NCBI RefSeq assembly: GCF_002909235.1
Contig: NZ_PHQQ01000008.1
Span: 1-64,000, forward strand
Length of the DNA: 64,000 bases
Source of the DNA: Arenibacter catalasegens
Lineage (GTDB): Bacteria; Bacteroidota; Bacteroidia; Flavobacteriales; Flavobacteriaceae
Reading direction: 5' to 3'
The position numbers were made by a program, and so were the translations under genes. The first letter of the stretch is position 1; every line of letters begins with the position of its first letter. The notes beneath the pieces are model-generated. The model saw only the letters and a list, made by a program, of their open reading frames with translations. It had not been told where the DNA came from and ran no database searches. Below are positions 1-64,000 of the stretch, piece after piece.

Positions 1-102
1 GCAGAATCGTTCAATGCAAAAATAAAAGCTTTTAGGGCACAGTTCAGGGGTGTGAAAAATGTAGAATTCTTCCTTTATAGACTAACTACAATCTTTGCAT
101 AA
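1..102 (+). CDS. ISL3-type transposase, C-terminal end (cut by window edge)
   Basis: The first 33 codons read in frame to a TAA stop and begin AESFNAKIKAFRAQFRGVKN, ending with a short hydrophobic tail. This matches my memory of the extreme C-terminus of ISL3-family DDE transposases common in Bacteroidota, which end in a glutamate-containing AES-N motif followed by a basic helix. The gene starts outside the window, so whether it is intact cannot be told. It converges on the SusD gene. The family call rests on a short stretch; the fact of a transposase is fairly safe. Confidence 0.7.
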   Translation, partial: AESFNAKIKAFRAQFRGVKNVEFFLYRLTTIFA

Positions 103-123
103 ACACAACAATTGGTCTTGATC

Positions 124-156
124 CCTTGAAATGCCGATTAGTGGGCATTTTCAAGG
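124..156. terminator. Hairpin between convergent transposase and SusD genes
   Basis: CCTTGAAATGCC and GGGCATTTTCAAGG are inverted repeats separated by 7 bases, pairing with one bulged base. It lies between two convergent genes, so a shared terminator is likely. It could instead belong to the end of the insertion sequence, since no clear U-run follows on either strand. Confidence 0.4.
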
Positions 157-180
157 TAACATTTCAGCAAATTATTCCTT

Positions 181-1896
181 TCACCATCCAGGGTTTTGGG
201 TAAGGTTCGGATTTAATATCAACTCATCTTGAGGAATGGAGGACAGATAATCTTGATTCTCCCTGAACCCATAACCGTTAGGCAATTCATTTTGGAAAAA
301 ATCAATTAAACCATTACTATCTACTGGGGTATTATAATTGGGAAACTCCGATTGCAAAAAAGGATATCCCAGAGACCTTTTTCCTTTAAACAAAGCATGT
401 GCTGCCCAACGTTTATAGTCATCAATTCGTTGGCCTTCCAATGCAAGTTCCACCCGTCTTTCATTCCGAATGGCATACAAGGCATCGTCTATGGCGTAAC
501 CATAGTCTAAAAGATTTGCACCGTAATTAGCCTGTGGTGTAACAGAGAATATTGGCATGCCAACTCGCTCCCTTAATAAGTTAAGTTGAGCAGAAGCTAA
601 AGTACCATCCAATTCATACTTTGCCTCAGCATAATTCAATAAAACCTCACCATACCTAAATAATATATAGCCAGTTTCACTTCGTCCGCCAAAATCGGCA
701 CCTGCTGCCGGTGAATTAGGATTTGAAAACTTTTTCAATTGAAAGCCCGTTACCGCCGATTCCTCTACCCCACCATCTACAAATGGTTTGTTAAATAATT
801 GATTTGCGCTGGCTACCCTAAGGTCACCTGGTATCCAAATTGTAGCGCTTAATCTAGGATCCACATCATCAGCTATTGTGGTAAGGAAGTCATTACCTTT
901 CGTAGTTGCAGCCAACCCTAAATAATCATAGGCATTTCCATCCTTCCCCAAATAAGAAGATACCAACGACCATGTTAGGCTCATATCTCTTGTCCTTCTT
1001 GTTGTATAAAACTGTAGTTCGTGACCCATTTGTTCAGCGGCACTTGCAATTCTATAAAATAGGACTTCATCAATATTGGACATATTATCCATTCCAAACA
1101 AATTATAATAGTCCATATCAGGATTACCCGTATTGAAAATACCTTTTGTGTAGTTCCCATTTATCAACTCCTCTCCGGCGAATACCGCTTTTTGAAAATA
1201 GCTATTCGCATTCGCTCCAGGAGTTCCAAATACATCTCCTTCATGATACTTCTGCCAAGTACCCTCAAAAAGTGCTACGCGTAATTTAAAGGCAAGAGCC
1301 GTTTCTTTATTAAGCCTGGAATTTCCAGTACTGGATCGAAGCCCCAGGTTTTCATTGGCCTTATCCAAATCGGAGAGAATAAAGTCTACAACCTCCGTTC
1401 TAGGATTTCTTGGGTCCAACAATTTCTCATCATCAGGAAATAGTTGGGTATCGTATATGGGTAAATCCCCGTATGTTGTTAAAAGATTAAAATATAACCA
1501 TGCCCTAAAAAAATGTGCTTCCCCTAAAAATTGTTGGTAGGAACTAAACTCATCACTGACATTATCTAAATTATCAAATAGAATATTAATACTCCTAATA
1601 TCATCCCATGCATTAATCCACTGTCCGTTACTAGGTGCCCTAGTACCATTTAGTACTTGATTTGGGATACGTTGTATTAAGTTGTCAGAATTGTCCTCAG
1701 AGAGAGGTAAATTTGCACTACCATGGCTTGGGAATGAAGCATAATACTTTTTTACATAATTTTCTATGTCGTTGGAGGTCTTAAAGAACTCATTCACTGA
1801 AATTTGGTCTTCGGGTGGATTGTCAATAAAATCCTCACACGATATGTTGATGGCAATAACCAAAAGAATGCCTAATATATATATTATATTTTTCAT
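181..1896 (-). CDS. SusD/RagB-family outer-membrane nutrient-binding lipoprotein
   Basis: A 571-residue protein with a lipoprotein signal (lipobox ending at Cys20, INISC) followed by the CEDF and NPP start typical of SusD proteins. An aromatic, helix-rich TPR-like scaffold follows, and the C-terminal part carries the family pattern with NERRVELALEGQR and a D-x-KRW segment. SusD proteins sit on the cell surface as the lid of a TonB-dependent SusC transporter and bind oligosaccharides. No susC is present on either side, although susC normally lies directly upstream in the same operon. An IS3 element ends 20 bp before the start codon, so the original leader has been cut. Family assignment is firm; the substrate is unknown, though the upstream glycosidase-like gene suggests a glycan. 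Confidence 0.93.
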   Translation of the reverse strand: MKNIIYILGILLVIAINISCEDFIDNPPEDQISVNEFFKTSNDIENYVKKYYASFPSHGSANLPLSEDNSDNLIQRIPNQVLNGTRAPSNGQWINAWDDIRSINILFDNLDNVSDEFSSYQQFLGEAHFFRAWLYFNLLTTYGDLPIYDTQLFPDDEKLLDPRNPRTEVVDFILSDLDKANENLGLRSSTGNSRLNKETALAFKLRVALFEGTWQKYHEGDVFGTPGANANSYFQKAVFAGEELINGNYTKGIFNTGNPDMDYYNLFGMDNMSNIDEVLFYRIASAAEQMGHELQFYTTRRTRDMSLTWSLVSSYLGKDGNAYDYLGLAATTKGNDFLTTIADDVDPRLSATIWIPGDLRVASANQLFNKPFVDGGVEESAVTGFQLKKFSNPNSPAAGADFGGRSETGYILFRYGEVLLNYAEAKYELDGTLASAQLNLLRERVGMPIFSVTPQANYGANLLDYGYAIDDALYAIRNERRVELALEGQRIDDYKRWAAHALFKGKRSLGYPFLQSEFPNYNTPVDSNGLIDFFQNELPNGYGFRENQDYLSSIPQDELILNPNLTQNPGW

Positions 1897-1916
1897 GATT
1901 TTTTAGATTATATATT

Positions 1917-1942
1917 TGTCCCGTCCTGAAATAGTGATACAC
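1917..1942 (+). repeat. IS3 left inverted repeat
   Basis: Begins TGTCCCGTCCTGAAATAGTG. It matches the right repeat at roughly 18 of 26 positions when the right end is reverse-complemented. The first base of the element follows the ATT target copy at 1914-1916. Confidence 0.88.
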
Positions 1943-1957
1943 TAAAAACTTAGTGTA

Positions 1958-2392
1958 ATGAAAACATCAGAAAATGTGGGGTATACCAGGCGTACCCAAA
2001 AAGATTACTCCATTTCTTTTAAGCTTCAATTAGTTGAAGAAATTGAGCAAGGACTTCTTACCAAAGCTCAAGCAAAGGCCAAATATGGTATTCAAGGAGA
2101 CTCAACGGTGACCAAATGGCTGAAGAAATATGGTAACTTTGATTGGGAACATCGACCTTATTATGCTATGGCCAAAACACCTGAACAAAAAATACTTGAG
2201 TTAGAAGCAAAGGTAAGATTGCTCGAGAAACAGAAAGCTCGGGCAGAACACCTTGCCGAGCGAGCGGACAAGAAGGCTATCATCTTCGATATGCTCGTTG
2301 ATATGGCAGAAAAAGAGTATGACATCCAAATCAGAAAAAATTACACACCCGGGTTATCGACCACTACAAAGAAAAATACAAAGAAACGTTAG
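1958..2392 (+). CDS. IS3-family transposase OrfA
   Basis: A 144-residue protein. Residues about 17-57 form the helix-turn-helix of IS3 OrfA proteins (YSISFKLQLVEEIEQG, then STVTKWLKKYG), which recognises the terminal repeats. Residues about 75-105 form a leucine-zipper-like coiled coil rich in Leu, Glu and Arg, used to pair with OrfAB. The reading frame passes through an A-run at 2335-2340 and stops about 50 bases later. The orfB frame is open from that run onward, so a fusion transposase is expected from a -1 shift. The ATG at 1958 lies just inside the left repeat. Confidence 0.9.
   Translation: MKTSENVGYTRRTQKDYSISFKLQLVEEIEQGLLTKAQAKAKYGIQGDSTVTKWLKKYGNFDWEHRPYYAMAKTPEQKILELEAKVRLLEKQKARAEHLAERADKKAIIFDMLVDMAEKEYDIQIRKNYTPGLSTTTKKNTKKR
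2335..2341 (+). other. Probable -1 programmed frameshift site of the IS3 element
   Basis: Six A residues followed by T are read as A AAA AAT in the orfA frame. The orfB frame, one base back, is open from here through to the orfB stop at 3258. IS3 elements make the active OrfAB transposase by a -1 slip on such A-rich heptamers. That slipping happens here is inferred, not shown. Confidence 0.6.
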
Positions 2393-3258
2393 TTTCTACC
2401 TGTGATTTACTCGGGGCGAACAGACAGGTTTACTACAGATCGATCAAATCAAGGGCCCACAAGCAATCTATTGCCCAAAAGGTTATAGTACTGGTGCGTA
2501 ATATACGCGGGCTCATGCCTAAATTAGGTACAAGAAAGTTATACTACCTACTCAAGGAGGAACTCTCGATTCTAAATATAGGCAGGGATAAACTCTTTAG
2601 GATATTACGGGCCAACCATATGTTGATAAAACCAAAGCGGAGCTATCACATTACAACAGACTCCCATCACCGTTTTAGAAAACACAAGAACCTTGTCACA
2701 AATGTTGAAATAGAAAGGCCGGAAGCCATCTGGGTCAGTGATATAACTTATATAGGAAATAGAACCAACCCATCCTACCTGGCCTTGATCACAGATGCGT
2801 ATTCAAAGAAAATAGTGGGCTATAACGTATCTAGCTCCTTAGGTCTAGAAGGTTCGCTGAAAGCCTTGGAAATGGCATTTACAAACAGGGTTCATAAAAA
2901 CCGACTATTGATACACCATTCCGACAGGGGATTGCAATATTGCAGCAATGAATATCAACAACTCTTGAAAAACAACAATATAAGGTCAAGTATGACTGAA
3001 AAATACGACCCATACGAAAATGCCATCGCCGAAAGGGTCAACGGAATATTGAAACAAGAATTTGGAGTGGCAAAAAATATAAAGAACATAAAATTGAAAA
3101 AAGCACTGATTAAGAATGCCATAGAAATCTATAATGATCAAAGACCGCATTTATCCAACCATATGCTCACGCCAATACAAATGCACGCACAAAACAAATT
3201 GAAAAGAAAACAGTACAAATCAAAAAAGCTGAACAATGTTATCATTGTTCAGCCTTAA
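2341..3258 (+). CDS. IS3-family transposase OrfB (catalytic part)
   Basis: The frame is open from the A-run at 2335; the coordinates give the part after the presumed shift, 305 residues. An independent GTG start at 2494 is possible but would drop the first helical segment (HTRVIDHYKEKYKE), which belongs to the family. The DDE triad of the rve integrase core is visible: Asp in WVSDITYIG, Asp in HHSDRGLQY and Glu in PYENAIAERVNGILK. An HTH_21-like segment precedes the core. No internal stop is seen, so the transposase appears functional. Confidence 0.88.
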   Translation, partial: LHTRVIDHYKEKYKETLVSTCDLLGANRQVYYRSIKSRAHKQSIAQKVIVLVRNIRGLMPKLGTRKLYYLLKEELSILNIGRDKLFRILRANHMLIKPKRSYHITTDSHHRFRKHKNLVTNVEIERPEAIWVSDITYIGNRTNPSYLALITDAYSKKIVGYNVSSSLGLEGSLKALEMAFTNRVHKNRLLIHHSDRGLQYCSNEYQQLLKNNNIRSSMTEKYDPYENAIAERVNGILKQEFGVAKNIKNIKLKKALIKNAIEIYNDQRPHLSNHMLTPIQMHAQNKLKRKQYKSKKLNNVIIVQP

Positions 3259-3283
3259 TATTTAAATTTAATCCTTCAATAAT

Positions 3284-3309
3284 CTGTATCGATTATTTAG
3301 GATGAGACA
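3284..3309 (-). repeat. IS3 right inverted repeat
   Basis: Read on the minus strand it begins TGTCTCATCCTAAATAATCG and pairs with the left repeat. The orfB stop is 25 bases before it, and the ATT target copy at 3310-3312 follows directly. Confidence 0.88.
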
Positions 3310-3350
3310 ATTTGTTGTAAGAAATCAATTCCTATTTCCTAATAACGCTA

Positions 3351-5789
3351 TTATTTCAACGCTACCTTCTCTGGATTTCCAGCAGTTTTTATCTCCAATT
3401 TCAGGCTTGCTTCCTCTTTGGTAGAAAAAGTACAGTTGACCTTTATTTTATGATCTCCACTACCAATAGCCAATATCTCTGAATCCACCTGGATGCCCTT
3501 TATTCTGTTCCAGGATTTGTCATATAGCACCGCCTCATTGCCGCCATCGTATTTAAGATTCTCGCCCTTATCAATGGATATGTCCAAGTCGATTTTTTTG
3601 AAATCATCAATCTCAATGGTTATTCCTGAAACCTTGGTGTTCTTGGTGGTTAAAATGAATTGCATCGGTTGTGTGGAAAAATTGTTTTTATACTGGAATA
3701 AGGACCAAACCGGTTCTCCAGGCTGCCTAATTTTCAACTCGTGCTCAAAACGTTGTACTGCATATGGGATTAAATTCCAACTATTCTCAGACACTTTTTC
3801 CAAGGAAAATTCATCCTTAATATTTTCCATCCTTTTCTTTTGTTCTACAGAAAAGGCTCCCCCTAATCTTGCTTTTTCCCATTCTTTTATTTTCTCCAAA
3901 ATTTCATCTCCAAAGCCATTTTTATTCACTAAATCCACAGAGGTGACCAAGGCATAACCAGCATCAAATGCGGCACTTCTGGCCAACATCCATTCTATAT
4001 CCTCCAAACTGGTATTGTCGCGCATACTGAACCATCCCAGCATGCAAGGAATGAAATTTCTTCGAAAATAATCCTGATTCAATAATCTATAGGAGGTCTG
4101 GCTCTCCCTGAATCCGGCATACCAAGGTTCACCCCAATTCATACGGGTAAACATATGCCAAAAATAATGGCCTGGCTTACTGGCATCCATAATATAATCG
4201 TTCTTTACTTCTGGTAATAAATTATTATACCAGGCATCTACAAATAATAATTCTCCATAACTACCCATTCCCGCTGAAGCATTTCCTTCCAGACCATCAA
4301 AGGATATTTGTCTTAAACCCGTCTTGTTATATAGATCCGCTATTAGTGTAGACATTTCCACACTCAGTTCCGTATTGGTTAAAAAGGTTTTGTAGGCATG
4401 GTCTGCCAATTTAGATATTTTATCTTCCTTTTTATGACTACTAGCTTGTGTCCCGAAGGCACCGCGTTGCGAATTAATCAAAATCCATGGGGCAGTTTCG
4501 GTAACACTTTCATACCTAATTATTTCATTACCGATTACAACCGCATGCAGACTATTGTTTCCCATTTGGTTAAAATAGGTCGGGTCTTTTATTTCAATAT
4601 TTTTTTCTTGATCATTAATATCATTTACCAGTACGCTGGACCCTACCTTAGCCAGTCTTTCATCTGGAACAGGTGATACATATGGATCATTTGTAGTTAT
4701 AAAGTTAGATAAGGTATGAGCTCCTAATTTAATCCCTTCCTGTTCGGCCTTGTCCACACATTCTTTCATGCTATCCCAATTCTCAGGAAACGCATCCTTA
4801 TGCAAATCGAAATGGCCCCAATTTACAAAAGGCCCGGAATGATACAGGTATTGCAATCCTGCTTTTTTGGTCAACGCTATGGCATCATCTATGGTAGACG
4901 TTCCAAAATCCTGAATTAAGTATGCCGCGGTTGCGGTTGTGGCCCGTTTGCTCCATACCCCATCTATGGTAGGATGTGGGAGACCCTCTGAAAGTTCTAA
5001 TTCTTCAAGCGTATTCAAAACTTCTTCCGGAGCGCAACCAAATAAGGCTATTTTAGAGCCTACTATTCCCTCGTCCTTAAATGCTGGGGCCACATAATGT
5101 TCATGGCCCATGGTCGCAATGACCCTTTCTTTATTCCTATTCCTTGTGTATGCCTGCAATGAACTCCCATAATCCTTGGGCAATGCGGTATGACCTCTAT
5201 AAAGAATATTCAAAGAATCTGAAATATCTACCAAACTGGTAGTTCCAAATATATCGTACGAGGGTGTAGAATCATCTTCGTTGGTAGGATATCCCCCCAA
5301 CGTTCTTTTGTTCAATGCCTGAATGCCTATAGAAAAATCCTTGTTGCGAACCACCCCTACAGTTTCTCCAATGGTTTCCTTAATATTGGTCTCGAATGGT
5401 CCCCACAACACCAATTCAATATCATTTTCTTTAGTAATCGAAGTTAGCTCAAAAGTAAGATATCGTTCCTTTTTATTGACTTTAACCTCGGCCTGGACCT
5501 CATTTTTTGGATAGCTTAACAAAATAACTTCCTTCCCTTCCTTAATTTCAAAAGCTGAAGGATATTCAATTTCCCCTTTAACCTTGATGGCCATAATGGA
5601 TTTGGAATCTTTGTTCCCGTACAAATATTCTATATTATTCTTGCTGTCGGTCAAGGTTGTAAGTTGCCCTTGCTGGTCAAATCCAATATTTAGGTTTCCG
5701 GCAGAATAGATATTCTCATTACTATTTGTACATGACGAGAATACCACTAGTACATTTATTAATACAATTTTAAGATTTCTAACGATCAT
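3351..5789 (-). CDS. Secreted lipoprotein, putative glycoside hydrolase of unassigned family
   Basis: An 812-residue protein with a lipoprotein signal (lipobox VFSSC, Cys20). An all-beta N-terminal region of about 250 residues is followed by a stretch that looks like a TIM barrel (GLQYLYHSGPFVNWGHFDLH, then GIKLGAHTLSN, then LRQISFDGLEGNASAGMGSYG) and a C-terminal beta-sandwich after about residue 690. This layout and the acidic, aromatic putative active-site segments are those of glycoside hydrolases, but I do not recognise the family and can name no catalytic residues. It lies upstream of the SusD gene in the same direction, interrupted by the IS3 element, so the two probably formed an operon. 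The function is inferred from layout and context. Confidence 0.6.
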   Translation of the reverse strand: MIVRNLKIVLINVLVVFSSCTNSNENIYSAGNLNIGFDQQGQLTTLTDSKNNIEYLYGNKDSKSIMAIKVKGEIEYPSAFEIKEGKEVILLSYPKNEVQAEVKVNKKERYLTFELTSITKENDIELVLWGPFETNIKETIGETVGVVRNKDFSIGIQALNKRTLGGYPTNEDDSTPSYDIFGTTSLVDISDSLNILYRGHTALPKDYGSSLQAYTRNRNKERVIATMGHEHYVAPAFKDEGIVGSKIALFGCAPEEVLNTLEELELSEGLPHPTIDGVWSKRATTATAAYLIQDFGTSTIDDAIALTKKAGLQYLYHSGPFVNWGHFDLHKDAFPENWDSMKECVDKAEQEGIKLGAHTLSNFITTNDPYVSPVPDERLAKVGSSVLVNDINDQEKNIEIKDPTYFNQMGNNSLHAVVIGNEIIRYESVTETAPWILINSQRGAFGTQASSHKKEDKISKLADHAYKTFLTNTELSVEMSTLIADLYNKTGLRQISFDGLEGNASAGMGSYGELLFVDAWYNNLLPEVKNDYIMDASKPGHYFWHMFTRMNWGEPWYAGFRESQTSYRLLNQDYFRRNFIPCMLGWFSMRDNTSLEDIEWMLARSAAFDAGYALVTSVDLVNKNGFGDEILEKIKEWEKARLGGAFSVEQKKRMENIKDEFSLEKVSENSWNLIPYAVQRFEHELKIRQPGEPVWSLFQYKNNFSTQPMQFILTTKNTKVSGITIEIDDFKKIDLDISIDKGENLKYDGGNEAVLYDKSWNRIKGIQVDSEILAIGSGDHKIKVNCTFSTKEEASLKLEIKTAGNPEKVALK

Positions 5790-6096
5790 AGATGTTTTAA
5801 GAGGTTAAATAGGTTTGTCCTGTTTTATTTTTAATGTGCTTACGTACAAACATGCGAAATTTTCAAGTTAACCGACTTTAACATCTCCAACTCAAATACC
5901 GCATTATTTAAACTTAGGCGGTAACTGGTTCAATACCCTATTGTTCACATTTAAGTAATATTAAGCATTTCCAGCCTAAATTAACAAATAGTCAATAAAT
6001 TTTACCACAAAAAATATAGACTCTTATACTATATTGGCAAAATTCAATACCTATTCCCCACCATTTTTTATACCGGAGCAAATGGCATTACATTAA

Positions 6097-6140
6097 ATGA
6101 CAAATATCATATTCTCCTAAAAATAACAGCGTGACTTTTG
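6097..6140 (+). promoter_or_regulatory. Promoter of the porin gene with CRP/FNR-type palindrome
   Basis: ATGACAAATATCAT (6097-6110) is an inverted repeat of the TGA-N6-TCA type bound by CRP/FNR-family regulators. A -7-like element GACTTTTG (6133-6140, one mismatch to TAnnTTTG) lies 36.5 bp from its centre, which would put the site near -42 of the start point. The same arrangement with the same spacing is found before nirK. The rest of the 375-bp divergent region 5790-6164 is AT-rich and holds no gene that I can see. Confidence 0.5.
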
Positions 6141-6164
6141 CTCCAATAATCAATCCAAGCTATT

Positions 6165-7427
6165 ATGAAACTTAAGAACCACATAGGACTACTTTTTTTT
6201 ACCCTCCTTATAATGCAAGTACAGGCACAGTTTACACTAGATGCCGAATTGCGCCCAAGGTTTGAATATAGACATGGTTATAAGACACTGTTCCCTGATA
6301 ATGTAGACCCTGCTGCCTTTGTTTCACAACGGACCAGACTGAATACCGCTTATGAAATTGAAAAACTGTCTTTTTACCTAAGCTTACAGGATGTCCGGAC
6401 TTGGGGCGATGTACCACAACTCAACACTGCCGATAAAAATGGATTTGGAATACATCAGGCCTGGGGGGAAATTCAGCTAGATCCACATTTCTTCCTGAAG
6501 GTAGGGCGACAGGAAATTATTTATGACGACCATCGAATTTTCGGAAATGTAGGTTGGGCCCAGCAAGCGAGAAGTCATGATGCGCTCTTAATAAATTACC
6601 AGGATTCGGAATACGCCATAAACCTTGGATTCGCCTTTAACCAAAATGAGGAAAATTTAACTGGCACTACCTTAACCACGCCTGGAACTTATAAGAGTAT
6701 TCAATATTTGTGGACCCATAAGGAATGGAACAAATTATCGGCAAGTCTTCTTTTCTTAAACAATGGTCTGCAGTTTATTAATAATATCAATTCCAATAAC
6801 AACGAAACCAGATATAGCCAAACCCTTGGAACCCATTTAAATTATAAGGCTAATAATCTGAAGTTGACCTCAAATCTTTATTACCAATTTGGAAAGGATA
6901 TTGCCAACAATGATTTAAGTGCATATCTCCTATCCCTAGAGGGAAACTATACGGTTACAACCAAATCCACATTGGGACTTGGGGTAGAACTACTTAGCGG
7001 TAATGACAACGGATTAACTTCCAACCAAAAAAACAAGGCTTTTACCCCACTTTATGGCACTAATCATAAGTTTAACGGACTCATGGATTATTTCTATGTT
7101 GGCAACCATGCAAACAACGTAGGCCTATTAGATATATTTGCCAATGCCAAGGTAGGTTTAAATGAGAAATCTAATCTAAATTTTGCTATCCACAACTTCT
7201 CGGCGGCAGCAGAAATAGGCCCAGACAGCGAAAAGCAATTAGGGACAGAGCTTGATATCGTATATGGTTATAAGCTTCAAAAAGAAATTGGCATCAGTGC
7301 CGGATATTCGCATCTTTTTGCCTCCCAAGGCATGGAAACTATAAAAGGAAACTCCGACGGCAACACCAATAACTGGGGATGGATAATGATCACTATAAAC
7401 CCAGTATTGTTTACATCCAGTAATTAA
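6165..7427 (+). CDS. Alginate-export-family outer-membrane porin
   Basis: A 420-residue protein with a signal peptide ending near QVQAQ (residue 21-22), then alternating hydrophobic and polar beta-strands with aromatic girdles across the full length, as in a monomeric barrel. The stretch QRTRLNTAYEIEKLSFYLSLQDVRTWGD and the following KVGRQEIIYDDHRIFG are characteristic of the alginate_exp family. In Bacteroidota these porins often lie near anaerobic respiration genes and are thought to pass small anions. Here the gene is followed, after its own promoter region, by nirK, and both genes share a palindromic operator. Passage of nitrite or nitrate is a reasonable inference but unproven. Confidence 0.82.
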   Translation: MKLKNHIGLLFFTLLIMQVQAQFTLDAELRPRFEYRHGYKTLFPDNVDPAAFVSQRTRLNTAYEIEKLSFYLSLQDVRTWGDVPQLNTADKNGFGIHQAWGEIQLDPHFFLKVGRQEIIYDDHRIFGNVGWAQQARSHDALLINYQDSEYAINLGFAFNQNEENLTGTTLTTPGTYKSIQYLWTHKEWNKLSASLLFLNNGLQFINNINSNNNETRYSQTLGTHLNYKANNLKLTSNLYYQFGKDIANNDLSAYLLSLEGNYTVTTKSTLGLGVELLSGNDNGLTSNQKNKAFTPLYGTNHKFNGLMDYFYVGNHANNVGLLDIFANAKVGLNEKSNLNFAIHNFSAAAEIGPDSEKQLGTELDIVYGYKLQKEIGISAGYSHLFASQGMETIKGNSDGNTNNWGWIMITINPVLFTSSN

Positions 7428-7499
7428 TCATTAGGAGACCTTAACCCAAGTTCTAGGTTTCCTTGCAAAAATGGCCCAATTTCTACCAAGTTCAGCAAT

Positions 7500-7543
7500 A
7501 TGACAGTTGTCATGTTTTTATAGGATTTTCAAGACTATTTTTG
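7500..7543 (+). promoter_or_regulatory. nirK promoter with CRP/FNR-type palindrome
   Basis: ATGACAGTTGTCAT (7500-7513) is a perfect inverted repeat apart from its two central bases (half-site ATGACA). A perfect Bacteroidota -7 element, TATTTTTG, follows at 7536-7543. The centre-to-TTTG distance is 36.5 bp, identical to that before the upstream porin gene. The start point should lie near 7550, giving a leader of about 50 bases. Activation by an FNR/NnrR-like protein under low oxygen or nitrogen oxides is inferred. Confidence 0.6.
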
Positions 7544-7601
7544 CCCAATAAAGGACCAAAACATCCTTTATTTTTTCATTATGCAACCAAAACAAATCAT
7601 T

Positions 7602-9062
7602 ATGAATTCAAAATTGACAAAAAAAATATTCCTCTCCCTACTTATGGTAGCGGGAATAAGCAGCCTTATCCTCTCATGTGCTGAAAAAGAAAAGATCGTT
7701 TATGAAAGCACCGCGGATATACCTGCGAATCGCGAAATGACAGCAGAATTAACATCCCCGCCAAATGTACCCACACCTGTTGGCAAAAGAAAGGCCAAAA
7801 AACTTAAGGTAGATATGGAAATTTTGGAACAAGAAGGAGAAATGACCAACGGGGTACGATATATATATTGGACCTTCGGGGGTACGGTTCCTGGAAGTTT
7901 TATTAGGACAAGGGTTGGAGATGAGGTTGAATTTCACCTTAAAAATCACCCTGAAAATAAATTGCCCCACAATATTGACCTGCATGCCGTTACAGGTCCC
8001 GGTGGTGGTGCGGAGTCTTCTTTTGTAGCTCCTGGACACGAGAAAGTATTCTCCTTTAAAACCCTTAACCCAGGGCTGTATGTTTACCACTGTGCAACAG
8101 CACCAGTAGGGATGCATATTGCCAATGGCATGTATGGTTTAATTTTGGTAGAACCCGAAGGAGGATTGCCATTGGTGGATAAAGAATATTACATTATGCA
8201 GGGCGATTTTTACACCAAAGGAGCCAACGGAGAAAGAGGTTTGCAACCTTTTGACATGCAAAAAGCCGTGGATGAACGCGCCGACTACGTTGTTTTTAAC
8301 GGTAAGATGGGTGCCTTAACCGGCGACAATGCCATAACTGCGAACGTTGGCGAAACAGTACGCCTGTTTGTTGGCAATGGCGGACCAAACCTGGTATCTT
8401 CCTTTCATGTTATTGGTGAAATCTTCGACAAGGTGCATGTAGAAGGTGGAGATTTGATCAATGAAAACGTTCAAACTACCCTTATCCCTGCTGGAGGGGC
8501 GGCCATAGTAGAATTTAAGGTAGATGTTCCCGGAACTTTTATCCTAGTAGACCATTCCATTTTTAGAGCATTTAACAAAGGGGCGTTGGGAATGTTGAAG
8601 GTCCAGGGTGAAAAAAATAAGACCATTTATTCCGGAGAATTGGAAGATGGTATCTACTTGCCTGAAGGAAGTGGTATTCAAAAAATGCCTTCAACTAATG
8701 ATATTGTGGAAGCTGACATTCCCGCTAAATCTATGGCGGAAAAGATGGAATTCGGAAAGGCCGCCTATATGCAGACTTGTTTTGCTTGTCACCAAGCAGA
8801 GGGCCAAGGTATTGCCAATGCATTTCCCCCTTTGGCCAAATCTGACTATCTAAATGCCGATGTTAATCGTGCCATAGATATTATACTGCACGGAAAAACA
8901 GGTGAAATAACCGTAAACGGACAAAAATACAATAGTGTTATGACCGCGCAGACCTTAACCGACGAAGAGGTGGCCAATGTACTTACCTATGTGTACAATA
9001 GTTGGGGCAATTCCAAAAAGGACGTAACTCCAGCTATGGTTAAAAGTGTAAGAAATAAATAG
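7602..9062 (+). CDS. nirK: Copper-containing nitrite reductase with C-terminal cytochrome c domain
   Basis: A 486-residue lipoprotein that reduces nitrite to nitric oxide in denitrification. I prefer the ATG at 7602 to the in-frame ATG at 7581 because it gives a clean lipoprotein signal (LSC, Cys26). Two cupredoxin domains are visible. Copper ligands lie in [12 protein letters not shown] (about residues 120-130) and in [20 protein letters not shown] (about 158-177, His-Cys...His...Met of the type 1 site); the second-domain His is in SSFHVIGE. After about residue 375 comes a class I cytochrome c with CFACH near 392-396 and a probable axial Met in YNSVM. The fused haem domain would deliver electrons directly to the type 1 copper. 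It heads an operon with the NirV-like and SCO genes. Confidence 0.93.
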
Positions 9063-9082
9063 AATCGGTACAAAACAAAAAA

Positions 9083-9886
9083 ATGATATTAAGTCCCTCT
9101 TTTAAAATAGCCCTAACACTGATCGGCATCATTACCGTAAATATTGCTTCTGCCCAATCAGGAAATATGGCCGCCGTTAAAGGAGGGACTTATATTCCCC
9201 TATATGGGGTTGATTCAACTGCGGTTACCGTAGATCCTTTTACAATGGACGTTTACCCGGTAACCAATAAGGAGTATTTAAAGTTTGTACAGGAATATCC
9301 TGAATGGAAAAAAAGCAAGGTTAAACGATTATTTGCAGACGGTAATTATTTGGTTAATTGGGAGAGCGATGAATCCTATGGAAATTTATTAGGGGCCCAA
9401 GAAGCCGTTACCAACGTTTCTTGGTTTGCCGCCAAAAAATATTGTGAATGTCAAGGAAAAAGATTGCCCTCCGTTGATGAGTGGGAATATGCGGCAATGG
9501 CGGATGGTAATGATCCCGATGCCCGCAAAAAGGAATCCTACAATCAGCTTATTCTGGACTGGTACGAAGCGCCAAAAACATTTAACAATAGCATTGGCTC
9601 TACCTTCAAGAATTATTGGGGAATCTACGACCTCCACGGGCTTGTATGGGAGTGGACAATGGACTTTAATTCCGTTTTAATCTCCGGTGAATCCAGAAAG
9701 GATGTAGATAAGGATAGCAACCTTTTTTGCGGCAGTGCAGCGGTTGGAGCATCGGACTTAATGAATTATGCCGCCTTTATGCGCTACGCTTTTAGAGGTA
9801 GTCTTAAAGCGAATTATGCCATAAGGACTTTAGGGTTTAGGTGTGCACAGTCAAATGGATCAAATAATAAAAATCTAACCTATTAA
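9083..9886 (+). CDS. nirV: NirV-like formylglycine-generating-enzyme-fold protein
   Basis: A 267-residue protein with a signal peptide (cleavage near IASAQ, residue 25) and a complete FGE-sulfatase (SUMF1) fold: MDVYPVTNKEYLKFVQ, then VTNVSWFAAKKYCECQGKRL, PSVDEWEYAA, the GLVWEWTMDF segment and the closing RTLGFRC. It lies 20 bp after nirK. NirV is a known accessory of nirK in denitrifiers; its biochemical role is unsettled. The family also includes sulfatase-activating enzymes, and this genome has sulfatases, but the position after nirK favours the NirV role. Confidence 0.8.
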   Translation: MILSPSFKIALTLIGIITVNIASAQSGNMAAVKGGTYIPLYGVDSTAVTVDPFTMDVYPVTNKEYLKFVQEYPEWKKSKVKRLFADGNYLVNWESDESYGNLLGAQEAVTNVSWFAAKKYCECQGKRLPSVDEWEYAAMADGNDPDARKKESYNQLILDWYEAPKTFNNSIGSTFKNYWGIYDLHGLVWEWTMDFNSVLISGESRKDVDKDSNLFCGSAAVGASDLMNYAAFMRYAFRGSLKANYAIRTLGFRCAQSNGSNNKNLTY

Positions 9887-9890
9887 GACA

Positions 9891-10595
9891 ATGAAAAGAA
9901 TTCTAAATGCCGGATTGTTATGCTTTTTAGTAATCAATCTTATAGGATGCAATACAAAAAAATCAAACAAAACAACCGCAGAAAAATACGAATGTCCCAT
10001 GCACTGTGAAGGTGATAAGACCTATGACCAACCTGGCAATTGCGACATCTGTAAAATGGACCTGCAGCTACTGGCCCTAAACAACAAGAAAGAGGGCGAA
10101 ATATCTGAGCTGTCCATCTATAATCTCCCCTCCAAATGGACCAATCAGAACAATGAGGAAATTCAACTAAAAGTTTTGAAAGGGGATGTATTGGTCATGG
10201 TTATGATCTACACCTCTTGTCAAACGGCATGCCCTAGATTGGTTGCAGACATGCGCGGTATAGAAGAGCAAATCCCCCTCGATAAGAAAGACAAGGTTAC
10301 TTTTGTTTTTGTTAGCATAGACCCTGAAACCGATACACCACAGCGACTAAAAGAATTTGCAAAAGAAAACCAAATGGATTCGGAAAAATGGGTATTTCTA
10401 AGAGGTTCGGAAGGAGACACCCGTGAATTTTCAGCAGTATTGGCGGTCAACTACAAAAAAATATCCCCTATGGATTTTTCACACTCCAACATCATAAGCG
10501 TTTTTGACCAAGAAGGGGAATTGGCTTATCAGCAAGAAGGGCTCGGAGTCAACAATAGTGAAACGGTATCAAAAATTATAGAATTGGTTAATTAG
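9891..10595 (+). CDS. SCO1/SenC-family protein with N-terminal heavy-metal-binding domain
   Basis: A 234-residue lipoprotein (lipobox LIGC, about Cys20). Residues about 33-62 form a short heavy-metal-binding domain (YECPMHCEGDKTYDQPG, then CDICKMDL). The rest is an SCO thioredoxin-like domain with the copper-binding Cys-x3-Cys pair in TSCQTACP (about residues 109 and 113) and the conserved His in FSHSNI (about 196). SCO proteins pass copper to respiratory copper centres. It begins 4 bases after nirV in the same operon, so loading copper into NirK is the likely task. The two-domain arrangement is noted in the findings. Confidence 0.87.
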   Translation: MKRILNAGLLCFLVINLIGCNTKKSNKTTAEKYECPMHCEGDKTYDQPGNCDICKMDLQLLALNNKKEGEISELSIYNLPSKWTNQNNEEIQLKVLKGDVLVMVMIYTSCQTACPRLVADMRGIEEQIPLDKKDKVTFVFVSIDPETDTPQRLKEFAKENQMDSEKWVFLRGSEGDTREFSAVLAVNYKKISPMDFSHSNIISVFDQEGELAYQQEGLGVNNSETVSKIIELVN

Positions 10596-10626
10596 ACCAG
10601 ATTGATTTTTTAAATCCCAACCATTC

Positions 10627-10658
10627 TTTGTAAAAAGAATTATCAAGGTTTATATTTG
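10627..10658 (+). promoter_or_regulatory. mfd promoter
   Basis: TTTG at 10627-10630 and a perfect TATATTTG at 10651-10658 are 20 bp apart, matching the Bacteroidota -33/-7 pattern. The start point should fall near 10665, only about 9 bases before the TTG codon at 10674 and 24 bases before the in-frame ATG at 10689. Confidence 0.6.
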
Positions 10659-10673
10659 CAATAAAATTTACGG

Positions 10674-13600
10674 TTGACAAAATCTTCGATGTTACAACTG
10701 TTCGCACAGTCTCCCCAACTAGGGAAACTGAGGTCTCTTATTGCCGATTTTCAGGATAGCACCAATGCGACCATAACAAAAACCAATATTAAGGGTCTAA
10801 CAGGATCCTCTTTATCCTTTGTAATAGCTGAAATATTTCACAAATCCGAATCGCCATTCCTGTTCATTTTAAATGACAAAGAAGAAGCTGCTTATTATTT
10901 GAACGACTTGGAGCAGCTGATTGGTGATAGCGACGTACTTTTTTACCCAGGAAGTTATAGAAGGCCCTACCAGATAGAGGAAACGGATAATGCCAATGTG
11001 CTTTTGCGCGCCGAAGTACTAAACCGTATAAATTCCAGAAAAAAACCTGCCATTATAGTTACCTATGCAGATGCCCTTTTTGAAAAAGTGGTAACCAGGA
11101 AGGAACTGGAGAAAAACACCCTAAAAATTAAACTGGAGGATACCCTTTCGATCGACTTTTTAAATGAGGTTTTGTTCGAATATAAATTTAAAAGGGTCGA
11201 TTTTGTTACCGAACCAGGAGAATTTTCGGTTCGCGGCGGCATCATGGACGTATTTTCCTTTTCCCACGATGAACCTTACCGAATTGAATTTTTTGGAGAC
11301 GAAGTGGAGAGTATCAGAACTTTTGACGTAGAAACACAGTTGTCCACACTAAAGGTTAAAAAGATTACCATCATCCCCAATGTAGAAAATAAATTTTTGG
11401 ATGAGAACCGGGAAAGTTTCCTGAAATACATATCACCCAACACCCTTATTTTTAGCAAGACCCTAAGTTTGCTATATGCCAGATTGGATTCATTTTTTGA
11501 AAAGGCCGAAGAGGCCTTTACTAAATTGTCCAACGAAATACAGCATGCCAAACCCCAGGAACTGTTCACTACTTCCGAATTATTAAAACATCAGTTGGCT
11601 GATTTTGGTTTGATAGAGATCGATGGAGGCACAAAAGCTTCTAGTGATCCGGAAACCATCGTGTTCAATACAAAACCACAACCTTCCTTTAACAAAAAGT
11701 TCGATTTATTAATCGAAAACCTTAACGATAATTATAAAAATGGCTATACCAATTACCTGTTTTGTGCCACGGAGCAGCAGGCCAAGCGTTTCCATGATAT
11801 TTTTGATGAGGTAGGAAAGGAAGTCCATTATAAAACCATTGTACTCCCGCTTTATCAAGGTTTTATAGACCAAGATTTAAAAATAGTCTGTTATACGGAC
11901 CATCAAATCTTTGAACGATATCTGAAATTCCATTTAAAAAATGGCTATGCCAAAAAGCAGGCCATTACCCTAAAGGACCTGAACAAACTGGAAATTGGGG
12001 ATTACGTGACCCATATAGACCATGGTATTGGAAAATTTGGCGGACTACAAAAAATCGATGTTGAAGGAAAGAAACAGGAAGCTATAAAGCTAATGTATGG
12101 GGAAAGGGACATCCTATACGTAAGCATTCATTCCTTGCACAAAATCTCCAAATTTAATGGGAAGGACGGGGCTCCCCCAAAAATATATAAACTGGGTTCT
12201 GGAGCTTGGAAAAAGATTAAGGACAAGGCCAAATCCCGTGTTAAAAAAATTGCTTTCGACCTTATACAGCTCTATGCCAAGCGCAGGCTGGAAAAAGGAT
12301 TTCAATACGGCCCGGATAGCTATCTACAGCACGAGTTGGAGGCTTCCTTTATTTATGAGGATACTCCTGACCAAAGTAAATCTACCGAAGACATAAAGAA
12401 AGACATGGAAAGTGAAAGACCCATGGACCGACTTGTTTGCGGGGATGTTGGTTTTGGAAAAACGGAAGTGGCCATAAGGGCCGCCTTTAAGGCCGTAGAC
12501 AACGGGAAACAGGTTGCCGTTTTGGTCCCTACTACTATTTTGGCCTTTCAACACCATAGGACTTTTACAGAACGGTTGAAAGAAATGCCAGTAACCGTAG
12601 ATTATGTAAACCGTTTTAGGACTGCCAAGGAGAAAAAGGAAACCTTGGAAAATCTGGCCAGTGGCAAAGTAGATATCATTATAGGCACCCATCAGTTGGT
12701 GAACAAAAACGTGAAATTTAAGGATTTAGGATTGTTGGTCGTAGATGAGGAACAAAAGTTCGGCGTATCGGTCAAGGACAAATTAAAATCCATTAAAGAA
12801 AATGTAGATGTACTTACCCTTACCGCAACCCCGATCCCAAGAACCCTTCAATTTAGTTTAATGGCAGCTAGGGATCTTTCGGTCATCAATACGGCACCAC
12901 CAAATAGATATCCCATAGAAAGCGAGGTAATCCGTTTTAGCGAGGAAATCATTCGCGATGCCATTTCCTATGAAATCCAACGAGGCGGGCAGATTTTCTT
13001 TATTCACAATAGAATTGAAAACATCAAGGAAGTTGCCGGAATGATACAGCGGTTGGTGCCAGATGCTAAAATAGGCATTGGACACGGGCAAATGGAAGGC
13101 AAAAAATTGGAGACCCTTATGTTGGCGTTTATGAATGGTGAGTTTGATGTTTTGGTATCTACTACTATAGTGGAAAGTGGCCTGGATGTCACCAATGCCA
13201 ACACCATTTTTATTAATAATGCCAATAATTTTGGCCTAAGCGATCTGCATCAAATGCGGGGACGAGTAGGTAGAAGCAACAAAAAGGCTTTCTGTTACTT
13301 TATTACCCCTCCCTACGATGTAATGACCAATGATGCCCGTAAGAGAATTCAGGCCTTGGAGCAATTTACAGATTTGGGCAGCGGCTTTAATATTGCCATG
13401 AAGGATTTGGAAATAAGAGGTGCAGGAGACTTATTGGGAGGAGAGCAAAGTGGGTTTATAAACGAAATTGGTTTTGACGCCTATCAAAAAATATTGGCCG
13501 AAGCCATAGACGAACTAAAAGAAAACGAATTCAAGGATTTATACGAAGAAGTTGGAGGCAAACAAAAGATCTTTGTAAAAGAAACTCAGATCGATTCTGA

Positions 13601-14069
13601 TTTTGAATTGCTTTTCCCTGATGATTACATCAACAATATCACCGAACGTTTAAATCTCTATACAGAACTGAACCTAGTTTCCGATGAGGTAGGTTTGCAA
13701 AAATTCGAGTCCCAATTGGTCGACAGATTTGGGGACCTCCCCACCCAAGCTGAGGATTTATTAAACTCGGTCCGTATCAAATGGATCGCCAATAGTATCG
13801 GCCTAGAAAAAATAGTAATGAAGAAAGGCAAAATGATCGGCTATTTTATAGCTGACCAGCAATCCGATTTTTATCAAAGCAGTTCCTTTACGTCCGTATT
13901 ACAATTTGTACAGGCCCATCCCGACCTGGCGAAATTAAAAGAGAAACAAACCCGAAACGGGTTGCGATTATTATTGGTATTTGAACACATTAATTCCATT
14001 GATAAAGCCTATAAATCTATTCAACCCTTCGATTTACTTATCCCAAAAACAGGGATAACTGTTCCATAA
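10674..14069 (+). CDS. mfd: Transcription-repair coupling factor
   Basis: 1131 residues, close to the 1148 of the E. coli protein. It removes RNA polymerase stalled at DNA lesions and recruits UvrA. In order: a UvrB-like N-terminal module (LFYPGSYRRPYQIEETDNAN, then GEFSVRGGIMDVFSF), a CarD-like polymerase-interacting domain around residues 440-510 (GDYVTHIDHGIGKFGG), the helicase core with Walker A GDVGFGKTE (about 589) and the DEEQKFG box (about 689), motif VI QMRGRVGRS, and the C-terminal TRCF domain. The TTG at 10674 gives MTKSSMLQLFAQSPQL; the ATG at 10689 would lose five residues and fits the predicted transcript start slightly better. Confidence 0.96.
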   Translation: MTKSSMLQLFAQSPQLGKLRSLIADFQDSTNATITKTNIKGLTGSSLSFVIAEIFHKSESPFLFILNDKEEAAYYLNDLEQLIGDSDVLFYPGSYRRPYQIEETDNANVLLRAEVLNRINSRKKPAIIVTYADALFEKVVTRKELEKNTLKIKLEDTLSIDFLNEVLFEYKFKRVDFVTEPGEFSVRGGIMDVFSFSHDEPYRIEFFGDEVESIRTFDVETQLSTLKVKKITIIPNVENKFLDENRESFLKYISPNTLIFSKTLSLLYARLDSFFEKAEEAFTKLSNEIQHAKPQELFTTSELLKHQLADFGLIEIDGGTKASSDPETIVFNTKPQPSFNKKFDLLIENLNDNYKNGYTNYLFCATEQQAKRFHDIFDEVGKEVHYKTIVLPLYQGFIDQDLKIVCYTDHQIFERYLKFHLKNGYAKKQAITLKDLNKLEIGDYVTHIDHGIGKFGGLQKIDVEGKKQEAIKLMYGERDILYVSIHSLHKISKFNGKDGAPPKIYKLGSGAWKKIKDKAKSRVKKIAFDLIQLYAKRRLEKGFQYGPDSYLQHELEASFIYEDTPDQSKSTEDIKKDMESERPMDRLVCGDVGFGKTEVAIRAAFKAVDNGKQVAVLVPTTILAFQHHRTFTERLKEMPVTVDYVNRFRTAKEKKETLENLASGKVDIIIGTHQLVNKNVKFKDLGLLVVDEEQKFGVSVKDKLKSIKENVDVLTLTATPIPRTLQFSLMAARDLSVINTAPPNRYPIESEVIRFSEEIIRDAISYEIQRGGQIFFIHNRIENIKEVAGMIQRLVPDAKIGIGHGQMEGKKLETLMLAFMNGEFDVLVSTTIVESGLDVTNANTIFINNANNFGLSDLHQMRGRVGRSNKKAFCYFITPPYDVMTNDARKRIQALEQFTDLGSGFNIAMKDLEIRGAGDLLGGEQSGFINEIGFDAYQKILAEAIDELKENEFKDLYEEVGGKQKIFVKETQIDSDFELLFPDDYINNITERLNLYTELNLVSDEVGLQKFESQLVDRFGDLPTQAEDLLNSVRIKWIANSIGLEKIVMKKGKMIGYFIADQQSDFYQSSSFTSVLQFVQAHPDLAKLKEKQTRNGLRLLLVFEHINSIDKAYKSIQPFDLLIPKTGITVP

Positions 14070-14084
14070 AATATCCCATAACTA

Positions 14085-15416
14085 ATGCCTTTAAAAAACA
14101 TCCTATTCTTTTTCGCATTGTGTTTCGCTTTGGTACTGGAAGCCCAACATACCATTTCCGGGAATTTGTCCCCAGCGGAAGATTACAAATGGCTGATCGC
14201 CTATAAATTAAATCCTGACCATCAAAATTATATAGCCGATACGGCCGTTGAAAATGGTGCTTTTTCGCTGAACATTCCAGCGAATGCATCAACCGGCATG
14301 TATAGATTGGTATATGCCGCGCCACAAGAGGAATACTATTTTGACGTGATATACAATGGGAAAGAAGATATTGTGTTGTCCTTTGATTCCCAAAAAGGTT
14401 TATCCATTGTTAGCTCCAAAGAAAATTTACTTTACACCAAGTACTTTAAAGAGGTTCATGAGCTCGAGAAACAAATTGTTCAGTTTTATTCCGAACCAAA
14501 TAGAGATCAAAGTGCGATCAACGCGCTTTTTAAAAAACTGGCAGTTGTCCAAAAATCATATGAAACCCAATCTGCAGGCTTGATCTGCGGGCATTTTATT
14601 TCGGCAAATAGCCCCTATATTCCTGTCGAATTCCAAGAAGTTGAAACCTATGTACAACAGAAAAAGCTACATTATTTTGATTCCCTAGACTTTAATGATC
14701 CATTTATATTGGGATCAGGTTTTTTAACGGACAAAGTCATAAATTATGTATTTACAGCGCTACCCCATCAACAGCTCTCCCTTGAGGGAAAAGAGTTGAT
14801 AATGATAGATAATCTGCGAGCATTGGCAAGGGTGTTGGAAAAGGTAAGTGCAACTAATCGAGTGCTGTTATATAATGGTATTTGGACACAGGCCATTAGT
14901 AACGACTATAAATCCTTGGCCGATGTTGTTTATGGAAATTATCTTAAAAGTTTGGCTACGGAAACCAATAACACTGACATTCTAGATAATATTGAAACAC
15001 ACAATCGCCTGCGTCTTGGGGCAAAGGCCCCGGAAATTACTTGGAATGAAGAAGGTGCCATTAAAAAACTTTCGGACCTGACAGGGGCCAAAAATTATGT
15101 GATTATTTTTTGGAGTAGCACTTGTTCGCATTGTCTCCAGCAATTACCGGAATTCCATAAAAGAGTAAAGGACATTCCAGGTGTTCAGGTACTGGCTATT
15201 GGTCTGGAAGATGACGATGTAACTTGGAAATTGGAGTCGGCAAAATTACCGGCCTTTATTCATGGTATTGCCCTTGGGAAATGGGAAAGTCCATATACCA
15301 CCTTATATGATATACATCAAACACCAACCTATTATATTTTGGACAGGGAAAAACGCATTGTTGGCAACCCAGAGGATTATGAAGAGGTTGTAAAATTTTT
15401 AAAAGAGCACCAATAA
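14085..15416 (+). CDS. TlpA-like secreted thioredoxin-fold protein
   Basis: A 443-residue protein with a signal peptide (cleavage after LVLEAQ, about residue 21). The first 120 residues resemble the DUF4369-type beta domain found before Bacteroidota thioredoxins, a helical middle follows, and the last 140 residues are a TlpA/ResA-like thioredoxin domain with FWSSTCSHCLQQLP (Cys about 346 and 349) and the cis-proline segment HQTPTYYILD. It should act as a periplasmic thiol-disulfide oxidoreductase. It starts 15 bp after mfd and may be cotranscribed with it. The partner is unknown. Confidence 0.82.
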   Translation: MPLKNILFFFALCFALVLEAQHTISGNLSPAEDYKWLIAYKLNPDHQNYIADTAVENGAFSLNIPANASTGMYRLVYAAPQEEYYFDVIYNGKEDIVLSFDSQKGLSIVSSKENLLYTKYFKEVHELEKQIVQFYSEPNRDQSAINALFKKLAVVQKSYETQSAGLICGHFISANSPYIPVEFQEVETYVQQKKLHYFDSLDFNDPFILGSGFLTDKVINYVFTALPHQQLSLEGKELIMIDNLRALARVLEKVSATNRVLLYNGIWTQAISNDYKSLADVVYGNYLKSLATETNNTDILDNIETHNRLRLGAKAPEITWNEEGAIKKLSDLTGAKNYVIIFWSSTCSHCLQQLPEFHKRVKDIPGVQVLAIGLEDDDVTWKLESAKLPAFIHGIALGKWESPYTTLYDIHQTPTYYILDREKRIVGNPEDYEEVVKFLKEHQ

Positions 15417-15490
15417 CACATCTTAAGAAGAGTCACTGCGTTTTAAAAATTATCCCATTTTTACATTTAAACATTGCTCAATTAACATTT

Positions 15491-15513
15491 TGAAACATTA
15501 ACAAATTGTTTCA
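15491..15513. terminator. Weak hairpin between convergent genes
   Basis: TGAAACA and TGTTTCA form a 7-bp stem with a 9-base AT-rich loop. It lies between the thioredoxin gene and the convergent minus-strand gene ending at 15530. No long U-run follows, so the terminator role is tentative. Confidence 0.35.
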
Positions 15514-15529
15514 TTAATGCACTATTGTA

Positions 15530-16189
15530 TTATAATGTTTTTAGATCCTTTATAGTTTTAAAGGCAACATCTACCTGTTCATCATTTACAATTATGGTAA
15601 ATTCGTTGGTTGTGGAAATTACCTCATATAATACAATCCCTTCCCAAGCCAGGCGTTGAAAAATAAAGTAATAGATTCCCGGTACGGAAACGTTCTCGGC
15701 CGGTAATTTTACGGTAATGGAGGAAAGGTTATCTGCCTTCTGAGTGCACTTTTCATTCTTGAACAACTCTTCCACTGCCTCATCCAAAATATTACTGACA
15801 ACAATATTGAGTTCGTTTACCCCTCTTGAAGAAGTATAGAAAACATCTTTATTTCTATTTACTTCTTTTAACAAAATAGTCTGATTCTCCAAAATGGATT
15901 CGGACACCAAAAAGGTAAAATCGGTCAATGAAGACCTTACTGTAATCTCCCCTATATTTTTTAAGACCTTAATAATCTTATGGGTCGCACGAAACTCCAG
16001 ATCATCGGAAAGGCGTTTTAAAGCCATTACAATTGCACCATTGCGAATATCCTTGCCCAACTCACTTTCAATTTCTGGTTTTACTATCCTAGAAAGCGAA
16101 GTTAAATTTATAATACCTTGAGCTAAAGCACTCTGCAAAAATGGCTTCTTTTTAATGTAGTCTTCCACGACCGATGAAATAGTCTTCAT
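15530..16189 (-). CDS. Conserved protein with ACT-like C-terminal domain
   Basis: A 219-residue cytoplasmic protein. The N-terminal half is helical (SVVEDYIKKKPFLQSALAQG, then DIRNGAIVMALKRLSDDLE), like a winged-helix or repressor-type segment. The C-terminal 65 residues have the beta-alpha-beta pattern of an ACT domain (SSITVKLPAENVSVPGIYYF, then EGIVLYEVISTTNEFTIIV). Homologues in flavobacteria are, from memory, sometimes labelled aspartate kinase because of the ACT similarity, but no kinase domain is present. A ligand-sensing regulatory role is possible. It lies 51 bp downstream of yraN on the same strand. Confidence 0.6.
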   Translation of the reverse strand: MKTISSVVEDYIKKKPFLQSALAQGIINLTSLSRIVKPEIESELGKDIRNGAIVMALKRLSDDLEFRATHKIIKVLKNIGEITVRSSLTDFTFLVSESILENQTILLKEVNRNKDVFYTSSRGVNELNIVVSNILDEAVEELFKNEKCTQKADNLSSITVKLPAENVSVPGIYYFIFQRLAWEGIVLYEVISTTNEFTIIVNDEQVDVAFKTIKDLKTL

Positions 16190-16240
16190 TTTCTTAAACT
16201 TTTGGTAAAAATAACAAATTGTTACAAATAAAACAAATAA

Positions 16241-16600
16241 TTAAAAATGATAAAATGCATTTTCCAAATGCTCTATATTGAAATTGGGGCCATTCTTATG
16301 TACTGTAACAATATCGAACCTAGCCTCCACATCAAGATCTTTACTAATTATATAATGATCAGCCGCCATTACCATTAACTTAATTTTCTTTTCCGTAACC
16401 GTTTCGGCAATGGACTGCATATAATCCGAACTCCTCGATTTTACCTCAACAATCGCCAAAATATCTCCTTTTTTTGCAATAATATCAATTTCTGCTTTTA
16501 AATACCTATAATTTCTATGAACTACCTTATAACCATTTCTCGTTAAATGATCCACCGCCAATTGCTCTCCCTTTTTGCCAAATTCATTGTGTTTTCCCAT
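16241..16600 (-). CDS. yraN: YraN-family (UPF0102) endonuclease-fold protein
   Basis: A 119-residue protein of normal length for the family. The sequence GKKGEQLAVDHLTRNGYKVV and the restriction-endonuclease-like motif AEIDIIAKKGD...AIVEVKSR (Glu, Asp, then E-x-K) are diagnostic. The family has a predicted PD-(D/E)XK nuclease fold; its physiological role is not established, though links to DNA processing have been proposed. The start ATG gives MGKHNEFGKKGE, as usual. Confidence 0.9.
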   Translation of the reverse strand: MGKHNEFGKKGEQLAVDHLTRNGYKVVHRNYRYLKAEIDIIAKKGDILAIVEVKSRSSDYMQSIAETVTEKKIKLMVMAADHYIISKDLDVEARFDIVTVHKNGPNFNIEHLENAFYHF

Positions 16601-16791
16601 ACTATTCCAATTCTATTTACCAAAAAACGTGCATTTGGTCGAAAAATCAAGCTCACTGTCGTCCAAATTTCAACAAACCACGTAATTTGTTATGCATTAT
16701 AGCGAAAAATTTGTATTGGACATAATTTCCAATTTAAATGTGCGTTATGCAATGACCCCTTACTAGTAACCTATCAAATGCGGAATAAATT

Positions 16792-18300
16792 ATGGAATAT
16801 TTCATAAACTGTAATACTTCTAGTTTGGCCCCCTATTCCACCCCACTGGATTCACAAAGGGCCTCACATCTATATAGAAGATTGGGTTTTAGCGCCTCCG
16901 TGCAAACAATTGACCAAGCCACAGGGCAGACTGCCACAAACTTGGTAAACTCCCTTATCACCGAAGCTCAGAACATGCCCACATTGGCCGCCCCAACTTG
17001 GGCCAATTGGAACAACAGCAATTATCCGGAGGATGATGACCTACGTGGACCAATAATAAGGTCACAACAGGAAGAATTTAAACTGGCCTATACCAATTCA
17101 CTATTGGACAATAATCTAAGAGATCGTTTAAGTTTCTTTTGGAGCAATCATTTTGTAACCGAATTGGACGTTTATAATTGTAATTCCTTCCTTTACCATT
17201 ATATCAACTGTCTTCAGCGAAATGCGATTGGTAATTTTAAAACCTTTGTTAGTGAAATTGGCCTTACCAGTGCCATGCTTTACTATTTGGACGGGGTTTA
17301 CAACAATGGTAACAACCCCAATGAGAATTATGCACGGGAACTGTACGAACTATTTACATTAGGGGAAGGCAACGGATATACGGAAGAGGATATCATTGAA
17401 ACGGCCAAGGCTATTTCTGGCTATGTAGAAAGGGGAGAAATTGGCTGTGAGCAAGTAGTTTTTGATCCTACCAAATTCAACTCAGAGAATAAAACAATAT
17501 TTGGAAGAACTGGAAACTGGGGTTATGATGATGTTATTGACATTCTTTTTGAAGAGAAAGGTGCCCAAATAGGCTATTTCATATGTAAAAAATTATATGA
17601 ATTTTTTGTACACCCGGACTCCACGGATGAAGCAAATAATGCCAAAACTATTATTGACGGGTTAACCAACACCTTTGTAAGCAGTGGTTTTGAATTAGCA
17701 CCTGTGTTAAGTCAACTTTTTAAAAGTCAGCACTTTTTTGACGATGAAGCTATTGGCGTTATTATTAAAAGTCCTTTCGACCTTTATCTAAATATTATTA
17801 ACGAAACTAGCTTTTCCTATAATGACACTAGTATTGGTAGCCTAATAAATTATAGCGGTATGTTGGGTCAAGATTTATTTGACCCTTTTGATGTTGCTGG
17901 ATGGCAACGCAATAGATCCTGGATCAATACCAATTTTTTAATTGGGCGTTGGCTAACCTTAGAGTCCATTATAGATGGCTTCTTTCAGGACAACACGGAA
18001 CAATTCAGGACATTTGCTATGAATGCCGTTGGCCCTGCCAACAGCAATACAAGTAACCCAGAGATTGTAGTACGGGCCATAGTTGATAAGATAACCCCCA
18101 AAGGAATGTTCACTGAACAGGAATTTGAAAATGCCATGTCGTCATTTAAAATAGGGGATGTCCCGGAAGAATACTATGGACCTGATTATATTCCTGGAGG
18201 ACAATCCTTATGGATTTTAAGTATTAGTCAAGAGGTTCCCTCACAAGTTCATCTTCTATTAAGACATCTTTCCAGACAACCTGAATTCCAACTCAAATAA
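16792..18300 (+). CDS. DUF1800 family protein
   Basis: A 502-residue protein with the family signatures ASHLYRRLGFSAS near the N-terminus, NLRDRLSFFWSNHFV, NENYARELYELFTLG and GWQRNRSWINTNFL. DUF1800 proteins are of unknown function and nearly always occur next to a DUF1501 protein, as here (12 bp spacing). No clear signal peptide is seen: the start is MEYFINCNTSS. The pair is widespread in Bacteroidota and Planctomycetes and is thought to act in the envelope or outside the cell. Confidence 0.88.
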   Translation: MEYFINCNTSSLAPYSTPLDSQRASHLYRRLGFSASVQTIDQATGQTATNLVNSLITEAQNMPTLAAPTWANWNNSNYPEDDDLRGPIIRSQQEEFKLAYTNSLLDNNLRDRLSFFWSNHFVTELDVYNCNSFLYHYINCLQRNAIGNFKTFVSEIGLTSAMLYYLDGVYNNGNNPNENYARELYELFTLGEGNGYTEEDIIETAKAISGYVERGEIGCEQVVFDPTKFNSENKTIFGRTGNWGYDDVIDILFEEKGAQIGYFICKKLYEFFVHPDSTDEANNAKTIIDGLTNTFVSSGFELAPVLSQLFKSQHFFDDEAIGVIIKSPFDLYLNIINETSFSYNDTSIGSLINYSGMLGQDLFDPFDVAGWQRNRSWINTNFLIGRWLTLESIIDGFFQDNTEQFRTFAMNAVGPANSNTSNPEIVVRAIVDKITPKGMFTEQEFENAMSSFKIGDVPEEYYGPDYIPGGQSLWILSISQEVPSQVHLLLRHLSRQPEFQLK

Positions 18301-18311
18301 AAAAGACAATT

Positions 18312-20027
18312 ATGTGCGATACTCACCATAATTCACCCCATAAAGGCAAAGACCATGATGGTCACGATTTAGAACACAAGACTTGGAGCAGGCGTTCTTT
18401 TTTACAGGCCTTAGGAATTGCCGGTTCAGGCTCCATGATGCTGGGCAGTAATTTTCTGACCGCATCGGCCCCATCCCCTTTGACCTCGGCAATAGCCATG
18501 GCGGAAACCGATAATATTTTAATTTTAATTCGTTTATCGGGTGGAAATGACGGCCTTAGTACTATTATACCAATTAATCAGTACGACATTTATGCCAACG
18601 CACGCCCAAATATTTATCTGCCGGAAAGTAAAATTTTAAGATTGACCGATGAATATGGGGTTCCTACCTATATGAAGTCCTTGGAGCCCATGTGGGGCGA
18701 AGGTCAATTTAAAGCAGTTCATGGTGTAGGTTATGAAGGACAAAGTCTGTCACATTTTACCGGTTCTGATATTTTTGCCAATACCGATTTAACCACAACA
18801 GGATTCAGTGGACGTGATACCGGATGGATGGGAAGACATTTTGAAAACCTATATCCCGATTATTTATCGGATTTCCCGGGTAGTAGACCAGAAGGTCCAG
18901 CCGCCATACAAGTTGGAAACTACGGTAGTTTGGTTTTTGAAGGCGAAGAGACCAATTACGCCTTTGTAACCAATAATATAGATCAGTTGGAACAGATTGC
19001 GGAAACTGGTTTGCAATATTCAGTAGATGATGCCCTTTTTGATGATTGTATGTATAGCGATCAGATAAAATTTCTTAGAGGGGTATCCAACGTAACCAAT
19101 GAGTACTCCGGAAAAATACATGAGGCCTATATGCGTGGCGCAAACCAAATAGAGTATCAAAACAACGGTTTTGCCAGACAATTGGCTTTGTTGGCACGAT
19201 TGATAAAAGGTAATTTGGGTACCAAAGTGTATATGATTAGTTTGGGTGGTTTTGACACCCATGGAAATCAACCCTTGGTGCACGAACGTCTAATGTCCAA
19301 TTTATCCATTGCGGTAGACAATTTTTATGATGACTTGGCCTTTACCCAGCAAGATGAAAAAGTATTGAGCATGACTTTTTCCGAATTTGGTAGAAGAATA
19401 TATGAAAACGGATCTAATGGAACCGATCACGGTAAAGCAGCTCCTACCCTATTTTTTGGATCAGGATTAAACGGAAGTGCTTTTGTGGGCGAGCATCCAG
19501 CTTTGGACGAGCCCAATAGTAGAGGTAACCTGGAATACACTATGGACTTTAGAGACCTTTATGCCACCGTATTGACAGAATGGTTGTGTGTAGATATTCC
19601 TCTTGTGGAACAGCATTTAATGGACGGATACACCTATAAACCAGTAAATTTAGGATTTAATTGTAGCGGGGTAGATTTTCCTGAAATCACTTATAGTGAT
19701 GGCAACCCTACACCACCTACACCAACAGATCCTACTGGGGAAAATCCAAATCCGGAATTGGTAGATGCCATTATTCACAAACCATTTTACCCTACGGATT
19801 CAACACCGCACATTTACCTTGAAATGCCATTTAGCGCCCACGTAAACATACAATTGTTCAACATTATGGGTCAATATTTGGGTTCCGTATTTAATGAAAT
19901 GATGTTGGAAGGGTCTACAGAAATAAATATTAGGGAGGGATTACCGACCTATTTGGCCTCTGGAAAATACATTTATAGAATACAGGTTCAAAATCAAAAT
20001 CTCAGCAAATCCATTATGGTAGCATAA
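18312..20027 (+). CDS. DUF1501 family protein with Tat signal and T9SS-type C-terminal domain
   Basis: A 571-residue protein. A twin-arginine signal is visible at about residues 26-55 (WSRRSFLQALGIAGSG). The body is the alkaline-phosphatase-like DUF1501 fold (ILIRLSGGNDGLSTIIPI, then SLGGFDTHGNQ and FSEFGRRIYENGSNGTDHG). A proline- and threonine-rich linker near residue 475 leads to a final 75-residue domain with QLFNIMGQYLGSVF and SGKYIYRIQVQNQ, the pattern of type A type IX secretion sorting domains. It should be exported by Tat and then released to the surface. It is paired with the DUF1800 gene; the function of the pair is unknown. Confidence 0.87.
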   Translation: MCDTHHNSPHKGKDHDGHDLEHKTWSRRSFLQALGIAGSGSMMLGSNFLTASAPSPLTSAIAMAETDNILILIRLSGGNDGLSTIIPINQYDIYANARPNIYLPESKILRLTDEYGVPTYMKSLEPMWGEGQFKAVHGVGYEGQSLSHFTGSDIFANTDLTTTGFSGRDTGWMGRHFENLYPDYLSDFPGSRPEGPAAIQVGNYGSLVFEGEETNYAFVTNNIDQLEQIAETGLQYSVDDALFDDCMYSDQIKFLRGVSNVTNEYSGKIHEAYMRGANQIEYQNNGFARQLALLARLIKGNLGTKVYMISLGGFDTHGNQPLVHERLMSNLSIAVDNFYDDLAFTQQDEKVLSMTFSEFGRRIYENGSNGTDHGKAAPTLFFGSGLNGSAFVGEHPALDEPNSRGNLEYTMDFRDLYATVLTEWLCVDIPLVEQHLMDGYTYKPVNLGFNCSGVDFPEITYSDGNPTPPTPTDPTGENPNPELVDAIIHKPFYPTDSTPHIYLEMPFSAHVNIQLFNIMGQYLGSVFNEMMLEGSTEINIREGLPTYLASGKYIYRIQVQNQNLSKSIMVA

Positions 20028-20055
20028 TATCACCCCCTACTTACTATGCAAGAAG

Positions 20056-20104
20056 GCCTTCGTAAATTCTGAATTGTTTTCAGAATAACGAAGGCTTATT
20101 TTTT
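20056..20104 (+). terminator. Rho-independent terminator after the DUF1800/DUF1501 pair
   Basis: An outer 8-bp stem GCCTTCGT/ACGAAGGC encloses an inner 6-bp stem ATTCTG/CAGAAT, followed by TTATTTTTT. It lies 29 bp after the stop codon. Confidence 0.85.
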
Positions 20105-20136
20105 GAAGGAATACCTCAGCTGCGCGTAAAAATCTT

Positions 20137-20144
20137 TATTTTTG
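20137..20144 (+). promoter_or_regulatory. metG -7 element
   Basis: TATTTTTG is a perfect TAnnTTTG match 20 bp before the metG start codon. No convincing -33 TTTG is seen at the expected distance. Confidence 0.5.
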
Positions 20145-20163
20145 CACCCTAATCCAAGAATTA

Positions 20164-22242
20164 ATGTCGCAGAACCTTCAAAAGCCAGCAAGATATACTA
20201 TTACCGCAGCACTACCATATACCAACGGACCTATACATATAGGGCATTTGGCCGGTGTTTATGTGCCCGCGGATATCTACGCAAGATACTTGAGATTAAA
20301 TGGCAATGATGTAGCCTTCGTCTGTGGAAGTGACGAACATGGGGTCGCCATTTCTATGAAAGCAAAAAAAGAAGGTGTTACCCCTCAAAATATTATAGAT
20401 AAATACCACGGAATTATTAAACAATCCTTTGAGGATTTCGGGATTACTTTCAATAACTATTCCAGAACCTCTGCCGAAGTCCACCATAAAACGGCCTCGG
20501 ATTTCTTTGTAAAACTATATGAGCAGGGAGATTTTATTGAGGAAACCACAGAACAATTGTACGACCAAGAAGCCCAACAGTTCTTGGCCGATCGTTTTGT
20601 TGTTGGTACCTGCCCAAAATGTGGGTTCGAAGAGGCCTATGGCGATCAATGTGAAAACTGTGGTTCTACCTTAAACGCCACTGACCTTATTAATCCTAAA
20701 TCTACCATATCTGGAGCAGTACCCTCGCTAAAAGAAACCAAACACTGGTTTTTACCCTTGGACCGATACGAGGATTTTCTTAAGAAATGGATTCTAGAGG
20801 GTCATAAAAACGACTGGAAGCCCAATGTCTACGGCCAATGTAAATCTTGGATCGATGATGGCCTAAAGCCACGGGCCGTAACCCGCGACTTGGATTGGGG
20901 TATCCCTGTCCCTGTTGAAGGCGGTGAAGGCAAGGTACTGTATGTTTGGTTCGATGCTCCTATAGGCTATATATCCTCTACCAAAGAATGGGCCGCTAGG
21001 GAAGGCAAGGATTGGGAACCTTACTGGAAGGCCAAGGACACCAAAATGGTACATTTTATTGGTAAGGATAATATTGTTTTTCATTGTATTATTTTCCCAA
21101 GTATGCTAAAGGCACATGGCGATTTTATATTACCGGAAAATGTCCCTGCCAACGAATTTTTAAATTTGGAAGGTAACAAACTGTCCACCTCCAAGAATTG
21201 GGCGGTATGGCTACATGAGTATTTGGAAGACTTCCCCAACATGCAAGATGTGCTAAGGTATACGCTAACTGCCACGGCCCCGGAAACAAAGGATAACGAT
21301 TTCACTTGGAAAGATTTCCAAGCTAGGAACAATAACGAATTGGTGGCCATATACGGGAACTTTATCAATCGTGTAGTGGTGCTTACCAATAAATATTACA
21401 ATGGTATTGTACCCACTCCTGGCGCCTTTAGCCAGGTAGATCGGGAAACTTTGGAAGCGCTAAAAAAATACCCTGAGATCATTGCCAATTCCATAGAAAG
21501 ATACCGTTTCCGCGAAGCGGGCCAAGAAGTTATGAATTTAGGACGTTTGGGCAATAAGTATTTGGCCGATGAAGAACCTTGGAAAGTAATAAAACAGGAT
21601 GAAGAAAGAGTAAAGACCATTATGTTCGTAGCCCTTCAAATAGCATCGGCCCTAGCAGTTTTGAGCGAACCATTTTTGCCCTTTACCTCTGAAAAACTAA
21701 AGACAATACTGGGGTTTGACACCCTGGACAACGACCTAAACTGGGAAAATGTAGCTAAAAATGAAGTGCTGCTTCCGGCCGGACATCAGGTTAAGCCTGC
21801 AGAATTATTATTCAGCAAAATTGAGGACGAAGCCATTCAGGCACAATTAGACAAATTGGAAGCTACCAAAAAAGCAAATGAAAATATGAACAAAGAAGTT
21901 AGCCCACAAAAAGACACTATTACTTTTGATGACTTTTCCAAGTTGGACATGAGGGTAGGCACCATTATTGAAGCAGAAAAAATGCCAAAGGCCAAAAAAT
22001 TGTTGGTCTTAAAAGTGGATACGGGACTGGATGTAAGAACCATAGTCTCAGGAATTGCAGAAAGCTTTTCGCCAGAAGACATCCTAGGTAAAAAAGTGAC
22101 CGTTTTGGTGAACCTAGCGCCGAGAGCCTTACGTGGAGTAGATAGCGAGGGCATGATTCTAATGACCGAAAACGCTGATGGCAAATTGGTATTTGTTAAT
22201 CCGGATGAAGATGGAGTTGATAATGGCGGGACAATAAGTTAG
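20164..22242 (+). CDS. metG: Methionyl-tRNA synthetase
   Basis: 692 residues, the normal length for the form with a C-terminal tRNA-binding domain. It charges tRNA-Met. The class I signature PIHIGHLAG is at about residues 21-29 and the KMSKS-equivalent is [10 protein letters not shown] zinc-binding knuckle is formed by [18 protein letters not shown]. The last 110 residues are the dimerising, tRNA-binding EMAP-like fold ([20 protein letters not shown]). The next gene, tex, starts 45 bp downstream and may be cotranscribed. Confidence 0.97.
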
Positions 22243-22287
22243 GTCTCGAATACATTGAATCCTTCTGCCTTAAAATTAAAATACCCC

Positions 22288-24411
22288 ATGAATCTCATTT
22301 CCTACATCACAAAAAACACCCAGCTTCCTGTAAAAGGCATAGAAAATACGGTGGCCTTATTGAACGAGGATTGTACCCTGCCCTTTATTTCCCGATACCG
22401 AAAAGAACGTACCGGAAATTTGGATGAGGTGCAAATTGGTGCCATAGTGCAGTTTAAAGCACAGTTTGAGACCTTGGAAAAACGCAAGTCGACCATCCTT
22501 AAATCTATAGAGGAACAAGATTCCCTTACCCCAGAATTAGGACAGAAGATTGCTAATGCCGAAGATCTTACCACTTTGGAAGATCTTTATCTCCCCTTTA
22601 AGAAAAAGCGTAAAACGAAGGCAGAAACAGCCATCAAAAACGGTCTGGAACCTCTGGCTAAAATTATTTTGGCCCAACGCACCGATGAAATAGATTTTGA
22701 AGCATCAAAATATGTTAGTGATAGCGTTCCCAATGAAGATGATGCGCTGGAGGGAGCTCGCCATATCATTTCTGAATGGATAAACGAACGTGCCGATATC
22801 CGAAATCAGATCAGGACACAATTGGATAAATTTGCAATAATAGCCACCAAGGTCATTTCAACCAAGAAAGAGGATGAGAAGGCCCAAAAGTTTAGGGACT
22901 ATTTTGAATGGAGCGAACCTTTAAATCGTTGTCCCTCTCACCGACTATTGGCCATATTACGGGCTGAAAATGAAGGCTTTATATGGGTTAAGGTCGAAAT
23001 TGATGACGAGAAAGCCGTCTCCAATATGGAACATAGGATCATTAAAAGCAATAATGCTACTACTCCACATCTTCAATTGGCCATTCAAGATGCCTATAAA
23101 AGATTGCTCTTCCCTTCACTTTCAAATGAAATTTTAAAAAGCGCCAAGGAAAAGGCAGATGAATCGGCTATTCAAGTATTTTCCAAAAACCTAAAGCAGC
23201 TATTGTTGGGGTCCCCTTTGGGCGAAAAAAGGATTTTAGCCATAGACCCAGGATTCAGAACAGGCTGTAAAGTAGTTTGCTTAAACGCTCAGGGCGATTT
23301 GGAGCACAATGAAACCATTTATCCACATGCACCGCAAAACGACAGCACTGGCGCTATAAAGAAAATAAGCTCCCTGGCCGATGCCCATAAGATTGAGGCG
23401 ATAGCTATTGGTAACGGTACGGCCTCAAGGGAAACAGAGCAGTTGATCAAGCGCATTCAGTTCAAAAACAATATTGAGGTGTTTGTGGTTAGTGAAGCAG
23501 GAGCCTCCATTTATTCTGCTTCCAAAATTGCCCGTGACGAATTCCCCAATTACGATGTTACCGTTAGAGGTGCCGTATCCATAGGGCGAAGGTTGGCCGA
23601 TCCCTTGGCCGAATTGGTAAAAATAGATGCCAAATCGATCGGGGTAGGTCAATACCAGCACGATGTAGATCAGAATCTTTTAAAAAATTCCCTAGATTCG
23701 GCCGTAGAAAGCTGTGTGAACACAGTGGGGGTCAATATAAATACTGCCAGTGTACCACTCCTAAGCTATGTTTCCGGAATAGGTCCAAAACTAGCTGAAA
23801 ATATTGTAGCCTATAGAAACGAAAATGGTCCCTTTGCAAGCCGAAGCGAAATTAAAAAAGTGCCTCGTTTGGGAGCCAAAGCCTTTGAACAAGGAGCGGC
23901 ATTTTTACGCATTAAACAGGCAAAAAACCCTTTGGATGATTCCGCGGTACATCCTGAAAGTTATTCTCTAGTGCAAAAAATGGTCAAAGATCAGGGCGTT
24001 CCCCTATCAGAAATTATTGGAAACAAGGAAGTCCTTAAAAAAATAGACCTTAAACATTATTGTACTGAAATGGTGGGATTACCCACTTTACAGGATATTG
24101 TAAAGGAATTGGAAAAACCGGGATTGGACGTACGGGAAAAAGCAAAGGTATTCACCTTCAACCAGAACATAAGAACCATTGCCGATCTTAATGCTGGGCA
24201 ATTATTACCCGGAATTGTGAACAACATCACTAATTTTGGATGTTTTGTGGACGTGGGCATCAAAGAAAGTGGCCTGATCCATATCTCCAACCTTTCGGAT
24301 AGTTTTGTAAAAGACGTAAACGAACACGTAAGTCTGCACCAGCAAATAATTGTAAAAGTTTTGGAAGTGGATATTCCCAGGAAACGGATTCAATTGGCCT
24401 TGCACAAATAA
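22288..24411 (+). CDS. tex: Tex-family S1 RNA-binding transcription accessory protein
   Basis: 707 residues from the ATG at 22288, which matches the usual family start (MNLISYITKNTQLP). An in-frame TTG at 22255 would add 11 poorly conserved residues. In order: the Tex N-terminal helical region (LPFISRYRKERTGNLDEV), the YqgF/RNase-H-like domain (ILAIDPGFRTGCKVVCL), a helix-hairpin-helix (SYVSGIGPKLAENIV) and a C-terminal S1 domain (GIVNNITNFGCFVDVGI). Tex binds nucleic acid and is linked to transcription and stress survival. Confidence 0.96.
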   Translation: MNLISYITKNTQLPVKGIENTVALLNEDCTLPFISRYRKERTGNLDEVQIGAIVQFKAQFETLEKRKSTILKSIEEQDSLTPELGQKIANAEDLTTLEDLYLPFKKKRKTKAETAIKNGLEPLAKIILAQRTDEIDFEASKYVSDSVPNEDDALEGARHIISEWINERADIRNQIRTQLDKFAIIATKVISTKKEDEKAQKFRDYFEWSEPLNRCPSHRLLAILRAENEGFIWVKVEIDDEKAVSNMEHRIIKSNNATTPHLQLAIQDAYKRLLFPSLSNEILKSAKEKADESAIQVFSKNLKQLLLGSPLGEKRILAIDPGFRTGCKVVCLNAQGDLEHNETIYPHAPQNDSTGAIKKISSLADAHKIEAIAIGNGTASRETEQLIKRIQFKNNIEVFVVSEAGASIYSASKIARDEFPNYDVTVRGAVSIGRRLADPLAELVKIDAKSIGVGQYQHDVDQNLLKNSLDSAVESCVNTVGVNINTASVPLLSYVSGIGPKLAENIVAYRNENGPFASRSEIKKVPRLGAKAFEQGAAFLRIKQAKNPLDDSAVHPESYSLVQKMVKDQGVPLSEIIGNKEVLKKIDLKHYCTEMVGLPTLQDIVKELEKPGLDVREKAKVFTFNQNIRTIADLNAGQLLPGIVNNITNFGCFVDVGIKESGLIHISNLSDSFVKDVNEHVSLHQQIIVKVLEVDIPRKRIQLALHK

Positions 24412-24480
24412 CCTCAAAACTTAAGTTCTTACGCGGTAAAAGGTTCTTTTATTTGTAACTTTATTCAAAATTTAATAGTT

Positions 24481-24999
24481 ATGTTGTCTGAAAAATTAGA
24501 AAAAGCATTGAACGAACAAGTTCGTATTGAGGCTGAGTCCTCGCAGGTATATTTATCAATGGCCTCATGGGCCGAAGGCAAAGGATTGGAGGGAATTGCA
24601 CAATTTATGTATACCCAATCCGATGAGGAACGTTTACATATGCTCAAGTTGGTGAAATATATAAACGAGAGAGGTGGACATGCCTATGTCTCTGCACTCA
24701 ATGCACCCAAATCCGACTTTGGCAGTTTTCAAAAAATGTTCCACGAATTATTGGACCATGAAATTTTTGTATCCGATAGCATTAACGAACTGGTACATGT
24801 AACCCTTCAGGAAAAGGATTATGCCACCCATAATTTTCTTCAATGGTATGTAGCGGAACAAATTGAGGAGGAGGCTTTGGCACGTAATATTTTGGACAAG
24901 ATCAACCTTATTGGAAATGACAAGGGTGGCTTATACTTGTTCGACCGTGACATTCAACAGATTACAGCCAATAGTGCTGCAATTACTCCCAAGGCATAA
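24481..24999 (+). CDS. ftnA: Non-haem ferritin
   Basis: A 172-residue ferritin subunit that stores iron as a mineral core in a 24-mer shell. The di-iron site residues are visible: Glu in VRIEAESSQVYLSMASW, the E-x2-H pair in SDEERLHMLKLV, and Glu in EQIEEEALARNIL. The closing glycine-rich segment KGGLYLFDRD is typical of bacterial FtnA. A -7-like TTTATTTG (24448-24455, one mismatch) precedes the ATG by about 25 bp. It stands alone as a single gene. Confidence 0.95.
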   Translation: MLSEKLEKALNEQVRIEAESSQVYLSMASWAEGKGLEGIAQFMYTQSDEERLHMLKLVKYINERGGHAYVSALNAPKSDFGSFQKMFHELLDHEIFVSDSINELVHVTLQEKDYATHNFLQWYVAEQIEEEALARNILDKINLIGNDKGGLYLFDRDIQQITANSAAITPKA

Positions 25000-25038
25000 T
25001 TTTAACATTTAATCTTATTTAGATTGAATTAAAATAGA

Positions 25039-25046
25039 TATTTTTG
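25039..25046 (+). promoter_or_regulatory. -7 element of the small Cys-rich gene
   Basis: A perfect TAnnTTTG match (TATTTTTG) 21 bp before the GTG start at 25068. It supports the reality of this small gene and its strand. Confidence 0.5.
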
Positions 25047-25067
25047 CCCAGTTGATTTAGATCAAAG

Positions 25068-25262
25068 GTGGGCAAGAAGAAAAAACAGGACAAGAAAATC
25101 GAAAAAAAGCTGAAAAAGGCTTTAAAAAAGGAGCAAAAAACGGCTCTAAAAGAAATGGTTCCCCATGGCTGCAAAACCAAGTGCTGCGACAAGTACAAAA
25201 AGGCGGAATCCAAGAGGTGCAGTCGTTGTCCTTGTTTTGATCTGATGCAGAAAGTTGCTTAA
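25068..25262 (+). CDS. Small Lys- and Cys-rich protein of unknown function
   Basis: A 64-residue protein starting with GTG. The first half is a highly basic helix made of Lys, Glu and Leu; the second half holds six cysteines (HGCKTKCCDKYKK, then RCSRCPCFDLMQK), an arrangement suited to binding a metal ion. I recall similar short proteins in other flavobacteria ending in a CPCFDL-like segment, which argues for a real gene. The opposite-strand frame 25019-25213 has no such features. Metal or nucleic-acid binding is a guess. Confidence 0.6.
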   Translation: MGKKKKQDKKIEKKLKKALKKEQKTALKEMVPHGCKTKCCDKYKKAESKRCSRCPCFDLMQKVA

Positions 25263-25286
25263 TCTTTAATCACCTTGCACCTACCT

Positions 25287-25413
25287 GGCATTACGCATTT
25301 AATTGTATTCAGACAAGCACAGTGAAGTAATCTCATAGCCTTGTGGTAATAAAAAACTGAAGTAAATCCATTACAAACAGATTGCTTCGTCACTTGCGCT
25401 CCTCGCAATGACG
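25287..25413. repeat. Palindromic repeat unit 1 (degenerate left arm)
   Basis: The left arm 25287-25336 is decayed (GGCATTACGC..., ending GTGAAGTAATCTCAT). The right arm 25376-25413 begins AACAGATTGC and ends CTCGCAATGACG. The 39-base space between the arms is longer than in units 2 and 4. No gene is present. Confidence 0.75.
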
Positions 25414-25457
25414 TTTATAAGGATTAGTGAATACCCATGCTAATCTCAAGAGTTACC

Positions 25458-25563
25458 GTCATTGCGAACTTGGCTGTCCACAGGCAGGCATAGTGAAGCA
25501 ATCTCATAGAAGTGAGCCCTAATTTAACAGATTGCCACCTCACTAAAGTTCCTCGCAATGACG
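25458..25563. repeat. Palindromic repeat unit 2
   Basis: The left arm 25458-25507 begins GTCATTGCGAACTTGGCTGT and ends GAAGCAATCTCAT; the right arm 25526-25563 begins AACAGATTGCC and ends CTCGCAATGACG. The outer GTCATTGCGA/TCGCAATGAC and inner GCAATCT/AGATTGC segments pair, leaving an 18-base loop. Inside the left arm, CTGTCCACAGGCAG can form a small hairpin of its own. Confidence 0.85.
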
Positions 25564-25612
25564 TCTCATTAGGCATAGTTAAACAGAAAGCCTTAACGAC
25601 CATAGTTGCACA

Positions 25613-26090
25613 TCATTGCCAACTTGGCTGTCCGCAGGTAGACAAAGTGAAGCAATCCCTTAGTAGGGTGTTCTTATGTTTACCTCAAATACTGTTCAAT
25701 CAAAGTAAAACAACCATCCTATAGCCAAATCTTCCCAATTGGGATTATCTCTGTTAACTAATTGTTCCTTTCGCCTCCTATTTCCAGCCTTTATCTGCTT
25801 TTCTCTTTCAATAGCTTTACGAATGTCACTGAATTCCTCGAAGTAAATTAATTTATTACAATTATAACGAGAAGTAAAACCATGAAATATACCAATTTTA
25901 TGCTCATAAATACGCTTAACTAGATTGCTGGTAACCCCCACATATATAACCGTATTATTCTTATTAGTAAGTAAATAAACATATGACTTTTTCATTCTTA
26001 TCAGTTTCGTTATCGAAAAATTGAATGCGGCAAGGAATGGTGCTGTGAGAACAGAGAGATTGCCACGTCACTAACGTTCCTAGCAATGAC
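25613..26090. mobile_element. Palindromic repeat unit 3 carrying a GIY-YIG gene in its loop
   Basis: The left arm 25613-25660 (TCATTGCCAACTTGGCTGTC... to GAAGCAATCCCT) and the right arm 26058-26090 (GATTGCCACGTCACTAACGT... to GCAATGAC) are the same arms as in units 1, 2 and 4. Instead of an 18-base loop they enclose 397 bases holding one complete minus-strand gene. This is the layout of an element with terminal inverted repeats. Mobility is inferred and not shown by any target duplication that I can see. Confidence 0.6.
25696..25995 (-). CDS. GIY-YIG nuclease-domain protein
   Basis: A 99-residue protein consisting of a single GIY-YIG domain: YVYLLTNKNNTVIYVGVTSN (residues about 5-24, holding the GIY and YIG-like strands), the catalytic Arg in LVKRIYEH, and a conserved Glu in the YFEEFSDIRKAIEREKQIK helix. 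It belongs to the short UPF0213/YhbQ-like group, present in many copies in Bacteroidota genomes. It nicks or cuts DNA if active; no partner domain is fused. It fills the loop of a long palindromic repeat, with gene-less copies of that repeat on both sides. A role in spreading the repeat is proposed in the findings. Confidence 0.85.
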   Translation of the reverse strand: MKKSYVYLLTNKNNTVIYVGVTSNLVKRIYEHKIGIFHGFTSRYNCNKLIYFEEFSDIRKAIEREKQIKAGNRRRKEQLVNRDNPNWEDLAIGWLFYFD

Positions 26091-26136
26091 GGCTAATTTA
26101 GAGTCATGAGATACAGTCTGAACACCTTGGTAGTCC

Positions 26137-26242
26137 GTCATTGCGAACTTGGCTGTCCGTAGGCAGACATAGTGAAGCAACCTCATTGCTTTGAACCCAA
26201 ATATAACAGATTGCCACGTCCCTTACGCTTCTCGCAATGACG
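26137..26242. repeat. Palindromic repeat unit 4
   Basis: The left arm 26137-26186 (GTCATTGCGAACTTGGCTGT... to GAAGCAACCTCAT) and the right arm 26205-26242 (AACAGATTGCCACGTC... to CTCGCAATGACG) are separated by 18 bases, as in unit 2. The arms are nearly identical to unit 2, while the loop sequences differ. Confidence 0.85.
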
Positions 26243-26362
26243 TTTCATTAAAACAACCTAAGAAGCAAAAGAAGCAACCCAATAGACCCATAAGGGACCC
26301 AACAGATTACTTCTTAATACTGTAATATACTCGGTAAATCTTCCCAAGTCGGGAGGCCTGAA

Positions 26363-26695
26363 CTACTTCCCTAACATCAGGAGTTCATTACAGCGAATTT
26401 CGGTAATATACCGCTTTTCCCCTTCCTTGGTTTCATAGGACCTAGTGGTCAATTTTCCTTCAATGGCGACTTCTTTGCCTTTGTTGAGATAGTTTTCCAC
26501 GATTTCAGCGGTCTTGCCCCAGGCTACCACATTGTGCCACTGGGTATCCGTTACCTTTTCGCCTTTGGCATTTTTGTAAGTCTCATTAGTTGCAATGGCA
26601 AACTTAGCCAACTTGCTGCCGCCGTCTAGATTAATAATTTCTGGATCGTTACCCAAATTTCCAATCAACTGTACTCTGTTTCTAAGTGCGTTCAT
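26363..26695 (-). CDS. ssb: Single-stranded DNA-binding protein (short paralogue)
   Basis: A 110-residue OB-fold protein: MNALRNRVQLIGNLGNDPEI, then LAKFAIATNETYKN, DTQWHNVVAWGKTAEIVENY, then KGKEVAIEGKLTTRSYE. It ends right after the OB fold (ELLMLGK) and lacks the flexible linker and acidic tail used by the main replicative SSB to recruit partners. Short SSB paralogues of this type are common in Bacteroidota. It may serve recombination or uptake rather than replication. It has a good -7 element and a set of tandem repeats upstream. Confidence 0.9.
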   Translation of the reverse strand: MNALRNRVQLIGNLGNDPEIINLDGGSKLAKFAIATNETYKNAKGEKVTDTQWHNVVAWGKTAEIVENYLNKGKEVAIEGKLTTRSYETKEGEKRYITEIRCNELLMLGK

Positions 26696-26762
26696 AATAC
26701 ATAATTTTTAAATCCCGAAGCCAGTCCGGGAATGGTTAAACAGTTAATGACTTTTTATGGGA

Positions 26763-26770
26763 CAAACTTA
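26763..26770 (-). promoter_or_regulatory. ssb -7 element
   Basis: On the minus strand the sequence is TAAGTTTG, a perfect TAnnTTTG match, giving a leader of about 60 bases. The leader contains a small GC hairpin (CCCGAAG/CTTCGGG-like, about 26715-26733). Confidence 0.5.
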
Positions 26771-26811
26771 GCAACCCATGCAAATGTTATTCGGTTGAAA
26801 AGTATTTAATT

Positions 26812-26839
26812 TCGTTTGTTATCGTTTGTAGTCGTTTAC
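26812..26839. repeat. Three tandem 8-mers at 10-bp spacing upstream of ssb
   Basis: TCGTTTGT (26812), TCGTTTGT (26822) and TCGTTTAC (26832) repeat every 10 bp, one helical turn. They lie about 50 bp upstream of the ssb promoter and 110 bp before the divergent DUF1304 gene, so a regulator binding one face of the DNA is plausible. The last copy also forms a short palindrome (CGTTTACAAACG). Confidence 0.5.
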
Positions 26840-26948
26840 AAACGCATATAGATGCCCTAAATCAGGCATTTTACATATAAATTGAACTAGAATTCAATAA
26901 TATCCTTAAATTTAATGGGAACATAATCCAATAACCTAAGACTCATAT

Positions 26949-27329
26949 ATGCAGACCTTTATAAAAATACTTATTGGCATTATAGCCCTTGAACACCTAT
27001 ATATTTTATACATGGAAATGTTTGCCTGGGAAACCTTGGGCAAAAAGACCTTTAGAAAAGCACTGCCTGAAGAAATGTTTAAACCCACAAAAGGACTGGC
27101 CGCAAACCAAGGGCTCTATAACGGTTTTTTGGCGGCAGGACTGCTATGGACCTTTTTTATTCAAGACCCAGCCTGGAGCACCAACATCGCCATATTCTTT
27201 TTAAGTTGTGTGGCCATAGCAGGTATTTATGGGGCCTTGTCTGCGAGCAAAAAAATATTTGTGGTGCAAGCTCTACCCGCCCTCATAGCATTACTCCTGC
27301 TACTTCTGACTTCTTCCACTATTCTATAA
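26949..27329 (+). CDS. DUF1304 family membrane protein
   Basis: A 126-residue protein with four hydrophobic segments (about residues 3-22, 53-72, 77-96 and 103-124). The pattern IIALEHLYILYMEMFAW at the start and GLAANQGLYNGFLAAGL in the middle is that of DUF1304. The family is small, integral to the inner membrane and uncharacterised. It seems to be a single gene. Confidence 0.88.
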   Translation: MQTFIKILIGIIALEHLYILYMEMFAWETLGKKTFRKALPEEMFKPTKGLAANQGLYNGFLAAGLLWTFFIQDPAWSTNIAIFFLSCVAIAGIYGALSASKKIFVVQALPALIALLLLLLTSSTIL

Positions 27330-27427
27330 TTTAAAGTGCTCAAATAATTTTACCTTGAATAGATATTACTTCCTTTGCCCATCACCGCGATATGGAACAT
27401 TAAATAGACAAAAATTAGTATCCCCAA

Positions 27428-28000
27428 ATGAGTAACCCTTTTATTATCGATCGATCCTTTAAAGGAATCGACTTTACCGCCAAACCTTTATCCAAAGCCG
27501 AATATGAGAATTGCTTATTTGACTCCTGCATATTTTCCAACTCGAATTTATCCAACATTGTTTTTATGGAATGTGAGTTTACTGATTGTGATCTGAGCAA
27601 TGTAAACCTTACCAATACCACCTTTAAGGAAACCGACTTTAAAAGGAGCAAATTATTGGGAATCCGTTTTGATCATTGCAATGATTTTCTACTTTCATTT
27701 AATTTCTACGACTGTATCTTAAACCTATCCTCCTTTTATAAGTTAAAAATCAAGAACACTATATTCCAGAACTGCAAAATGCTTTCCGTCGATTTTACAG
27801 AAACCCAACTTATAGAAACTGTATTCGAATCCTGTAATCTTCAAAGTGCCATCTTTGAAAATTCCAACCTAGAAAAAACAGATTTTAGAACTGCTATTAA
27901 CTATACCCTAGATCCTGAGAGAAACAGAATTACCAAGGCACAATTTTCTAAAGACGGTGTTATCGGCTTGTTGTCGAAATTTGATATCCGAATCGAATAG
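27428..28000 (+). CDS. Pentapeptide-repeat protein
   Basis: A 190-residue protein made of A(D/N)LXX-type repeats with a central Leu or Phe every five residues (CLFDS CIFSN SNLSN IVFME and so on), folding as a right-handed quadrilateral beta-helix. A loop of about 10 irregular residues around DHCNDFLLSFNFYDC breaks the helix, and the end TLDPERNRITKAQFS is like that of Qnr/McbG-type proteins. Those protect DNA gyrase from quinolones or toxins by mimicking DNA. Whether this one does so cannot be told from sequence. Confidence 0.85.
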   Translation: MSNPFIIDRSFKGIDFTAKPLSKAEYENCLFDSCIFSNSNLSNIVFMECEFTDCDLSNVNLTNTTFKETDFKRSKLLGIRFDHCNDFLLSFNFYDCILNLSSFYKLKIKNTIFQNCKMLSVDFTETQLIETVFESCNLQSAIFENSNLEKTDFRTAINYTLDPERNRITKAQFSKDGVIGLLSKFDIRIE

Positions 28001-28081
28001 CTTCATAGACGTCATTATATACGTTTGTAATCGGATAATTTGTACCTTATTGGTTCTAAAACAAATTTCCATTGTCAAATA

Positions 28082-28468
28082 ATGACTTTAAACAAAATAC
28101 ACCATATTGCCCTCATCTGCACCGATTATAATAAATCCAAAAATTTTTATGTGGAAGATTTGGGTCTACAACCAATCAGAGAAGAATTCAGGGAAGAGCG
28201 CAATTCCTACAAATTGGATTTGGCATTGAACGGAGAATACATCATTGAACTCTTTTCATTTCCAAATCCCCCAACAAGACCAACAAGACCGGAAGCAACC
28301 GGCCTAAGACATTTGGCTTTTGAAGTGGACGATTTAGACAAAAGCGTCTCTGTATTAGCTGAAAAAGGTATTAAAGCAGAACCCATTCGCATTGATGCAA
28401 ATACTCAAAAACAGTTCACTTTTATATTTGATCCAGACGATTTACCCATAGAACTTTATCAAAAATGA
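28082..28468 (+). CDS. VOC-superfamily glyoxalase-like protein
   Basis: 128 residues from the ATG at 28082 (MTLNKIHHIALICTDYNKSK), the normal family start; an earlier in-frame start at 28040 would add 14 atypical residues. Two beta-alpha-beta-beta-beta modules are visible, with metal-ligand positions His in HHIAL, Glu in YIIELF, His in LRHLAFEV and Glu in PIELYQ. It resembles the YaeR/GloA2 group, whose substrate is not known. Its stop overlaps the start of the next gene by 4 bases. Confidence 0.85.
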   Translation: MTLNKIHHIALICTDYNKSKNFYVEDLGLQPIREEFREERNSYKLDLALNGEYIIELFSFPNPPTRPTRPEATGLRHLAFEVDDLDKSVSVLAEKGIKAEPIRIDANTQKQFTFIFDPDDLPIELYQK

Positions 28469-29073
28469 TTTCCATAAATGATTACATAGAAAACTTCTAC
28501 ACCTATTTCCCCAATCTTAAGGGGGTTTCTCCTTGGGGTGTAACCCAGTCCATAACATCAATAATACAAAAGATGATTTCTGAACTTCATCCAGATGACT
28601 ACTCCATTGAAGATAATATCGCCATCCATAAAACTGCTGTTATCGAAAAAGGGGCTATTCTAAAAGGACCTCTAATTATTTCAAAAAACAGCTTTGTAGC
28701 AAGCCATGCCTACTTACGTGGAGGGGTGTTTCTGGGCCAAGGGGTTCGTATAGGCCCCGGAAGTGAAATAAAGACAAGTATAATTGGCCATAACACAGCA
28801 CTTGCCCACTTTAACTTTATAGGGGATAGCATTATAGGCAACCATGTAAATTTTGAGGCGGGTTCGCTTATTGCCAACCATTATAACGAAAGAATCGACA
28901 AAACCATTTGGGCAGTACTAAATGGGAACAGCGTAAATACGGGAGCCACCAAATTTGGAGCGTTAGTAGGAGATCATTCCAAAATTGGAGGCAATGCCGT
29001 ACTTTCCCCTGGCACCATATTAAGTAAGGGTTATATAGTGAAGAGATTGGAACTTATTGAACAAAATAAATAA
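28465..29073 (+). CDS. Left-handed beta-helix (hexapeptide repeat) protein
   Basis: A 202-residue protein with an N-terminal helical segment of about 50 residues and then hexapeptide repeats (AVIEKGAILKGPLIISKNSF, then VRIGPGSEIKTSIIG, and GALVGDHSKIGGNAVLSPGT). It resembles the C-terminal acyltransferase half of GlmU-like sugar nucleotidyltransferases, without the nucleotidyltransferase half. It may be a trimeric acyltransferase; the acceptor is unknown. It overlaps the VOC gene by an ATGA junction, which suggests translational coupling. Confidence 0.8.
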   Translation: MISINDYIENFYTYFPNLKGVSPWGVTQSITSIIQKMISELHPDDYSIEDNIAIHKTAVIEKGAILKGPLIISKNSFVASHAYLRGGVFLGQGVRIGPGSEIKTSIIGHNTALAHFNFIGDSIIGNHVNFEAGSLIANHYNERIDKTIWAVLNGNSVNTGATKFGALVGDHSKIGGNAVLSPGTILSKGYIVKRLELIEQNK

Positions 29074-29080
29074 CCAAACA

Positions 29081-29431
29081 ATGGAAAAGAAATGCTTGGA
29101 ATGTGGAGATAAGATTTTAGGCAGAGTGGACAAAAAATTCTGCTCGGACTATTGCAGAAACGCCTATAATAACAAACTGAATAAGGACAGTAAAAATTTA
29201 GTGCGGAATATTAACAACCGCTTACGTAAAAATTACAGAATATTGGACAGTTACCCACTAACCGAGGGCAAAACCAAAACTACCAAGACCCGATTAATGG
29301 ACAAAGGTTTCGATTTTGAGTACCTCACCAATTTATATACCACCAAAAAGGGAACCACCTATTATTTTGTATATGATCTAGGCTATTTACCATTGGACAA
29401 TGACTACTATATGATCGTGAAGAGGGAATAG
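29081..29431 (+). CDS. Small zinc-ribbon-type protein, function unknown
   Basis: 116 residues from the ATG at 29081; an in-frame TTG at 29057 lies inside the preceding gene. The N-terminus has four cysteines in the order C-x2-C...C-x3-C (KKCLECGDKILGRVDKKFCS DYC RNAY), a treble-clef-like zinc site. The rest is basic and then aromatic, ending in LPLDNDYYMIVKRE. I recall close relatives in other flavobacteria, all uncharacterised. It is 8 bp after the beta-helix gene and probably in the same operon. Confidence 0.72.
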   Translation: MEKKCLECGDKILGRVDKKFCSDYCRNAYNNKLNKDSKNLVRNINNRLRKNYRILDSYPLTEGKTKTTKTRLMDKGFDFEYLTNLYTTKKGTTYYFVYDLGYLPLDNDYYMIVKRE

Positions 29432-29452
29432 CTCCATGCCATTAAAATAAGG

Positions 29453-29554
29453 TTATCCACATCAATACCTCCCCCCCGAAGGGAAGGTTGTGGTTTAGTG
29501 GCTTATATTTATTTTTAGAATACAACCTTACTTTGAAGAAACTAGTGTGGATAA
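29453..29554. other. Inverted pair of perfect DnaA-box 9-mers around a nested palindrome
   Basis: TTATCCACA (29453-29461) and its exact complement TGTGGATAA (29546-29554) flank a second inverted repeat, AAGGTTGT (29484-29491) and ACAACCTT (29522-29529), with almost the same centre. Between them lies an AT-rich stretch (29501-29520). It sits between convergent genes. It could be a DnaA-titration or origin-like site, or simply a large hairpin terminator that contains the 9-mer. Confidence 0.45.
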
Positions 29555-29567
29555 TAGAAGCAGACTA

Positions 29568-30032
29568 TTATTTCCAGTTATGTCCGCTTAATTTCAAAGC
29601 GGCAATCACTATATCCTTACGGCTTATTTGACCTACCAAGATCCCATTTTTCATAACAGGCAATCTTCTTCTTTTGTGCTTATCAAATATACCCGCCGCA
29701 TCAAAAATAGACATATCAGAAGGAATAGTCTCTACATCCTTAGTCATAAATCGCTCTACACTCTTGTCCAATATAGGCTGATTAAAATATCGGCTTTCCG
29801 AAATCTGTTTCATACAATCGGCTTCGGAGATTATTCCCACCAAAAATCCGTTGCTATCCAAAACAGGACCCCCAGAAATATGGTATTTCGCCAAATGCTC
29901 CATAACCGTTAAAATAGATTGATCGGGACTAAAGGTGACTAACTTTTTAGTCATATAGTCCTCTACTAGAATGGGAGCATCAAATTCCTTTTTAACGACC
30001 TTTCGAACTCCCTGAAAACTTTTTATTCCCAT
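29568..30032 (-). CDS. CBS-domain protein
   Basis: 154 residues from the ATG at 30032 (MGIKSFQGVRKVVKKEFDAP), chosen over an upstream in-frame ATG at 30086 whose extra 18 residues look non-coding. Two CBS motifs follow: VEDYMTKKLVTFSPDQSILT...GGPVLDSNGFLVGIISEADC, and VERFMTKDVETIPSDMSIFD...RRLPVMKNGILVGQISRKDI. Such pairs bind adenosine nucleotides and usually control another protein. The family is common as a stand-alone gene in flavobacteria; the target is not known. Confidence 0.87.
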   Translation of the reverse strand: MGIKSFQGVRKVVKKEFDAPILVEDYMTKKLVTFSPDQSILTVMEHLAKYHISGGPVLDSNGFLVGIISEADCMKQISESRYFNQPILDKSVERFMTKDVETIPSDMSIFDAAGIFDKHKRRRLPVMKNGILVGQISRKDIVIAALKLSGHNWK

Positions 30033-30244
30033 ACCGTTTATTTTTAGGTTAATTTGAAAGATAGCATTTTTCAACACATTACACAACTAATTAAGATTTA
30101 ATCAGTTAAATGGTCAAGTTTTTGACTAAATCATTGAATATAATTTAATTTAGTATAAAGCAAGACTCACCAATTTAAAGACAAAACCAAACTCTCCAAG
30201 GTAATCCACGGATAATTTCTTAATTTTAAGTTTTTACACATACT

Positions 30245-32527
30245 ATGAAGCAATATTCTTCTGCCTTTACCCTCCTTATTCTTTTGCTTGCCATTTATTT
30301 GAGTTTCGATGCATCTATGCCGGGCTACCATCCAGATGCTAAAGTTGATGATACTTCGTTTTCCACCGATAGGGCACTTGTTCATGTAAAAAGCATATCC
30401 AAAAAACCTCATGGCGTTGGATTTCCAGCGCATTCCGAGGTAAGGAATTATATTATTTCGGAATTGAACAAGCTGGGATTGCAAACAACGACCCAACAAG
30501 GATATACCGCCGGGGATTGGGGCAATTTTAGTAGCGCTACCAATATTTTGGCCAGAATTAAAGGGACTGAGAAGGGGAAAGCCCTGCTTTTACTCTCACA
30601 TTATGACAGCCATCCACATTCTTCCTTGGGCGCCAGTGATGCTGCCAGTGGAGTAGCTACTATATTGGAAGGTGTACGGGCTTTCCTAAAACAAAACCAG
30701 GCTCCAAAAAATGACATTATTATTCTCATTTCCGATGCCGAGGAATTAGGATTAAATGGGGCTGATCTCTTTGTAAACAAACACCCTTGGGTAAAGGAGG
30801 TAGGACTGGTTTTAAATTTTGAAGCCAGGGGCAGTGGGGGACCCTCTTATATGTTATTGGAAACCAATAGGGGGAATGCCAAGGTCATTGAAGAATTTAT
30901 TAAGGCCAATCCCAAATACCCTGTGGCCAATTCCTTGGTCTATAGTATTTATAAAATGTTGCCCAATGATACCGATCTTACCGTGTTCCGGGAAGACATG
31001 GATATAGAAGGGTTAAACTTTGCCTTTATTGACGACCATTATGACTACCATACTGTACGGGACAATTACGAGCGATTGGACCGTAATACCCTTGCCCATC
31101 AGGGTAGTTACTTAATGCCATTGCTAAAGCACTTTAGCAATTCTAATCTCACCGACTTAGAAAGCCTAAACGATTCTATTTATTTCAACATACCTTTCTT
31201 CAGATTGGTATCCTATCCTTTTGATTGGATCTTTCCTATGCTGGGGCTTGCCATAATATCCTTCTTAATCTTAATGATTTTAGGTCTCAGGAACGGCTCC
31301 TTGGAAATTAAGGAAATAGGGAGAGGTTTTATTCCCCTACTTTTAGTTCTGGCCATAAATGGCCTTATAGGCTATTTTGGGTGGTCTGCACTAACCAATA
31401 TCTACCCACAATACCAGGATATTCTTCATGGGTTCACCTATAATGGTTATTCCTATATCCTTGCTTTTGTCCTATTTTCAGTGGCCGTCGGTTTTTGGGC
31501 CTATCATAAATTTGAAACTACAAAGACCCAAAATTTAATAATAGCCCCATTATTGCTCTGGTTAATAATTTGCACGCTTGTTGCCATTTATTTAAAAGGA
31601 GCCAGTTTTTTAGTAATTCCCGTTTTTGCATTGTTGGCATCGCTATTGATAACGACCCATCAAAAATGGCCCAGTCCCTTTCTCTTGCTATTTTTGGCTT
31701 TACCGGCAATTTGGATATATGCCCCTTTGATTAAAATGTTCCCTGTAGGTCTTGGCCTTAAGATGATGATCACCTCTACCCTTTTAACATCATTAACCTT
31801 TTTCTTATTGCTCCCAGTTTTTGGTTCGATAAAAAACAAAAACGGATTGGCCTTTTTGTTTCTAATACTTTGCTTCGGGTTTCTTCTTTCCGCACATCTT
31901 GATTCGGACTTTAGCCATGAAAATGCCAAACCCACCAGTTTGGTTTATATGCTCGATGCTGATAAGGGGACTGCTGAATGGGCTACCTATGACAAAGTAT
32001 TGTCTGGTTGGACCTCGCAGTACGTTGATAATAATAAAGAACAACTAATAGGTTCAGAATATGAATCTCTAGCCAGTAAATATGGCACAGGGTTTAGTTA
32101 TAAGTCACCTGCTCCTATTAAAAATATTCCTCAACCAAAAATCGAAACCACTAAGGACACCATTGTGGGAAACAGTCGTAAATTGGAAATATGTATTACT
32201 CCCCAACGAACTATCAATCGCGTGGAAATATTCACCAATGAGGTAGAAATCTTGGAGGCCAGTATAAATAATATTCCGCTATCCCAATACTATCTACAAA
32301 ATAGAACAACCCCAAAATTGGTGACCCACTATGTCAGCAAAAACGATTATACCGAATTACAAATTTCGATTCCCAAGGATGGCGAATTGGAACTAACCCT
32401 ATATGAGGCCTCCAACGACCTGTTAAGCAATCCAATGTTTACTGTACCACCAAGGCCAGAGGACAACATACCTATGCCATTTGTTCTAAATGATGCTATA
32501 TTGATTACTAAAAAAATAAAATTTTGA
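30245..32527 (+). CDS. M28-family metallopeptidase with C-terminal membrane domain
   Basis: A 760-residue protein. One N-terminal membrane segment (residues 6-20) is followed by an M28 aminopeptidase domain with zinc ligands in SHYDSHPHSSLGASDAASG (His about 120, Asp about 131), the DAEELGLNG glutamate pair, and the final His in DDHYDYHTVRDNYE. After about residue 320 there are some eight hydrophobic segments, then a periplasmic C-terminal domain of about 180 residues. This is the architecture of ER-type M28 proteins. It should be an inner-membrane peptidase with its active site outside. Its stop overlaps the next start (TTGA). Confidence 0.88.
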   Translation: MKQYSSAFTLLILLLAIYLSFDASMPGYHPDAKVDDTSFSTDRALVHVKSISKKPHGVGFPAHSEVRNYIISELNKLGLQTTTQQGYTAGDWGNFSSATNILARIKGTEKGKALLLLSHYDSHPHSSLGASDAASGVATILEGVRAFLKQNQAPKNDIIILISDAEELGLNGADLFVNKHPWVKEVGLVLNFEARGSGGPSYMLLETNRGNAKVIEEFIKANPKYPVANSLVYSIYKMLPNDTDLTVFREDMDIEGLNFAFIDDHYDYHTVRDNYERLDRNTLAHQGSYLMPLLKHFSNSNLTDLESLNDSIYFNIPFFRLVSYPFDWIFPMLGLAIISFLILMILGLRNGSLEIKEIGRGFIPLLLVLAINGLIGYFGWSALTNIYPQYQDILHGFTYNGYSYILAFVLFSVAVGFWAYHKFETTKTQNLIIAPLLLWLIICTLVAIYLKGASFLVIPVFALLASLLITTHQKWPSPFLLLFLALPAIWIYAPLIKMFPVGLGLKMMITSTLLTSLTFFLLLPVFGSIKNKNGLAFLFLILCFGFLLSAHLDSDFSHENAKPTSLVYMLDADKGTAEWATYDKVLSGWTSQYVDNNKEQLIGSEYESLASKYGTGFSYKSPAPIKNIPQPKIETTKDTIVGNSRKLEICITPQRTINRVEIFTNEVEILEASINNIPLSQYYLQNRTTPKLVTHYVSKNDYTELQISIPKDGELELTLYEASNDLLSNPMFTVPPRPEDNIPMPFVLNDAILITKKIKF

Positions 32528-33333
32528 ATCAGAAAGTAGGTATTCTAGGTTGTGGTTGGCTCGGTCTACCCTTGGCCAAAACTTTAGTTGATGATAGACT
32601 TACCGTATATGGAACTACTACATCGCCCTCTAAAATGGATTCCTTGAGGAAAGCCAATATCATCCCTTTCACTATTGTTCTAACAGAGCATGGAATTGAA
32701 GGCAACATCAAGGAATTTTTAGACGAATTAGATTTATTGATCATAAATGTTCCACCAAGGCTGCGATCTGCACCCAGGGAAAGCTATGTGGAAAGAATGC
32801 TTCATTTACATGGTGAAATAAAAAATTCGCCCTTAAGAAAAATTATTTTTATCAGCAGCACCTCTGTATATGGGAACAATGAGGGATTGATTACTGAAGA
32901 CTCCCCAGCCCATCCAAATACCGAATCCGGAAAGCAACTGTTAGTCTCGGAAAATATTTTCTTAAAGGACGGGGAGCTAAATACCAGTATTATCCGATTT
33001 GCAGGCCTAATTGGACCTAAAAGGCATCCTATAACATCTCTTGCTGGAAAAACCAATCTTACCAATGGTGATGATGCAGTAAACCTTATACATCTGAACG
33101 ATTGTATTGGAATTATTAAGACCGTTATACATGGGAATTACAAAAATCAAATACTTAACGGGGTATTTCCCTATCACCCTAAGAAAAAAGAGTATTATAC
33201 CTCGGAAGCAGCAAAAAGAGGCCTTTTAGCACCAATTTACACGAAGAATTTAGATAAAATAGGAAATAAAATCATTGAAAGTAAGTGTTTAAATGTTAAA
33301 AAATACCAATATATCACTTCAATTGTAAGTTAA
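32524..33333 (+). CDS. NAD(P)-binding epimerase-like protein (SDR, YeeZ-like)
   Basis: A 269-residue protein starting with TTG at 32524 overlapping the preceding TGA. The dinucleotide-binding motif is VGILGCGWLGLPLAKTL (residues 5-21), followed by SSTSVYG and a Rossmann pattern of the extended SDR group. The usual catalytic Y-x3-K is not found in its standard place: after SSTSVYGNNEG comes ESGKQLLVSE. The substrate is unknown. It is cotranscribed with the M28 peptidase. Confidence 0.78.
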   Translation: MNQKVGILGCGWLGLPLAKTLVDDRLTVYGTTTSPSKMDSLRKANIIPFTIVLTEHGIEGNIKEFLDELDLLIINVPPRLRSAPRESYVERMLHLHGEIKNSPLRKIIFISSTSVYGNNEGLITEDSPAHPNTESGKQLLVSENIFLKDGELNTSIIRFAGLIGPKRHPITSLAGKTNLTNGDDAVNLIHLNDCIGIIKTVIHGNYKNQILNGVFPYHPKKKEYYTSEAAKRGLLAPIYTKNLDKIGNKIIESKCLNVKKYQYITSIVS

Positions 33334-33455
33334 TACACCACACCTTTATACACTTTCACAACAAACATAGCCGTTTTAGGTTAAATTATATCCCTGATTG
33401 TTAACCGTTTATCGATTTGTATGTACCTTTAAGTAAACGAATAAATTCAATTATC

Positions 33456-33830
33456 ATGGAAAATTCAGGTCTAAAAAGAAGAGTACTTTACGAAATTGAA
33501 AATTTAATTTCCAAAAGCTGTTCAAAAAGCAAAATGTCCCAAAAAATTCAAAATCTGCATATTGCAATATTGAAAAAATATTACAATGCTACAGACGTAT
33601 CCATAGACTATCACAGAAAGAGGGTTATTATGGATATAGTTATGGACGACAGCTGTTATGACCCAAAGAAAGTGAATTCTTCCCTGCCAATTTTAAGGGC
33701 AAATTTACTTTTTAAGAATTTAAAGGAATTTTTAAGTTCTAGTTTGGACAAAGACAATGTGAGTATTGCATTTTATGCTAGACTCATTAGGTCCTATGAA
33801 AATAGGAACGTAAAGCTCACCACTGCTTAA
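33456..33830 (+). CDS. Conserved hypothetical protein
   Basis: 124 residues from the ATG at 33456; the longer frame from TTG at 33417 starts inside a -7-like element (TCGATTTG, 33412-33419), so it is unlikely. The protein is basic at the N-terminus with a serine- and lysine-rich segment (SKSCSKSKMSQKIQNL) and has no signal peptide or membrane segment. I do not recognise it. A strong terminator follows 23 bp after its stop, which supports a real transcription unit. Confidence 0.55.
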   Translation: MENSGLKRRVLYEIENLISKSCSKSKMSQKIQNLHIAILKKYYNATDVSIDYHRKRVIMDIVMDDSCYDPKKVNSSLPILRANLLFKNLKEFLSSSLDKDNVSIAFYARLIRSYENRNVKLTTA

Positions 33831-33853
33831 AAAAGACCCCAATCAACCATATT

Positions 33854-33884
33854 AAAAAAGGATGCCCGTCGGCATCCTTTTTTA
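33854..33884. terminator. Bidirectional-looking terminator hairpin
   Basis: GGATGCC and GGCATCC form a 7-bp GC-rich stem with a CGTC loop, flanked by an A-run before and a T-run after, as in a Rho-independent terminator. Confidence 0.88.
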
Positions 33885-33937
33885 TTGCCTATCAAAGGTT
33901 TAAGGCTTTCCTTAACAATAGGATAGAAATAATTTAC

Positions 33938-33945
33938 TAGTTTTG
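33938..33945 (+). promoter_or_regulatory. -7 element of the TPR-like gene
   Basis: TAGTTTTG is a perfect TAnnTTTG match 20 bp before the ATG at 33966. Confidence 0.45.
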
Positions 33946-33965
33946 GCACACTAAAAAATTGAACA

Positions 33966-34676
33966 ATGAAGAAAATAGTTTTAATCCTTCTTTTTATCGT
34001 AGGATTTACGGCCAATGCGCAGACAAAAAGCGACTTGCTTAAACATTATGAAGCCTTTTATGACCAAATGAGGCAACAGGGTGATATAAATGGTGTGATC
34101 AATGCTATAACTCACCTAAACCTACTTGCCCCAAGTAAAGAGCGCAACGATACCTTGGCGTACATTTACACCACGGACAATCAACATCTACAGGCTCTAA
34201 ACACTATAGGGATTGAAAAAAACGAAACGGACTCCGATTTGGCAGTACAGGTAAAGGCCATTTCCTTAAAAGCTTTAAACCAACCTAAAAGGGCATTGGA
34301 GCAATTTGAAATTCTAAACAAAAGAGGTCCAAACCCATATTTGGCCTACGAATTGGCCGACCTAAAGATTCAAACTGGCGACAATGATGGTGCAGCCATC
34401 AATATTGAATATGGCATTGCCAATGCGAAAGAGGATATGAAATACGCCTTCTATGAAAGGCAGCAACCTTACGAAGTTATCCTAAAAGCAGCCTTTATCC
34501 ATTTGAAAGCGTTGGTAGAATTTAACAAAGACCAAACAAATATAGATGGCGCCTTAGCAACAATTGATGAAGCCCTAAAAATAGACCCCAATTTTAACTT
34601 GGCAAGTCTAAGCAGACAGGCTTTACAGTCCAGAAAGGACAAACAGGAGAATAAGGAACCGGAACCAAAGCAATAA
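33966..34676 (+). CDS. Secreted TPR-like protein
   Basis: A 236-residue protein with a signal peptide (cleavage after TANAQ, about residue 19). It consists of helical pairs that resemble TPR units (AVQVKAISLKALNQPKRALE QFEIL, then YLAYELADLKIQTGDNDGAA, and ALATIDEALKIDPNFNLASL) and ends in a charged Glu/Lys/Gln tail. It is probably a periplasmic scaffold. No partner can be named. Its own promoter and a strong terminator show it to be a single-gene unit. Confidence 0.72.
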   Translation: MKKIVLILLFIVGFTANAQTKSDLLKHYEAFYDQMRQQGDINGVINAITHLNLLAPSKERNDTLAYIYTTDNQHLQALNTIGIEKNETDSDLAVQVKAISLKALNQPKRALEQFEILNKRGPNPYLAYELADLKIQTGDNDGAAINIEYGIANAKEDMKYAFYERQQPYEVILKAAFIHLKALVEFNKDQTNIDGALATIDEALKIDPNFNLASLSRQALQSRKDKQENKEPEPKQ

Positions 34677-34734
34677 TCAAAATATTGCAGGACCCAACCA
34701 CATAGTTTCCTCAATATGGAACTCAACAAAAAAA

Positions 34735-34759
34735 CCACTGCAGGGCAGTGGTTTTTTTG
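34735..34759 (+). terminator. Rho-independent terminator
   Basis: An 8-bp stem ACCACTGC/GCAGTGGT with an AGG loop, followed by seven T residues and preceded by six A residues. It lies between the TPR-like gene and the convergent NTF2-like gene and could serve both. Confidence 0.9.
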
Positions 34760-34833
34760 TTTTACCAAGTCGGCGGACTTAAACCCAATGAAAAACAAGG
34801 ATCCATTAACCGACACTTCTAGGGAATGGAACC

Positions 34834-35334
34834 TTATTGTTTACTTAGCTTTTCGATAATCCTATCGTCCTTTTCCTGTTTTATTAGAATTACTTCGGAA
34901 ACATTTTCATTGGGAATAACAATGGACAATACGTAGTGGGCAATTTTCCATTCTCCTGATTCTTTCCGTAGCACCCCTGATCCACGACATAGTTTCATTT
35001 GGGTATTCAGTAACTCATCGAACCAAGCTAAGTTGGCATTTTTATTAATATAAACATTTCGTTGCACTGGGGTAAAGTCCCACGCCTTTCCTTTATCAAA
35101 ATGAGGCTTTGCATAAGCCTTAAAGTCCGCTATTTCCCAATTTTCGGAAGCATCCGTACCAATAAAAATGGCATCGGAGGTCATTAAGTCAAAATAGCCC
35201 ACAAAATCAGCTGCTCCTGCCGCTCTGTGCCAACTATCAAGCGTATGCTGTATTTGGATTTTATCCGTTACTTCTTGAGACCTCAGCTGTGAAGCCATAA
35301 TAAAAACCGATATCCATATAAAGTATCTATTCAC
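34834..35334 (-). CDS. Secreted NTF2/SnoaL-like (DUF4440-type) protein
   Basis: A 166-residue protein with a signal peptide (ending near RSQEV, about residue 20) and a cone-shaped alpha+beta NTF2-like domain (IQHTLDSWHRAAGAADFVGY, then MTSDAIFIGTDASENW, and a closing KIAHYVLSIVIPN). The fold binds small ligands or catalyses varied reactions. The start overlaps the end of the preceding lipoprotein gene by 8 bases, so the two are translationally linked. Confidence 0.78.
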   Translation of the reverse strand: MNRYFIWISVFIMASQLRSQEVTDKIQIQHTLDSWHRAAGAADFVGYFDLMTSDAIFIGTDASENWEIADFKAYAKPHFDKGKAWDFTPVQRNVYINKNANLAWFDELLNTQMKLCRGSGVLRKESGEWKIAHYVLSIVIPNENVSEVILIKQEKDDRIIEKLSKQ

Positions 35335-35821
35335 TTAAAATTAGAATGGTGTCCAGCTTGCTATTGACAACAACGTTGAACTGATTCCTAAAAGCATTAT
35401 ATGCGTTGATCATTTCGATAGTAGATCCTTTTGTACCAACCCTGTATTCTAAATTTCCTTTTGTTTTAAGAATGTAGGTCTTAAATACCTTTTGTCTGCT
35501 TTTAATCTGTGCCTTGTCAAATGTTTCGGGATAGGCAGATGCTTCCAGCGTTTTTTGTTTTTCGATCAAATCTTCTATAACCAACACCAAATCTTCCCTA
35601 TTGGCAACCCTATAAAGCGATTCAAATGTTGTTTCCAAACCATTGAACTCTTGCCATTCTTTGAGCACAGTTAAGGCCTGTGCATTTATTGCAGTGGGTT
35701 TTGGAAGTGAGTCCACACTAAAAAAAACCTCTGCCTTTTCCTTTGGCGCCTCTATGATCGCCCCTTGTTTACAGGCACCCATCAATACGAATACCAGGCC
35801 ATAAAACACTATTTTTCCCAT
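35327..35821 (-). CDS. Lipoprotein of unknown function
   Basis: A 164-residue protein with a clear lipoprotein signal (VLMGAC, Cys17). The mature part is mostly helical (ALTVLKEWQEFNGLETTFESL, then VIEDLIEKQKTLE). I do not recognise the family. It is the first gene of a two-gene unit with the NTF2-like gene. The 275-bp stretch upstream to the next promoter on the other strand shows no gene. Confidence 0.65.
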   Translation of the reverse strand: MGKIVFYGLVFVLMGACKQGAIIEAPKEKAEVFFSVDSLPKPTAINAQALTVLKEWQEFNGLETTFESLYRVANREDLVLVIEDLIEKQKTLEASAYPETFDKAQIKSRQKVFKTYILKTKGNLEYRVGTKGSTIEMINAYNAFRNQFNVVVNSKLDTILILSE

Positions 35822-36096
35822 AGGACGAAGTTACAAATTATAATAAAGGCCATGTTAAATTGATATTTAATTTAACTAGTTTTTAATGCAAAATCAAGCT
35901 TTGCCATTTGATATATCGTCAAATAGGAGCTTACTATACCTTGGCCTAATGGAAATATTTATAAATAATAAGGTGTTTGCCACTGCATAATAGAAAGAAG
36001 TAATTACAAAGGCTTGCCCCCGAAAGCAACCAAGTTGGATCGCATTTAAATATTATCCCATATTAAAGGAGATTTATAAATTAGAAAACAAAAATA

Positions 36097-36104
36097 TACC
36101 TTTG
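36097..36104 (+). promoter_or_regulatory. -7 element of the acidic lipoprotein gene
   Basis: TACCTTTG is a perfect TAnnTTTG match. The start point would lie near 36111, allowing either the ATG at 36130 or that at 36163. Confidence 0.45.
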
Positions 36105-36162
36105 TAGGTTTTTTCCCGTTAAGAGGGATATGCAAAATGTAAATTACTTAAAATCAAATCTT

Positions 36163-36609
36163 ATGAAACCTACAAGACTATTATTATTGACCATCTTCGC
36201 CATGGCCTCTTCGGCACTTACAAGCTGTAGCAATGATGAGGATGATGTTATGGCCCAAGTTAGGGTGAATGGCACGGTGTTAATTGAAAACGGCGATGAT
36301 TACAATGGCGATGTGGATGGTGATTTTACAGGTAACGGAGGAACGTCTTCCAAGACTTTCTCATGGAACAATGCACTAACCACAGCCGAATACAATGCAG
36401 ATATCACCTCTTCTATTGGCGGGGGATTCAAAATGACTGTAATGGATGCGGATGGCAAATCGGTATTGGATCGCTCATTAAATAGTGGTACTGAACCGGA
36501 TTCCTTCTCAGGTGTAACCTCAGCTGGAGCAGCTGGTATATGGTCTGTGACTATTAGCTTAACAACATTTAACGGCGAAGGAAGCTTTTCAATAAGCGAA
36601 GGAAATTAA
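36163..36609 (+). CDS. Acidic secreted lipoprotein, unknown
   Basis: 148 residues from the ATG at 36163, which directly begins a lipoprotein signal (MKPTRLLLLTIFAM...LTSC); the in-frame ATG at 36130 would add 11 residues before it. After the Cys comes an Asp-rich stretch (NDEDD, then DDYNGDVDGDFTGNGG) that could bind calcium, followed by a beta-rich domain. I do not recognise the family. It has its own promoter and terminator. Confidence 0.62.
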   Translation: MKPTRLLLLTIFAMASSALTSCSNDEDDVMAQVRVNGTVLIENGDDYNGDVDGDFTGNGGTSSKTFSWNNALTTAEYNADITSSIGGGFKMTVMDADGKSVLDRSLNSGTEPDSFSGVTSAGAAGIWSVTISLTTFNGEGSFSISEGN

Positions 36610-36633
36610 TCCTCAAAAATTTAAAATATTGTA

Positions 36634-36670
36634 AGGCCCAAAAGAATAATCTTTTGGGCCTTTTCTTTTT
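36634..36670 (+). terminator. Rho-independent terminator
   Basis: A 12-bp stem AAGGCCCAAAAG/CTTTTGGGCCTT with a 5-base loop and a following T-rich run. It lies between convergent genes. Confidence 0.9.
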
Positions 36671-36794
36671 TATAAAATATGGAATCCTATCAAGCCCATA
36701 ATTGGGGAACTTGTTGTGAACTTTGACATCAGATGCATCCTCTGCCCCAACTACATATTCCTACCGTTAAGACCCTGAAGGATTAGTTAAAGAA

Positions 36795-38171
36795 CTAGAC
36801 TGTAAATTTTATTTTACTTTCTATAGCCCTGATCATGATATTGGCAATATCCTTTCCCGTGGCATTCTCAATTCCCTCTAATCCAGGAGAAGAATTTACC
36901 TCTAGAAGTAATGGACCTTTATTGGAACGAATGATATCCACCCCGGCAACGGCCAGATTTAGCACTTTGGCTGCCTTTACGGCCAACTTCCTTTCTTCGG
37001 ATGTAATTTTTACAATAGAGGCCTTGCCCCCTTGATGCAAGTTTGCACGGAATTCCCCCTTTTCCGCTTGACGCTGCATAGATGCCACGACTTTTCCATT
37101 CACCACGAAACAGCGTATATCCTGACCGTTTGCTTCTTTAATGAACTCCTGCACCAAAATATTGGTCTGCACGCTCTTAAATGCATTAATAACGCTTTCT
37201 GCGGCCTTGTTGGTTTCTGCCAAAACAACACCCTTACCTTGGGTACTTTCCAATAATTTTATTATCAATGGGGCACCGTTCACCATCCTAATAAGATCCT
37301 TTGTATCCATTGGAGATTTTGCAAATCCGGTTATAGGGATATGTATATCATTTTTGGAAAAAAGTTGCGATGCAAATAATTTATCCCTGGACTGCGTTAT
37401 TGCTTCGGCCGAATTTAAGCAATACACCCCAAGATTGTCAAACTGCCTGATCAAAGCACAACCGTAAAATGTCACCGCCGGCTTTATTCTGGGTATAATG
37501 GCGTCAAACTCGTTTAGGATATTTCCTCCCCTGTATCTTATCTCGGGCGAATTGGCATCCAATTTCATATAGGCATGCTCTACATTTAAAAACACCATGT
37601 CGTGCCCCAAAGCCTCTCCGGCTTCCATTATTCTTTTATTACTATACAACAATGGGTTACTGGCCAACAAGGCTATTTTTAGTCCTGTCTTTTCTTTAAA
37701 ATGAGAGGCATATTTATCATTAATTTCTTTGACGGTAAACTCCTTTAAATTAAAACTTACCGCTGGGTTAACCACAAAACGTTCATTTAGGGCTTCCCGG
37801 CCCAAAAGCATACGATATTCCATGGTATCCCTATTGGCCAAAGTAAGTTCTATCTCAAAGGTAAGTTCCCCCACACGAACAGGTGTCCTAACCACATACC
37901 GCTCCTCTGATATCCCCGAAGAGCTCTTTACTATCCTACGATCAACCAGTCTTGCCTTACATTCTATATTTATGCCCCTATTATCCTGGAGCGGGTTAAC
38001 CTCAAACCTTACCCATTCGTGGGCCCCTTTGGTATACACTTTAATATTATTCGCCTGTATGGATGATGTTTTTGCCCCGGAATCTACCCTAGCTTTGATG
38101 GCTGGGATTTCCAAATCTTCAAATACACACCATTCTTCACTTCCAATAATATCCAGGTTCTTATACTTCAT
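36795..38171 (-). CDS. RimK-type glutamate ligase fused to a zinc-protease-like domain
   Basis: A 458-residue two-domain protein. Residues 1-145 match the retropepsin-like putative ATP-dependent zinc protease family ([32 protein letters not shown], and [10 protein letters not shown]). Residues about 165-455 are an ATP-grasp ligase of the RimK type ([34 protein letters not shown], and [22 protein letters not shown]). RimK adds glutamates to a protein C-terminus, and the protease-like family is often encoded next to it; here both are on one chain. It lies 122 bp after the VOC gene on the same strand. Confidence 0.88.
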
Positions 38172-38293
38172 CTATTTTAAATAATTTTGTTTTTAAACAA
38201 TTGCAAAATAAAACACTTAACCCCTTGTAATCAAAATTAAGGGATTACTAATTTATTAAATTTATAAAGGTCATCTAGAAATGGACAAGACCA

Positions 38294-38710
38294 TTACGAC
38301 AAAAACATCTCCTTTTGCTTTTTGAAACATTTAAATTCTACCATGTGCCCATTGGGATCTTGAATAAAAAAGGACCTATGCTCACCTATCTTATCCTTTA
38401 AAAACACCACCTCAGTTGTTAGTTCATATTCGGATTTCCTCAACTTGCCATGCAATTTATTCCAAGTGGCTTCATCCACAACAACGCCAAAGTGAAAAGA
38501 TGGCAGTACCGTATCTTCAAACTTATAGGTCTTAAAAGTAAAATTAAAATTACCGGCTTTGGTGAACGTAATTTGGTTTCCAAACAAATTAATATCTAAC
38601 CAACGGGAAGAGTGCCTTCCCAATTCGGCTCCGATGACGTCTACGTAAAAATCTTCTGTTTTGCTTATGCTTAAGCAGGGCAGGGACATATGGAAAGGCG
38701 CATTTTTCAT
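38294..38710 (-). CDS. VOC-superfamily glyoxalase-like protein
   Basis: A 138-residue protein with the two-module VOC pattern. Possible metal ligands are His in PFHMSLPCLSIS, His in LPSFHFGVVVD and Glu in HMVEFKCF. The segment FFIQDPNGHMVEFK is typical of this superfamily. The substrate is not known. It lies 57 bp after the RMD1-like gene and could be part of the same transcript. Confidence 0.83.
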   Translation of the reverse strand: MKNAPFHMSLPCLSISKTEDFYVDVIGAELGRHSSRWLDINLFGNQITFTKAGNFNFTFKTYKFEDTVLPSFHFGVVVDEATWNKLHGKLRKSEYELTTEVVFLKDKIGEHRSFFIQDPNGHMVEFKCFKKQKEMFLS

Positions 38711-38767
38711 AAGGCTTTAATTTAATATTGATAGTTTATCTAAGGTAATAAAAAGAACAATTACAAA

Positions 38768-39547
38768 TTACCTCCACAACCTAAACACAAACAGATCTAA
38801 AACCTCTACCAAAATTAGGATTATGATTACCCATTCCAACTTACTGCTTTCCCTATGATCCCATATATCCTTAAATAACTCTAAATTTTCCTTGATGATT
38901 CCTATTCGCTCGTAAATATTCCTATACCTGATTTTTAAGTCGAAAGTGCGTTTAAGTTCCAGGTTCAACTTGTTCAATTGTTCGTTTTCCCATGTACTAT
39001 CGGGCTCATCAAAAATATATAAGTTTTCGGATATCTGATTTTTAATGTTCATAATCTTCCCTATAAACCGCTTGAGCCTAATACCCGTAATATTCAGCTT
39101 CCCTTTCCTTTCTAAATACTGGGTATGTCCGTTGGTTTCTTCCAACAGCTGCTGCGTAATTTCGGAATACCTATCCAGGGCAACGGATTGGGAAGTATTC
39201 AACATTACCAATCTAATAAACTCTGAATCAAAACTGGGCAAGATTACTTTATCGAAAGCCACCTGTTGGTGGCCTTCGATTATTTCTACTTGAATTGTTT
39301 CTGTAAGTTGGGGAGAATTGTTCCCTTTCGTAATCTTGGATAGGGCGTTAAGAATCTTCCCTTTTTCATCATCAGAATGATTAAAAAAGGATACTAGACC
39401 ATATTGAAAGATGTAAACGAACTTTTTTTCGCCATTCTTCAAATAAAGCTCATCGCTGTCCGAAAACAATATTTCCAAAGGCAAAAGTGTTTTACACTGC
39501 CTAATATTAATGGAAGATGCAATATGAACCGCAACAACCTCAAACAT
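38768..39547 (-). CDS. RMD1/DUF155-family membrane-anchored protein
   Basis: A 259-residue protein with the family segments FVYIFQYGLVSFFNHSDDE and SQSVALDRYSEITQQLLEET, a central coiled-coil-like region (IKNQISENLYIFDEPD, then WENEQLNKLNLELKRTFDLK) and one C-terminal membrane helix (about residues 240-256). Eukaryotic members sit in mitochondria and are linked to translation and metal homeostasis; the bacterial role is unknown. It starts 5 bp after the acidic 104-residue gene of the polyamine operon. Confidence 0.85.
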   Translation of the reverse strand: MFEVVAVHIASSINIRQCKTLLPLEILFSDSDELYLKNGEKKFVYIFQYGLVSFFNHSDDEKGKILNALSKITKGNNSPQLTETIQVEIIEGHQQVAFDKVILPSFDSEFIRLVMLNTSQSVALDRYSEITQQLLEETNGHTQYLERKGKLNITGIRLKRFIGKIMNIKNQISENLYIFDEPDSTWENEQLNKLNLELKRTFDLKIRYRNIYERIGIIKENLELFKDIWDHRESSKLEWVIIILILVEVLDLFVFRLWR

Positions 39548-39552
39548 TGCTG

Positions 39553-39867
39553 TTAGTCATCATCGTCATCACCCTCTACTCCTTCGATATCTACATCTGG
39601 AATTGCTTCTGGATCATCGTCGTCGAAATCTTCGTAATCATCCTCATCGTAATTAGCCATCGTCTTTTCGAGTTTGGCGCTAATTTTAACCAGATATTTG
39701 GTGTCCTCAGTAGTTACCTCAACGGCCTCTATACGTTCCCCTTGTGCGTTCTTAAAGGAGATGATATTAAGGTCGTCGTACCCATCTGGATACTTCTCTA
39801 CCAAAAGTTTTAAAACTTCGGGCGTAAGTTTTTTAAAGTCAACAATAACTCTTTTTAAATTGTCCAT
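39553..39867 (-). CDS. Small conserved acidic protein
   Basis: A 104-residue protein. The first 65 residues form a compact alpha/beta unit (VIVDFKKLTPEVLKLLVEKYPDGYDDLN split by strand residues), and the last 38 are almost wholly Asp and Glu, ending in five aspartates. Similar proteins in flavobacteria are, from memory, labelled DNA primase, for which the sequence gives no support. It lies 3 bp after the deoxyhypusine-synthase-like gene. The acidic tail could interact with polyamines or basic proteins; that is a guess. Confidence 0.72.
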   Translation of the reverse strand: MDNLKRVIVDFKKLTPEVLKLLVEKYPDGYDDLNIISFKNAQGERIEAVEVTTEDTKYLVKISAKLEKTMANYDEDDYEDFDDDDPEAIPDVDIEGVEGDDDDD

Positions 39868-39870
39868 AAA

Positions 39871-40848
39871 TTACATGTCTAATAGGTAAGCAAAAATTAA
39901 GGGCGCTACAATGGTTGCATCACTTTCAATAATAAATTTAGGGGTATTGATATCCAATTTCCCCCAGGTTATTTTCTCGTTCGGCACTGCGCCAGAGTAG
40001 GAACCATAACTTGTGGTCGAATCACTTATTTGGCAAAAATAACTCCAAAACGGGGTGTCTGTCCTTTCAAGATCCTGGTACAACATAGGCACAACACAAA
40101 TTGGGAAATCTCCAGCGATTCCGCCACCTATTTGAAAAAATCCGATTCCCTTTTCAGAATTATCCGTATACCAATCTGCCAGAAAGGTCATATATTCTAT
40201 CCCAGACTTCATGGTAGTGGCCTTTAATTCTCCTTTTACTACATAGGAAGCAAATATATTTCCCATAGTACTGTCTTCCCAACCCGGACATACAATAGGT
40301 AAATTTTTCTCCGCAGCCGCATACATCCAAGAATCCTTAAGATCTATTTCATAATATTCCTCCAAAACACCTGAAAGTAAGAGCTTGTACATAAACTCAT
40401 GTGGCAAATATCTTTCTCCAGCGTCTTCAGCCTTTTTCCAAATTTCAAAAATATGTTTTTGCAGCCTTCGGAATGCCTCATGCTCCGGAATACAGGTGTC
40501 CGTTACCCTATTTAAACCTTTTTCTAACAAATCCCACTCATCTTGCGGTGTTAGATCTCGATAATTGGGCACTCGTTTATAATGTGAATGGGCTACCAAG
40601 TTCATGATATCCTCCTCCAAGTTAGCTCCCGTACAGGAAATGATATGCACTTTATCCTGGCGAATAACTTCAGCAAAGATCTTTCCTATTTCTGCGGTAC
40701 TCATGGCACCTGCCAATGAGACCAGCATCTTGGAGCCTTGCTTTAGTTGATCTTCATAACCCTTGGCGGCATCTACTAAAGCGGCCGAATTAAAATGTAA
40801 ATAATACTTCTCAATAAAATTGGAGATTTCTCCTTTAGTCTTCGTCAT
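39871..40848 (-). CDS. Deoxyhypusine-synthase-like protein
   Basis: A 325-residue protein of the deoxyhypusine synthase superfamily: MLVSLAGAMSTAEIGKIFAE, IISCTGANLEEDIMN, the NAD-binding IGFFQIGGGIAGDFPIC, and NEKITWGKLD, whose Lys matches the catalytic lysine of the enzyme. Bacteria lack the eIF5A target, and the bacterial homologues are thought to transfer the aminobutyl group of spermidine or to a polyamine acceptor (homospermidine-synthase-like chemistry). It overlaps the agmatinase gene by 14 bases and follows arginine decarboxylase, which supports a polyamine role. Confidence 0.88.
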   Translation of the reverse strand: MTKTKGEISNFIEKYYLHFNSAALVDAAKGYEDQLKQGSKMLVSLAGAMSTAEIGKIFAEVIRQDKVHIISCTGANLEEDIMNLVAHSHYKRVPNYRDLTPQDEWDLLEKGLNRVTDTCIPEHEAFRRLQKHIFEIWKKAEDAGERYLPHEFMYKLLLSGVLEEYYEIDLKDSWMYAAAEKNLPIVCPGWEDSTMGNIFASYVVKGELKATTMKSGIEYMTFLADWYTDNSEKGIGFFQIGGGIAGDFPICVVPMLYQDLERTDTPFWSYFCQISDSTTSYGSYSGAVPNEKITWGKLDINTPKFIIESDATIVAPLIFAYLLDM

Positions 40849-41779
40849 CGTCGAATTTTGAATTGTTATTGCCCCCTAATTTGGAATCAACATCATAAGT
40901 GTTATCGTATTCGTCCTCTACGGCTTCACCCATAAATTTATAGCTTAGCATTTTATAATATAATTTGGCGGCAAGAAAATCTGAAGATTTATCGACCTTG
41001 TTCGGACAAAGTTCAACAATATCAAAGCCTACAACATTCTTATCTTGAAATACCTGTTTTAGAAACTCCAAGGTCTCATAGTAAAACAGGCCACCCGGCT
41101 CCGGTGTTCCGGTAGACGGCATTATAGACGGATCCAACGCGTCCAAGTCAAAGGTTATAAAGACATTCTCCGTCATAAGATCAATGACCTTATCCGTCCA
41201 ATACTCATCATTTACCATATCATGTGCGAAGAATGTTTTTTCTTCATCCATAAAGGTTTTTTCAATGGCGTCCATACTACGTATCCCTACTTGTATTAGA
41301 TTGGTCGTCTGACTTGCCTCGTGAACTGCACAAGCGTGATTAAATTTAGTGCCGTCGTACGACTTCCTTAAATCTGCATGTGCATCTATATGCAACACCG
41401 TAAGGTTGTCAAAGCACTCATTAAAGGCTCTTATGGTACCAATAGAAATGGAATGCTCTCCTCCAAAAATGGTTACGAACTTATTTCTTTTAATGTATTC
41501 TTTGGTATCCTTGTGCACGGCATTTACCATGGCTTCCGGAGTACTGTTCTCTTCGATGGAATTGGCTAAATATATTCCTTGTAGATAGACCTCCGAATTG
41601 GTTTCAATATCATACAATTCCATATTTTCCGATGCTTTTAAAAAAGCCTCAGGACCTTTGTCCGCTCCTTTACCCCAAGTACTGGTTCCATCATAAGGCA
41701 CTGGTATTAAAACTACCTTTGCCTTTTCCAATTGCGCAAACTCGTCTGGTATGCCAGCGTAATTGTTAGTTGTGTTCAT
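40835..41779 (-). CDS. speB: Agmatinase (ureohydrolase)
   Basis: A 314-residue ureohydrolase that converts agmatine to putrescine and urea. The binuclear Mn ligands are seen in FGGEHSISIG, LHIDAHADLRK and ITFDLDALDPS. The C-terminus is extended by a short acidic tail (NNNSKFDDDED). It follows arginine decarboxylase by 21 bp, which favours agmatinase over arginase. It is translationally linked to the next gene by overlap. Confidence 0.9.
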   Translation of the reverse strand: MNTTNNYAGIPDEFAQLEKAKVVLIPVPYDGTSTWGKGADKGPEAFLKASENMELYDIETNSEVYLQGIYLANSIEENSTPEAMVNAVHKDTKEYIKRNKFVTIFGGEHSISIGTIRAFNECFDNLTVLHIDAHADLRKSYDGTKFNHACAVHEASQTTNLIQVGIRSMDAIEKTFMDEEKTFFAHDMVNDEYWTDKVIDLMTENVFITFDLDALDPSIMPSTGTPEPGGLFYYETLEFLKQVFQDKNVVGFDIVELCPNKVDKSSDFLAAKLYYKMLSYKFMGEAVEDEYDNTYDVDSKLGGNNNSKFDDDED

Positions 41780-41800
41780 TTGTTTAAAGTTTATTGATTT

Positions 41801-43258
41801 TTATAGGTCAGTTTTAAGTTTCTTCCCAACGCCGTCACTAACTTTAGTGTTGGCAGTGGGCTTCATCTCATATCCTAAAATTTTAAGCAAGTCTTCTGCC
41901 TTTTGTTGTTCACTAAATAAATTGGTTGTTATATTTCCATTTTCATCCTTATCTATTAAAATATGTTTCGGATGCGGTATTAAACAGTGCTGTAATCCTC
42001 CATAACCCCCTATAGTTTCCTGATAGGCACCCGTATTAAAGAAACCAATATACAAAGGCTTATCCTTTCTATATTTAGGCAAATAAATTGCATTCATGTT
42101 TTGTTCACTATTGTAATAATCATCACTATCACAAGTTAGACCGCCCAACAAAACCCGTTCATATTCGTCTTGCCAACGATTTATTGCCAACATAATAAAA
42201 CGTTTGTTAATGGCCCAAGTATCCGGTAATGTGGTAATAAATGATGAGTCGATCATATTCCACTTTTCACGATCGTTCTGCTGCTTTTGATATAGTATTT
42301 CATATATGGCCCCACCACTTTCGCCTACCGTAAAACTTCCAAATTCAGTAAAAATATTTGGAACGGCAACCTCTGCTTCCTGACATGCAATGTTTATTTG
42401 GTTTATGATCTCATCTATCATATATTGATAGTCGTAATCAAAAGCCAAAGAATTCTTTATAGGAAAACCTCCACCAATATTTAGACTGTCCAAAGAGGGA
42501 CATATTTTTTTAAGCCTAACATATACCTTTAAACACTTTACAAGTTCGTTCCAATAATAGGCGTTGTCACGAATACCCGTATTAATGAAAAAGTGTAGCA
42601 TTTTGAGCTCTACCTTGTCATTGTCTTTAATTTGATTCTCATAAAAAGGTACAATATTTTTGTATCCGATTCCCAAACGTGAGGTATAAAATTCGAACTT
42701 TGGTTCCTCTTCGGAAGCAATTCTGATCCCTACCTTAAAAGTATCATCTATAACATCTGACAATAGATCTATTTCCTCATAATTATCTATGATAGGAATA
42801 CAATTCTGATGTCCTCCATTTATGAGATTAGCAATATTGGTAATATATTGATCCCTTTTAAATCCGTTACAAATTATATAGGTATTGTCCTTTATTTTTC
42901 CCTTTTCCTTTAATTTTTCGACGATGTTAATATCAAAGGCAGAAGAAGTTTCTATATGAATGTCGTTATTTAAAGCCTCATTTAAAACGGGTTTAAAATG
43001 GGAACTTTTAGTACAATAGCAATAGTGATATTTCCCCTTGTAGTTATTCTTTTCCATGGCTATTTTAAACCATTCCTTTGCCTTGTTTATATTTTCGGAA
43101 ATTTTTGGCAAATAGGTGAATTTCAAAGGACTTCCATATTCCTCTACCAAATCCATTAGATGAATTCCATGGAACTTTAGGTTTTCACCTTCCAAAGTAA
43201 ACTCCTCTTGTGGAAAATAATAGGTCTGATCAATAAGATTAATATATTTCGTGTTCAT
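41801..43258 (-). CDS. speA: Arginine decarboxylase (short type)
   Basis: A 485-residue PLP-dependent enzyme of the alanine-racemase fold group, converting arginine to agmatine. The PLP lysine is in YHYCYCTKSSHF (about residue 84), and the phosphate-binding glycine segment is SLNIGGGFPIK. It is shorter than the E. coli SpeA of about 630 residues, as usual in Bacteroidota. It is the first gene of the unit speA-speB-DHS-like-acidic protein-RMD1-like. The ATG at 43258 is the only good start. Confidence 0.87.
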   Translation of the reverse strand: MNTKYINLIDQTYYFPQEEFTLEGENLKFHGIHLMDLVEEYGSPLKFTYLPKISENINKAKEWFKIAMEKNNYKGKYHYCYCTKSSHFKPVLNEALNNDIHIETSSAFDINIVEKLKEKGKIKDNTYIICNGFKRDQYITNIANLINGGHQNCIPIIDNYEEIDLLSDVIDDTFKVGIRIASEEEPKFEFYTSRLGIGYKNIVPFYENQIKDNDKVELKMLHFFINTGIRDNAYYWNELVKCLKVYVRLKKICPSLDSLNIGGGFPIKNSLAFDYDYQYMIDEIINQINIACQEAEVAVPNIFTEFGSFTVGESGGAIYEILYQKQQNDREKWNMIDSSFITTLPDTWAINKRFIMLAINRWQDEYERVLLGGLTCDSDDYYNSEQNMNAIYLPKYRKDKPLYIGFFNTGAYQETIGGYGGLQHCLIPHPKHILIDKDENGNITTNLFSEQQKAEDLLKILGYEMKPTANTKVSDGVGKKLKTDL

Positions 43259-43720
43259 TAAATTAAATATATGAATTGTAAATAAGTAAATAGCATCGGC
43301 AAATGCAAATAATATGAGGAATTATAACTAAATCTCTAAACAACTATCTGCTTTTCGGTGGTCGGTATAAAAAAATAGTCGTGCTGACTTCGCACGATAG
43401 AAGAAAAATTTGGAATGCCAATTAAATATTGGCAACCTGTACCTATAAATTTCAGTGGTCTGAATCTTTCTGTTTCCAGAATCCCAAAATTATAATTATG
43501 GTTCATTGTACTCAACAAGTTGCTATTATGCAAACAAAATTTAAAGCTAATTTGACGTGACAAATGAAAACAAAAAAAATGAAAAAACAAGCGTTTTAAA
43601 AAATTTTACGTTTAAGTTAAAAATGAATTTAATCAATTGTAAAAAATTAACTAAAAATTAAACTTAATGTATTGATTTTTAACCTTTTCTTGATTATTTT
43701 TAAATAAAAACTAAGTATCC
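43259..43720. other. AT-rich intergenic region, no gene seen
   Basis: 462 bases between divergent genes. It holds a 6-bp hairpin TCGTGC/GCACGA (43379-43397) and long A/T-rich runs near 43560-43710. The 84-codon minus-strand frame at 43336-43590 has a composition unlike its neighbours and no recognisable feature, so I do not count it. Promoters for speA and for the plus-strand gene at 43721 must lie here, but no perfect TAnnTTTG stands out. Confidence 0.6.
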
Positions 43721-44449
43721 ATGAAGCTTAAGAAATTCAGTGTTTTTGTAGGCCTTGTAGTATTGCTGATCTTTTCTGGTAAAATTGAGGCTCAAATACC
43801 AGCTAGTGTCTATCATTATGAGGAAAAAAGCAGTGAAGGAACCCTTCATCACGAGCTTAAACTGGACGAGGATTATTTTGTCCATACCATTTACAGACAA
43901 TCTCCTGCAGAATTTATAAAGACCTACGGGGGATACTTCACAATCGCCGACAATAACCTTATAATACAATTGGAATTTAATTCCGACTATATAAAGGATA
44001 AAATCACCAATTTAAAAATACCATTTAAATTAAAAAATAAGACGCTGATTCTTGAGAAACCTACACAAATGACCTTTAGCCCAACAACCCATAGCGCCCA
44101 GGTATTGGACGGAAAATGGTTAATTACGGGCAGGGTAACGGACCAAGGAGAAGAAAGAAGGGATACTTCGCGCCCAAGAAAGACCATGAAATATTTATTG
44201 AATGGCCATTTTCAATGGATTGCATTCAATACCGAAACCTTCGAATTTTTTGGATGTGGAGGAGGAACCTATGAAGCATCCAACGGAAAATATATAGAAA
44301 ATATAGTCTACTTTTCTAGGGACAATTCCCGTGTTGGGGCAACCCTATCCTTTAATTATGAAATAAATGGCAACGATTGGTACCATACCGGTAAAAGTAG
44401 TAAGGGAGATCCTTTAAATGAAATATGGACGAGAAGGGTGCATAATTAA
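43721..44449 (+). CDS. Secreted protein of unknown function
   Basis: A 242-residue protein with a signal peptide (cleavage near KIEAQIP, about residue 25). The mature part is beta-rich, with FVHTIYRQSPAEFIKTYGGYF, WLITGRVTDQG, FEFFGCGGGTYEASNGKYIE and a closing NEIWTRRV, like a lipocalin- or META-type fold. Flavobacterial relatives are known to me only as secreted hypothetical proteins. It is a single gene with a strong terminator. Confidence 0.68.
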   Translation: MKLKKFSVFVGLVVLLIFSGKIEAQIPASVYHYEEKSSEGTLHHELKLDEDYFVHTIYRQSPAEFIKTYGGYFTIADNNLIIQLEFNSDYIKDKITNLKIPFKLKNKTLILEKPTQMTFSPTTHSAQVLDGKWLITGRVTDQGEERRDTSRPRKTMKYLLNGHFQWIAFNTETFEFFGCGGGTYEASNGKYIENIVYFSRDNSRVGATLSFNYEINGNDWYHTGKSSKGDPLNEIWTRRVHN

Positions 44450-44472
44450 CCTTCCAAGAACAGAGATATATA

Positions 44473-44519
44473 AGTAAATAGCCAAAAGACCTTATAAATA
44501 AGACTTTTGGCTATTTACT
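44473..44519. terminator. Long bidirectional terminator hairpin
   Basis: AGTAAATAGCCAAAAG and CTTTTGGCTATTTACT make a perfect 16-bp stem with a 15-base loop, followed by ATTTTTTATTT. It separates two convergent genes. Confidence 0.88.
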
Positions 44520-44541
44520 ATTTTTTATTTATTTAAAGCAG

Positions 44542-45051
44542 TTATGCCACTTTAGCACTTTTAAAGGATGTTGCCACTGTCCCATTGATGGCGGCATTCC
44601 ATTTTTCGGCTCTTCTAAGTTCATAGTCCTCCATATAAATACTGTCTAAATCGTAAAAATTAAGGATCTTATGGGCCTTTTGTTCGTCTAAAAAGCTAAT
44701 TTCCAAATCCAATTTCTCTAAAACAGTCTCCTTTTTATTTTTGGACTTTACCACATGGGTCTTCTTAACAATCTTCGCGTTCAGCACATCATTAAGATCT
44801 ATATTATCCAGTGCCACTACTCCATCGAATACCTTGGAAAAGACAAGCATTTTATTATTTGCATCCAGACCAATAAACGAATTGCCCCAGCTTTCCTTCA
44901 AATTAAATTTTAGTTTGGATTCAGTCACTAAATTTTTCACTTCTTTGGACATTATTTTTAAATCTCCTTTTCCTGATTTATTAAGTATCACAAAAGGTAA
45001 AACGGTACACAGTACCAATAAACCGGATACTATCCACATTGATAAATTCAT
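44542..45051 (-). CDS. Membrane-anchored protein of unknown function
   Basis: A 169-residue protein with one N-terminal membrane helix (residues about 5-24) and a soluble part that looks like a PH-type beta domain (GNSFIGLDANNKMLVFSKVF, VALDNIDLNDVLNAKIVKK, then a C-terminal helix with YELRRAEKWNAAI). I do not recognise it. It is a single gene, with 121 bp of AT-rich sequence before the next one upstream. Confidence 0.6.
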   Translation of the reverse strand: MNLSMWIVSGLLVLCTVLPFVILNKSGKGDLKIMSKEVKNLVTESKLKFNLKESWGNSFIGLDANNKMLVFSKVFDGVVALDNIDLNDVLNAKIVKKTHVVKSKNKKETVLEKLDLEISFLDEQKAHKILNFYDLDSIYMEDYELRRAEKWNAAINGTVATSFKSAKVA

Positions 45052-45172
45052 TTTATTTATATTTTAATTATTCTATTTATTAATTACTTTCCGCTTACCA
45101 AAGACAATGTTGGGAACGGAAAAACTTCCAAAATTGGTTATTTTGGAATCATATGTTAACTAATAGAATAAT

Positions 45173-45547
45173 TTACAAAAAGGTATGAAAGGGATAAATC
45201 ATGGTAAGTCCATCCAAACTTGGAGTAATATGGACACCCCCATTTAGGAATAAATGCACTTTTCCGCTTACCTCAACTAGGCAACTTGTACTGCTGGAAT
45301 AAGATGAATTAAAATTGGGCCTTAGTTCATTTACGGAAGGTATTTGGTAATTACCTTCCTCCATGACCATGTCATGGGAAGAAGACTGTCCATCATAATT
45401 CAAATGATGGTCCACCTGAATTTCCCCAACCAACTCCACCTTAGCTTCTAAGCTATGATCGGGACTAGCCAAAGAGATTTGGCCTATACTTAAGAAAAGT
45501 ATAAGAACAAGTACCTTAAAAAAAAGCAAGTAACTTGTTTTTTTCAT
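45173..45547 (-). CDS. Small secreted protein, unknown
   Basis: A 124-residue protein with a clear signal peptide (hydrophobic residues 7-27, SLAS). The mature part contains a His/Asp-rich patch (VDHHLNYDGQSSSHD) and a single Cys. I do not recognise it. It lies 56 bp downstream of moaC on the same strand, close enough for cotranscription. The His/Asp patch could bind metal, but nothing more supports this. Confidence 0.5.
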   Translation of the reverse strand: MKKTSYLLFFKVLVLILFLSIGQISLASPDHSLEAKVELVGEIQVDHHLNYDGQSSSHDMVMEEGNYQIPSVNELRPNFNSSYSSSTSCLVEVSGKVHLFLNGGVHITPSLDGLTMIYPFHTFL

Positions 45548-45603
45548 ACCACAAAGATATAAACAGATTCTCTTAATAAGCTGTTAAATTTTATATAAAG
45601 GGA

Positions 45604-46035
45604 CTATTGCGGGTTTCCTATATCGGACTTCCCTCCTGTTTTACTCAATAATTTAATATTTCGTATTTCAATGCCTTTGTCAATAGGCTTTAGCATATCG
45701 TACATATTAAGGGCTACTATACTGGCACCATGCATAGCCTCTACCTCTACACCAGTTTTGTAAATGGTCTTTACCGTAACTAAAACAGTAATCTGCAGGC
45801 CATCAATAGCATAAGAAATATCGGTGTATTCTATAGGCAAGGGATGGCAGTCCGGCAAAAGGTCTGCAGTCTTTTTTACCCCCAATAAACCAGCAGCTTT
45901 ACTCATGGCAAACACATCCCCCTTGGGCACGGTTTTATTTTTTATCGCCGTAATGGTATCTTCCGAACTGACTTGTACAATAGCCTGGGCGATCGCTGTT
46001 CGTAAAGTGGATTTTTTATGGGTAATATCTACCAT
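45604..46035 (-). CDS. moaC: Cyclic pyranopterin monophosphate synthase accessory protein
   Basis: A 143-residue protein, slightly shorter than the usual 160. It forms cyclic pyranopterin monophosphate in the first steps of molybdenum cofactor synthesis. Diagnostic segments are GDVFAMSKAAGLLGVKKTADLLPDCHPLP (with the conserved catalytic Lys and His region) and VEAMHGASIVALNMYDMLKPIDKG. It starts 2 bp after moaE. The rest of the pathway (moaA, moaB, moeA, moaD) is not in this window. Confidence 0.93.
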   Translation of the reverse strand: MVDITHKKSTLRTAIAQAIVQVSSEDTITAIKNKTVPKGDVFAMSKAAGLLGVKKTADLLPDCHPLPIEYTDISYAIDGLQITVLVTVKTIYKTGVEVEAMHGASIVALNMYDMLKPIDKGIEIRNIKLLSKTGGKSDIGNPQ

Positions 46036-46037
46036 CT

Positions 46038-46481
46038 CTATTTATTTACTTTCCATTGATAGGAATCGTCTTTAAAAAGCTCCTTCCCAAAAATAGGAAC
46101 CTGATTCTTAATTTCCTCTACAACGTGCTGCAGGGCATCAAAAACTTCTTTTCTATGTGCCGATGACACAAAAACAAACAAACATATTTCCCCAACTTTC
46201 ACCCTTCCCAAACTGTGATAAATGTGCATGCAGCTTAAGTTAAACCTGGTAAAAGTAGCCTCCCTAATTTCGTGGAATTTCTGATTGGCCATTTCCTCAT
46301 AAGCAGAATATTCTATGGCAGTTACTTCCTGCCCCTCAATAATATCTGCCCTGACCTGACCTAAAAAGATATCATGGGCACCAATGGTGGTTTTGGACTG
46401 ATGCTTTGCAATGGAATTGGCTATAAACTCTGGGCTTATTGCTCCTGGTACAAATACATTTTTGATTTTGTTCTTTTCCAT
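46038..46481 (-). CDS. moaE: Molybdopterin synthase catalytic subunit
   Basis: A 147-residue protein that, with MoaD, adds the dithiolene sulphurs to precursor Z. Recognised by ITAIEYSAYEEMANQKFHEI, the IYHSLGRVKVGEICLFVFVSS strand pair, HRKEVFDALQHVVEEIKNQV, and the active-site lysines in VPIFGKELF. It is the first gene of the moaE-moaC unit. No moaD-like gene is adjacent. Confidence 0.93.
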   Translation of the reverse strand: MEKNKIKNVFVPGAISPEFIANSIAKHQSKTTIGAHDIFLGQVRADIIEGQEVTAIEYSAYEEMANQKFHEIREATFTRFNLSCMHIYHSLGRVKVGEICLFVFVSSAHRKEVFDALQHVVEEIKNQVPIFGKELFKDDSYQWKVNK

Positions 46482-47088
46482 AAGCAGTAAATTTAAGACA
46501 TTCTATACCCTTAGCAGGAATCAATGGACAACTTTGTTCAGCTCCAAAGTACATTGAATAAATCACAAGCTAAGACTAATTTTGAGGTTCATAGCTTGCA
46601 CTACTAGCTTGGATACGAGGTGAAAATCTTTCGATTCCAACAATGACAAACTCAATTCAAAAGCCAACGCTTTTTGTGCTGCGCACATTTAGCTCATCTA
46701 CTTCGTGACCTCATCAAGAATCGAACCTAATTCTCTGGGCACCCTATTTATAAGGGTTTCGCATTTTTTTCAGTTTCAAATGTTACCGATTTGTGAACTT
46801 TTTTTAGGATTTTTCTTCCGTCATGACAAATGTAATCAAATGGATATAAAGGGTAATATATGAAATGGAAATAATAGTTAAATACCAATGCCTTTCAATT
46901 AAAGTATGATGTGTTTGGGCAAACTGGACATTGTCCCCCAATTCTTACAATGACCAACCTTGAGCCGGATCCTGTTTCAATTTTATAGTGTTCAGGCAAA
47001 TAAGCAATCAGTAAAATCGAAATAGGGCGATATATGCTAGGACCCTTAATTACATAGAAACATTTAAACAACATATCTACAGGACATT
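46482..47088. other. Gene-free stretch with integration-site remnant
   Basis: 607 bases without a believable gene. It contains a copy of the tRNA-Arg 3' end (46655-46730) and then a small inverted repeat CCCTATTTATAAGGG (46743-46757). The remaining sequence is AT-rich with no frame worth reporting. It is probably the worn-down remains of an integrated element. Confidence 0.55.
46655..46730 (-). repeat. Duplicated tRNA-Arg 3' end with flank (candidate att remnant)
   Basis: The stretch matches 47555-47620 (tRNA 3' half plus downstream hairpin) with some substitutions and one 8-base insertion. Shared blocks include GTGCTGCGCAC, TTCGTGACCTCA and CAAGAATCGAAC. The T-arm and acceptor 3' strand are recognisable, while the 5' half of the tRNA is missing. 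Confidence 0.65.
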
Positions 47089-47268
47089 TTAATTCTTATC
47101 CTTCTTTTTCTTCTTCCTCCAAAGAATATAAAAGATGATCATTAGTACAGGCAGAATGATGTATACAATGACATCAAATGCGCTTGTAAGATCAATAGGA
47201 TCATTGTCATCTGGGTTTCGTGTGCCTATAGGCAATTGTAGTAGTAAAGGATATAGTATGTTTAGCAT
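47089..47268 (-). CDS. Small single-span membrane protein
   Basis: 59 residues from the ATG at 47268 (MLNILYPLLLQLPIGTRNPD); an earlier in-frame ATG at 47298 is less likely. A membrane helix (about residues 30-49, VIVYIILPVLMIIFYILW) is followed by a Lys-rich cytoplasmic end. I recall very similar short proteins in other Flavobacteriaceae, sometimes mislabelled adenylosuccinate synthetase. The acidic DDNDPIDL stretch before the helix is shared with them. The function is unknown. Confidence 0.65.
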   Translation of the reverse strand: MLNILYPLLLQLPIGTRNPDDNDPIDLTSAFDVIVYIILPVLMIIFYILWRKKKKKDKN

Positions 47269-47511
47269 TATTATTGTTTTTGAATGGCTGATAAGCAATT
47301 TACGAAATTAAGTAGACTGTCCATTTCAGTTTCATCGCTTTTTCCCATCTATGGTTATCCTAGCGTAGAAAGGCGCCAGATTGTTCTTGGTTCTTTTAGC
47401 ATATATCCAGAATAGGATAGAGAATGTTGTGGTATATCAAAAAATCCCTAAAACACTGATAAGACAGCTTAATTTACAATAAATTAGGCTCCTTTACATG
47501 TTAAAAAGTGC

Positions 47512-47525
47512 CCTCACCAAGAATC
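47512..47525 (-). repeat. Third short copy of the tRNA 3'-end segment
   Basis: CCTCACCAAGAATC is repeated exactly 88 bp further on inside the tRNA gene (47600-47613). With the longer copy at 46655-46730 this makes three copies of the 3' end. The rest of 47269-47595 shows no gene. Confidence 0.5.
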
Positions 47526-47595
47526 ACTTCGGCTCCGCTCAGCACGGGCTTCGATTTAAAAGCTGATGCTTTTGGTGCTGCGCACCTTTGGTTCG

Positions 47596-47667
47596 TGACC
47601 TCACCAAGAATCGAACTTGGATCTAAAGTTTAGGAAACTTCTATTCTATCCGTTGAACTATGAGGCC
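47596..47667 (-). tRNA. tRNA-Arg (anticodon CCT)
   Basis: The 72-base minus-strand sequence folds as a full cloverleaf. The acceptor GGCCTCA pairs with TGAGGTC (one G-U), the D stem is GTTC/GAAT, the anticodon stem GAAGT/ACTTT has loop TTCCTAA (anticodon CCT), and the T arm is CCAAG-TTCGATT-CTTGG. The discriminator is A. CCA is not encoded, as is common in Bacteroidota. It reads AGG codons. The 3' end is duplicated nearby (46655-46730 and 47512-47525), pointing to use as an integration site. Confidence 0.93.
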
Positions 47668-47915
47668 ATTTGCAGTTCCTTAATTTGAATCCGCGGCTGC
47701 AAAAGTAAAATTTATTTGATAAAAAAACTCGATACTGTAAGTATTGTTTTTTAATAATTCGCCAAACGCGCCACATTTCCAGCCAAATTAAATAGGAAGG
47801 CGTGGACAACACCGTTTTATTGCAACAAAAACAATGTCTTGACAGTAAACCTCCTTAATCGTTAAAAAAATAATATTATTTATGCATAATGAATTTATTT
47901 TTTTAAATTGCTTGC

Positions 47916-47927
47916 TTAAACGTTTAA
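47916..47927. promoter_or_regulatory. Candidate LacI-family operator
   Basis: TTAAACGTTTAA is a perfect 12-bp palindrome with the central CG typical of LacI/GalR operators. It ends 18 bp before the start codon of the FGGY kinase gene, a place suited to repression. A LacI-type regulator gene lies at the far end of the locus (63514). A related half-conserved site is found at 61750, before the symporter gene. Confidence 0.5.
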
Positions 47928-47945
47928 ATTCCTTTTAATAAGATT

Positions 47946-49631
47946 ATGAAGAATCGGAAATATACCATTGGAATTGACTTTGGAACAGATTCAGTAAGGA
48001 CCATAGTAACAGATTCCAGTAATGGCCATATTGTTGGCAATGCCATTGCCAAATATGAAAGATGGGCAAAGGGGATGTACTGTAACCCTACCGCCAATCA
48101 ATTTAGACAACATCCTTTGGATTATATTGAAAGCTTAAAACAAGCTGTCAAAGAAGTAATCGCTACACTTTCATCAGAAATCGTAAATGGAATAGCTGCA
48201 ATTTCAGTAGCCACTACTGGCTCTACTCCTGTTGCGGTCAATAAAAATGGAGTCCCCCTGGCACTGCTTCCTGGTTTCGAGGAAAATCCACATGGAATGT
48301 TTATCCTATGGAAAGATCATACTGCTATCGGAGAGGCTAAGGAAATAAATGAATTGGCACATAATGGAAGTAGCATTGACTATACCAAATACAGCGGTGG
48401 TGAATATTCCTCGGAATGGTTCTGGGCCAAAATCCTGCATACCCTTCGCGTAGATAATAAGGTGCGTGAAGCAGCTCATTCCTGGGTGGAGCATTGTGAC
48501 TGGATTCCAGCCTTGCTTACCGGAAATACTGATCTTACTAGCCTAAAAAGGAGTAGATGCGCAGCTGGACATAAGGCCATGTGGCATCCTGATTGGAAGG
48601 GTCTACCGGCAGACGACTTTTGGACACAATTAGACCCCTTATTGTCTGGTTTAAGAGACAGGCTTTATACAGACACCTATACTTCCGACCATATTGCTGG
48701 AAACATTTCAGAGGAATGGTCGCAACTACTGGGCCTACCTAAGGATGTGGTGATTGGCGTAGGCTCCTTTGATGCCCACATTGGTGCCATTGGAGGTGCC
48801 ATTAAGCCTTATCATATGGTGAAAGTGATTGGCACCTCTACCTGTGACATGATCGTTGCCCCCAAGACTGAAATAGGCAACAAGGCAATTCACGGAATAT
48901 GTGGGCAGGTCGATGGTTCGATCCTTCCAAACATGATCGGCCTTGAAGCCGGTCAATCTGCTTTTGGCGATCTATATGCATGGTTTAGGGATATTCTGAT
49001 GTGGCCCGCAAACAAAATTATTAGAGACAGTAAGTTATTGGACGAAGCTACCAAAGGGGCCTTATTGGAGGAAATGACTGAGGGGATTCTTTCTGAACTA
49101 TCCCATGCTGCAAGTAAAATAACGATCGAGGAGTCGGGAATAATTGCCTTGGACTGGATGAACGGCAGAAGAACGCCCAATTCCAACCAAAATCTCAAAG
49201 GAGCTCTTCAAGGCCTTACATTGGGTACGACCGCTCCTAATATTTTTAGGGCATTGGTAGAAGCCACAGCTTTTGGCTCCAAAAAAATAATTGACCAATT
49301 CCAAGAAGAAGGTGTTCGCATAGATGGTGTTATTGCCATTGGTGGGGTTGCCCAAAAATCGGAATTCGTGATGCAAATTTTAGCGGATGTCTTAAATTTT
49401 CCGATCAGGATCATTAAATCAGAACAAACATGTGCCCTAGGTGCCGCAATGGCAGCTGCAGTAGTAGCTGGCCTCTACGATTCTATTATGGACGCGCAAG
49501 ATGCTATGGGCAGCGGATTTCAAAAAGAATACTACCCCGTACCCGAAAATGTAGAAAAATATAAAACCCTATATACCCAATACTCAACCTTGGCAGACTT
49601 TGTAGAAGCCCAACAATTACAGAAAGATTAA
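47946..49631 (+). CDS. FGGY-family carbohydrate kinase, ribulokinase-like
   Basis: A 561-residue kinase of the AraB (L-ribulokinase) type by length and pattern: YTIGIDFGTDSVRTIV (phosphate 1 motif), SVATTGSTPVAV, LWKDHTAIGEAKEIN, VGSFDAHIGAIGG, VIGTSTCDMIV and GGVAQKSEFVMQI. It phosphorylates a ketose. Since AraB-like enzymes accept several 2-ketopentoses and the next gene encodes an L-fucose/D-arabinose-type isomerase, the substrate could be L-fuculose or ribulose; no matching aldolase or epimerase is present. It is the first gene of a long plus-strand cluster and is preceded by a LacI-type palindrome. Confidence 0.88.
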   Translation: MKNRKYTIGIDFGTDSVRTIVTDSSNGHIVGNAIAKYERWAKGMYCNPTANQFRQHPLDYIESLKQAVKEVIATLSSEIVNGIAAISVATTGSTPVAVNKNGVPLALLPGFEENPHGMFILWKDHTAIGEAKEINELAHNGSSIDYTKYSGGEYSSEWFWAKILHTLRVDNKVREAAHSWVEHCDWIPALLTGNTDLTSLKRSRCAAGHKAMWHPDWKGLPADDFWTQLDPLLSGLRDRLYTDTYTSDHIAGNISEEWSQLLGLPKDVVIGVGSFDAHIGAIGGAIKPYHMVKVIGTSTCDMIVAPKTEIGNKAIHGICGQVDGSILPNMIGLEAGQSAFGDLYAWFRDILMWPANKIIRDSKLLDEATKGALLEEMTEGILSELSHAASKITIEESGIIALDWMNGRRTPNSNQNLKGALQGLTLGTTAPNIFRALVEATAFGSKKIIDQFQEEGVRIDGVIAIGGVAQKSEFVMQILADVLNFPIRIIKSEQTCALGAAMAAAVVAGLYDSIMDAQDAMGSGFQKEYYPVPENVEKYKTLYTQYSTLADFVEAQQLQKD

Positions 49632-49694
49632 GGTCTCCATTTGACCAACAATTGCAGTAAAATAGAAAACAATAATCGACATAAAAATTAAGTA

Positions 49695-51476
49695 ATGCAG
49701 AACAAACACAACCATTTAGGAGCGACCCCAAAAATTGGAATAAGACCAGTAATCGATGCCCGTTTGGGCGGTATAAGGGAGTCATTGGAGCAAACCACCA
49801 TGGCCATGGCACAACGAGTAGCCGATTTTCTTTCCGCCAACCTTAAGAACTATAACGGAACAAATGTAGAATGCGTCATTGCGGACACCACCATTGGCCG
49901 GGTACCTGAAGCTCAAAAATGTGAGGAAAAATTTCTTAGGGAGGGGGTAGGGCTTTCTATAACAGTCACTTCATGTTGGTGTTATGGAACGGAAACCATA
50001 GATATGAATCCAACTCGCCCAAAAGCCATATGGGGATTTAACGGAACGGAAAGACCAGGGGCAGTTTACTTAGCGGCCGCCTTGGCCGGACATGCTCAAA
50101 AAGGGGTTCCTGCCTTTAGTATTTACGGCAAGGAAGTACAGGATAGCGATGACGAGAACATCCCAGAGGATGTTCAAAAACTGTTATTGCAATTTACCAA
50201 GGCCGGACTTGCCGTTGCCACGATGAACGGTAAATCGTACCTATCCATAGGTTCTGTTTCCATGGGGATAGCTGGTTCCATTGTCAATGAAAGTTTTTTT
50301 CAGGATTATCTTGGGATGCGGAACGAATATGTGGACATGAGCGAAGTAAACCGTAGGATGCAATACAATATATTTGATCCGGAAGAATTTGAAAAAGCAT
50401 TAAAATGGACCAAAGAGCATTGCAAGGAAGGTAAAAACTACAACGCCAAAGACCTACAGAAATCCAGGGAACGTATGGATGAAGAGTGGGAGACCGTTGT
50501 TAAAATGACATTGATTTCACGAGATTTAATGATTGGTAATCCTAAACTGGCAGCATTGGGCTTTGGAGAGGAAGCCTTGGGCCACGGTGCCATTGCAGCA
50601 GGATTCCAAGGTCAAAGACAATGGAACGATTACATGCCCAATGGCGATTTTATGGAAGCGATCCTCAACTCTTCTTTCGATTGGAGCGGAATTCGTCCTC
50701 CTTACATGATGGCCACCGAAAATGACAGCCTTAACGGCATCTCCATGCTATTTGGCTACCTATTGACGAACCGGGCGCAAATGTTTTCTGATGTAAGAAC
50801 CTTCTGGAGTCCGGCTTCCATAGAAAGGGTAACCGGTCATAAACTCCAGGGCAAAGCGGCCAATGGAATAATCCATTTGATCAATTCGGGTTCTTCAACC
50901 CTGGATGGTACTGGACAACAGGAAATAAATGGGAAACCAGCCATGAAACCTTTCTGGGAAATTTCGGAATCGGAAGCTGCAAAATGCTTGGAAGCCACAG
51001 ACTGGCCACCAGCTATGTATGAATATTTTGGAGGAGGAGGGTACTCCTCCCATTTTGTCACCAAAGGTGAAATGCCCGTAACCATGTGTAGGATCAATGT
51101 AATAAAAGGATTGGGACCCGTAATGCAAATTGTTGAGGGTTGGACGGTAGCGCTACCTGAAGAAGTACATAAAACTTTGGATGAGAGGACTAATCCTACC
51201 TGGCCCACAACTTGGTTCGCCCCAAGACTAAACAATGACCAAGCATTTAAGGATGTCTATAGTGTAATGAACAATTGGGGAGCCAACCATGGGGCTTTCA
51301 GCTATGGTCATTTTGGAGACGAAATAATAACACTTTGTTCCATGCTTAGGATTCCGGTCAATATGCACAATGTTGAACCTGAAAGAATATTTAGACCCAA
51401 GGATTGGGCTTCTTTTGGAATGGACCAAGAAGCCGCTGATTACAGGGCATGTGAGAATTACGGACCCCTCTACTAA
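49695..51476 (+). CDS. fucI: L-fucose isomerase family protein
   Basis: A 593-residue protein, almost the length of E. coli FucI (591). It converts L-fucose to L-fuculose; members also act on D-arabinose. Family segments include [57 protein letters not shown] and [14 protein letters not shown]. Metal-ligand regions are seen in [15 protein letters not shown] and [15 protein letters not shown]. It lies 63 bp after the kinase gene and is certainly part of the same pathway. The true in vivo sugar is open. Confidence 0.92.
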
Positions 51477-51525
51477 GAAAATTAGGAGGTAATAAGTCCG
51501 GTAGGAAAATCTTTAGATTAAAAAC

Positions 51526-52707
51526 ATGATGAAAATTAAATATACCTTGGTCATAACACTTATGTCCATATTCTGCACAGCAAATTTCTATGGTCAGGTT
51601 GACCAGGAAAATGTTAAGCATGTAAAAGTATACTATGAACCGGGCATGTTCGGCGGCTGGCCGGCAAATCATGGTGTATGGAATTGGGGCAATGAAATTT
51701 TGGTAGGATTTTCCAAGGGACACTATAAGGATTTGGGACCAGACCGACATAATTTCGACAAAGAAAATCCAGAGCTTCATGTGCTGGCCCGAAGTCTTGA
51801 TGGCGGGGAGAATTGGACTGTAGAAGACCCTGGGGCATTAGACGGAGATCTCGTAGTTCCTGATAATGGGAGTTATCATGGGCAAATGAGAAAGGACGTA
51901 AAAGCTCCTGAACCAGTTTCTGTGAAACCCATAAACTTTAATGACCCCAATCTGGCATTTACGGTACGCATGACGGACCACCACGGTGCCGAATCCCGCA
52001 TTTGGTATTCCTACGACAGGGGACGTGATTGGGAAGGCCCATATAACTTGCCCAATTTTAATACGCCTGGAATTGGAGCACGAACCGACTATATTATTGA
52101 TGGTAAAAATGAGTGCATGCTATTTCTTACCGCGGCCAAAGCCAACGGGAAAGAGGGTCGCGTTTTGTGTGTAAAAACAACTGATGGTGGTAAAAATTGG
52201 GACTTCGTTTCATGGATCGGACCTGAACCCGCTGGATTTTCCATCATGCCTGCCTCCGTAAGATTATCCAACAAAGAAATTTTGGTAACCACTCGCAGAA
52301 GAGAGGAATCAGGACAATTTATCGATGCCTACCTTTCCCAGGATAATGGATTAACTTGGAGCGCCTTGGCCAACCCAGTAGAAAATTGCGGACAGGGAAA
52401 TCCTCCCGCCATGGTAAAAATGAAAGATGGAAGAATATGTTTGATCTATGGTTACAGGGCATTGGAAGTAGATATCAAAAACAACCGGGACAAGAGTGAA
52501 ATTAGGGCAAAAATTAGCAATGACAATGGAAGAACCTGGAGCAAAGATTATGTGCTCCGTGATGACGGTTCTGGAAAAGATCTTGGCTATCCCAGGGTAG
52601 TGCAACGAGCAGACGGTAAAATTGTAGCCCTCTATTATTATATGGACATGGAAACAGGTCCGGAAAGATATATCGCCGCTACCATTTGGAACCCTCCAGC
52701 TTATTAA
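51526..52707 (+). CDS. Sialidase-fold (BNR/Asp-box) secreted protein A
   Basis: A 393-residue protein with a signal peptide (cleavage near FYGQVDQ, about residue 25). Five Asp-box motifs (S-x-D-x-G-x-x-W) are visible: SLDGGENW, SYDRGRDW, TTDGGKNW, SQDNGLTW and SNDNGRTW, marking a six-bladed beta-propeller. The Arg triad of true GH33 sialidases cannot be assigned with confidence, and the RIP motif is absent. It could be a hydrolase acting on a uronate, sialate or deoxysugar linkage. It follows fucI by 49 bp. Confidence 0.78.
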   Translation: MMKIKYTLVITLMSIFCTANFYGQVDQENVKHVKVYYEPGMFGGWPANHGVWNWGNEILVGFSKGHYKDLGPDRHNFDKENPELHVLARSLDGGENWTVEDPGALDGDLVVPDNGSYHGQMRKDVKAPEPVSVKPINFNDPNLAFTVRMTDHHGAESRIWYSYDRGRDWEGPYNLPNFNTPGIGARTDYIIDGKNECMLFLTAAKANGKEGRVLCVKTTDGGKNWDFVSWIGPEPAGFSIMPASVRLSNKEILVTTRRREESGQFIDAYLSQDNGLTWSALANPVENCGQGNPPAMVKMKDGRICLIYGYRALEVDIKNNRDKSEIRAKISNDNGRTWSKDYVLRDDGSGKDLGYPRVVQRADGKIVALYYYMDMETGPERYIAATIWNPPAY

Positions 52708-52784
52708 TACGCCTTATTTTAATAACGTACAAATAACAAAAGTTCCCATTTATTGAATACAACTAAGTAAAACAACAGATAACT

Positions 52785-53945
52785 ATGAAACGTATTGTTT
52801 ATTTCCTTCCAGTACTGACATTTATGATTTTCTCCTGTAAGAATAAAGCGGAGAAAAACATCATAACCGAAGAAACCAAAAGCAGCAACGACATTACAGG
52901 TAATTTCACATTACCTCCATTATCCCAACCAGGGCAAGGTGCCTACCTTAGTGGGGAGCTGATCTACCCCTTGGACAACAAACCCACCCCGGAATGCCAC
53001 GCCTCTACCATAGTGGAAACGCCATCCGGTCTCGTGAGTGCATTTTTTGCGGGCAGCCATGAGAAAAATCCGGATGTTGGTATTTGGGTGTCAAGAATGG
53101 AGAATGGAAAATGGTCATGGCCGGTAGAAGTAGTCAATGGCGTACAAGATGACACACTTCGCTATCCAACCTGGAACCCTGTTCTTTTTCAGCCTGCTGA
53201 AGGCCCCCTTATGTTGTTTTACAAGGTGGGTCCTGACCCCCGGACTTGGTGGGGAATGGTAATGACTTCTCCCGATGGTGGAAAAACATGGTCCAAACCG
53301 GAAAAAATGGGAACTGACGAAAAAATTGGTCACCTATTGGGCCCCATCAAAAACAAGCCCATCCAGTTGGCAGACGGAACCATAATCTCACCCACAAGTG
53401 CCGAATATAAATTGGAAGATGGGGATGTAGATTGGATGGTGCACTTTGAAATAAGCAAGGATAATGGCAAGACATGGGAAGTTGTAGGCCCTATTAACGA
53501 CGGAAAGGAATTTGATGCCATACAGCCCAGCATACTTACCTATCCCAATGGTAAAATGCAGGTGCTATGCAGAACAAGACAAAATGTAATCTCCCAGAGT
53601 TGGTCCGAGGATCAAGGCAAGACTTGGAGTAAAATGACCGCTACCGAACTTCCAAACCCAAATTCGGGAACCGATGCCGTGACCCTAAAGGATAACAGGC
53701 AGTTGCTTATTTACAATCACACCACAAAGGAGGGCAAAGAACCTAAGGGGAGAAACATGATAAATCTGGCCATATCCGATGATGGCATTAATTGGAAGCC
53801 CGTCATGACCTTGGAAAATGTTCCTGCCGAATCGGGATATTCCTACCCGGCCATAATTCAAACAACCGATGGCTTGGTGCATATCACCTATACCTATGTA
53901 AGGCAATCCGTAAAACATGTAGTTATAGATCCAAAGCAGTTATAA
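52785..53945 (+). CDS. Sialidase-fold lipoprotein B (BNR_2 type)
   Basis: A 386-residue lipoprotein (MIFSC, Cys18). The stretch PTPECHASTIVETPSGLVSA followed by FFAGSHEKNPDVGIWVSR is characteristic of the BNR_2 sialidase-like group in Bacteroidota and Planctomycetes. Asp-box motifs: SPDGGKTW, SKDNGKTW, SEDQGKTW and SDDGINW. The group is annotated as sialidase or exo-alpha-sialidase, but the substrate of most members is unproven. It is 77 bp after protein A and continues the operon. Confidence 0.8.
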   Translation: MKRIVYFLPVLTFMIFSCKNKAEKNIITEETKSSNDITGNFTLPPLSQPGQGAYLSGELIYPLDNKPTPECHASTIVETPSGLVSAFFAGSHEKNPDVGIWVSRMENGKWSWPVEVVNGVQDDTLRYPTWNPVLFQPAEGPLMLFYKVGPDPRTWWGMVMTSPDGGKTWSKPEKMGTDEKIGHLLGPIKNKPIQLADGTIISPTSAEYKLEDGDVDWMVHFEISKDNGKTWEVVGPINDGKEFDAIQPSILTYPNGKMQVLCRTRQNVISQSWSEDQGKTWSKMTATELPNPNSGTDAVTLKDNRQLLIYNHTTKEGKEPKGRNMINLAISDDGINWKPVMTLENVPAESGYSYPAIIQTTDGLVHITYTYVRQSVKHVVIDPKQL

Positions 53946-54011
53946 TATGTACATAGTTATTGGACCAAAGAACAACTTCCAAGGAATCTAATAGCCATCT
54001 AGAACTTAAAT

Positions 54012-55298
54012 ATGTCCAGCAATAAAGTAAGTAGACGAAATTTTATGGTGAAAACCAGTTTTATTTCAGCTTCTGTTACTCTATTCCCAAGCTTAATTCC
54101 AGTAAAATTATTTGGTAAAGGACAAAATGATGATCGGAAAATATTTGTTTCAACTGATTTTGTCAGCGGGGGCGGAAAAGTTACTATCCAGGATGAAGAA
54201 TCGAATACTATTCGAATTAGTGCCCATGATGAAGGTGGTGGGGGTTGGAGTAAAATCTGGTGGCACTTTATGGTTGAGGGAATTAATCTAAAAGATGAAA
54301 TTATTCTGGAGTTGGAATTGGGGGCAGGGGCTAATAATCAATTGTTTTTTAGTTATGACCAAAAAAATTGGGGACTTACCAATTCTGGGATTATAAAAAC
54401 TATAGACGGCAAAGACTTTATTGTTGTTAAACATATCATTAGAGGGGAAAAAACATGGTTTTCCTATGATTTGCCTTATACGCCCGAGCACATTAACGCT
54501 ATTCTGGCCGAAAAGGTAAAGACTTATCCGGACATCAAAACTCTAGATTTTTGCAGAACAAAAAAAGGAAGACAGGTCAGCGCATTTTTACTCAAAAATA
54601 CAGGGCCTGATTCAGATTTTAAGTATGGTATTTGGCTGCAGGCCAGAGCACATGCCTTTGAATCGGGAAGTAGTTGGGTCTTACATGAACTTATGTGCTG
54701 GTTAATGTCCAATGGCACAGAGGCCAAAGCATTAAGACGAATTTCACAAATATTTATTTTGCCCATTGTAGATGTAGATTCTGTTGTAGAGGGTAGAACC
54801 GGAAAGAATCAGAAACCACACGACCATAACCGTGGATGGGACAAGGAACCCTCATTCTGGCCTGAAATGACCGAATCTAAGTTACAACTAGCGCAATGGG
54901 CCAAAAATGGAAAAATGGATTTATTCATTGATTTTCATGGTCCTGGAAATTCTAGCCACCCCTACTTTATTGTGCCTTTAGCAAAGGATTTGTCCAGTGC
55001 AAAACAACGACAAAATAGGTTGAAATTTTTTCAAATCTTGGACGCAAAGCCATTCAATGAAATGGCCAAGTTGACACAGTCTATGACCCATTTTCATTTC
55101 AGTGAGCGAAGCGAGGTAACAGGAAAAGAAAATGCGGTTAAATGGGTAAATAATAATACGACAGACAATGTTGTCTCATTGACATTGGAGGTAAACATGG
55201 GCACTCCCTTAAGTACACAATCCGGTTATCGGGCGGAGGCCATTACACTTGGAGAGGCAATTTCAGCATATTTTGTAAATAACTACCATCAAAAATGA
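54012..55298 (+). CDS. M14 carboxypeptidase-like protein (CCP type) with Tat-like signal
   Basis: A 428-residue protein. The N-terminus SRRNFMVKTSFISASVTL is a twin-arginine-type signal. Residues about 40-170 form the beta-sandwich that precedes the catalytic domain in cytosolic-carboxypeptidase-like M14 proteins (WSKIWWHFMVEGINL, WFSYDLPYTPEHINAIL). Catalytic zinc ligands are visible as H-x2-E in ARAHAFESGSSW and His in LFIDFHGPGN; the general-base Glu is in VSLTLEVNMG. Its place among glycan enzymes suggests removal of an amino acid or peptide from a glycoconjugate, or a non-peptide amide substrate. It overlaps the next gene by 4 bases. Confidence 0.82.
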   Translation: MSSNKVSRRNFMVKTSFISASVTLFPSLIPVKLFGKGQNDDRKIFVSTDFVSGGGKVTIQDEESNTIRISAHDEGGGGWSKIWWHFMVEGINLKDEIILELELGAGANNQLFFSYDQKNWGLTNSGIIKTIDGKDFIVVKHIIRGEKTWFSYDLPYTPEHINAILAEKVKTYPDIKTLDFCRTKKGRQVSAFLLKNTGPDSDFKYGIWLQARAHAFESGSSWVLHELMCWLMSNGTEAKALRRISQIFILPIVDVDSVVEGRTGKNQKPHDHNRGWDKEPSFWPEMTESKLQLAQWAKNGKMDLFIDFHGPGNSSHPYFIVPLAKDLSSAKQRQNRLKFFQILDAKPFNEMAKLTQSMTHFHFSERSEVTGKENAVKWVNNNTTDNVVSLTLEVNMGTPLSTQSGYRAEAITLGEAISAYFVNNYHQK

Positions 55299-56557
55299 AA
55301 AACAGAAAACAGAACCTATTAACCTGCAGCCAATTTATAGCTCAATCGATCATGGTCATCGGTGTATTTTTGGTAATGATTTTGGGTTGTAAAAGTCAAC
55401 AAAATTATCCCGACCCAAACACCAATCCTACTTCAGGTTTGATGTTGCAAGGCGACTGGTTTAAAAGTCCACATGATATTAATTTTAGTGATCTACCCAA
55501 GATTCCTTATGAACATGTGGTAGTGAGCAATGTACAGGAGGAAGGCAATAGCGCAGAATATATCTTTTCAGGTAAAACCTTTAAAGGAGGTGTAAATCAG
55601 CATAGTTATTTGATATTCCATGCGAATAAATTTTGGCTAATGTGGAGTGAGGGTCCAGGTGTGGAGGACCGAGTGGGGCAAGTGGTAAAATATGCCACAA
55701 GTCCGGACGGAATCGAATGGACCGAGCCTAAAATAATGACTCCATATCTAGCGAACTCAAGCCCTACCTCAGAATTTTATAATACTAGAAACCCTAAAGG
55801 AATGCGCTGGATTGCAAGAGGTTTTTGGCAATATAAGGGAGAACTTCTGGCGTTGGCGGCCTCAGATGAGGCAGCAGGATTTTTTGGACCCAGCCTTGAG
55901 TTAAGGGCTTTTAAATGGGATGAAACTGCCCAAATGTGGAAAGATGATGGTATTATTATGGATGACGCAATAAATAACTTCCCTCCAAAAAAAATTCCAT
56001 CTGGAGAATGGATGATGTCAAGAAGATCCCATGACTATAAAGTTAAAGGAGTAGACTTTATGGTTGGTGGAATCGACGGAAAAGATAGTTGGAAAGTTTT
56101 TCCAGTTTTGGGCACGACTAGTGAATTAGCCGCAGAAGAGCCCTATTGGTGGGTTCTTCCGGATGAAAAAAGTCTCATGGCGCTGTTTCGCGATAATCGG
56201 CAAAGCGGATATTTATATAGGGCATTTTCCACAGATAACGGCCGTACTTGGTCGAAACCTGTTCAAACTAATTTTCCCGATGCAAGATCCAAATTTCATG
56301 GTATGAGATTGAGCAATGGTAAGTACATATTGGTTTCCAACCCTCACCCAACAAAACGAGATCCAATTGCCCTGTCAATTAGCGATGATGGCATGGTATT
56401 TACAAAAATGGGCTACTTAATGGGGGGGCGACAAATAGATTACCCCAATGTAATTGAGCATGAAGGATATATTTTGATTGCCTTCTCTGGAACCAAACAG
56501 AAAATAGAAGTGTTGAAAATTAAGATTACGGATTTGAACGACTTAAAGATGAAGTAG
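55295..56557 (+). CDS. Sialidase-fold lipoprotein C
   Basis: A 420-residue lipoprotein with an unusually long n-region before the lipobox (MILGC, Cys31-33). The propeller is recognised by SYLIFHANKFWLMWSEGPGV, ATSPDGIEWTEP, RAFSTDNGRTWSKP and SISDDGMVFTKM. The sequence differs a good deal from proteins A and B, so these are not recent duplicates. It begins in the ATGA overlap of the carboxypeptidase-like gene. No catalytic residues can be assigned. Confidence 0.7.
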   Translation: MKNRKQNLLTCSQFIAQSIMVIGVFLVMILGCKSQQNYPDPNTNPTSGLMLQGDWFKSPHDINFSDLPKIPYEHVVVSNVQEEGNSAEYIFSGKTFKGGVNQHSYLIFHANKFWLMWSEGPGVEDRVGQVVKYATSPDGIEWTEPKIMTPYLANSSPTSEFYNTRNPKGMRWIARGFWQYKGELLALAASDEAAGFFGPSLELRAFKWDETAQMWKDDGIIMDDAINNFPPKKIPSGEWMMSRRSHDYKVKGVDFMVGGIDGKDSWKVFPVLGTTSELAAEEPYWWVLPDEKSLMALFRDNRQSGYLYRAFSTDNGRTWSKPVQTNFPDARSKFHGMRLSNGKYILVSNPHPTKRDPIALSISDDGMVFTKMGYLMGGRQIDYPNVIEHEGYILIAFSGTKQKIEVLKIKITDLNDLKMK

Positions 56558-56740
56558 ATTGTAAAACCCTACGAGGAAAAAATAAATACGTACTATGACA
56601 ACATTAATAGACTTATTTAAGATGAGGAATATTGGCAAGTAAGACCGACACTTATTATTCCCCTCATTTACGCTCGCCCGCAAGGTCAGCTCTAATAACA
56701 GAAAAATTTCCACTATAAATACTTGTAACAATTAACCAAA

Positions 56741-57919
56741 ATGAAAGAAATCACATTAATTCTAATTTACCTTTTTAGCAGTGTTTCCTTAACTGCCCAG
56801 CAATACGACGATTCAAAAGTGCCAGGAAAAGTCGTGGCCTATAGCCCTGCATCTTCAGGAAAATATATTGGCTCCCCTAGTTTGGCGATTCTACCAAATG
56901 GGAATTATGTTGCTTCTCATGATTTTTTTGGACCTGAGTCCAATGAACATCTGAGAGCAACTTCCAAAATTTACACGTCTAAAAATAAAGGTAAATCCTG
57001 GAGCCAGATGGCCGAGATTGATGGCGCATTTTGGTCTAAGCTTTTTGTCAATCAAGGAAAGCTTTGGTTTTTAGGCACTGACAGACATCATGGAAATACG
57101 CTTGTCAGACTTTCAGAAGATGGAGGGAACACCTGGACCAACCCAAGCAATGCTACAAACGGTTTAATCTTAAAAGGGGAATATCATTGTGCACCTATGG
57201 CAATTCTTACGTATAATGGCAGAATTTGGAGAGCTATGGAAAGTGCTATGGGCCCAATTAAAAAATGGGGAAAAAGATATGGCGCATTTATGCTTTCAGC
57301 TCCTATAGATTCCGATTTGTTGAATGCTGATAGTTGGACGTCCAGTAACATTCTATACTATGACCCAACTTACCTTGATGGAAATTTTGGCGGCTGGTTA
57401 GAAGGCAATGCTGTCGTAGATAAGGATGGACAGATGTGGGATATATTGCGTGTTGATGATCGCTCTACATTAGAGGAAAAAGCAGCATTTGTTAAAATTA
57501 GTGCTGATGGTAAAAATGCTTCTTTTGATATCAATACCGGCTTTAAGGATTTCCCAGGAGGCAGCAAAAAATTTATCATCAAATACGATGAGCCTTCTGG
57601 ACTGTATTGGACATTAGCCAATGTAATCCCTGAAGGGATAAAAAAGGATAATGAAGGCACAAATCCTGCTAAGATTAGAAATACCTTGGCATTATTTTCT
57701 TCCCCGGATTTAGTCCAATGGAATCAAAGAAAGGTGATTTTACAGCATCCAGATGTTTCAAATCATGGGTTTCAATATGTTGATTGGATGGTAAAAGGAA
57801 AGGATATCCTATTTCTTTCAAGAACAGCCTACGATGACGGAGTTGGTGGGGCTCATAATAATCATGATGCAAATTTCCTAACTTTTCATCGTATTAAGAA
57901 ATTCAGAAAACTTTTATAA
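56741..57919 (+). CDS. Sialidase-fold secreted protein D
   Basis: A 392-residue protein with a signal peptide (cleavage after SLTAQQ, about residue 20). Asp-box-like motifs include TSKNKGKSW and SEDGGNTW, with LAILPNGNYVASHDFF at the first blade and FLSRTAYDDGVGGAHNNHDA near the end. It belongs to the loosely defined sialidase superfamily; the ending resembles members encoded beside sulfatases. A 183-bp gap separates it from protein C, in which I see no gene. The sulfatase gene follows after 11 bp. Confidence 0.72.
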   Translation: MKEITLILIYLFSSVSLTAQQYDDSKVPGKVVAYSPASSGKYIGSPSLAILPNGNYVASHDFFGPESNEHLRATSKIYTSKNKGKSWSQMAEIDGAFWSKLFVNQGKLWFLGTDRHHGNTLVRLSEDGGNTWTNPSNATNGLILKGEYHCAPMAILTYNGRIWRAMESAMGPIKKWGKRYGAFMLSAPIDSDLLNADSWTSSNILYYDPTYLDGNFGGWLEGNAVVDKDGQMWDILRVDDRSTLEEKAAFVKISADGKNASFDINTGFKDFPGGSKKFIIKYDEPSGLYWTLANVIPEGIKKDNEGTNPAKIRNTLALFSSPDLVQWNQRKVILQHPDVSNHGFQYVDWMVKGKDILFLSRTAYDDGVGGAHNNHDANFLTFHRIKKFRKLL

Positions 57920-57930
57920 TCTATTGTTTT

Positions 57931-59409
57931 ATGACATTATGTAAAGGTACAATAGGGAAATACATTCAAATAATTTTATGTGTTTGTTGTTTCGCTTTAA
58001 ATGCACAGTCTAAAACGCCAAATATACTGTTCATTTATACCGATGACCAGGCATATTGGACTTTGGGAGCATCCGGGAATAGCCAGGCTTTTACGCCGCA
58101 TCTTGATCTATTAACAAAACAAAGTGCATTTTTTGAAAATGCATTTGTCACCACACCTGTATGCAGCCCAGCTAGAGTTTCTCTGATGACTGGCCAGTAT
58201 GCATCAGAATATGGGATTTTGGATTTTATTCCTCAGCCTGGCCACAGGTTGTATGATCCTAATAATCCAATTGGGCTAGACCCTGACAGTATCACTTTCC
58301 CTGAAGTACTTTCATTAGCGGGATATAAAACAGGCTTAGTAGGGAAATGGCATCTGGGCGACTGGACAGAACCAGGTGCTGATCAGCGATTTCATCCCAC
58401 TAACCAAGGATATCAATATTTTATGGGTATTACGGGTGGAGGTGAGTCGCCTATAGATCCCAATCTGGAAGAAGACGGGGTCGTCCGTAAAATGAAGGGA
58501 TTAACAGTAGATATTTTGACTGATAGAGCCTTGCGGTTTTTGGAAAATAATAAAGAGAAAGCTTTTCTACTTAGTGTTCACTATAGATCGCCTCATAGTA
58601 AATGGTTACCGGTAGCTGATGAGGACTGGGCTCCCTATGAAGACCAGGATATGGAAATCCCAGATCCTGATTATCCCAATCTGGACATTGTTAAAGTCAA
58701 AACCAAGATGAAAGAGTATATGGCCAGTTCCTCTGGAGTGGACAGAAGTGTAGGCAAGCTAATTAAGCAATTAAAGGATTTGGACTTGTCTGAAAACACG
58801 ATAGTGATATTCACATCTGACCATGGTTATAATATGGGGCATAATGGAATTGAGCACAAGGGGAATGGGTATTGGATCACGAAGGAAGAGCACCCCGCAA
58901 CCGAAAACCTAGCTATCAATTCCCGCCCAAATCTATATGACCAGTCACTTCATGTTCCTGTAATAATCCGGTGGCCTGGTGTTATCAAACCGGGATTACG
59001 AGTAAAGGAGACCTTTACTAATATGGATTGGTATCCAACTGTGTTGGAAATGGCAGGAGCCAAAATTCCCGTAGGAAAGGTTTTGAGGGGGAGAAGTATA
59101 GTCCCAATTTTGAAAGGAGAAAAACTTGAAAACTGGGGTAATGATCTTTACGCTGAGTACAGTATGATTAATTATAGTACCGCTTTGATGCGTTCATATC
59201 GCACTACTGAATGGAAGTTGGTAAAAGACTTTAAGGATACTACTCGGGATGAACTCTACCATCTGTCCAAAGACCCAGAGGAACGGATTAATTTAATTGG
59301 GCAAAATTCAAATGAAATCAATGAAGTTATCAGCGAGTTGACTGAAAAAATCTATAGAAAAATGAAAGAGATTGGAGATCCCTTGTTAAAATCCATTCAA
59401 AGACCTTAA
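57931..59409 (+). CDS. Sulfatase (Cys-type, S1 family)
   Basis: A 492-residue secreted enzyme that removes sulfate esters. The signal peptide ends near ALNAQSK (about residue 26). The N-terminal metal site is PNILFIYTDDQ, and the modification signature is VCSPARVSLMTGQ with the Cys (about 78) to be converted to formylglycine. GKWHLGDW and FTSDHGYNMGHNG complete the active site. It belongs to the broad arylsulfatase-like S1 family; the subfamily and target position on the sugar cannot be told. A SUMF1-type maturase is required; the NirV-like protein at 9083 is not a safe candidate. Confidence 0.93.
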   Translation: MTLCKGTIGKYIQIILCVCCFALNAQSKTPNILFIYTDDQAYWTLGASGNSQAFTPHLDLLTKQSAFFENAFVTTPVCSPARVSLMTGQYASEYGILDFIPQPGHRLYDPNNPIGLDPDSITFPEVLSLAGYKTGLVGKWHLGDWTEPGADQRFHPTNQGYQYFMGITGGGESPIDPNLEEDGVVRKMKGLTVDILTDRALRFLENNKEKAFLLSVHYRSPHSKWLPVADEDWAPYEDQDMEIPDPDYPNLDIVKVKTKMKEYMASSSGVDRSVGKLIKQLKDLDLSENTIVIFTSDHGYNMGHNGIEHKGNGYWITKEEHPATENLAINSRPNLYDQSLHVPVIIRWPGVIKPGLRVKETFTNMDWYPTVLEMAGAKIPVGKVLRGRSIVPILKGEKLENWGNDLYAEYSMINYSTALMRSYRTTEWKLVKDFKDTTRDELYHLSKDPEERINLIGQNSNEINEVISELTEKIYRKMKEIGDPLLKSIQRP

Positions 59410-59425
59410 CCCAAACAATCTGAAA

Positions 59426-59456
59426 AATCTTATTATTTTTAGTGCAGTTTAAGATT
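59426..59456. terminator. Hairpin between convergent sulfatase genes
   Basis: AATCTTA and TAAGATT form a 7-bp AT-rich stem around a 17-base loop, with T-rich sequence on the far side. It lies between two sulfatase genes that face each other. The stem is weak. Confidence 0.4.
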
Positions 59457-59477
59457 ATTTGCTTTATCCTTATTATT

Positions 59478-61082
59478 TCATTTTAACAATTTTGTCATCT
59501 CTGCCGATTCAAAATCGGTTTTGTTGACCCAACCGGCGTTTGGGTTTTCGCCTTTCATTTGGCGCTCATAAAAATTTCGGTCCGCTTCATTTGCGTACAG
59601 ATACTCATCAAAAACATGCCCATTTCCAAGTATGCGAGGATCCTTTTGTTTTTTTAATTCTTCAATTAATTGTGTTTCTAGCTTGTCCGTAGTATCTGAT
59701 AATCCGGGCTGGTCTATTAGATTATTAATGCAAAGCGGATCATCGACTACATTGTATAACTCTTTATTGGGGCGTTTCCCAAAACAGAGATCCCAATACT
59801 TATTTGCCCCTAATATCCTTCGGTCATTCAATATTTGAGTTTTGGTGGCACCTCCATCCGTGTTTAAATAACCTGTTTCCGGATTTCCTGCAGGCCAGCG
59901 GTCTGTCTCAAAATTAAGTACAAGTAAATAATCTCCCTTGCGAATTCCTCTGATTGGATATCCCAAATCATTTGGTCTACCTACATCATGTCGCTCTTTC
60001 CCAATTAATACAAAGTCTCTGTCTTCCGATATATTTTCCCCACTATCAGAATACAAAATATCAGTTAAACTTCTTCCTTCAATTGGTTGCATTTGTGAAT
60101 CAGATTGTTCAATACCGGCCAGCTCAAGAAATGTTGGTGCAAAATCGATAAAACTTACAAAATCATTAATATTACGACCAGGTTGTTTTACTCCATCTTT
60201 CCACATAATAGCAAGTGGCAAATGGTTGGAATACTCATAAGCTTGCCCTTTAACACGTGGAAATGGCATGCCGTTATCCGATGTTACGATAACAATTGTA
60301 TTGTCTAGCATTCCCCGGTCTTCTAGAGTTTTTAGCATTCGCTCCAAATGTGAATCGAAGTATTCTATTTCGAAAGCGTAATCTAGCATATCTGTCCTAA
60401 CTACTTCATTGTCTGGCCAAAAACCGAATACATCATCAACATCCTCGAGGTTTTTATTGCCCTTGTTTATACCACTGCCATATTCATATTCACGATGGGG
60501 TTCGAACCCTCCATACCAAAAACAAAATGGTTCGTCTTCTGATTTCTCATTTAAAAATTCCACAAAATTGGCCGCGTAATCTATATTCGACATTGAATTT
60601 GTGGGAGGGGTTGTTTTCTTTTCATTAAATTCTTTTCCCAAAACAAGTCGTTGTTCCCCATTTTTAGTTAATGCCACAGTTGGTGCTAATCCCTTGGCAG
60701 TTAAACCAACATGATAGCCGTTCTCACTAAGCGTTTCAGCATATGTCTTAAATTTAGTTGGAAAATAACTCCAATGATTTCCAGCCTCTTCCAATTGCCA
60801 GGAATTACGACCTGTTACAATACAAGAACGTGAAGGTGCGCACTTTGCATTGGGAGTATATGCGTTAGTAAAAAGTAAACCTTGCTCAGCAACTCTGTCG
60901 AACGCTGGCGTTTTTACCCAAGAGCTGCCATAAGCGCCCATGTGCTTAAAGGTGGCATCGTCGGCAATACAGAAAAGTATGTTGGGAGGTGGACTTTCAA
61001 CTTGCTTTTTAGCTGGATCGCAACTTAATAGTATTGAAAAAAAGGCAATTGTTGAAATGAAGATAATTTTTGATGTATTCAT
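59478..61082 (-). CDS. Sulfatase lipoprotein (Cys-type, S1 family)
   Basis: 534 residues from the ATG at 61082 ([14 protein letters not shown]), which starts a lipoprotein signal (ILLSC, about Cys21); an in-frame ATG at 61133 would place 17 extra residues before it. [17 protein letters not shown] holds the metal site, and [12 protein letters not shown] is the formylglycine signature (Cys about 81). Also seen: [16 protein letters not shown]. It resembles heparan/N-sulfoglucosamine sulfohydrolase-type members (S1_8-like) in general pattern, but that is a weak impression. It is the only gene of the sugar locus on the minus strand. Confidence 0.92.
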
Positions 61083-61238
61083 TAAAAAATAATGTTTTTT
61101 CGATCCACTTAAGTTATAACTTTTTTGTATCAACCTGAGTTTGATTAATAATATTTAATCTTTAGGTAACAAAAAAGATAGATTATTAGTAAAGCTAAAG
61201 CATTGAAATTGAATTTATTAACCTAAACATCTAGTTGT

Positions 61239-61551
61239 GATATCTACGTTAAAGTTTCAGAAATTCTCAGTTTGGTTGATGAGTTTTACAAGGAAAATAA
61301 TGAAATTGTCGATAAGGCCTAAATGGGTGGCGATGGAAGTGGCAAGAATGCTTTACAATATTAGTAAATATGGCTCGGGTTATTTAAAGGGACTAAATGG
61401 AGCAGCTTCACTATTGGGATTGTGCGGCCCATATCTTGCCCCTCCCTTCAAACAGTTCAAGGAATTGGAAGTGATCTCTAATAATTTGAAAGTAATTCAA
61501 TCTAATATCGAAAAAATAGGGCTGTCTGGTCATACTCAGCAGTATATTTAA
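61239..61551 (+). pseudogene. Remnant of a DapA/NanA-family aldolase, C-terminal part only
   Basis: The frame ending at 61551 encodes KWVAMEVARMLYNISKYGSG...YLKGLNGAASLLGLCGPYLA-PPFKQFKELE, which matches the last 80-90 residues of dihydrodipicolinate synthase / N-acetylneuraminate lyase family proteins. The preceding 28 codons of another frame (from 61239: DIYVKVSEILSLVDEFYKEN, stop at 61320) also look like family sequence, so a frameshift near 61300 is likely. The barrel with the active-site Lys and Tyr is absent. It lies between a sulfatase and the symporter gene. Confidence 0.65.
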
Positions 61552-61749
61552 GGTTTTCGCATTCAGATATAAAAAATTAAACCACAAGCTTTTCAAAATA
61601 AACCTACTTTCTTTTGATATTATCAAATAATTAATTATCATTGCTTAATCGATAAAGCAGATAATGTGACGAATACTCATATCCAGTATATCCTCTTATC
61701 ATTAAATGGCTTTGACGATATAATAAAATTCAGAATTTTACAATTAGCC

Positions 61750-61758
61750 AACGTTTAA
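61750..61758. promoter_or_regulatory. Possible second LacI-type operator, before the symporter
   Basis: AACGTTTAA matches 9 of 12 bases of the palindrome at 47916, with the right half intact. It lies 57 bp before the symporter ATG. In AT-rich DNA a similar string also occurs at about 43608, so chance is a real possibility. Nothing else resembling a gene is seen in 61552-61814. Confidence 0.3.
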
Positions 61759-61814
61759 GTAGCGTGAATATCCTACTTTTAAAAAAAATACCAAAACCTA
61801 AATAGCCAAACACA

Positions 61815-63299
61815 ATGAACAGTTTAGATTTAATCGTATTCTTCATTTACATAGGAGGAATAGCCCTTTTCGGAGGCTCATTTTTTAAAAAGAGTAGAAC
61901 CTCCTCATCCTATACCATGGGTAATAACGACATCCCGGGCTGGGTGGTTACCATGTCTATTTTTGCAACCTTCGTTAGTAGTATAAGTTACTTAGCCCTT
62001 CCAGGGAATGCCTATCAATCCAATTGGAATGCGTTGGCGTTTAGCCTTTCCCTCCCCATAGCCTCCTTGATTGCAGTAAAGTATTTTGTCCCGTTGTACA
62101 GAAAAATAAATAGTCCCTCGGCCTATACCTATATGGAACAACGTTTTGGCGCCTGGGCTAGAATCTATGTGTCCCTTTGTTACTTATTAACCCAGTTAAT
62201 GCGTATTGGAACCATACTCTACCTTTTGGCCCTTACCCTAAATGCAATTGTAGGATGGGATATGATCACCATAATTATATTTACCGGTTTGGTAGTATCT
62301 ATATACTCTATGTTGGGTGGAATTACGGCGGTATTATGGACAGACGCCATTCAAGGCATAATTCTAATTGTTGGAGCCTTGGTCTGTGTTGGTTTTATTC
62401 TCTTTAATATGCCCGAAGGTCCTGGACAGGTTTTCGACATTGCTGCCCAAAATGACAAATTTGGCCTTGGTAGTTTCAGCCTTAGCTTATCCGAACCCAC
62501 CTTCTGGGTAGTACTTGTTTACGGTGTATTCATCAACTTGCAAAATTATGGTATAGATCAGAATTATGTGCAGCGTTATATGGCCTCAAAATCTGACAAA
62601 GAAGCTCAAAAATCCGCACTGATCGGCGGCTTGATCTATCTCCCTATTTCCATGATTTTTCTTTTTATTGGCACCTCGCTTTTTGCCTATTATGATTCAG
62701 CGGCCACCCTACCTGTAGAGCTACAGGATATAAATAAAAGTGATAGTGTATTCCCTTATTTTATTGTTAATGCCCTTCCTGCAGGAATAACGGGACTGAT
62801 GATCGCCTCTATCTTTGCCGCGGGTATGAGTACTATTTCTACTAGTTTTAATAGTTCTGCTACCGTTTTTCTTACGGATTACTACAACAAATATTTTAAA
62901 AAGACCGCCTCCGACAAGGAAGGAATGCGTGTACTTTATATATCATCGGCAATTATAAGTGTAATTGGAATCGTTATTGCCATAGCCATGATTAACGTAA
63001 AAAGTGCCCTGGATGCTTGGTGGAAACTATCCTCTATTTTTAGTGGAGGTATGTTGGGACTGTTACTTTTAGGTCTATTCTCTAAAACTAAAAATATCAA
63101 AGGTGCCCTTTCTGGAGTACTAGTTGGAATTCTTATCATAATATGGATGAGTCTTTCCGGTACACTATTCGGAGAAGATTCCCTTGGTGCTTCCTTCCAT
63201 ACGTATCTGACCATTGTTTTTGGAACTACAGCCATATTCATAGTAGGCTTCCTCGTATCCATATTCAATAAAAATACCGACGAAATCTATGAGAAGTAA
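61815..63299 (+). CDS. Sodium/solute symporter (SSS family)
   Basis: A 494-residue inner-membrane protein with about 13-14 hydrophobic helices. The family is recognised by GWVVTMSIFATFVSSISYLALPG, the SYTMGNND start of helix 1, TYMEQRFGAWARIY and GLMIASIFAAGMSTISTSFNSSATV (the sodium-binding helix 8 with paired Ser/Thr). The family carries sugars, sialic acids, amino acids and other solutes. Its placement in a sialidase/sulfatase/fucose locus suggests a sugar; SSS members include both galactose-type and SiaT sialic acid carriers. Confidence 0.92.
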   Translation: MNSLDLIVFFIYIGGIALFGGSFFKKSRTSSSYTMGNNDIPGWVVTMSIFATFVSSISYLALPGNAYQSNWNALAFSLSLPIASLIAVKYFVPLYRKINSPSAYTYMEQRFGAWARIYVSLCYLLTQLMRIGTILYLLALTLNAIVGWDMITIIIFTGLVVSIYSMLGGITAVLWTDAIQGIILIVGALVCVGFILFNMPEGPGQVFDIAAQNDKFGLGSFSLSLSEPTFWVVLVYGVFINLQNYGIDQNYVQRYMASKSDKEAQKSALIGGLIYLPISMIFLFIGTSLFAYYDSAATLPVELQDINKSDSVFPYFIVNALPAGITGLMIASIFAAGMSTISTSFNSSATVFLTDYYNKYFKKTASDKEGMRVLYISSAIISVIGIVIAIAMINVKSALDAWWKLSSIFSGGMLGLLLLGLFSKTKNIKGALSGVLVGILIIIWMSLSGTLFGEDSLGASFHTYLTIVFGTTAIFIVGFLVSIFNKNTDEIYEK

Positions 63300-63513
63300 A
63301 CCAACTATTAGTTTATTTTGAAAATTTAGGTTGGACCTGAACAAAGCATTGTTGTCCCGATTTACGGAAGATTATGCCAATAATGAATTTTAGTAAGAAT
63401 TTCGTAATTTTAACAACTTGGGAACTTTTGTTTTAAAAAACTATAACCTACTGTTTACTATATAGTTACAATTAAGGTTTGCTCCAACTTACTAATTTTA
63501 ATCTAAGACTAAC

Positions 63514-64000
63514 ATGAAACCTAAAACATCATTAAAGGATATTGCTAAAATTGTGGGTGTATCCATACCCTTGGTTTCATATGTTCTAAGTAATAAAGGA
63601 AAGGAGAATAGGGTATCCGAAAAAACTGCCGTAAAGATAAGACAGGTCGCAAAGGAACTTAACTATCATCCTAATTGGAATGCAAGGAGCCTTAAAACCA
63701 ATAAAACAAGGTCTATAGGAGTAATTGTAGCAGATATTTCCAACCCCTTCTTCTCTAACTTGGCGAGAACCATTGAAGACGAGGCCTTTTCACAGGATTA
63801 TACAGTAATCTTTGGATCTTCGGACGAAAAGGTGGAGAAATTCAACAAGGTTTTGGATTTTCTTAAAATGAGGCAGGTCGATGGATTTATTATTGCCGCA
63901 CCAGAGGGATCGAAAGATATTATTGCCGAACTTACCAAAGCGGACATCCCTTTCGTGTTGATCGATAGATTCTTCAATGATCTTAATACCAATTACGTCA
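63514..64000 (+). CDS. LacI-family transcription regulator (truncated by window end)
   Basis: The first 162 codons are present. Residues 6-55 form the LacI helix-turn-helix and hinge (TSLKDIAKIVGVSIPLVSYV, NKGKENRVSEKTAVKIRQ, LNYHPNWNARSLKT). The periplasmic-binding-protein-like sensor follows (SIGVIVADISNPFFSNLART). The Asn and Leu residues of the hinge typical of CG-centred operators are in place. It is the last gene of the sugar locus seen here and is the probable repressor. The 214 bp before it contain ACTATATAGT (63457-63466), a palindrome of a different type. Confidence 0.9.
   Translation, partial: MKPKTSLKDIAKIVGVSIPLVSYVLSNKGKENRVSEKTAVKIRQVAKELNYHPNWNARSLKTNKTRSIGVIVADISNPFFSNLARTIEDEAFSQDYTVIFGSSDEKVEKFNKVLDFLKMRQVDGFIIAAPEGSKDIIAELTKADIPFVLIDRFFNDLNTNYV

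What the first reader, a model, noticed from the sequence alone, without database searches (positions are those of the whole stretch)
25613..26090. GIY-YIG nuclease gene sits exactly in the loop of a long palindromic repeat, beside three gene-less copies
Seen: four units share the same two arms (outer GTCATTGCGA/TCGCAATGAC, inner GCAATCT/AGATTGC). In units 2 and 4 the arms are 18 bases apart. In unit 3 the same arms are 397 bases apart, and the space is filled by one complete 99-residue GIY-YIG gene. Known: such short GIY-YIG proteins occur in many copies in Bacteroidota; REP/RAYT systems show a nuclease-type gene flanked by palindromes with many gene-less copies. Inferred: unit 3 is an autonomous element and units 1, 2 and 4 are MITE-like derivatives mobilised in trans, a GIY-YIG counterpart of RAYT/REP. 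I know of no described system of this kind, but cannot search.
Basis: partly seen in the sequence, partly recalled or inferred. Interest (0 to 1): 0.78.

Follow-up and report, generated by a model that had tools for sequence, protein, structure and literature searches.

The report
Nuclease gene paired with palindromic repeats
A tiny DNA-cutting-enzyme gene sits inside a pair of mirror-image repeats, and many relatives of this gene in distant bacteria are bracketed by matching repeats, which suggests the enzyme is the missing partner that spreads a common class of bacterial palindromes.

Summary
The arms are CGTC-type repetitive extragenic palindromes (REPs), which a 2013 survey (PMC3733652) said "apparently lack a dedicated transposase". 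The pairing is general: of 80 relatives chosen by protein similarity, 44 have an inverted repeat between their flanks, against 1 of 277 control positions and 13 of 245 other ORFs. Where strict arms lie on both sides (25 of 80) the element is about 420 bp. Arm type follows the protein tree (19 changes against 37.7 in shuffles) and co-varies with residues 70-72. In 18 Arenibacter genomes the element is present, duplicated, broken, inverted or missing at two loci; four intact copies are under purifying selection. I conclude that this is a REP-associated GIY-YIG nuclease acting on its own palindromes, a counterpart of RAYT/REP. Whether it moves REPs to new sites or homes into existing ones is open; no cleavage or new insertion was shown. 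No paper linking the two appeared in the (capped) listings of ten searches.

The parts
25611..26091 (.). Unit 3: REP arm - GIY-YIG gene - REP arm (candidate element, 481 bp)
   Evidence: Arms and spacing read directly; same arrangement in related genomes G008 and G015 with intact outer arms and in G017 with one base off in the right outer arm
25696..25995 (-). GIY-YIG nuclease gene, 99 codons; residues Y7, Y18, G20, R28, H32, E65 invariant among 13 relatives of the genus
   Evidence: PF01541 E 3.8e-18; alignment A1; AlphaFold model mean pLDDT 92.2; dN/dS 0.07-0.24 over 6 pairs of 4 intact orthologues
25611..25658 (+). Unit 3 left arm (CATCATTGCCA...GAAGCAATCC), tag outward, slightly decayed
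26057..26091 (+). Unit 3 right arm (AGATTGC...TAGCAATGACG), tag outward
25457..25563 (.). Unit 2: gene-less REP dimer, 24-nt loop
   Evidence: (z -5.1)
26136..26242 (.). Unit 4: gene-less REP dimer, 24-nt loop
   Evidence: (z -4.5)
25287..25413 (.). Unit 1: gene-less, left arm decayed, right arm good
25564..25610 (.). 47-nt linker between units 2 and 3; closely similar linkers recur between units in G001, G008 and G015 (ending ..AAAGCCTTAACGACCANAGTTGCA), so units look like tandem copies of arm-loop-arm-linker

Best explanation
The 99-residue GIY-YIG protein is the dedicated nuclease of the CGTC/TGTC-tagged palindrome (REP) in which its gene sits. It recognises the arm, probably as an extruded hairpin or cruciform, using among others the hinge of residues 70-72 near Glu65, and nicks or cuts it. 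Repair of the break from a gene-bearing copy through the homologous arms copies the gene into other REP loops and expands units into tandem arrays. Gene-less dimers are the targets and by-products, and may be carried in trans. Shown here: the anatomy, its recurrence in many phyla, the match between arm type and protein clade, presence/absence/inversion between species, and purifying selection. Inferred: binding, cutting, and the direction of spread.
For: 80 relatives chosen by protein only: an inverted repeat between flanks (score >=30) in 44 of 80, against 1 of 277 same-locus control positions and 13 of 245 other ORFs, or 5 of 114 whose flanks stay clear of the GIY gene. GTCATT[GC]C at 2.92/kb within 400 bp of the gene against 0.17/kb beyond 1 kb; 54 of 80 loci have at least one. 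Strict GTCATTGCGA..GCAATC arms within 300 bp on both sides in 25 of 80, element 368-636 bp, median 422; 6 of 33 downstream arms start right at the stop codon; tags mostly outward (upstream 26 forward/15 reverse, downstream 13/33). Left and right tag words agree in 35 of 100 loci against 12.6 expected. Arm type on the protein tree (92 labelled loci): 19 changes against 37.7 +/- 1.4, 0 of 400 shuffles as few; within 34 Flavobacteriaceae loci alone 8 against 16.6. Residues 70, 71 and 72 are the three columns most associated with arm type: G71 in 48 of 52 TTGC loci, 5 of 40 others. REP>=3 in 67 of 164 GIY+ genomes against 7 of 85 GIY-; in Y1-transposase-free genomes 31 of 98 against 3 of 65. At the window's locus in 18 Arenibacter genomes the gene is in 6, arms without gene in 3, neither detected in 9; at a second locus the element is in 3 of 18 and inverted in one. 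Nearest fold UPF0213 BH0048 (E 8.2e-5), then, weakly, Slx1, a branched-DNA nuclease (E 0.013). dN/dS 0.07-0.24.
Against: 36 of 80 loci show no flank inverted repeat at score 30, and 12 of 80 have no GTCATT within 400 bp. The residue-arm covariation rests on 1 to 3 independent contrasts, so shared descent is not excluded. Genome-level co-occurrence is partly confounded: Y1 transposases also correlate with REPs (40 of 86 against 34 of 163), and 7 GIY-negative genomes have >=3 REPs. In the four multi-copy genomes examined (25 loci) no near-identical elements at unrelated loci were found; the duplicates seen are local. No target-site duplication or insertion-site consensus was found. No biochemical evidence.
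Confidence: 0.68

Rival explanations
1. True RAYT-like transposition: the GIY-YIG protein excises and inserts REP dimers at new sites in trans; unit 3 is the autonomous element, units 1, 2 and 4 are MITE-like copies.
For: Gene-less arms outnumber genes: 34 arm-pattern matches in the own genome, the window's own included, for one gene of this clade; dispersed also at C4, C14, C36, C42. In two hand-picked sets of loci, relatives of one clade mostly lie at unrelated places (59 of 66 and 114 of 120 pairs share no coding similarity in 1.35 kb on either side).
Against: No clean new insertion, target-site duplication or near-identical dispersed copies seen; the arrays look like tandem recombination. 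GIY-YIG enzymes hydrolyse rather than rejoin DNA (general knowledge, recalled).
Confidence: 0.3
2. Passenger: REP clusters are tolerated intergenic landing sites, and the GIY-YIG gene lodges there without acting on them.
For: Other repeats also crowd these intergenic regions; 36 of 80 loci lack a flank inverted repeat at score 30.
Against: Arm sequence follows protein clade, also within one family; three dissimilar GIY-YIG genes in one genome (G224) have three arm types; tight, oriented spacing; other ORFs in the same loci rarely show it (13 of 245).
Confidence: 0.13
3. REPs are moved by another enzyme (Y1/RAYT), and the GIY-YIG protein trims or resolves REP hairpins as a host or anti-mobile function.
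For: Y1 transposases correlate with REPs genome-wide, 40 of 86 against 34 of 163; the structure-specific nuclease Slx1 shares the fold.
Against: None of the five Y1 hits of the own genome lies in an arm pair (one has a lone one-mismatch word 139 bp away); GIY-REP co-occurrence persists in Y1-free genomes, 31 of 98 against 3 of 65; the gene sits inside the repeat, patchily, with broken copies.
Confidence: 0.12
4. The arms are only terminators or mRNA hairpins serving expression of an ordinary gene.
For: Downstream arms lie close to the stop codon (median 19 nt in 33 loci), and units 2 and 4 fold well.
Against: No need for clade-matched arm sequences, outward tags, or dispersed gene-less copies.
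Confidence: 0.05

Closest known systems
REP / RAYT systems (REPtrons, REPINs; TnpA-REP)
   Same: Short tagged palindromes in many gene-less copies, mostly head-to-head dimers, beside or around a single small nuclease gene; patchy across species
   Different: Known enzyme is an HUH tyrosine transposase of the IS200/IS605 group; here an unrelated GIY-YIG nuclease of about 95 residues and arms of the CGTC/TGTC class
CGTC-tagged REPs (Di Nocera et al. 2013, PMC3733652; CGTC-1 includes Neisseria dRS3)
   Same: CGTC or TGTC tag, stem beginning AT, mostly head-to-head dimers, reported in Bacteroidetes among 5 phyla; the TGTC-ATTCCTGC-GCAG-GCAGGAAT-CCA arms of L105-L107 fit tag, 8-bp stem, 4-nt loop and CCA tail
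   Different: That paper reports no associated gene ('apparently lack a dedicated transposase'); the window's own arms have a 5-bp ATTGC/GCAAT stem with a long variable loop, outside its stem/loop limits
UPF0213 / COG2827 short GIY-YIG proteins (BH0048, PDB 1zg2; COG number recalled)
   Same: Similar length and fold; only PDB hit by sequence (E 1.3e-4) and best by structure
   Different: No function or repeat association was known to me for this family (recall); no NCBIfam model passes its cut-off
Free-standing GIY-YIG homing endonucleases, e.g. phage SegB (PMC13096335)
   Same: A GIY-YIG gene next to its target, cutting followed by homologous recombination, segmental tandem amplification
   Different: SegB is a phage enzyme linked to tRNA genes; here the presumed target is a dispersed REP palindrome and the gene lies in its loop

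Membership tests
REPtron (RAYT-REP) | Gene flanked by REPs that also occur gene-less elsewhere in the genome | tested here: met
   broad set (44 of 80 by inverted repeat, 25 of 80 by strict arms)
REPtron (RAYT-REP) | Enzyme is an HUH/Y1 tyrosine transposase | tested here: not met
   PF01541 GIY-YIG, no other Pfam hit at E <= 0.001; five Y1 hits in the genome lie elsewhere, none in an arm pair
REPtron (RAYT-REP) | Enzyme cleaves cognate REP DNA | not testable with these tools
   Only covariation evidence
CGTC REP | CGTC/TGTC tag outside the stem, stem starting with AT | tested here: met
   Window arms CGTC-ATTGC; base before GTCA is T in 35 and C in 18 of 59 arms
CGTC REP | Stem 8-9 bp, loop 4-5 nt, CCA-like tail | tested here: not met
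   Window arms: 5-bp stem, long loop. Met by the L105-L107 arm type as defined in PMC3733652 sections 6 and 17
CGTC REP | Mostly head-to-head dimers | tested here: met
   Units 2 and 4, and copies at C4, C14, C36 and C42 in the stretches printed; not counted genome-wide
GIY-YIG nuclease (UPF0213-like) | GIY-YIG domain with conserved Tyr, Arg, Glu (roles recalled) | tested here: met
   Invariant Y7, Y18, G20, R28, H32, E65 in 13 sequences; fold
Homing endonuclease | Gene copied into a cognate site lacking it after cleavage | tested here: inconclusive
   Occupied and gene-less sites coexist; direction and cleavage not shown
MITE and its autonomous partner | Same terminal inverted repeats on autonomous and non-autonomous copies | tested here: met
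   Units 2, 3, 4
MITE and its autonomous partner | Target-site duplication or precise insertion | tested here: inconclusive
   No consensus seen outside the tags beyond a pyrimidine before GTCA; G011 keeps one hybrid palindrome where G001 has the cluster

The most novel reading that the evidence does not exclude
REP-GIY-REP units of about 0.4 kb are among the smallest self-sufficient mobile elements of bacteria: a single GIY-YIG domain that reads its cognate CGTC-type palindrome through a three-residue specificity hinge and spreads both itself and gene-less REPs, which would make these proteins the missing mobilisers of CGTC REPs across bacterial phyla.
Probability: 0.35. Interest if true: 0.93.

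Novelty: new variant of a known kind. Interest (0 to 1): 0.82.

Why it matters
CGTC-tagged palindromes occur in several phyla, and the 2013 survey that named them found no enzyme to move them. A matched nuclease, with a visible residue-to-arm correspondence, turns an open question about how these repeats spread into a simple cleavage experiment. It would also give many short GIY-YIG 'UPF0213' genes a likely function and add a second, unrelated enzyme class to the REP world.

Tried and rejected
Rejected: chance palindromes (controls). Rejected: explanation by a neighbouring Y1/RAYT gene in the own genome. Tried without result: arms around the own genome's other GIY-YIG genes (saw 8 of the other 15; all 16: only the window's has these arms on both sides, only L003 has the GTCATTCCTGC type, the remaining 14 have neither pair); a first flank inverted-repeat scan on 46 loci with 330-bp flanks, where the window's own locus (L002, L087) scored no better than the null, the repeat being decayed and the null inflated by related loci; an insertion-site consensus outside the tags (only T/C before GTCA); near-identical copies at unrelated loci of one genome (25 loci of G191, G236, G061, G224; only local duplications, in G191 and G236); a genus-level empty site for L231 (the genus holds one genome); a tree-aware test of the residue-arm link (1-3 contrasts, no power); NCBIfam (nothing above cut-off). 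The automatic arm labels contain errors (L237 was labelled TTCC although TTGC arms lie beside it); 56 of 148 loci were left unlabelled because no tag fell in the six classes, the two sides disagreed, or (L205) no translation was made. The genome tally used only the TTGC arm pattern, so genomes with other arm types count as REP-free; the size cut uses rounded sizes typed from the listing. Paper searches showed no paper joining GIY-YIG to REPs among the titles and abstract starts listed; most listings were capped (e.g. 15 of 1,325, 15 of 77), and the library lacks bioRxiv and most subscription journals, so this is not proof of novelty. Of PMC3733652 I read the abstract, found passages, sections 6, 14, 16 and part 1 of section 17; of PMC13096335 the abstract and found passages; other papers only as search listings.

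Full report
WHAT IS THERE. Between a ferritin-like gene with a conserved 64-aa ORF behind it and an SSB-like gene lie four units of one palindromic repeat. Units 2 and 4 are gene-less dimers: CGTCATTGCGA...GAAGCAAYCT, 24 nt, AGATTGC...TCGCAATGACG. Unit 3 has the same arms, a little decayed, 398 nt apart at their inner ends, and between them one complete 99-codon GIY-YIG gene on the minus strand (PF01541, E 3.8e-18). Unit 1 has one good arm. Units 2 and 4 fold far better than shuffles (z -5.1 and -4.5), while the unit-3 arms folded singly do not.

IT IS A KNOWN REPEAT CLASS. The own genome holds 34 matches to the arm pattern GTCATTGCGAN{4,34}GCAATC, the window's included, with none for the reversed control; the copies at C4, C14, C36 and C42 carry no GIY-YIG gene in the stretches printed. 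Of the 16 GIY-YIG hits of the own genome only the window's has these arms on both sides; one more (L003) has arms of a second type on both sides, and 14 have neither pair. The outward tag CGTC, the stem starting with AT and the head-to-head dimers are those of the CGTC REPs of Di Nocera et al. 2013 (PMC3733652). [quoted passage not shown] The window's arms depart from their definition in stem and loop length; the second type in this genus (TGTC-ATTCCTGC-GCAG-GCAGGAAT-CCA) fits it.

THE PAIRING IS GENERAL. I searched species genomes with a profile of 13 Arenibacter-genus proteins (A1) and took the 80 loci returned (at least 562 relatives confirmed, best 80 kept), chosen by protein similarity only; they span many phyla. 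An inverted repeat between the two 450-bp flanks (score >=30) occurs in 44 of 80, against 1 of 277 shifted positions in the same loci; even flanks of different loci pair in 13.5% of cases, because arms are alike across species. Other ORFs of the same loci give 13 of 245, or 5 of 114 when their flanks stay clear of the GIY gene. GTCATT[GC]C occurs at 2.92 per kb within 400 bp of the gene and 0.17 per kb beyond 1 kb; 54 of 80 loci have at least one, and 68 of 80 have GTCATT. With the strict GTCATTGCGA..GCAATC arm within 300 bp, 25 of 80 loci have it on both sides; the element is then 368-636 bp, median 422; 6 of 33 downstream arms start directly at the stop codon; tags point mostly outward. Against: 36 of 80 have no flank repeat at that score, and 12 of 80 no GTCATT nearby.

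ARMS MATCH THE PROTEIN. Over 148 loci, 100 have a GTCA tag in the expected orientation on both sides within 200 bp, and the next four bases agree in 35, against 12.6 expected. On a tree of 147 proteins, arm type (92 labelled) needs 19 changes against 37.7 +/- 1.4 in shuffles, with 0 of 400 as few; among the 34 labelled Flavobacteriaceae loci 8 against 16.6; among the 58 broad ones 13 against 19.4. The three alignment columns most tied to arm type are neighbours, residues 70, 71 and 72: glycine 71 in 48 of 52 TTGC-arm loci and 5 of 40 others, where tryptophan prevails (30 of 40). They lie at the junction of helices 58-70 and 73-83 in a confident model (mean pLDDT 92.2), five residues from the invariant E65. 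Only 1-3 independent contrasts exist, so descent alone is not excluded. Within one genome (G224) three dissimilar GIY-YIG genes carry three different arm types (read; loci).

MOBILITY, AS FAR AS SHOWN. At the window's locus in 18 Arenibacter genomes (the window's and 17 others): GIY-YIG gene in 6 (window, G001, G007 frameshifted, G008 twice with one copy broken, G015, G017); arms without the gene in G004, G011, G013; neither detected in 9. Of these 9 the interval is not wholly seen in three: it is split over contig ends in G005 and G006, and G009 has 325 masked or unknown bases. G015 has at least seven units with one gene. At a second locus a GIY element of the other arm type is present in 3 of 18 (G000, G001, G017) and inverted in G000; the interval was measured in 16 of 18, and in G011 it is a single hybrid palindrome. 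In two hand-picked sets of loci of one clade or arm type, most pairs share no coding similarity in 1.35 kb on either side: 59 of 66 and 114 of 120; the window's locus does share flanks with two loci of other genera (L202, L203). Local duplications occur in G191 and G236; in the four genomes examined I found no near-identical copies at unrelated loci, and no target-site duplication was seen. Four of the five intact orthologues (G017 left out) give dN/dS 0.07-0.24 in six pairs, one with dS above 1: the protein is maintained.

GENOME-LEVEL TEST. In 249 family genomes (164 with a GIY relative at E <= 1e-10; 102 with the arm pattern), three or more arms occur in 67 of 164 GIY+ and 7 of 85 GIY- genomes. 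Y1 transposases also correlate (40 of 86 against 34 of 163), so part of this is general richness in mobile DNA; but among Y1-free genomes the contrast stays (31 of 98 against 3 of 65), and in genomes of 2.5 Mb or more it is 64 of 152 against 7 of 48. None of the five Y1 hits of the own genome lies in an arm pair. These counts ignore relatedness.

MECHANISM. By fold the protein resembles UPF0213 BH0048 and, more weakly (E 0.013), Slx1, a nuclease of branched DNA. I propose that it recognises its own palindrome, likely as hairpin or cruciform, cuts it, and is copied by recombination through the arms; tandem arrays follow, as reported for the GIY-YIG enzyme SegB, whose breaks lead to segmental amplification by homologous recombination (PMC13096335; abstract and passages read). 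Cutting, binding and copying are inferred.

NOVELTY. Ten paper searches (listed under Tried and rejected) showed no paper on GIY-YIG with REPs in their capped listings. I file it as a new variant of the REP-plus-nuclease kind, with an unrelated enzyme; it is not a RAYT REPtron, because the defining HUH transposase was tested and is absent.

Noticed in passing
G000:C19:93363-94208 (L004 600-1810); G000:C25:10483-11008 (L008, L011); also L010, L101, L102, L103, L116; G191:C34:6991-9751: Another short GIY-YIG group lies near tRNA genes (Pro, Arg, Asn): 8 of 34 loci scanned had one. Often tandem, period about 320-365 bp; in L004 each unit carries a partial tRNA-Pro-like copy and the array ends at a full tRNA-Pro. 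It resembles SegB-type tRNA-linked amplification. The G191 array was not scanned for tRNAs.
   Followed up: partly
L079 (G012:C2:228500-233100) and L072 (G005:C23:1-1700): In two relatives the same ferritin-SSB interval holds unrelated tandem repeats of about 335 and 344 bp instead of REP units.
   Followed up: no
window 25068-25262 (+): 64-aa Lys/Cys-rich ORF without Pfam hit, whose C-terminal part is matched in all 17 other Arenibacter genomes (70-95% identity).
   Followed up: no
L022, L025, L027 (G000 C36, C42, C14): Further repeat families (CGTCACTTCGAGTG.., CTTCCGTC..) are interleaved with the REP dimers.
   Followed up: no
G011:C15:56323-56347 (L287): Single hybrid palindrome TGGATTCCTGCCTGCGCAGGAATCCA where G001 has a REP cluster with the GIY element: a possible footprint of deletion or the pre-insertion site.
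   Followed up: partly
window 5114: Lone exact match to the outer arm TCGCAATGAC outside the array.
   Followed up: no
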